Assembly (NCBI GenBank): GCA_027320785.1 | Contig: DAHVKR010000012.1 | Span: 1 to 11,444 of the forward strand | Length of the DNA stretch: 11,444 nucleotides | From: Bdellovibrionales bacterium | GTDB lineage: Bacteria > Bdellovibrionota > Bdellovibrionia > Bdellovibrionales > Bdellovibrionaceae | Direction of reading: 5' to 3' | Part shown: in pieces, positions 1 to 11,444 of the stretch | Numbering within the stretch: position 1 is the first letter of the stretch | How the letters are laid out: each line of letters opens with the position of its first letter | Notes under the pieces: model-generated | Seen by the model: only the letters and a program-made list of their open reading frames with translations | Databases searched by the model: none | Told to the model about the DNA's origin: nothing | Translations under genes and position numbers: made by a program

Positions 1-1689
1 ACGCCCCTGAACTTCGATATCTTCCCCACTGCCTGGGTTTGAAATCTTCATGGTGACCAGTGAACCTTTCTCGATCATATCCTGAGCTGTAAAAGATAGT
101 CCGCCCTGAGAAAGGGTCTGCATTTGACCTACGATCTCACGGTCACCCATTTGAACTTTAATTCCAGAAGTAATATTGAAACGCTCATATTTACGACGCT
201 GCTTAGGCTGCATCATGTAGAACGTCATCCAGACACCCAATGGAATCATACAAACGAACAGAGTCAAACCTATAGCTAATCCAGATCCACCCATAGGACC
301 ATCGGAATCACCTAAGTTTTTTACCAGACCACAGCCGCCCGCCGCTCCACCAGCAGTCGAGCTCGCTGCTTCATAATTAGGTTTATAAGATGGTTGAGCC
401 GCCAAAGCTGAAACTTGGTTCTTTGCCATACTTACTAGATTATAAGAATTCACCCGTCCACCTGTTGAAACTTTTCCGCTAAAACTAGGTTTTGTATTCA
501 CAGTGGATAGGATCATTTGCTTAATTTGATAACCCGTTAACTGAGGCGCCTCACGCCACGCCTGGGCGGCAATACCTGCAACAAAAGGTGCTGCCATACT
601 CGTCCCTGACATCAAAGCATACGTATTTCCAGGATAAGTTGAGTAAATGTAATACCCTGGAGCTGCCACAGGAACTGTCGAAGCCCCATAATTGGAAAAC
701 GAAGCTAAGTTATCACTATCCGTGCTCGCGGCGACAGCAATATTACTGGGCACATCATAGCTAGCTGGATACATAGGAGTGGCATCATTATTAGAAGCGT
801 TGTTGCCCGCCGCTGTCACGACAATCACTTTATTTTGATAAGCGTAATTTAAAGCATCCAAGAGAGAGCGACTGTAAGTCCCTCCTCCCCATGAACAATT
901 AATAACCTTAGCCCCATTATCCACGGCATAATAGATGGCGCGAATGGCATCACTGGTGGCACCAGATCCTGTCGAATCTAAAAACTTCAAGGGCATAATC
1001 TGAATTTTTGAGAGGTCTAGTGACGACGAAAAAATATCCAAGCCTGTTCCGACCACAATCCCCGCAACGTGAGTCCCATGACCTTCGTCATCTTGAGGTG
1101 AATTGTTATTAGCATTAAAGTTCCAACCATACACATCGTCAACATAACCATTAAAATCATCATCCACACCGTTACTGGGGATCTCGGCTGTATTTGTCCA
1201 AAGAGCTTGGGATTGAGTGAAAACAGTGTGGGTTAGATCCACACCCGTATCAATAATGGCAACAATGGGCCGGTTGTTTACATCATAAGGAGACTGGATA
1301 CCCCATGACTGAAGCACCTGCACGGGAGCGTAGTTTTGCTGGTAAACTGTGGAGGACAGAGCTTGAACCTGCCCCTCAGAAAGAATCTGGGGCGCTCCAT
1401 TCGATCCATTTGCAGGAACCGTTGGAATCTTAGAAAGAATATAGTTGGGTTCAATATAATCCACATCAGGGTCTTGAGAAAGGGTCTGGAAGTCTTGAGG
1501 ATTATCTAATTTCAACTGAAATAGGCCAGCCTGAGGCACCTGCCCCTTAAAAGTCATCTTACCGGTCACTTTGGATTGAATCATCTGTGCCGATCGACCA
1601 CTTTTTAGTTTAATCAGATATTCGCCAGGCACGGCCTCCAAAGAAACCTGAGCCATGGCAACACTCGCTAAGAGCCAATACATCAACAT
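1..1689 (-). CDS. Subtilisin-like serine protease (S8) with transmembrane helix and C-terminal PilZ-like domain, partial
   Basis: The minus-strand frame is open from an ATG at 1689 to the window edge: 563 residues, 3' end missing. A short signal peptide (1-13, MLMYWLLASVAMA) precedes an I9-like propeptide (about 21-83, PGEYLIKLK to YIEPNY). The S8 catalytic domain (about 117-420) is complete: Asp147 in AIIDTGVD, His204 in GHGTHVAG, oxyanion Asn296 in AAGNN and Ser364 in SGTSMAAP. An Asp-rich segment at 172-191 (NGVDDDFNGYVDD) looks like a calcium site. A Gly/Ala/Ser linker with GGCG (451-454) leads to one hydrophobic helix (about 469-493), a basic QPKQRRK stretch, and a PilZ-like region from 498 with RKYER (RxxxR) and LSQGGL. 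By the positive-inside rule the protease faces the periplasm or exterior and PilZ the cytoplasm. In the PilZ (D/N)xSxxG motif the first residue is Thr525, so c-di-GMP binding is not assured. ATG 1683 is an alternative start; the RBS (GAAGAG) is weak. An in-frame stop lies 17 codons upstream. Subtilase identity is near certain; PilZ is likely. Confidence 0.93.
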   Translation of the reverse strand, partial: MLMYWLLASVAMAQVSLEAVPGEYLIKLKSGRSAQMIQSKVTGKMTFKGQVPQAGLFQLKLDNPQDFQTLSQDPDVDYIEPNYILSKIPTVPANGSNGAPQILSEGQVQALSSTVYQQNYAPVQVLQSWGIQSPYDVNNRPIVAIIDTGVDLTHTVFTQSQALWTNTAEIPSNGVDDDFNGYVDDVYGWNFNANNNSPQDDEGHGTHVAGIVVGTGLDIFSSSLDLSKIQIMPLKFLDSTGSGATSDAIRAIYYAVDNGAKVINCSWGGGTYSRSLLDALNYAYQNKVIVVTAAGNNASNNDATPMYPASYDVPSNIAVAASTDSDNLASFSNYGASTVPVAAPGYYIYSTYPGNTYALMSGTSMAAPFVAGIAAQAWREAPQLTGYQIKQMILSTVNTKPSFSGKVSTGGRVNSYNLVSMAKNQVSALAAQPSYKPNYEAASSTAGGAAGGCGLVKNLGDSDGPMGGSGLAIGLTLFVCMIPLGVWMTFYMMQPKQRRKYERFNITSGIKVQMGDREIVGQMQTLSQGGLSFTAQDMIEKGSLVTMKISNPGSGEDIEVQGR

Positions 1690-1824
1690 ATTTGTACTCT
1701 TCGGCCAAAAGTCGGGGTAGCTTAAGATACAATTTGAGACCGAGAACTTTCAGCTGAAGTCTTAAAATAGGACGTTTCTTGAGGCAAAGCAGGATCATCT
1801 TGATACGTGGCAAAGGGGGTGTTC

Positions 1825-2442
1825 GTGGCAAAAATGAGAACAATCTTTTTACGGGGTCTCATGACCCTTCTACCTATCGCCGTCACAATCTATATTCTCT
1901 ATACCGGAGTGGTTATATTTGAAGATATTTTGGGAGGTCTGATTCGCTCCCTTCTTCCAGAACATACATATATTCCAGGTCTCGGTTTCGCTTTTACGAT
2001 TTTGCTGATATTTCTTTTTGGACTTCTACTCAATAATTTAATCTCACAAACTCTTTTGCAAAAACTGGAAGAGGGACTTAAGTCCATCCCCCTAATCAAA
2101 GCCGTTTACTCTCCTTTGCAAGATCTGATCAACCTTTTCTCAAACAACAAGGGTATGAGGAGCGTTGTCCTCGTCAAATGGCAAGAGGATGGACCCTACA
2201 CAGTCGGTTTGATTACACGTGAAACTTTCGATGAATTTCCCAGCCTTCAGAACGAAGGTTTAGTCGCTGTCTTTATTCCTTTTAGCTATGCACTGGGTGG
2301 ACAAACTCTTCTCTTCAAGAAAAAGAACCTTCAGCCGATTGATATACCAGTAGAAAAAGCTTTACAGCTTTCGATTACAGCTTGGGTCAAAGGTGAGCAA
2401 TCCGACCCTGCGTCTTTAAACAAAAGAGGTTCTTCTAAATGA
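1825..2442 (+). CDS. DUF502 (COV-like) integral membrane protein
   Basis: This is a 205-residue inner-membrane protein of the DUF502 family, related to plant COV/LCV membrane proteins; its biochemical role is unknown. A basic N-terminus (MAKMRTIFLRG) precedes a first membrane segment at about 11-33. A second lies at about 53-73, directly after the family hallmark IPGLGF. The conserved SIPLIKAVYSPLQDL follows, then a soluble part with VVLVKW, YTVGLITRE and a C-terminal GGQTLLFKKKNLQPIDIPVE segment typical of the family. The frame is open back to a GTG at 1807, but GTG 1825 has an AAAGGGGG ribosome binding site 5 bases upstream and is preferred; ATG 1834 is a further alternative with worse spacing. 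It is the first gene of an operon, and its stop overlaps the next start (ATGA, 2439-2442), so the two are probably translationally coupled. Confidence 0.88.
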   Translation: MAKMRTIFLRGLMTLLPIAVTIYILYTGVVIFEDILGGLIRSLLPEHTYIPGLGFAFTILLIFLFGLLLNNLISQTLLQKLEEGLKSIPLIKAVYSPLQDLINLFSNNKGMRSVVLVKWQEDGPYTVGLITRETFDEFPSLQNEGLVAVFIPFSYALGGQTLLFKKKNLQPIDIPVEKALQLSITAWVKGEQSDPASLNKRGSSK

Positions 2443-3830
2443 GTCAGCCCACCCTACTTTCTCCTCTTGCCAAAGCTCAAATTATCAATCTCAATCCTGA
2501 AATTTATGGAACTTTTGCTGAGATTGGAGCAGGCCAAGAAGTCGCACGCCATTTTTTTATGGCAGGGAAGGCCTCACATACCATTGCCAAAACTATTTCA
2601 GCCTACGACATGATTTACAGTGACGAAATTTACGGTAAAGAAAAAAGTGGCCGTTACGTATGTGAATCTCGCCTTCTTAAAATGCTCGATAAGGAATACA
2701 ACCTCCTCCAAAAAAGACTTCACGAGAGTCGAGGGGATCGCTCCACTTTTTTTGCTTTTGCGAATACCGTAGCAACAGGTTCTTCCGAAACCCCACGCTG
2801 TCATGGATGGATGGGAGTTCGGTTTCAAACTCAACCCCAGGGCCCCGCTCACGAAGTTATTCTCCATGTTCGAATGATGGATCGGCATCGACTTCAGCAA
2901 CAGGAGTCCCTCGGCACTCTTGGAGTAAACCTCGTTCACGCTTGTTTTTACCACCGTCAAAAGCCTCATGATTTTATCACCCGCCTTGTGGATAGCCTCA
3001 AAGAAGGACAGATCGTTATTGATTACTTCCGAGCCACAGGACCCGAACTTGAGCATTTTGATAATCGTCGCATGAATATAGAACTCGTCAAAAGACGTCT
3101 TAGTGAAGCTGTTCTTTTTGATGAGAATCAAAACATTCTCAATATCGCCGACTCCACTTATCAAAAATCACTTCTTATTCAAAGAGGCAACTACCGCCCG
3201 ATCACTTCGAGCCATTTCGATATGATGGAAAAGGGAGTGGAGCAACTTAAAGCTGACGTCAAAACTCTTAAACTCAAAACGCAAGACGTGATGGTTCTCT
3301 GCGAAATCGAAATTTCTTCTTCTGATTCCAATATCGACGATATTCTGATGCGCATGGAATCACTTTCCAACTTGGGTCTTAAAACTCTTGTCACCCAATT
3401 CCCACTTTATTATCAGCTCAAAACTTTCTTCCGCAAATACACACAAAACCCTATGATCTTGGTGATGAATGGATCTCATCTAGGAAAAATATTCGATCCT
3501 CAACATTATCAAGATCTCGAGGGTGGAATTTTCGAAGGCCTTGGAAAACTATTAGACGAGAACACACGTCTTTACATTTACCCGCACAAAACAGCGAAAG
3601 AGTGCCAGACAGCCTCAACTTTCATAGCTCCAGATTCTTCCAAAAAACTTTTTGAACATTTCTACGAGCATGGTCTGATCGTTGATATTGGTGGGTGTGA
3701 TATCACCCATATTTATTACCACTCCGATCAAGTTCGAAATATGATCACTAAAAAAGATAAATCCTGGGAGTCTCTTACTCCCCCCGAACTTGTTTCATTT
3801 ATTAAAAAAACGAAGTGGTTGCAGAAGTAG
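2439..3830 (+). CDS. Conserved protein of unknown function, 463 aa
   Basis: I recognise the style of a conserved bacterial family but no characterised member. From memory, relatives in other phyla carry unreliable names such as TonB-dependent receptor or nicotinate-nucleotide adenylyltransferase, neither of which fits what is visible here. There is no signal peptide, no membrane helix and no nucleotidyltransferase HxGH motif, so it is probably cytoplasmic. The N-terminal block (about 19-65) is highly family-like: NPEIYGTFAEIGAGQEVARHF, then AGKASHTIAKTISAYDM and SDEIYG. Later blocks are FFAFANTVAT (about 104-113), GWMGVRFQ, LGTLGVNLVHACF and LEGGIFEGLGKLL followed by LYIYPHK. The Gly-rich EIGAGQ followed by a charged helix is reminiscent of a nucleotide or phosphate site, but that is speculation. 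It overlaps the DUF502 gene by 4 bp and ends 3 bp from the opposing aminopeptidase stop. Confidence 0.85.
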   Translation: MSQPTLLSPLAKAQIINLNPEIYGTFAEIGAGQEVARHFFMAGKASHTIAKTISAYDMIYSDEIYGKEKSGRYVCESRLLKMLDKEYNLLQKRLHESRGDRSTFFAFANTVATGSSETPRCHGWMGVRFQTQPQGPAHEVILHVRMMDRHRLQQQESLGTLGVNLVHACFYHRQKPHDFITRLVDSLKEGQIVIDYFRATGPELEHFDNRRMNIELVKRRLSEAVLFDENQNILNIADSTYQKSLLIQRGNYRPITSSHFDMMEKGVEQLKADVKTLKLKTQDVMVLCEIEISSSDSNIDDILMRMESLSNLGLKTLVTQFPLYYQLKTFFRKYTQNPMILVMNGSHLGKIFDPQHYQDLEGGIFEGLGKLLDENTRLYIYPHKTAKECQTASTFIAPDSSKKLFEHFYEHGLIVDIGGCDITHIYYHSDQVRNMITKKDKSWESLTPPELVSFIKKTKWLQK

Positions 3831-3833
3831 TTC

Positions 3834-5372
3834 TTACCGACTCTCCAACCACTCGATCAGAGCTTGCACGGATTGACCATTTCCACCGGCGAAGTGGAGA
3901 GGGCCAACGGGGCCACCCCAACCATACATATCCAGGTGAATCCATTTTTTTCCTCGAACAAATTTTTGTAAGAATAAGGCAGCAGTAATGGCTCCCCCAA
4001 AAGAGTCTCCACTATTTTTGAAATCCGCAAAAGCACTGCTGTAAGTTGAAAAATAGCGATCCACCAATGGAAGTCTCCAGTTGAGATCACCACTTCTTTG
4101 TCCCGCAAGAGCGAGCTCTTCTGCTAAATCATCGTCGTTAGTGAAAAGTCCCGCCATCTCGACACCCAAAGCCACTCGACAAGCACCTGTTAAAGTCGCC
4201 ATATCCACGATCACTTCCGGTTGAGCTTTAGATGTGGCGGCCACATCTAAAGCATCTGCTAAGACTAAGCGTCCTTCCGCATCTGTATTGTCAATTTCAA
4301 CTTCGAAACCCGCACGAGATGTAAAAACATCTCCGGGGCGCATGGAATTTCCATCCACTGCATTTTCAGCAATAGCGAGATAGAAATCTACAGGGCCGTC
4401 ATACTGAGATTGATCCACCCAATAAGCCAGTCCCAATGTGGAAGCCGCCCCACCCATATCTTTTTTCATGAGTCTCATGGCAGCTGAAGGTTTGAGATCC
4501 AAACCACCTGTATCAAAAGTAATTCCCTTACCCACAAAAGCCACTAGAGGCTTCGTGGATTTTTTTATTGGTCGATAAGAAATTTTCACTAAACAAGGTG
4601 ATGAAGGAGATCCCTGCCCCACTGCTAAAATCAAATGACACTTTTCTTTTTTAAGTCGTTCTGTATTCCAAACTTCTATTTGAGTTCTCTTCGACCAATT
4701 CATAGATTTAACTGTTTTGGCCAACATTTGAGGGACTTTCAGATTGGGTGGTGTATTCACCAAATGACGTGCCCGATTTACAGCCTGAGCTCGATGAGAA
4801 GCTCGCTTTATCAAATCTTGAAGTGAGTCTCCCTCTTTGTGATAGATGAGTTTCGAATTCGCCAATAAACGAAATGATTTTTCTTGGTCTTTAAAAGAAT
4901 AAGTGGCCATTTCAAGACCTACAAAAGCTCCGAGCTCCATTTCCTCAGAGGTTCCCTCGAAGTGAAGATGAACTTCCTGAGCTTGAAGAGATTTCAGACT
5001 GGCCGCCACCGTTCCCAGCAGATCTCGGCATTTTGCATATAGAGATTCCGCTAAAAGTCCTTGATGGCTTAAGCCTCGAGATTCACGTGGGCGCAAGATC
5101 CAAACAGGTCCAGCTTCTCCAGGTAGCTGCATCCATTCTTTATCTGAATCACGAGCTGCTTTCTTTTCCCAACCAGAGCCCCATTGCTCCACTAGATCTG
5201 CGAGTTGGCTATGCTTAGACTCTCCGAGCAGGTAAACATGTGCGATCACACCCGTGCTTGAGGATTTTTTTGTCGATCGTGAATGTTTTTTTGCAACACT
5301 TTTAGGTTGAGCGGGTTTTCGAGATGAAGCAGCATGGGCTGACTGGGCTTGAAGAATCCAACTAGGGAACAT
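3834..5372 (-). CDS. Leucyl aminopeptidase, M17 family (PepA-like)
   Basis: This is a dinuclear-metal aminopeptidase of family M17 that releases N-terminal residues from peptides; the family forms cytosolic hexamers. The C-terminal catalytic domain (about 195-512) is intact. Metal ligands and catalytic residues are Lys282 and Asp287 in VGKGITFDTGG, Lys294, Asp305 in KKDMGGAAS, and Asp364, Glu366 and Arg368 in the signature NTDAEGRLVLADAL. GGAITAALFLQKFV and the HLDMYGWG segment complete the fold. The N-terminal domain is much more divergent than in E. coli PepA. It is preceded by about 40 residues rich in Lys, Ser, Ala and Pro (KPAQPKSVAKKHSRSTKKSS), which is not a convincing signal peptide. 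The start is well supported: AAGGAG lies 8 bases upstream of the ATG at 5372. At 512 residues the length is normal only because the tail offsets a shorter N-domain. Its role is probably peptide turnover; moonlighting DNA binding as in E. coli PepA cannot be judged. Confidence 0.95.
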   Translation of the reverse strand: MFPSWILQAQSAHAASSRKPAQPKSVAKKHSRSTKKSSSTGVIAHVYLLGESKHSQLADLVEQWGSGWEKKAARDSDKEWMQLPGEAGPVWILRPRESRGLSHQGLLAESLYAKCRDLLGTVAASLKSLQAQEVHLHFEGTSEEMELGAFVGLEMATYSFKDQEKSFRLLANSKLIYHKEGDSLQDLIKRASHRAQAVNRARHLVNTPPNLKVPQMLAKTVKSMNWSKRTQIEVWNTERLKKEKCHLILAVGQGSPSSPCLVKISYRPIKKSTKPLVAFVGKGITFDTGGLDLKPSAAMRLMKKDMGGAASTLGLAYWVDQSQYDGPVDFYLAIAENAVDGNSMRPGDVFTSRAGFEVEIDNTDAEGRLVLADALDVAATSKAQPEVIVDMATLTGACRVALGVEMAGLFTNDDDLAEELALAGQRSGDLNWRLPLVDRYFSTYSSAFADFKNSGDSFGGAITAALFLQKFVRGKKWIHLDMYGWGGPVGPLHFAGGNGQSVQALIEWLESR

Positions 5373-5410
5373 GATAATCTCTCCTTATTGCGATTGATTG
5401 TTGCACAAAA

Positions 5411-5429
5411 TTCTTTCAAAATGAAAGGA
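5411..5429 (+). promoter_or_regulatory. Small inverted repeat over the RBS of the 5429 gene
   Basis: CTTTCA (5413-5418) and TGAAAG (5422-5427) form a perfect 6-bp inverted repeat with a 3-base AAA loop. It can be extended by T5412-G5428 and T5411-A5429. In mRNA this hairpin would include the only purine-rich RBS candidate (AAAGG, 5424-5428) and touch the start codon. It is short and AT-rich, so it may be chance. It lies in the 56-bp gap between the divergent aminopeptidase and phosphatase-fold genes, which must also hold both promoters. I could not recognise clear -35/-10 pairs there. Confidence 0.3.
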
Positions 5430-6445
5430 TGATGTGGCCCGACCAAAAAGATCAAAATCTGAATTTGAAGTTCACCCTCTTAAATGCAGAAAACCTTTTC
5501 CTACTCTTTGATCAAAAACCCGACGAAAGCGCTCTCAGCCTCGATGAAGCTCAATGGCAAAAGCTTTCCTCTTCGGTTTACGAAAACAAACCTCTTCATA
5601 AGGTTCTTGAGCTGAAAAGGGCCATCACTGAAATCAATCCTGATATTCTCATGCTGTGTGAAGTAGGAGGAGAAGAGTCTCTCAAAAACTTCAACGAGCT
5701 CTTTCTGGGCAATCAGTACTCAACGGCCTTGATTGAAGGCAATTCAGATCGTCATATCCACATTGGCTTCCTGATCCGAAAAAACATGCCTTTCTATTTT
5801 GACCTTCAGTCCAATAAAAATAGAGCCATTAATTTCAACTACCCCCAGGATCTACAAGCTGACAAACCCTTCTCAAGTTTGAAGTTTTCTCGCGATGTGG
5901 TGGAATTACGATTGTTTAAAAACAATCCGGATCATCCCTTCTTGATCATTCTGCTCAGTCACTTAAAATCCCATCTAGATCCAGAGAAAAAAGACTCCCA
6001 TGGATTTGAACGACGGAGGGCAGAATTGAAAACGCTCTTAGAAATTCAAGCCGAAATGCAAAAATCCTACCCTGAAACCCCTCAAATTATCGCGGGGGAC
6101 TTCAATGGAAATGCCTCGCGACTGCAAACCGAAGAAGAGTTTCGTCAAATTTACGAGACAACTGCCCTTGAAGATGTTCTTCAGATTCAAGAAGTAACAC
6201 CTGATAAACGCTGGACTTTTTGCCAGGTTCGAAACAACCAAAAAGTCGAGACCAAACAGTTGGACTATGCTTTTTTAACGCCCAGCCTTATTTCTCATTT
6301 AAAAGCAGGCTCCAGCTACGTCTATCACTATAAAGATGAGTATGGCCTCGAATTAGACCCCCCTGTGACGCTTGAGGCAAAAGTGAGCCTTCCCTCGGAT
6401 CATTACCCCCTTGTTTTTGAACTTGAAAAATTACCCATTTGGTAA
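5429..6445 (+). CDS. Endonuclease/exonuclease/phosphatase (EEP) family hydrolase
   Basis: This 338-residue protein has the EEP (DNase I-like) fold, a Mg2+-dependent phosphoesterase family that acts on DNA, inositol phosphates or sphingolipids. The catalytic motifs appear in order: LLNAENLF (Asn19), ILMLCEVGG (metal ligand Glu78), LLSHLKSH (His178), AGDFNGN (Asp224, Asn226), LDYAF (Asp279) and SDHYPL (Asp324-His325). All residues needed for catalysis appear present. There is no signal peptide, so it is probably cytoplasmic. NAENLF and the GDFNxN block resemble bacterial EEP proteins usually left as generic endonuclease/phosphatase, so the substrate is open. Two adjacent ATGs (5429 and 5432) are candidate starts; AAAGG just before them is unusually close. 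A start near here is supported because the first conserved beta strand begins about 13 residues in. It is the first gene of a three-gene operon with apaG and pcp. Confidence 0.9.
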   Translation: MMWPDQKDQNLNLKFTLLNAENLFLLFDQKPDESALSLDEAQWQKLSSSVYENKPLHKVLELKRAITEINPDILMLCEVGGEESLKNFNELFLGNQYSTALIEGNSDRHIHIGFLIRKNMPFYFDLQSNKNRAINFNYPQDLQADKPFSSLKFSRDVVELRLFKNNPDHPFLIILLSHLKSHLDPEKKDSHGFERRRAELKTLLEIQAEMQKSYPETPQIIAGDFNGNASRLQTEEEFRQIYETTALEDVLQIQEVTPDKRWTFCQVRNNQKVETKQLDYAFLTPSLISHLKAGSSYVYHYKDEYGLELDPPVTLEAKVSLPSDHYPLVFELEKLPIW

Positions 6446-6453
6446 GAAACAGG

Positions 6454-6849
6454 ATGTCTATGCCAGTTCAAAAATCGAGCACCGTTAGTTTGAAGATATC
6501 GGCCCAGCCTCAGTACATCAGTGATGAATCAAGGCCCGAGCAAAACTATTTCTTTTTCTCTTATAGGATCTCCATTCAAAATAAGGGACATGAAACTATT
6601 CAACTGATGAGCCGTCACTGGATCATTACAGATGGCATAGGAAACGTGGAAGAGGTTCGAGGACCTGGAGTGGTGGGGCTTCAACCCAAGATCCAACCTG
6701 GACAAAACTTCGAATACGAAAGCGCTTGCCCTCTCACAACCTCAACAGGAAGTATGCGCGGTTTTTACACCATGCTGACTGAAAGCGGTGAAAGCGTGCA
6801 AATCGAAATTCCTGAATTTTATCTCGTTAGTCCCCAATCCCTTCACTAA
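6454..6849 (+). CDS. apaG: ApaG domain protein
   Basis: This is an ApaG family protein, a small all-beta (fibronectin III-like) fold. In E. coli apaG lies next to apaH; mutants of the Salmonella homologue were linked to Co2+/Mg2+ tolerance, but the molecular function is unsettled. At about 132 residues it matches the family length (about 125). Characteristic blocks are visible: FFFSYRISIQNKG, IQLMSRHWIITDGIG, EEVRGPGVVGLQPKIQPG, SMRGFYTM and IEIPEFYLVSPQSLH, close to the E. coli protein along its length. The frame extends to a TTG at 6439 inside the preceding gene. ATG 6454, 8 bases after that gene's stop, or ATG 6460, with AGGA 5 bases upstream, is more plausible. No apaH neighbour is visible. 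The gene is followed without a gap by pcp, so it is probably co-transcribed with the genes on either side. Confidence 0.93.
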   Translation: MSMPVQKSSTVSLKISAQPQYISDESRPEQNYFFFSYRISIQNKGHETIQLMSRHWIITDGIGNVEEVRGPGVVGLQPKIQPGQNFEYESACPLTTSTGSMRGFYTMLTESGESVQIEIPEFYLVSPQSLH

Positions 6850-7437
6850 ATGAGCTCAAAATTTTTAATCACGGGCTTCGAGCCTTTTGGTGAAGACAAC
6901 CTGAACCCCACTCAACTTATGCTGGAGTGGGTTCAACAAGATCCTCAACTTTATTCAGTTTTTGAAACTCAACTTCTACCCGTCGTTTATGGTGCTCATG
7001 AAAAAGTTTTGGCTCGTACAGATCTCGATCAATTCGAACGAATTTACTGCTTAGGTTTAGCAGCTGGTAGATCTCGAATTTCTTTAGAAAGAGTCGCCTT
7101 GAATTGGATAGAAAGCTCGCAGCCAGATAATAATGGCATTGTACCTCAGCGTGGTGCTATTGAACCCAAACTTCCAACAGCGCTGTTCAGCTCACTTGAT
7201 TTAGAAAAAATAAAAGATCGTCTACTTTCATCGAATCTACCTGTTGAAATTTCTCTGAGTGCAGGTGGCTACGTTTGCAATCATTTGTACTTTCATCTTT
7301 TAAACTCTTCACTTCGCGAACGAACTCTTTTTATTCACGTTCCCTACTTGGAGTCCCAAGTGAATACAAGCTCTCAGCCTCACGCCACAGAGACACAGCT
7401 CAAACAATTACTTCATATATTAGCTACTGATATTTAA
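6850..7437 (+). CDS. pcp: Pyroglutamyl-peptidase I (peptidase C15)
   Basis: This cysteine peptidase removes N-terminal pyroglutamate (5-oxoproline) from peptides; the family is cytosolic and usually tetrameric. The N-terminal signature is FLITGFEPFGEDNLNP (about 5-20). The catalytic triad is visible as Glu80 in ISLERVALN, Cys143 in SAGGYVCNHLYF and His163 in LFIHVPYL, with the spacing expected from the Bacillus enzyme (Glu81, Cys144, His168) apart from a small deletion before the His. At 195 residues it is slightly shorter than typical members (about 215). The ATG follows the apaG stop directly (TAAATG) and no RBS is apparent, so translation is probably coupled to apaG. Its stop overlaps the stop of the opposing pdxH gene by 4 bp (TTAA, 7434-7437). 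Confidence 0.93.
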   Translation: MSSKFLITGFEPFGEDNLNPTQLMLEWVQQDPQLYSVFETQLLPVVYGAHEKVLARTDLDQFERIYCLGLAAGRSRISLERVALNWIESSQPDNNGIVPQRGAIEPKLPTALFSSLDLEKIKDRLLSSNLPVEISLSAGGYVCNHLYFHLLNSSLRERTLFIHVPYLESQVNTSSQPHATETQLKQLLHILATDI

Positions 7438-8024
7438 GGAGAGCGCATGAAAGTTCGCCAGCCGCCCTCAGCTTGCCGCTGATAAACGTAGCGTTCATGG
7501 AGACGCCCCTGTCGCCCTAACCAAAACTCAATTTCTTGGGGAATCAAAACATAGCCTCCCCAATAGGGAGGACAGGGAACTGTTTTCCCTTCAAATTTTT
7601 TCTCGAACTCTTTCAGTTTATTTTGCAAAAAATCAAGATCTGGAATCTCAGCACTTTGTTGAGAAGCCCAAGCCCCTAACTGAGATAACCGCGGACGAGT
7701 TGCAAAATAGGCCTCGGAAACATCACGAGGTAACTTCTCTACTGTGCCTTCGAATCGAATCTGTTTTTCAAGAATAGGCCACCAAAAAAGTGCTGATACT
7801 TTGGGGTTGGCCGCTATTTCACGCCCTTTACGACCTTCAAAGTTCGTGTAGAAGGTAATACCATTTTGATAAAACCCTTTAAAAAGAACAGTTCGCGCAG
7901 AGGGTTGGCCTTCAGAACTAACCGTGGCCAAAGACATACCTGTGGGTTCCGGGAGACCTTTTGATTCAGCCTCCCGGAGAAATTCTTGGAAATGAGCCAG
8001 TGGATCACGTCCAAAATCAAACAT
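7434..8024 (-). CDS. pdxH: Pyridoxamine/pyridoxine 5'-phosphate oxidase
   Basis: This is the FMN-dependent oxidase that converts pyridoxine or pyridoxamine 5'-phosphate to pyridoxal 5'-phosphate, the last step of B6 synthesis and salvage. FMN and substrate motifs are present: RTVLFK (44-49), FYTNFEGRKG (58-67), KQIRFEG (87-93), RPRLSQLGAWASQQS (110-124), PPYWGGY and EFWLGRQGRLHER (166-178), the last carrying the active-site Arg/His pair. At 196 residues it starts at the conserved DPLAHF block, so it lacks the roughly 20-residue N-terminal segment of E. coli PdxH. A TGA directly before the ATG rules out an in-frame upstream start. The C-terminus reads MRSP where most members have RLAP. It starts 5 bp after the FKBP stop, so both are probably on one transcript from the promoter upstream of the FKBP gene. 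No strong RBS is visible, which suggests translational coupling. Confidence 0.94.
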   Translation of the reverse strand: MFDFGRDPLAHFQEFLREAESKGLPEPTGMSLATVSSEGQPSARTVLFKGFYQNGITFYTNFEGRKGREIAANPKVSALFWWPILEKQIRFEGTVEKLPRDVSEAYFATRPRLSQLGAWASQQSAEIPDLDFLQNKLKEFEKKFEGKTVPCPPYWGGYVLIPQEIEFWLGRQGRLHERYVYQRQAEGGWRTFMRSP

Positions 8025-8029
8025 TCAGA

Positions 8030-8752
8030 TTACTTCTTTTTCTTAGCTGGTGCTGCAGGTTTGCCACCATGAGCTGGTTTATTGTGTTTTACGATATCCA
8101 AAAGCTCCACTTCAAACACAAGCACTGAATTGGCAGGAATACCAGGTCGAGCAGAAGCTCCATAAGCCAATTCTGGCGGAATCCAAAGTTTAAACTTAGA
8201 GCCTACCTTCATTAATTGAAGGGCCTCAGTCCAACCCGGGATCACACCCGCAACAGGAAACTCAGCTGGCTGACCACGATCATAAGAAGAGTCAAATTGC
8301 TCTCCTGTAATCAGAGTTCCTTTGTAGTGAGCTTTGATTACATCATCTTTTGTTGGAACAGGACCTGTTCCCTCTTTCAAGATTTGATACTCAAGACCAC
8401 TGGCCGTTGTTTTAACACCTTCAGCCGATTTGTTCTTTTCCAAGAACTCTTGTCCTTTTTTCTTATTCGCTTCAGCAACTTCTTGCTGCTTCTTCATTGT
8501 CGCTTCTTGAAGCTTACCCATGGTTTCTTGAATTTGCTCTTTTGTGAGCTTACTTTCTTTTCCAGCGCTGACATCGCCAATCGCCATAGCCAAAACATCT
8601 GGGTCAACGTCTATATTTTGATTCTTGAGATTTTGCCCAATTTGTTGGCCAATCGCATAGCTCGCTTTTTTCTTGTCCGTATCCAATTTCTTTGAGCAGC
8701 CAGCGCCTAACACGAGGGCCGCTAGAGTCATAAGTGTTAAATGCAATTTCAT
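8030..8752 (-). CDS. FKBP-type peptidyl-prolyl cis-trans isomerase, Mip/FkpA-like lipoprotein
   Basis: This is a 240-residue envelope prolyl isomerase and folding helper. A lipoprotein signal (MKLHLTLMTLAALVLGAGC) gives a lipidation Cys19; Gly at -3 is slightly atypical for a lipobox. Residues about 25-110 form a helical FKBP_N dimerisation domain (KASYAIGQQIGQNL, then a Lys/Gln/Glu-rich helix), as in Mip and FkpA. Residues about 118-221 are a complete FKBP domain with Tyr143 in AHYKGTL, Phe153-Asp154 in EQFDSSYDRG, Val170-Ile171 and Trp174 in VIPGWTEAL, Tyr197 in ELAYG, and IPANSVLVFEVELL. The tail is Lys/Ala/Pro-rich and ends in KKKK. An ATG 30 bases further upstream (8782) is in frame, but the start at 8752 has AAGGAG 8 bases away and directly begins the signal peptide; the longer form would start about at the predicted transcription start. 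It heads an operon with pdxH. Confidence 0.94.
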   Translation of the reverse strand: MKLHLTLMTLAALVLGAGCSKKLDTDKKKASYAIGQQIGQNLKNQNIDVDPDVLAMAIGDVSAGKESKLTKEQIQETMGKLQEATMKKQQEVAEANKKKGQEFLEKNKSAEGVKTTASGLEYQILKEGTGPVPTKDDVIKAHYKGTLITGEQFDSSYDRGQPAEFPVAGVIPGWTEALQLMKVGSKFKLWIPPELAYGASARPGIPANSVLVFEVELLDIVKHNKPAHGGKPAAPAKKKK

Positions 8753-8783
8753 GAGTTGTACTCCTTCGTTGTTGATCCTCATT

Positions 8784-8813
8784 TTTAAAGCAACAGGTCC
8801 AATTGTGAGTCAA
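8784..8813 (-). promoter_or_regulatory. Putative sigma-70 promoter for the FKBP-pdxH operon
   Basis: Read on the minus strand, TTGACT (8813-8808, five of six matches to TTGACA) is followed after 18 bases by TTTAAA (8789-8784, four of six matches to TATAAT). A start near 8775-8778 would leave a 5' leader of about 25 bases containing the AAGGAG at 8766-8761 and the ATG at 8752. This geometry supports the start chosen for the FKBP gene. The spacer contains a palindromic CAATTG (8800-8805), which also occurs at 8828-8833. Predicted by eye only. Confidence 0.45.
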
Positions 8814-8839
8814 AAAAAGCCCATTGGCAATTGGCTTTT
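8812..8839 (-). terminator. Putative intrinsic terminator on the minus strand, upstream of the FKBP promoter
   Basis: AAAAGCC (8815-8821) pairs with GGCTTTT (8833-8839), with one mismatch and a further ATT/AAT pairing around a GGC loop (8826-8828). On the minus strand the hairpin runs into seven Ts (8818-8812), four of them shared with the stem. Only three GC pairs make it weak. It would stop minus-strand transcripts coming from the selD-mnmH operon across the transporter gene before they reach the FKBP promoter, whose -35 begins in the same T-tract. On the plus strand only four Ts follow. A regulatory inverted repeat is the alternative reading. Confidence 0.35.
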
Positions 8840-8859
8840 GTTCGCTGTACTGTGATCAA

Positions 8860-9732
8860 GTGACGCACATCTTCCTCTACTTTGTTGCGCTTTTCTCCCT
8901 TTCGCAGTCAGCCGCTTTTGCAAAATGGGCTGCGGCTCCGCCGGAAGTCATTGGCTTCTGGAGACTACTCATTGCCGGATCCCTTGTACTGCCCTGGGCC
9001 TATTGGCAAGGCTCTCTTAAACAACAATGGAGTGAGCATCGAGGTCACCGAAAATGGGTCTACTGGACAGGACTCTTTTTCTTTGCCCACCTATGGACAT
9101 TTTTTTACGCCTCCCAGCACACTCTCATTTCCCACACCATGATCATTTTTGCGACAAACCCACTTTTTGTTGCCCTCGGACAGTGGTGGCTTTCCAAAGA
9201 AAGGCCCCCTGCCAAAACAGGCCTCGCCTACGCTTTAGCCATTCTTTCTCTTCTTATTATCTTTAGACAAGCTCGAGGAACCCATGGATCTGAACTGATT
9301 GGAGATCTTTCTGCTCTAGCAGCCTCCTTCTTTTTTTCTATCTACATTTTGCTCAGTAAAAAAAGTCGAGAGGTTTTTAACAACTCTGTCTTTACTTCCA
9401 TTATGTATCTTTGTACGGCTATTTGCTTTGGGCTGATGTTAGCCCTTTCCCATCACTCTTGGACAAACTACCCTTTGAATACCTGGCAAGGGATCGGAGG
9501 ACAGATCCTTTTCTCCACTTTACTTGGCCACTCCCTCATCGCCTTCCTCATGAGATATTTAAATATCACTCTGATGACGACGGGTAAACTCGCTGAGCCC
9601 GTATTTGCCTCTATTGTTGCGAGTTTTGTATTTGCTGAGCCCCTAACGGGTTATGTGGGACTCGCTTTTTTCTTAACAGCCTGCTCGCTCGTCATTCTTT
9701 TTTGGCCCTTCAAAAAATCAAAAGCCTCTTGA
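8860..9732 (+). CDS. DMT-superfamily (EamA) transporter
   Basis: This is an inner-membrane carrier of the drug/metabolite transporter superfamily with two EamA repeats and about ten hydrophobic helices, 290 residues, the standard length. The first repeat contains PPEVIGFWRLLIAGSLVLP and a FATNPLFVALGQWWLSKERP block. The second contains LIGDLSALAASFFFSIYILLSKKSR and ends in the family-typical LAEPVFASIVASFVFAEPLTG. Substrate cannot be predicted; relatives export amino acids or other metabolites. The frame is open to a TTG at 8824, but GTG 8860 starts just before the first helix and is preferred. No RBS is visible before it, so the start is uncertain. The gene diverges from the FKBP gene. Its last 82 bp overlap the 3' end of mnmH on the opposite strand, covering the last transmembrane helix and the KKSKAS tail. 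Confidence 0.9.
   Translation: MTHIFLYFVALFSLSQSAAFAKWAAAPPEVIGFWRLLIAGSLVLPWAYWQGSLKQQWSEHRGHRKWVYWTGLFFFAHLWTFFYASQHTLISHTMIIFATNPLFVALGQWWLSKERPPAKTGLAYALAILSLLIIFRQARGTHGSELIGDLSALAASFFFSIYILLSKKSREVFNNSVFTSIMYLCTAICFGLMLALSHHSWTNYPLNTWQGIGGQILFSTLLGHSLIAFLMRYLNITLMTTGKLAEPVFASIVASFVFAEPLTGYVGLAFFLTACSLVILFWPFKKSKAS
9651..9732. other. 82-bp antiparallel coding overlap of transporter and mnmH 3' ends
   Basis: Both strands are coding here. The plus strand encodes the last transmembrane segment and KKSKAS tail of the EamA transporter; the minus strand encodes the end of MnmH. Transporter codons for FWPFKKSKAS lie opposite the family-conserved MnmH segment EAFDFLKGQ, so the overlap is not just a spurious extension. 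The terminal 15 residues of MnmH, opposite the helix GLAFFLTACSLVIL, look dispensable. Confidence 0.8.
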
Positions 9733-10766
9733 GTTCCTCCTCGAAAGGCCACCTGAGGATTTCTTTTCTGGAGAGAACCGAAGTAGAGTGGATCATAGTA
9801 CCGAAGCAAAAGTCTCTCTATCCAAACTTTATTCCCCTCTAATTCGCCATTTTCCTTCCATGCAGATTCACAGTTTTCCAATATTGAGAGAATCTCCTGG
9901 TACTCTTTCCCGCCCAAGCGTCTTTGAATATTAAATAGAGCTTTTTTATATCGAGAAAATAGTTCCTCAGAGACTGATTCTTTTTCAACATACTCTAAAA
10001 ATGTATTTTGCACTCTTTCGTCGAGAGGTGTATCCAACCAAAGAATCGAAGAGATTCGCATTTTAGAAAAAAATAATTCGGGCAAAACAGAGCGTCCGAT
10101 CAGTCGACTCTCATCTTCCATTAAGACTGGAAGGCCTGATATTTTGAGCTCAGATTCACACTTTAAAATATCCCAAGCCAATCGATTTTCAAAATTAGCT
10201 TGAGAAGGTTGTTCGCGTCCATACCCACCAAAAGCAGAGCCTCGATGTTCAGCATATTTTTCAAGGTGAAGAGTGGGCCAAAAATGTGAAGCCTCTTGTA
10301 AAAAAGCTGTTTTACCGGCCCCTGTCGCCCCCGATACAAGTAAAAAGGGATAGCTCTGACTGAAGGTCTCCATTTTCACAATTAAAGCTTGTCGTAAAGC
10401 TTTATACCCACCCGGAACAAGAGGACGATCTAACCCTTCAGCACGTAGCCAAGATTGAGTGATTTGTGAGCGTTGCCCTCCTCGAAAACACATTAAGATA
10501 GCATCAGGATGCTGACTTAAAATATTTTTCCAAGTTTCTAATTTTCTCTTTTTATTTTCACCTGATACGATTTCATGACCAAGACGAACAGCCTCGGCTT
10601 GGCCTTTCTGCTTATAAGTTAAGCCAATAAGGGCTCTCTCTTCATCATTTAGAATAGGAGCATTCAATGCCCCAGGAATATGTCCCTGCTGAAACTCACC
10701 TGGAGATCGGACGTCAATAAAAACTTGATCTTTCTGACTCCACTTCTCGAGTTGAGATATATCCAT
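9651..10766 (-). CDS. mnmH: tRNA 2-selenouridine synthase (MnmH/SelU/YbbB)
   Basis: This enzyme replaces sulfur by selenium in the 2-thiouridine at wobble position 34 of certain tRNAs, using selenophosphate and a geranylated intermediate. Counting from the TTG at 10784, an N-terminal rhodanese domain (about 8-130) carries VFIDVRSPGEFQQGHIPGA and the catalytic Cys99 in ILMCFRGGQRS. It is followed by a P-loop domain with LVSGATGAGKTAFL (Walker A 152-159) and the YAEHRGSAFGG block typical of the family. Its length, 371 residues from ATG 10766, fits E. coli YbbB (364). The ATG lies 5 bases after the selD stop with GGGAG about 11 bases upstream; TTG 10784 would instead overlap selD. The conserved region ends near EAFDFLKGQ, and the last 15 residues (RMTSEQAVKKKASPT) are an extra tail encoded antisense to the transporter gene. 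Co-transcribed with selD, which supplies its selenium donor. Confidence 0.95.
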   Translation of the reverse strand: MDISQLEKWSQKDQVFIDVRSPGEFQQGHIPGALNAPILNDEERALIGLTYKQKGQAEAVRLGHEIVSGENKKRKLETWKNILSQHPDAILMCFRGGQRSQITQSWLRAEGLDRPLVPGGYKALRQALIVKMETFSQSYPFLLVSGATGAGKTAFLQEASHFWPTLHLEKYAEHRGSAFGGYGREQPSQANFENRLAWDILKCESELKISGLPVLMEDESRLIGRSVLPELFFSKMRISSILWLDTPLDERVQNTFLEYVEKESVSEELFSRYKKALFNIQRRLGGKEYQEILSILENCESAWKENGELEGNKVWIERLLLRYYDPLYFGSLQKRNPQVAFRGGTQEAFDFLKGQKRMTSEQAVKKKASPT

Positions 10767-10771
10767 GGGCT

Positions 10772-11444
10772 TTATTTCTCCCAAATAAGAGCTTTTTCTT
10801 GCTGAGAAACAACCTCACCAATTAAACAGGTCGAAGGAAAATCTTTTTTCAATCGCAACACAGCTTCTTCTGCTTTTTCAGCAGGCATGCTCAACAGTAG
10901 ACCCCCACTGGTTTGAGGATCAAAAAGAATTTTCTTTTCTCTTTCCTCAAGATTTTGAAAGATCGACACTTCTTGTGTGTATTCGAAATTTGTTCGATGG
11001 GCCTTCGTTAAAAAACCTTTATCAATCGCTTCTTGAGCTCCTCTCAAAAGTGGAATTTGAGAGTATTGGAAACGAAAACTCACTTGGCTCGCTTGTGCCA
11101 TCTGCATACCGTGACCTGCTAAACCGAAACCTGTAATGTCTGTCGCCGCATGAACAAAGGACGCTAAGTCTCCTAAACTTGGTTTCACATGATTCAGAAG
11201 TGTCATACTTTGAAAAGCTTCTTCTAATTGCTCTTCCGTCAACTCCTGCCGCTTGAGCCCCGCAGTCAAAGCCCCCGTTCCCAAGGCTTTCGTCAAAATC
11301 AAACGATCTCCAACCCTTGCTCCCGCATTGGACCATACTCGTTGAGGGTTCACCGCCCCCGTTACACTCAGTCCAAATTTCAAAGTATCATCGTCAATGG
11401 AGTGGCCTCCCACTAAGGGTGTTGAGGCTTTTTTCAAAACATCA
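10772..11444 (-). CDS. selD: Selenophosphate synthase SelD, C-terminal part
   Basis: SelD makes selenophosphate from selenide and ATP, the selenium donor for MnmH and, where present, for selenocysteine synthesis. The window holds about the last 224 residues; the frame is open to the right edge, so the N-terminus with the Sec/Cys active site and glycine-rich loop lies outside. Visible family motifs are LVGGHSIDD followed by KFGLSVTG, RVGDRLILTKALGTGAL, the HAATDITGFGLAGHG block that starts the C-terminal AIRS domain, and FDPQTSGGLLLSMP. The TTG at 11437 is an internal Leu codon, not a start. The stop (10772-10774) lies 5 bp before the preferred mnmH ATG, so the two form an operon. Whether this SelD uses Sec or Cys cannot be seen here. 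Confidence 0.96.
   Translation of the reverse strand, partial: DVLKKASTPLVGGHSIDDDTLKFGLSVTGAVNPQRVWSNAGARVGDRLILTKALGTGALTAGLKRQELTEEQLEEAFQSMTLLNHVKPSLGDLASFVHAATDITGFGLAGHGMQMAQASQVSFRFQYSQIPLLRGAQEAIDKGFLTKAHRTNFEYTQEVSIFQNLEEREKKILFDPQTSGGLLLSMPAEKAEEAVLRLKKDFPSTCLIGEVVSQQEKALIWEK

What the first reader, a model, noticed from the sequence alone, without database searches (positions are those of the whole stretch)
1..1689. Subtilase joined through one membrane helix to a PilZ-like domain
Sequence: a complete secreted S8 protease (Asp147, His204, Ser364) is continuous in one frame with a transmembrane helix (about 469-493) and a PilZ-like region starting RRKYER with LSQGGL. Known: PilZ domains bind cyclic di-GMP via RxxxR and (D/N)xSxxG. 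Inference: the cytoplasmic second messenger, or a protein partner, could control a periplasmic or surface protease from inside, an arrangement I do not know as a described protease system. The Asp/Asn of the second motif is Thr here, so it might instead be a non-binding PilZ adaptor.
Basis: partly seen in the sequence, partly recalled or inferred. Interest (0 to 1): 0.72.

Follow-up and report, generated by a model that had tools for sequence, protein, structure and literature searches.

The report
Membrane-anchored protease with cytoplasmic PilZ domain
Bacteria related to the predator Bdellovibrio carry a cell-envelope protein-cutting enzyme joined through the inner membrane to an inward-facing signal-sensing domain, which may let a signal inside the cell control a protease outside the cytoplasm.

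Summary
Window 1-1689(-) is one continuous ORF: short signal-like N-terminus, prodomain, subtilase (S8) with intact triad, Gly-rich linker, one TM helix, PilZ domain. The contig start cuts it; relatives supply the last ~40 residues (PilZ E ~1e-17). It is not a frameshift or chimera: strong linker-TM-PilZ matches occur in 115 of 143 genomes of the class and in 0 of 225 other phylum genomes. The pairing was listed in 2008 ('Subt-PilZ', B. bacteriovorus); my searches found no functional study. New here, over 273 members: (1) PilZ is as conserved as the protease; RxxxR is invariant, but the D/N of the second motif is Thr/Ser in 260 of 267, so nucleotide binding is plausible, not shown. (2) A periplasmic-linker Cys and a TM Pro are invariant, also in three PilZ-less relatives; in 101 of 266 proteins it is the only Cys. 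(3) A FliA-type attack-phase promoter (at least 9 of 11 matches) precedes 18 of 42 orthologs tested. Best reading: an attack-phase, membrane-tethered zymogen protease whose cytoplasmic PilZ domain, through c-di-GMP/cGAMP or a partner, sets its state; a one-protein counterpart of LapD-LapG. The mechanism is inferred.

The parts
1..1689 (-). S8-TM-PilZ protein, 563 aa readable, 3' end cut by the contig edge
1648..1689 (-). short N-terminal signal-like sequence (residues 1-14, MLMYWLLASVAMAQ)
   Evidence: sequence and alignment with longer signal-like N-termini of relatives; cleavage site inferred; below the hydropathy threshold
1444..1647 (-). prodomain, residues 15-82, fervidolysin/I9-like
   Evidence: PF22148 below cut-off here (17.0 of 21 bits), above cut-off in 4 of 4 relatives; pro-subtilisin structures match the model of P0130
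493..1272 (-). Peptidase_S8 catalytic domain, residues 140-399
   Evidence: Pfam E 3.2e-54
1249..1251 (-). catalytic Asp147
   Evidence: 121 of 121
1078..1080 (-). catalytic His204
   Evidence: 121 of 121
598..600 (-). catalytic Ser364
   Evidence: 121 of 121
283..393 (-). Gly/Ser-rich periplasmic linker, residues 433-469
   Evidence: the matching stretch of the model has low confidence (residues 468-502 of P0130)
328..333 (-). invariant Cys453-Gly454 of the GGCG(L/M/R)(V/I) motif
   Evidence: 121 of 121; Cys 272 of 272 members that reach it, Gly 270 and Ala 2; motif region mean pairwise identity 0.85
226..282 (-). transmembrane helix, residues 470-488
   Evidence: hydropathy; helix 501-523 in the model of P0130
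241..243 (-). invariant Pro483 inside the TM helix
   Evidence: 121 of 121; 271 of 271 that reach it
1..201 (-). PilZ domain, residues 497-563 (incomplete)
   Evidence: PF07238 E 2.6e-9
181..195 (-). RxxxR motif, residues 499-503 (RKYER)
   Evidence: 121 of 121
100..117 (-). second PilZ motif TLSQGG, Thr in place of D/N
1699..1725 (-). FliA (sigma28)-type promoter candidate TTAAG-N16-CCGAAG, 9 of 11 matches to the published attack-phase consensus
   Evidence: consensus from PMC3627812. Alone in this window it is not beyond chance (3 matches found, 2.59 expected); the support is its recurrence at orthologs

Best explanation
The gene makes an inner-membrane-tethered subtilase zymogen. Supported by sequence: signal-like N-terminus, inhibitory-type prodomain, intact S8 triad, flexible Gly-rich linker with one invariant Cys, one TM helix with an invariant Pro, and a PilZ domain whose RxxxR lies about ten residues after the helix, hence on the cytoplasmic side. 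Inferred: the protease is made for the attack phase from a FliA-type promoter. The PilZ domain, by binding a cyclic dinucleotide through RxxxR or by docking a partner protein, changes the packing or oligomeric state of the TM-linker unit and so sets when the periplasmic protease matures, reaches its substrate or is let go. It would be inside-out control in a single polypeptide, the job that LapD and LapG share in pseudomonads.
For: Domains and triad. Distribution: strong linker-TM-PilZ match in 115 of 143 class genomes, in all 11 families sampled, and in 0 of 225 other phylum genomes, where 52 genomes match but none better than E 1.1e-11 (the four such rows listed have open frames of 161-369 aa). 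The PilZ domain is as conserved as the protease (mean pairwise identity 0.59 against 0.60) while the TM is 0.36 (266 fuller members, 4000 sampled pairs), so the PilZ domain is under constraint along with the enzyme. Both Arg of RxxxR are present in 268 of 268 members other than the three PilZ-less and two truncated ones. RxxxR is 14-27 residues after the TM Pro, 16 in 147 of 266. 141 of 143 class genomes hold a GGDEF domain. FliA-type box TTAAG-N16-CCGATA with at least 9 of 11 matches upstream of 18 of 42 orthologs tested, against 2.2% of shuffles and 3 of 42 on the opposite strand; three are perfect. B. bacteriovorus pilZ gene Bd2545, which I map to this protein by position, is down-regulated on leaving attack phase (PMC2797640, passages), and three of four DGC genes are attack-phase specific (PMC3627812, passages).
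Against: No binding, activity or localisation datum exists here. The D/N of the second motif is absent in 264 of 267 members. The PilZ part of the model has low confidence (pLDDT about 40-70). Three relatives lack PilZ yet keep the Cys-TM unit, so the protease can do without it in some lineages. The linker between protease and helix is long and of low model confidence, which makes direct allostery across the membrane harder. Changing RxxxR of PixB did not affect one of its functions (PMC8316039). Bd2545 = this gene is an inference. The promoter of the putative HD100 copy (L013) scores only 7 of 11, and the orthologs tested are not independent samples. By eye, no c-di-GMP enzyme or evident substrate lies next to the gene (only the window's own neighbours were checked with Pfam).
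Confidence: 0.5

Rival explanations
1. The PilZ domain does not bind a nucleotide. It is an adaptor that docks the protease to a cytoplasmic or polar complex (as PilZ/FimX/PilB), so it places the enzyme rather than switching it.
For: Canonical D/N missing in 264 of 267; non-binding PilZ adaptors are known (review PMC10333796, passages).
Against: RxxxR is invariant in 268 of 268 PilZ-bearing members, which a pure adaptor might not need; three members have the full canonical pair, D in L028 and L141, N in L135; PixB binds c-di-GMP without a canonical second motif (PMC8316039, passages).
Confidence: 0.28
2. The GGCG-TM-basic unit is a sorting and processing tag of the MYXO-CTERM/GlyGly-CTERM kind: the Cys is lipidated or recognised, the chain is cut there, and the protease goes on to the cell surface. 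The PilZ domain gates the cut or is what is left behind.
For: Same three-part layout (Cys motif, TM, basic cluster; PMC11980579, abstract and passages); invariant Cys, the sole Cys in 101 of 266 proteins, which excludes an internal disulfide in those; three PilZ-less relatives end in Cys motif, TM and basic tail: L031, L133, L158.
Against: No TIGR03901 match over its cut-off in any of 8 genomes tested; no NCBIfam CTERM model hit at E <= 1 in 4 proteins; the Cys lies 24-41 residues before the TM Pro, 30-32 in 142 of 266, so farther from the helix than I recall for MYXO-CTERM; a DNA pattern for the motif in 11 genomes hit, among 30 loci read, 10 members of this family, one PilZ-less paralog, 7 PheRS-like frames and 12 other frames, none of these 19 with a comparable C-terminal layout by eye.
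Confidence: 0.14
3. The invariant Cys forms a disulfide between two copies, so the active unit is a covalent dimer whose PilZ domains sit side by side; the signal acts on the dimer.
For: Invariant Cys in a periplasmic linker, alone in 101 of 266 proteins.
Against: Nothing here shows dimers; oxidative folding in these bacteria was not examined.
Confidence: 0.1
4. Assembly or frameshift artefact joining two genes.
For: The window ends inside the gene and the genome is a 67.8% complete MAG.
Against: Continuous frame of 597-698 aa in 111 of 143 class genomes; both Pfam domains in all of the best 120 listed of 7652 database relatives.
Confidence: 0.01

Closest known systems
Subt-PilZ, NP_969350.1 of Bdellovibrio bacteriovorus (Tripathi and Sowdhamini 2008, PMC2605481; passages read)
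   Same: Same domain pairing; very probably the ortholog (not checked by sequence).
   Different: A table entry and one sentence; no topology, motif, distribution, promoter or function in the passages read.
LapD-LapG (BpfD-BpfG) c-di-GMP control of a periplasmic protease
   Same: Cytoplasmic c-di-GMP state sets the availability of a periplasmic protease across the inner membrane (PMC10333796, passages).
   Different: Two proteins, degenerate EAL receptor, and (recalled) a Cys protease; here one chain, PilZ domain, serine protease.
Leptospira LIC_20173, PrsW protease fused to PilZ (PMC12943098, passages)
   Same: Membrane protease fused to a non-canonical PilZ domain.
   Different: PrsW-type metalloprotease in the membrane, not an exported subtilase.
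T7SS mycosin (TIGR03921)
   Same: Best-scoring NCBIfam S8 model for the window protein; periplasm-facing subtilase with a C-terminal TM anchor (recalled).
   Different: Far below its cut-off (132.9 of 278.75 bits); no PilZ (recalled).
MYXO-CTERM / myxosortase (PMC11980579, abstract and passages)
   Same: Invariant Cys motif, TM helix, basic cluster.
   Different: No family hit over cut-off; PilZ follows the basic cluster; Cys-TM distance longer than I recall for MYXO-CTERM.
BcsA and other effector-PilZ enzymes (PMC10333796 table)
   Same: Enzyme with PilZ on the same chain, c-di-GMP controlled.
   Different: Cellulose synthase with canonical PilZ motifs.

Membership tests
Peptidase S8 (subtilase) | Pfam PF00082 match with Asp/His/Ser triad | tested here: met
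   E 3.2e-54, triad 121 of 121
Peptidase S8 (subtilase) | proteolytic activity | not testable with these tools
   needs assay
PilZ domain family | PF07238 over gathering cut-off | tested here: met
   37.8 bits against 22.5 although truncated; E ~1e-17 in 4 of 4 full-length relatives
canonical c-di-GMP-binding PilZ | RxxxR | tested here: met
   121 of 121; 268 of 268 PilZ-bearing members
canonical c-di-GMP-binding PilZ | (D/N)xSxxG | tested here: not met
   T in the window; D/N in 3 of 267 members
canonical c-di-GMP-binding PilZ | c-di-GMP binding | not testable with these tools
   needs DRaCALA or ITC
MYXO-CTERM (TIGR03901) | model match over cut-off | tested here: not met
   0 of 8 genomes over cut-off
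LapG-type c-di-GMP-controlled protease | LapG/LapD domains | tested here: not met
   no such Pfam match to the window protein up to E 10; works-like claim only
FliA-dependent attack-phase gene of Bdellovibrio | TTAAG-N16-CCGATA upstream | tested here: inconclusive
   9 of 11 in the window, not beyond chance alone; at least 9 of 11 in 18 of 42 orthologs; putative HD100 copy 7 of 11; transcription not tested

The most novel reading that the evidence does not exclude
A one-protein inside-out protease switch of the predation programme: a cyclic dinucleotide (c-di-GMP, or the 3',3'-cGAMP that B. bacteriovorus also makes, which a PilZ site without Asp/Asn might accept) binds the cytoplasmic PilZ domain, and the signal passes through a Pro-hinged helix and an invariant juxtamembrane Cys (lipid, cut site or inter-chain disulfide) to release or arm a periplasmic subtilase at prey contact.
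Probability: 0.2. Interest if true: 0.85.

Novelty: new variant of a known kind. Interest (0 to 1): 0.56.

Why it matters
Bdellovibrio has many PilZ proteins (15 to more than 18 reported; PMC3271064, PMC9140294, PMC6733907, passages) and, in the papers I saw, few assigned outputs. Among the 18 PilZ-positive frames of genome G036 this one is by far the longest (645 aa; the other 17 are 130-303 aa; their other domains were not examined), and it ties a PilZ domain directly to an envelope protease. It is found in 115 of 143 genomes of the class, so removing one gene in a laboratory predator would test how intracellular signalling is turned into envelope proteolysis during attack.

Tried and rejected
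Rejected: frameshift or chimera. Rejected: PilZ vestigial in the family as a whole (domain identity equals that of the protease). Not supported: a general CTERM sorting tag (the TIGR03901 hits below cut-off in G039 and G124 are other proteins without a Cys in the last 90 residues shown). The DNA pattern for (G/A)GCG(L/F)(V/I/M) gave 31 matches in 11 genomes against 18 for the backward control; 30 had loci and were read: 10 of this family, one PilZ-less paralog (L086), 7 PheRS-like (by eye), 12 others. That PilZ was lost because c-di-GMP was lost: G039 and G124 still have 3 GGDEF matches each, so not supported. In-frame TAA reported in G137 and G138 proved to be the normal gene end. Copies cut at contig ends, not PilZ losses: G100, and G071, G035 and G114 (matches start within 14 bases of a contig end). 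A tree of 33 rows (39 planned; six names were missing because duplicate rows had been dropped) places the three PilZ-less rows apart (L158 within an f4 group at 94/97, L031 with f6 at 83/58, L133 unresolved), but L133 and L158 are long branches and the group test compared only labelled rows, so the number of losses is open. The genome-contig scan found only distant S8 relatives (3 of 31 stretches). Presence of S8-PilZ outside the phylum was not tested. PHROGs gave two families, one called protease, one without function. At a laxer promoter threshold (8 of 11) the contrast is weaker: 33 of 42 forward, 13 of 42 reverse, 23% of shuffles. Literature: searches found no functional study of this fusion in open-licence papers; Rotem et al. 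2015 on the B. bacteriovorus c-di-GMP network (recalled) and Galperin and Chou 2020 are not held.

Full report
Observation. The window is contig 33 of a 1.88-Mb, 67.8% complete genome in 427 contigs. The first 1689 bases, read on the minus strand, are one open frame of 563 aa that runs off the contig start. Pfam finds Peptidase_S8 (E 3.2e-54, residues 140-399) and PilZ (E 2.6e-9, residues 497-563, 68 of 102 profile positions); a fervidolysin-type prodomain falls just short (17.0 of 21 bits). In four full-length relatives the PilZ domain scores 1.6e-17 to 3.4e-17 and the prodomain passes its cut-off in all four. Hydropathy gives one segment over threshold, 470-488; the 14-residue signal-like start is below it and export is inferred from the alignment with longer signal-like N-termini. 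The basic stretch after the helix (KQRRKYER) fits a cytoplasmic C-terminal side by the positive-inside rule (recalled).

Model. AlphaFold2 on the B. bacteriovorus relative P0130 with an 85-row alignment: mean pLDDT 82.4; prodomain and protease mostly above 85, linker 468-502 below 50, helix 501-523, then a strand-rich PilZ part at low to middling confidence. Foldseek puts deseasin MCP-01 first, and pro-forms (PvSUB1 4tr2, pro-subtilisin E 3whi, fervidolysin 1r6v, ProN-Tk-SP 3afg) align over 423-511 columns, which supports a zymogen with an inhibitory prodomain. The PilZ fold rests on the Pfam match, not on the model; by sequence the nearest solved PilZ protein is YpfA (5vx6, E 0.0061).

Family. 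The best 120 listed of 7652 database relatives all carry both Pfam domains, and so do the best 120 listed of 171 in a search with the linker-TM-PilZ part alone. With a seven-row profile of that part (A2), 130 of 143 genomes of the class match; by my count of the rows 115 do so at E <= 1.5e-17, 15 only weakly and 13 not at all. Over the phylum 182 of 368 match; the 52 outside the class reach no better than E 1.1e-11, and the four of their rows that are listed have frames of 161-369 aa (weaker rows are not listed). So the fusion is confined to this class in this sample. The 13 genomes without a match are all from one family (f4) and 1.2-2.1 Mb in size. Neighbours in five genomes of the window's family (L024-L028): an MgtE-like protein and two ABC-type proteins (names by eye) lie beyond the 3' end in 5 of 5; the DUF502-like gene was called in 3 of 5 and the conserved gene without Pfam match in 4 of 5, on the 5' side (simple ORF calling, unsure in GC-rich loci); none of these groups was found in L029 and L030 from two other families. 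None suggests a substrate or a c-di-GMP enzyme.

What is conserved. I took as members the 273 sequences scoring at least 290 bits to P0114; the next is at 248. Triad: 271, 272 and 273, the rest gaps. Linker Cys: 272 of 272 that reach it. TM Pro: 271 of 271. The only members lacking any of Cys, Pro or the two Arg are three PilZ-less (L031, L133, L158) and two truncated ones (L152, L154), so RxxxR stands in 268 of 268 others. Second motif, first position: T 223, S 37, C 3, D 2, N 1, V 1 (267). Mean pairwise identity over 266 fuller members: protease 0.60, PilZ 0.59, Cys-Gly motif 0.85, TM 0.36, Gly linker 0.36. In 101 of 266 the sequence holds exactly one Cys, which by its invariance must be the linker Cys; an internal disulfide is impossible there. 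(The window protein itself has three.) The three PilZ-less relatives end in the same Cys motif, a Pro-bearing TM helix and a short basic tail: L031 (a paralog; G030 also has a full-length copy, L016/L099), L133 (G039) and L158 (G124). So the Cys-TM unit has a job of its own, apart from PilZ.

Other PilZ proteins of the same genome. Ten PilZ matches were found in G000, eight of them over the cut-off; a simple motif search recovered both motifs in eight of the ten loci, of which five have D/N at the second motif and three (Q, S and the T of this protein) do not (the regex misses divergent forms and may catch chance ones).

Expression. The published attack-phase promoter consensus of B. bacteriovorus is TTAAG-N16-CCGATA, FliA-like (PMC3627812, passages). 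The window has TTAAG-N16-CCGAAG at 1725-1699, ending 9 bases before the ATG. Alone this is not beyond chance: 3 matches with up to 2 mismatches in the window, 2.59 expected. Across 42 upstream regions (window and 41 loci for which I held enough upstream DNA; two, L011 and L012, share the same site), best matches of at least 9 of 11 occur in 18, against 2.2% of dinucleotide shuffles and 3 of 42 on the opposite strand; L003, L004 and L018 are perfect. At 8 of 11 the figures are 33, 23% and 13. Related sequences are not independent, so these are not probabilities. Nine regions score 6 or 7, among them L013, the putative HD100 copy; with the E. coli consensus that site is 4 of 4 and 6 of 8. In the window and several relatives the site lies so close to the start codon that the message would be nearly leaderless; the start codon is therefore not certain.

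Link to the model organism. G036 has a contig of 3,782,950 bases, the length I recall for HD100; it has 18 PilZ and 5 GGDEF matches, as reported for B. bacteriovorus (PMC9140294 passage). Its S8-PilZ gene lies at 2.455 Mb and another PilZ gene at 2.431 Mb, which fits Bd2545 and Bd2524 by numbering. Both are among three pilZ genes reported as down-regulated on the shift from attack phase to predation or host-independent growth (PMC2797640, passages). This identification is inference.

How it probably works. Supported by sequence: an exported, membrane-tethered subtilase zymogen with an intact triad and a cytoplasmic PilZ domain, the two halves conserved alike. Inferred: attack-phase supply by FliA, control from inside. 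RxxxR sits close to the helix, and ligand binding to PilZ is described as causing substantial conformational changes (review passage, PMC10333796), so a change in PilZ packing could twist or pair the Pro-bearing helices and move the Cys-bearing linker. Whether the outcome is maturation, clustering, disulfide pairing or release is open. PixB of M. xanthus shows that a PilZ protein without a canonical second motif can still bind c-di-GMP, but an adaptor role cannot be ruled out.

Novelty. The pairing was listed in 2008. I found no functional work on it in the searches, which cover only open-licence papers. Protease-PilZ coupling is described in another form in Leptospira, and c-di-GMP control of a periplasmic protease in LapD-LapG. 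The invariant Cys/Pro unit, its persistence without PilZ, the class-wide distribution and the promoter I did not see in any passage read.

The odds did not need changing.

Noticed in passing
L040 71-1459 (+), G000:C409: 462-aa protein with a PilZ match just below cut-off (21.8 bits; REYR, DISPNG) followed by what looks like a GNAT-type acyltransferase region, reminiscent of PixB of M. xanthus; the acyltransferase part is by eye.
   Followed up: partly
L031 6819-8291 (+), G030:C9: PilZ-less paralog of the S8 protein ending in GGGCGLVK, TM with Pro and RRR; a full-length copy is on contig C10 of the same genome.
   Followed up: partly
window 2439-3830 (+): 463-aa protein without Pfam match at 1e-5, with a relative near the S8-PilZ gene in 4 of 5 same-family loci.
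   Followed up: no
window 9651-11443 (-): Rhodanese-domain protein that looks like MnmH (tRNA 2-selenouridine synthase, by eye) next to a gene with an AIRS_C match that looks like selD and is cut by the contig end.
   Followed up: no
window 1699-1725 and ortholog promoters L004, L150: The spacer of the promoter-like site often holds GAC(C/T) and a G(T/G)C next to the -10, in L004 and L150 the palindrome GACCTAGGTC; a possible operator.
   Followed up: no
L155, G126:C4: S8-PilZ-type protein with a degenerate PilZ end (LCWSAGG), possibly on the way to losing it.
   Followed up: no
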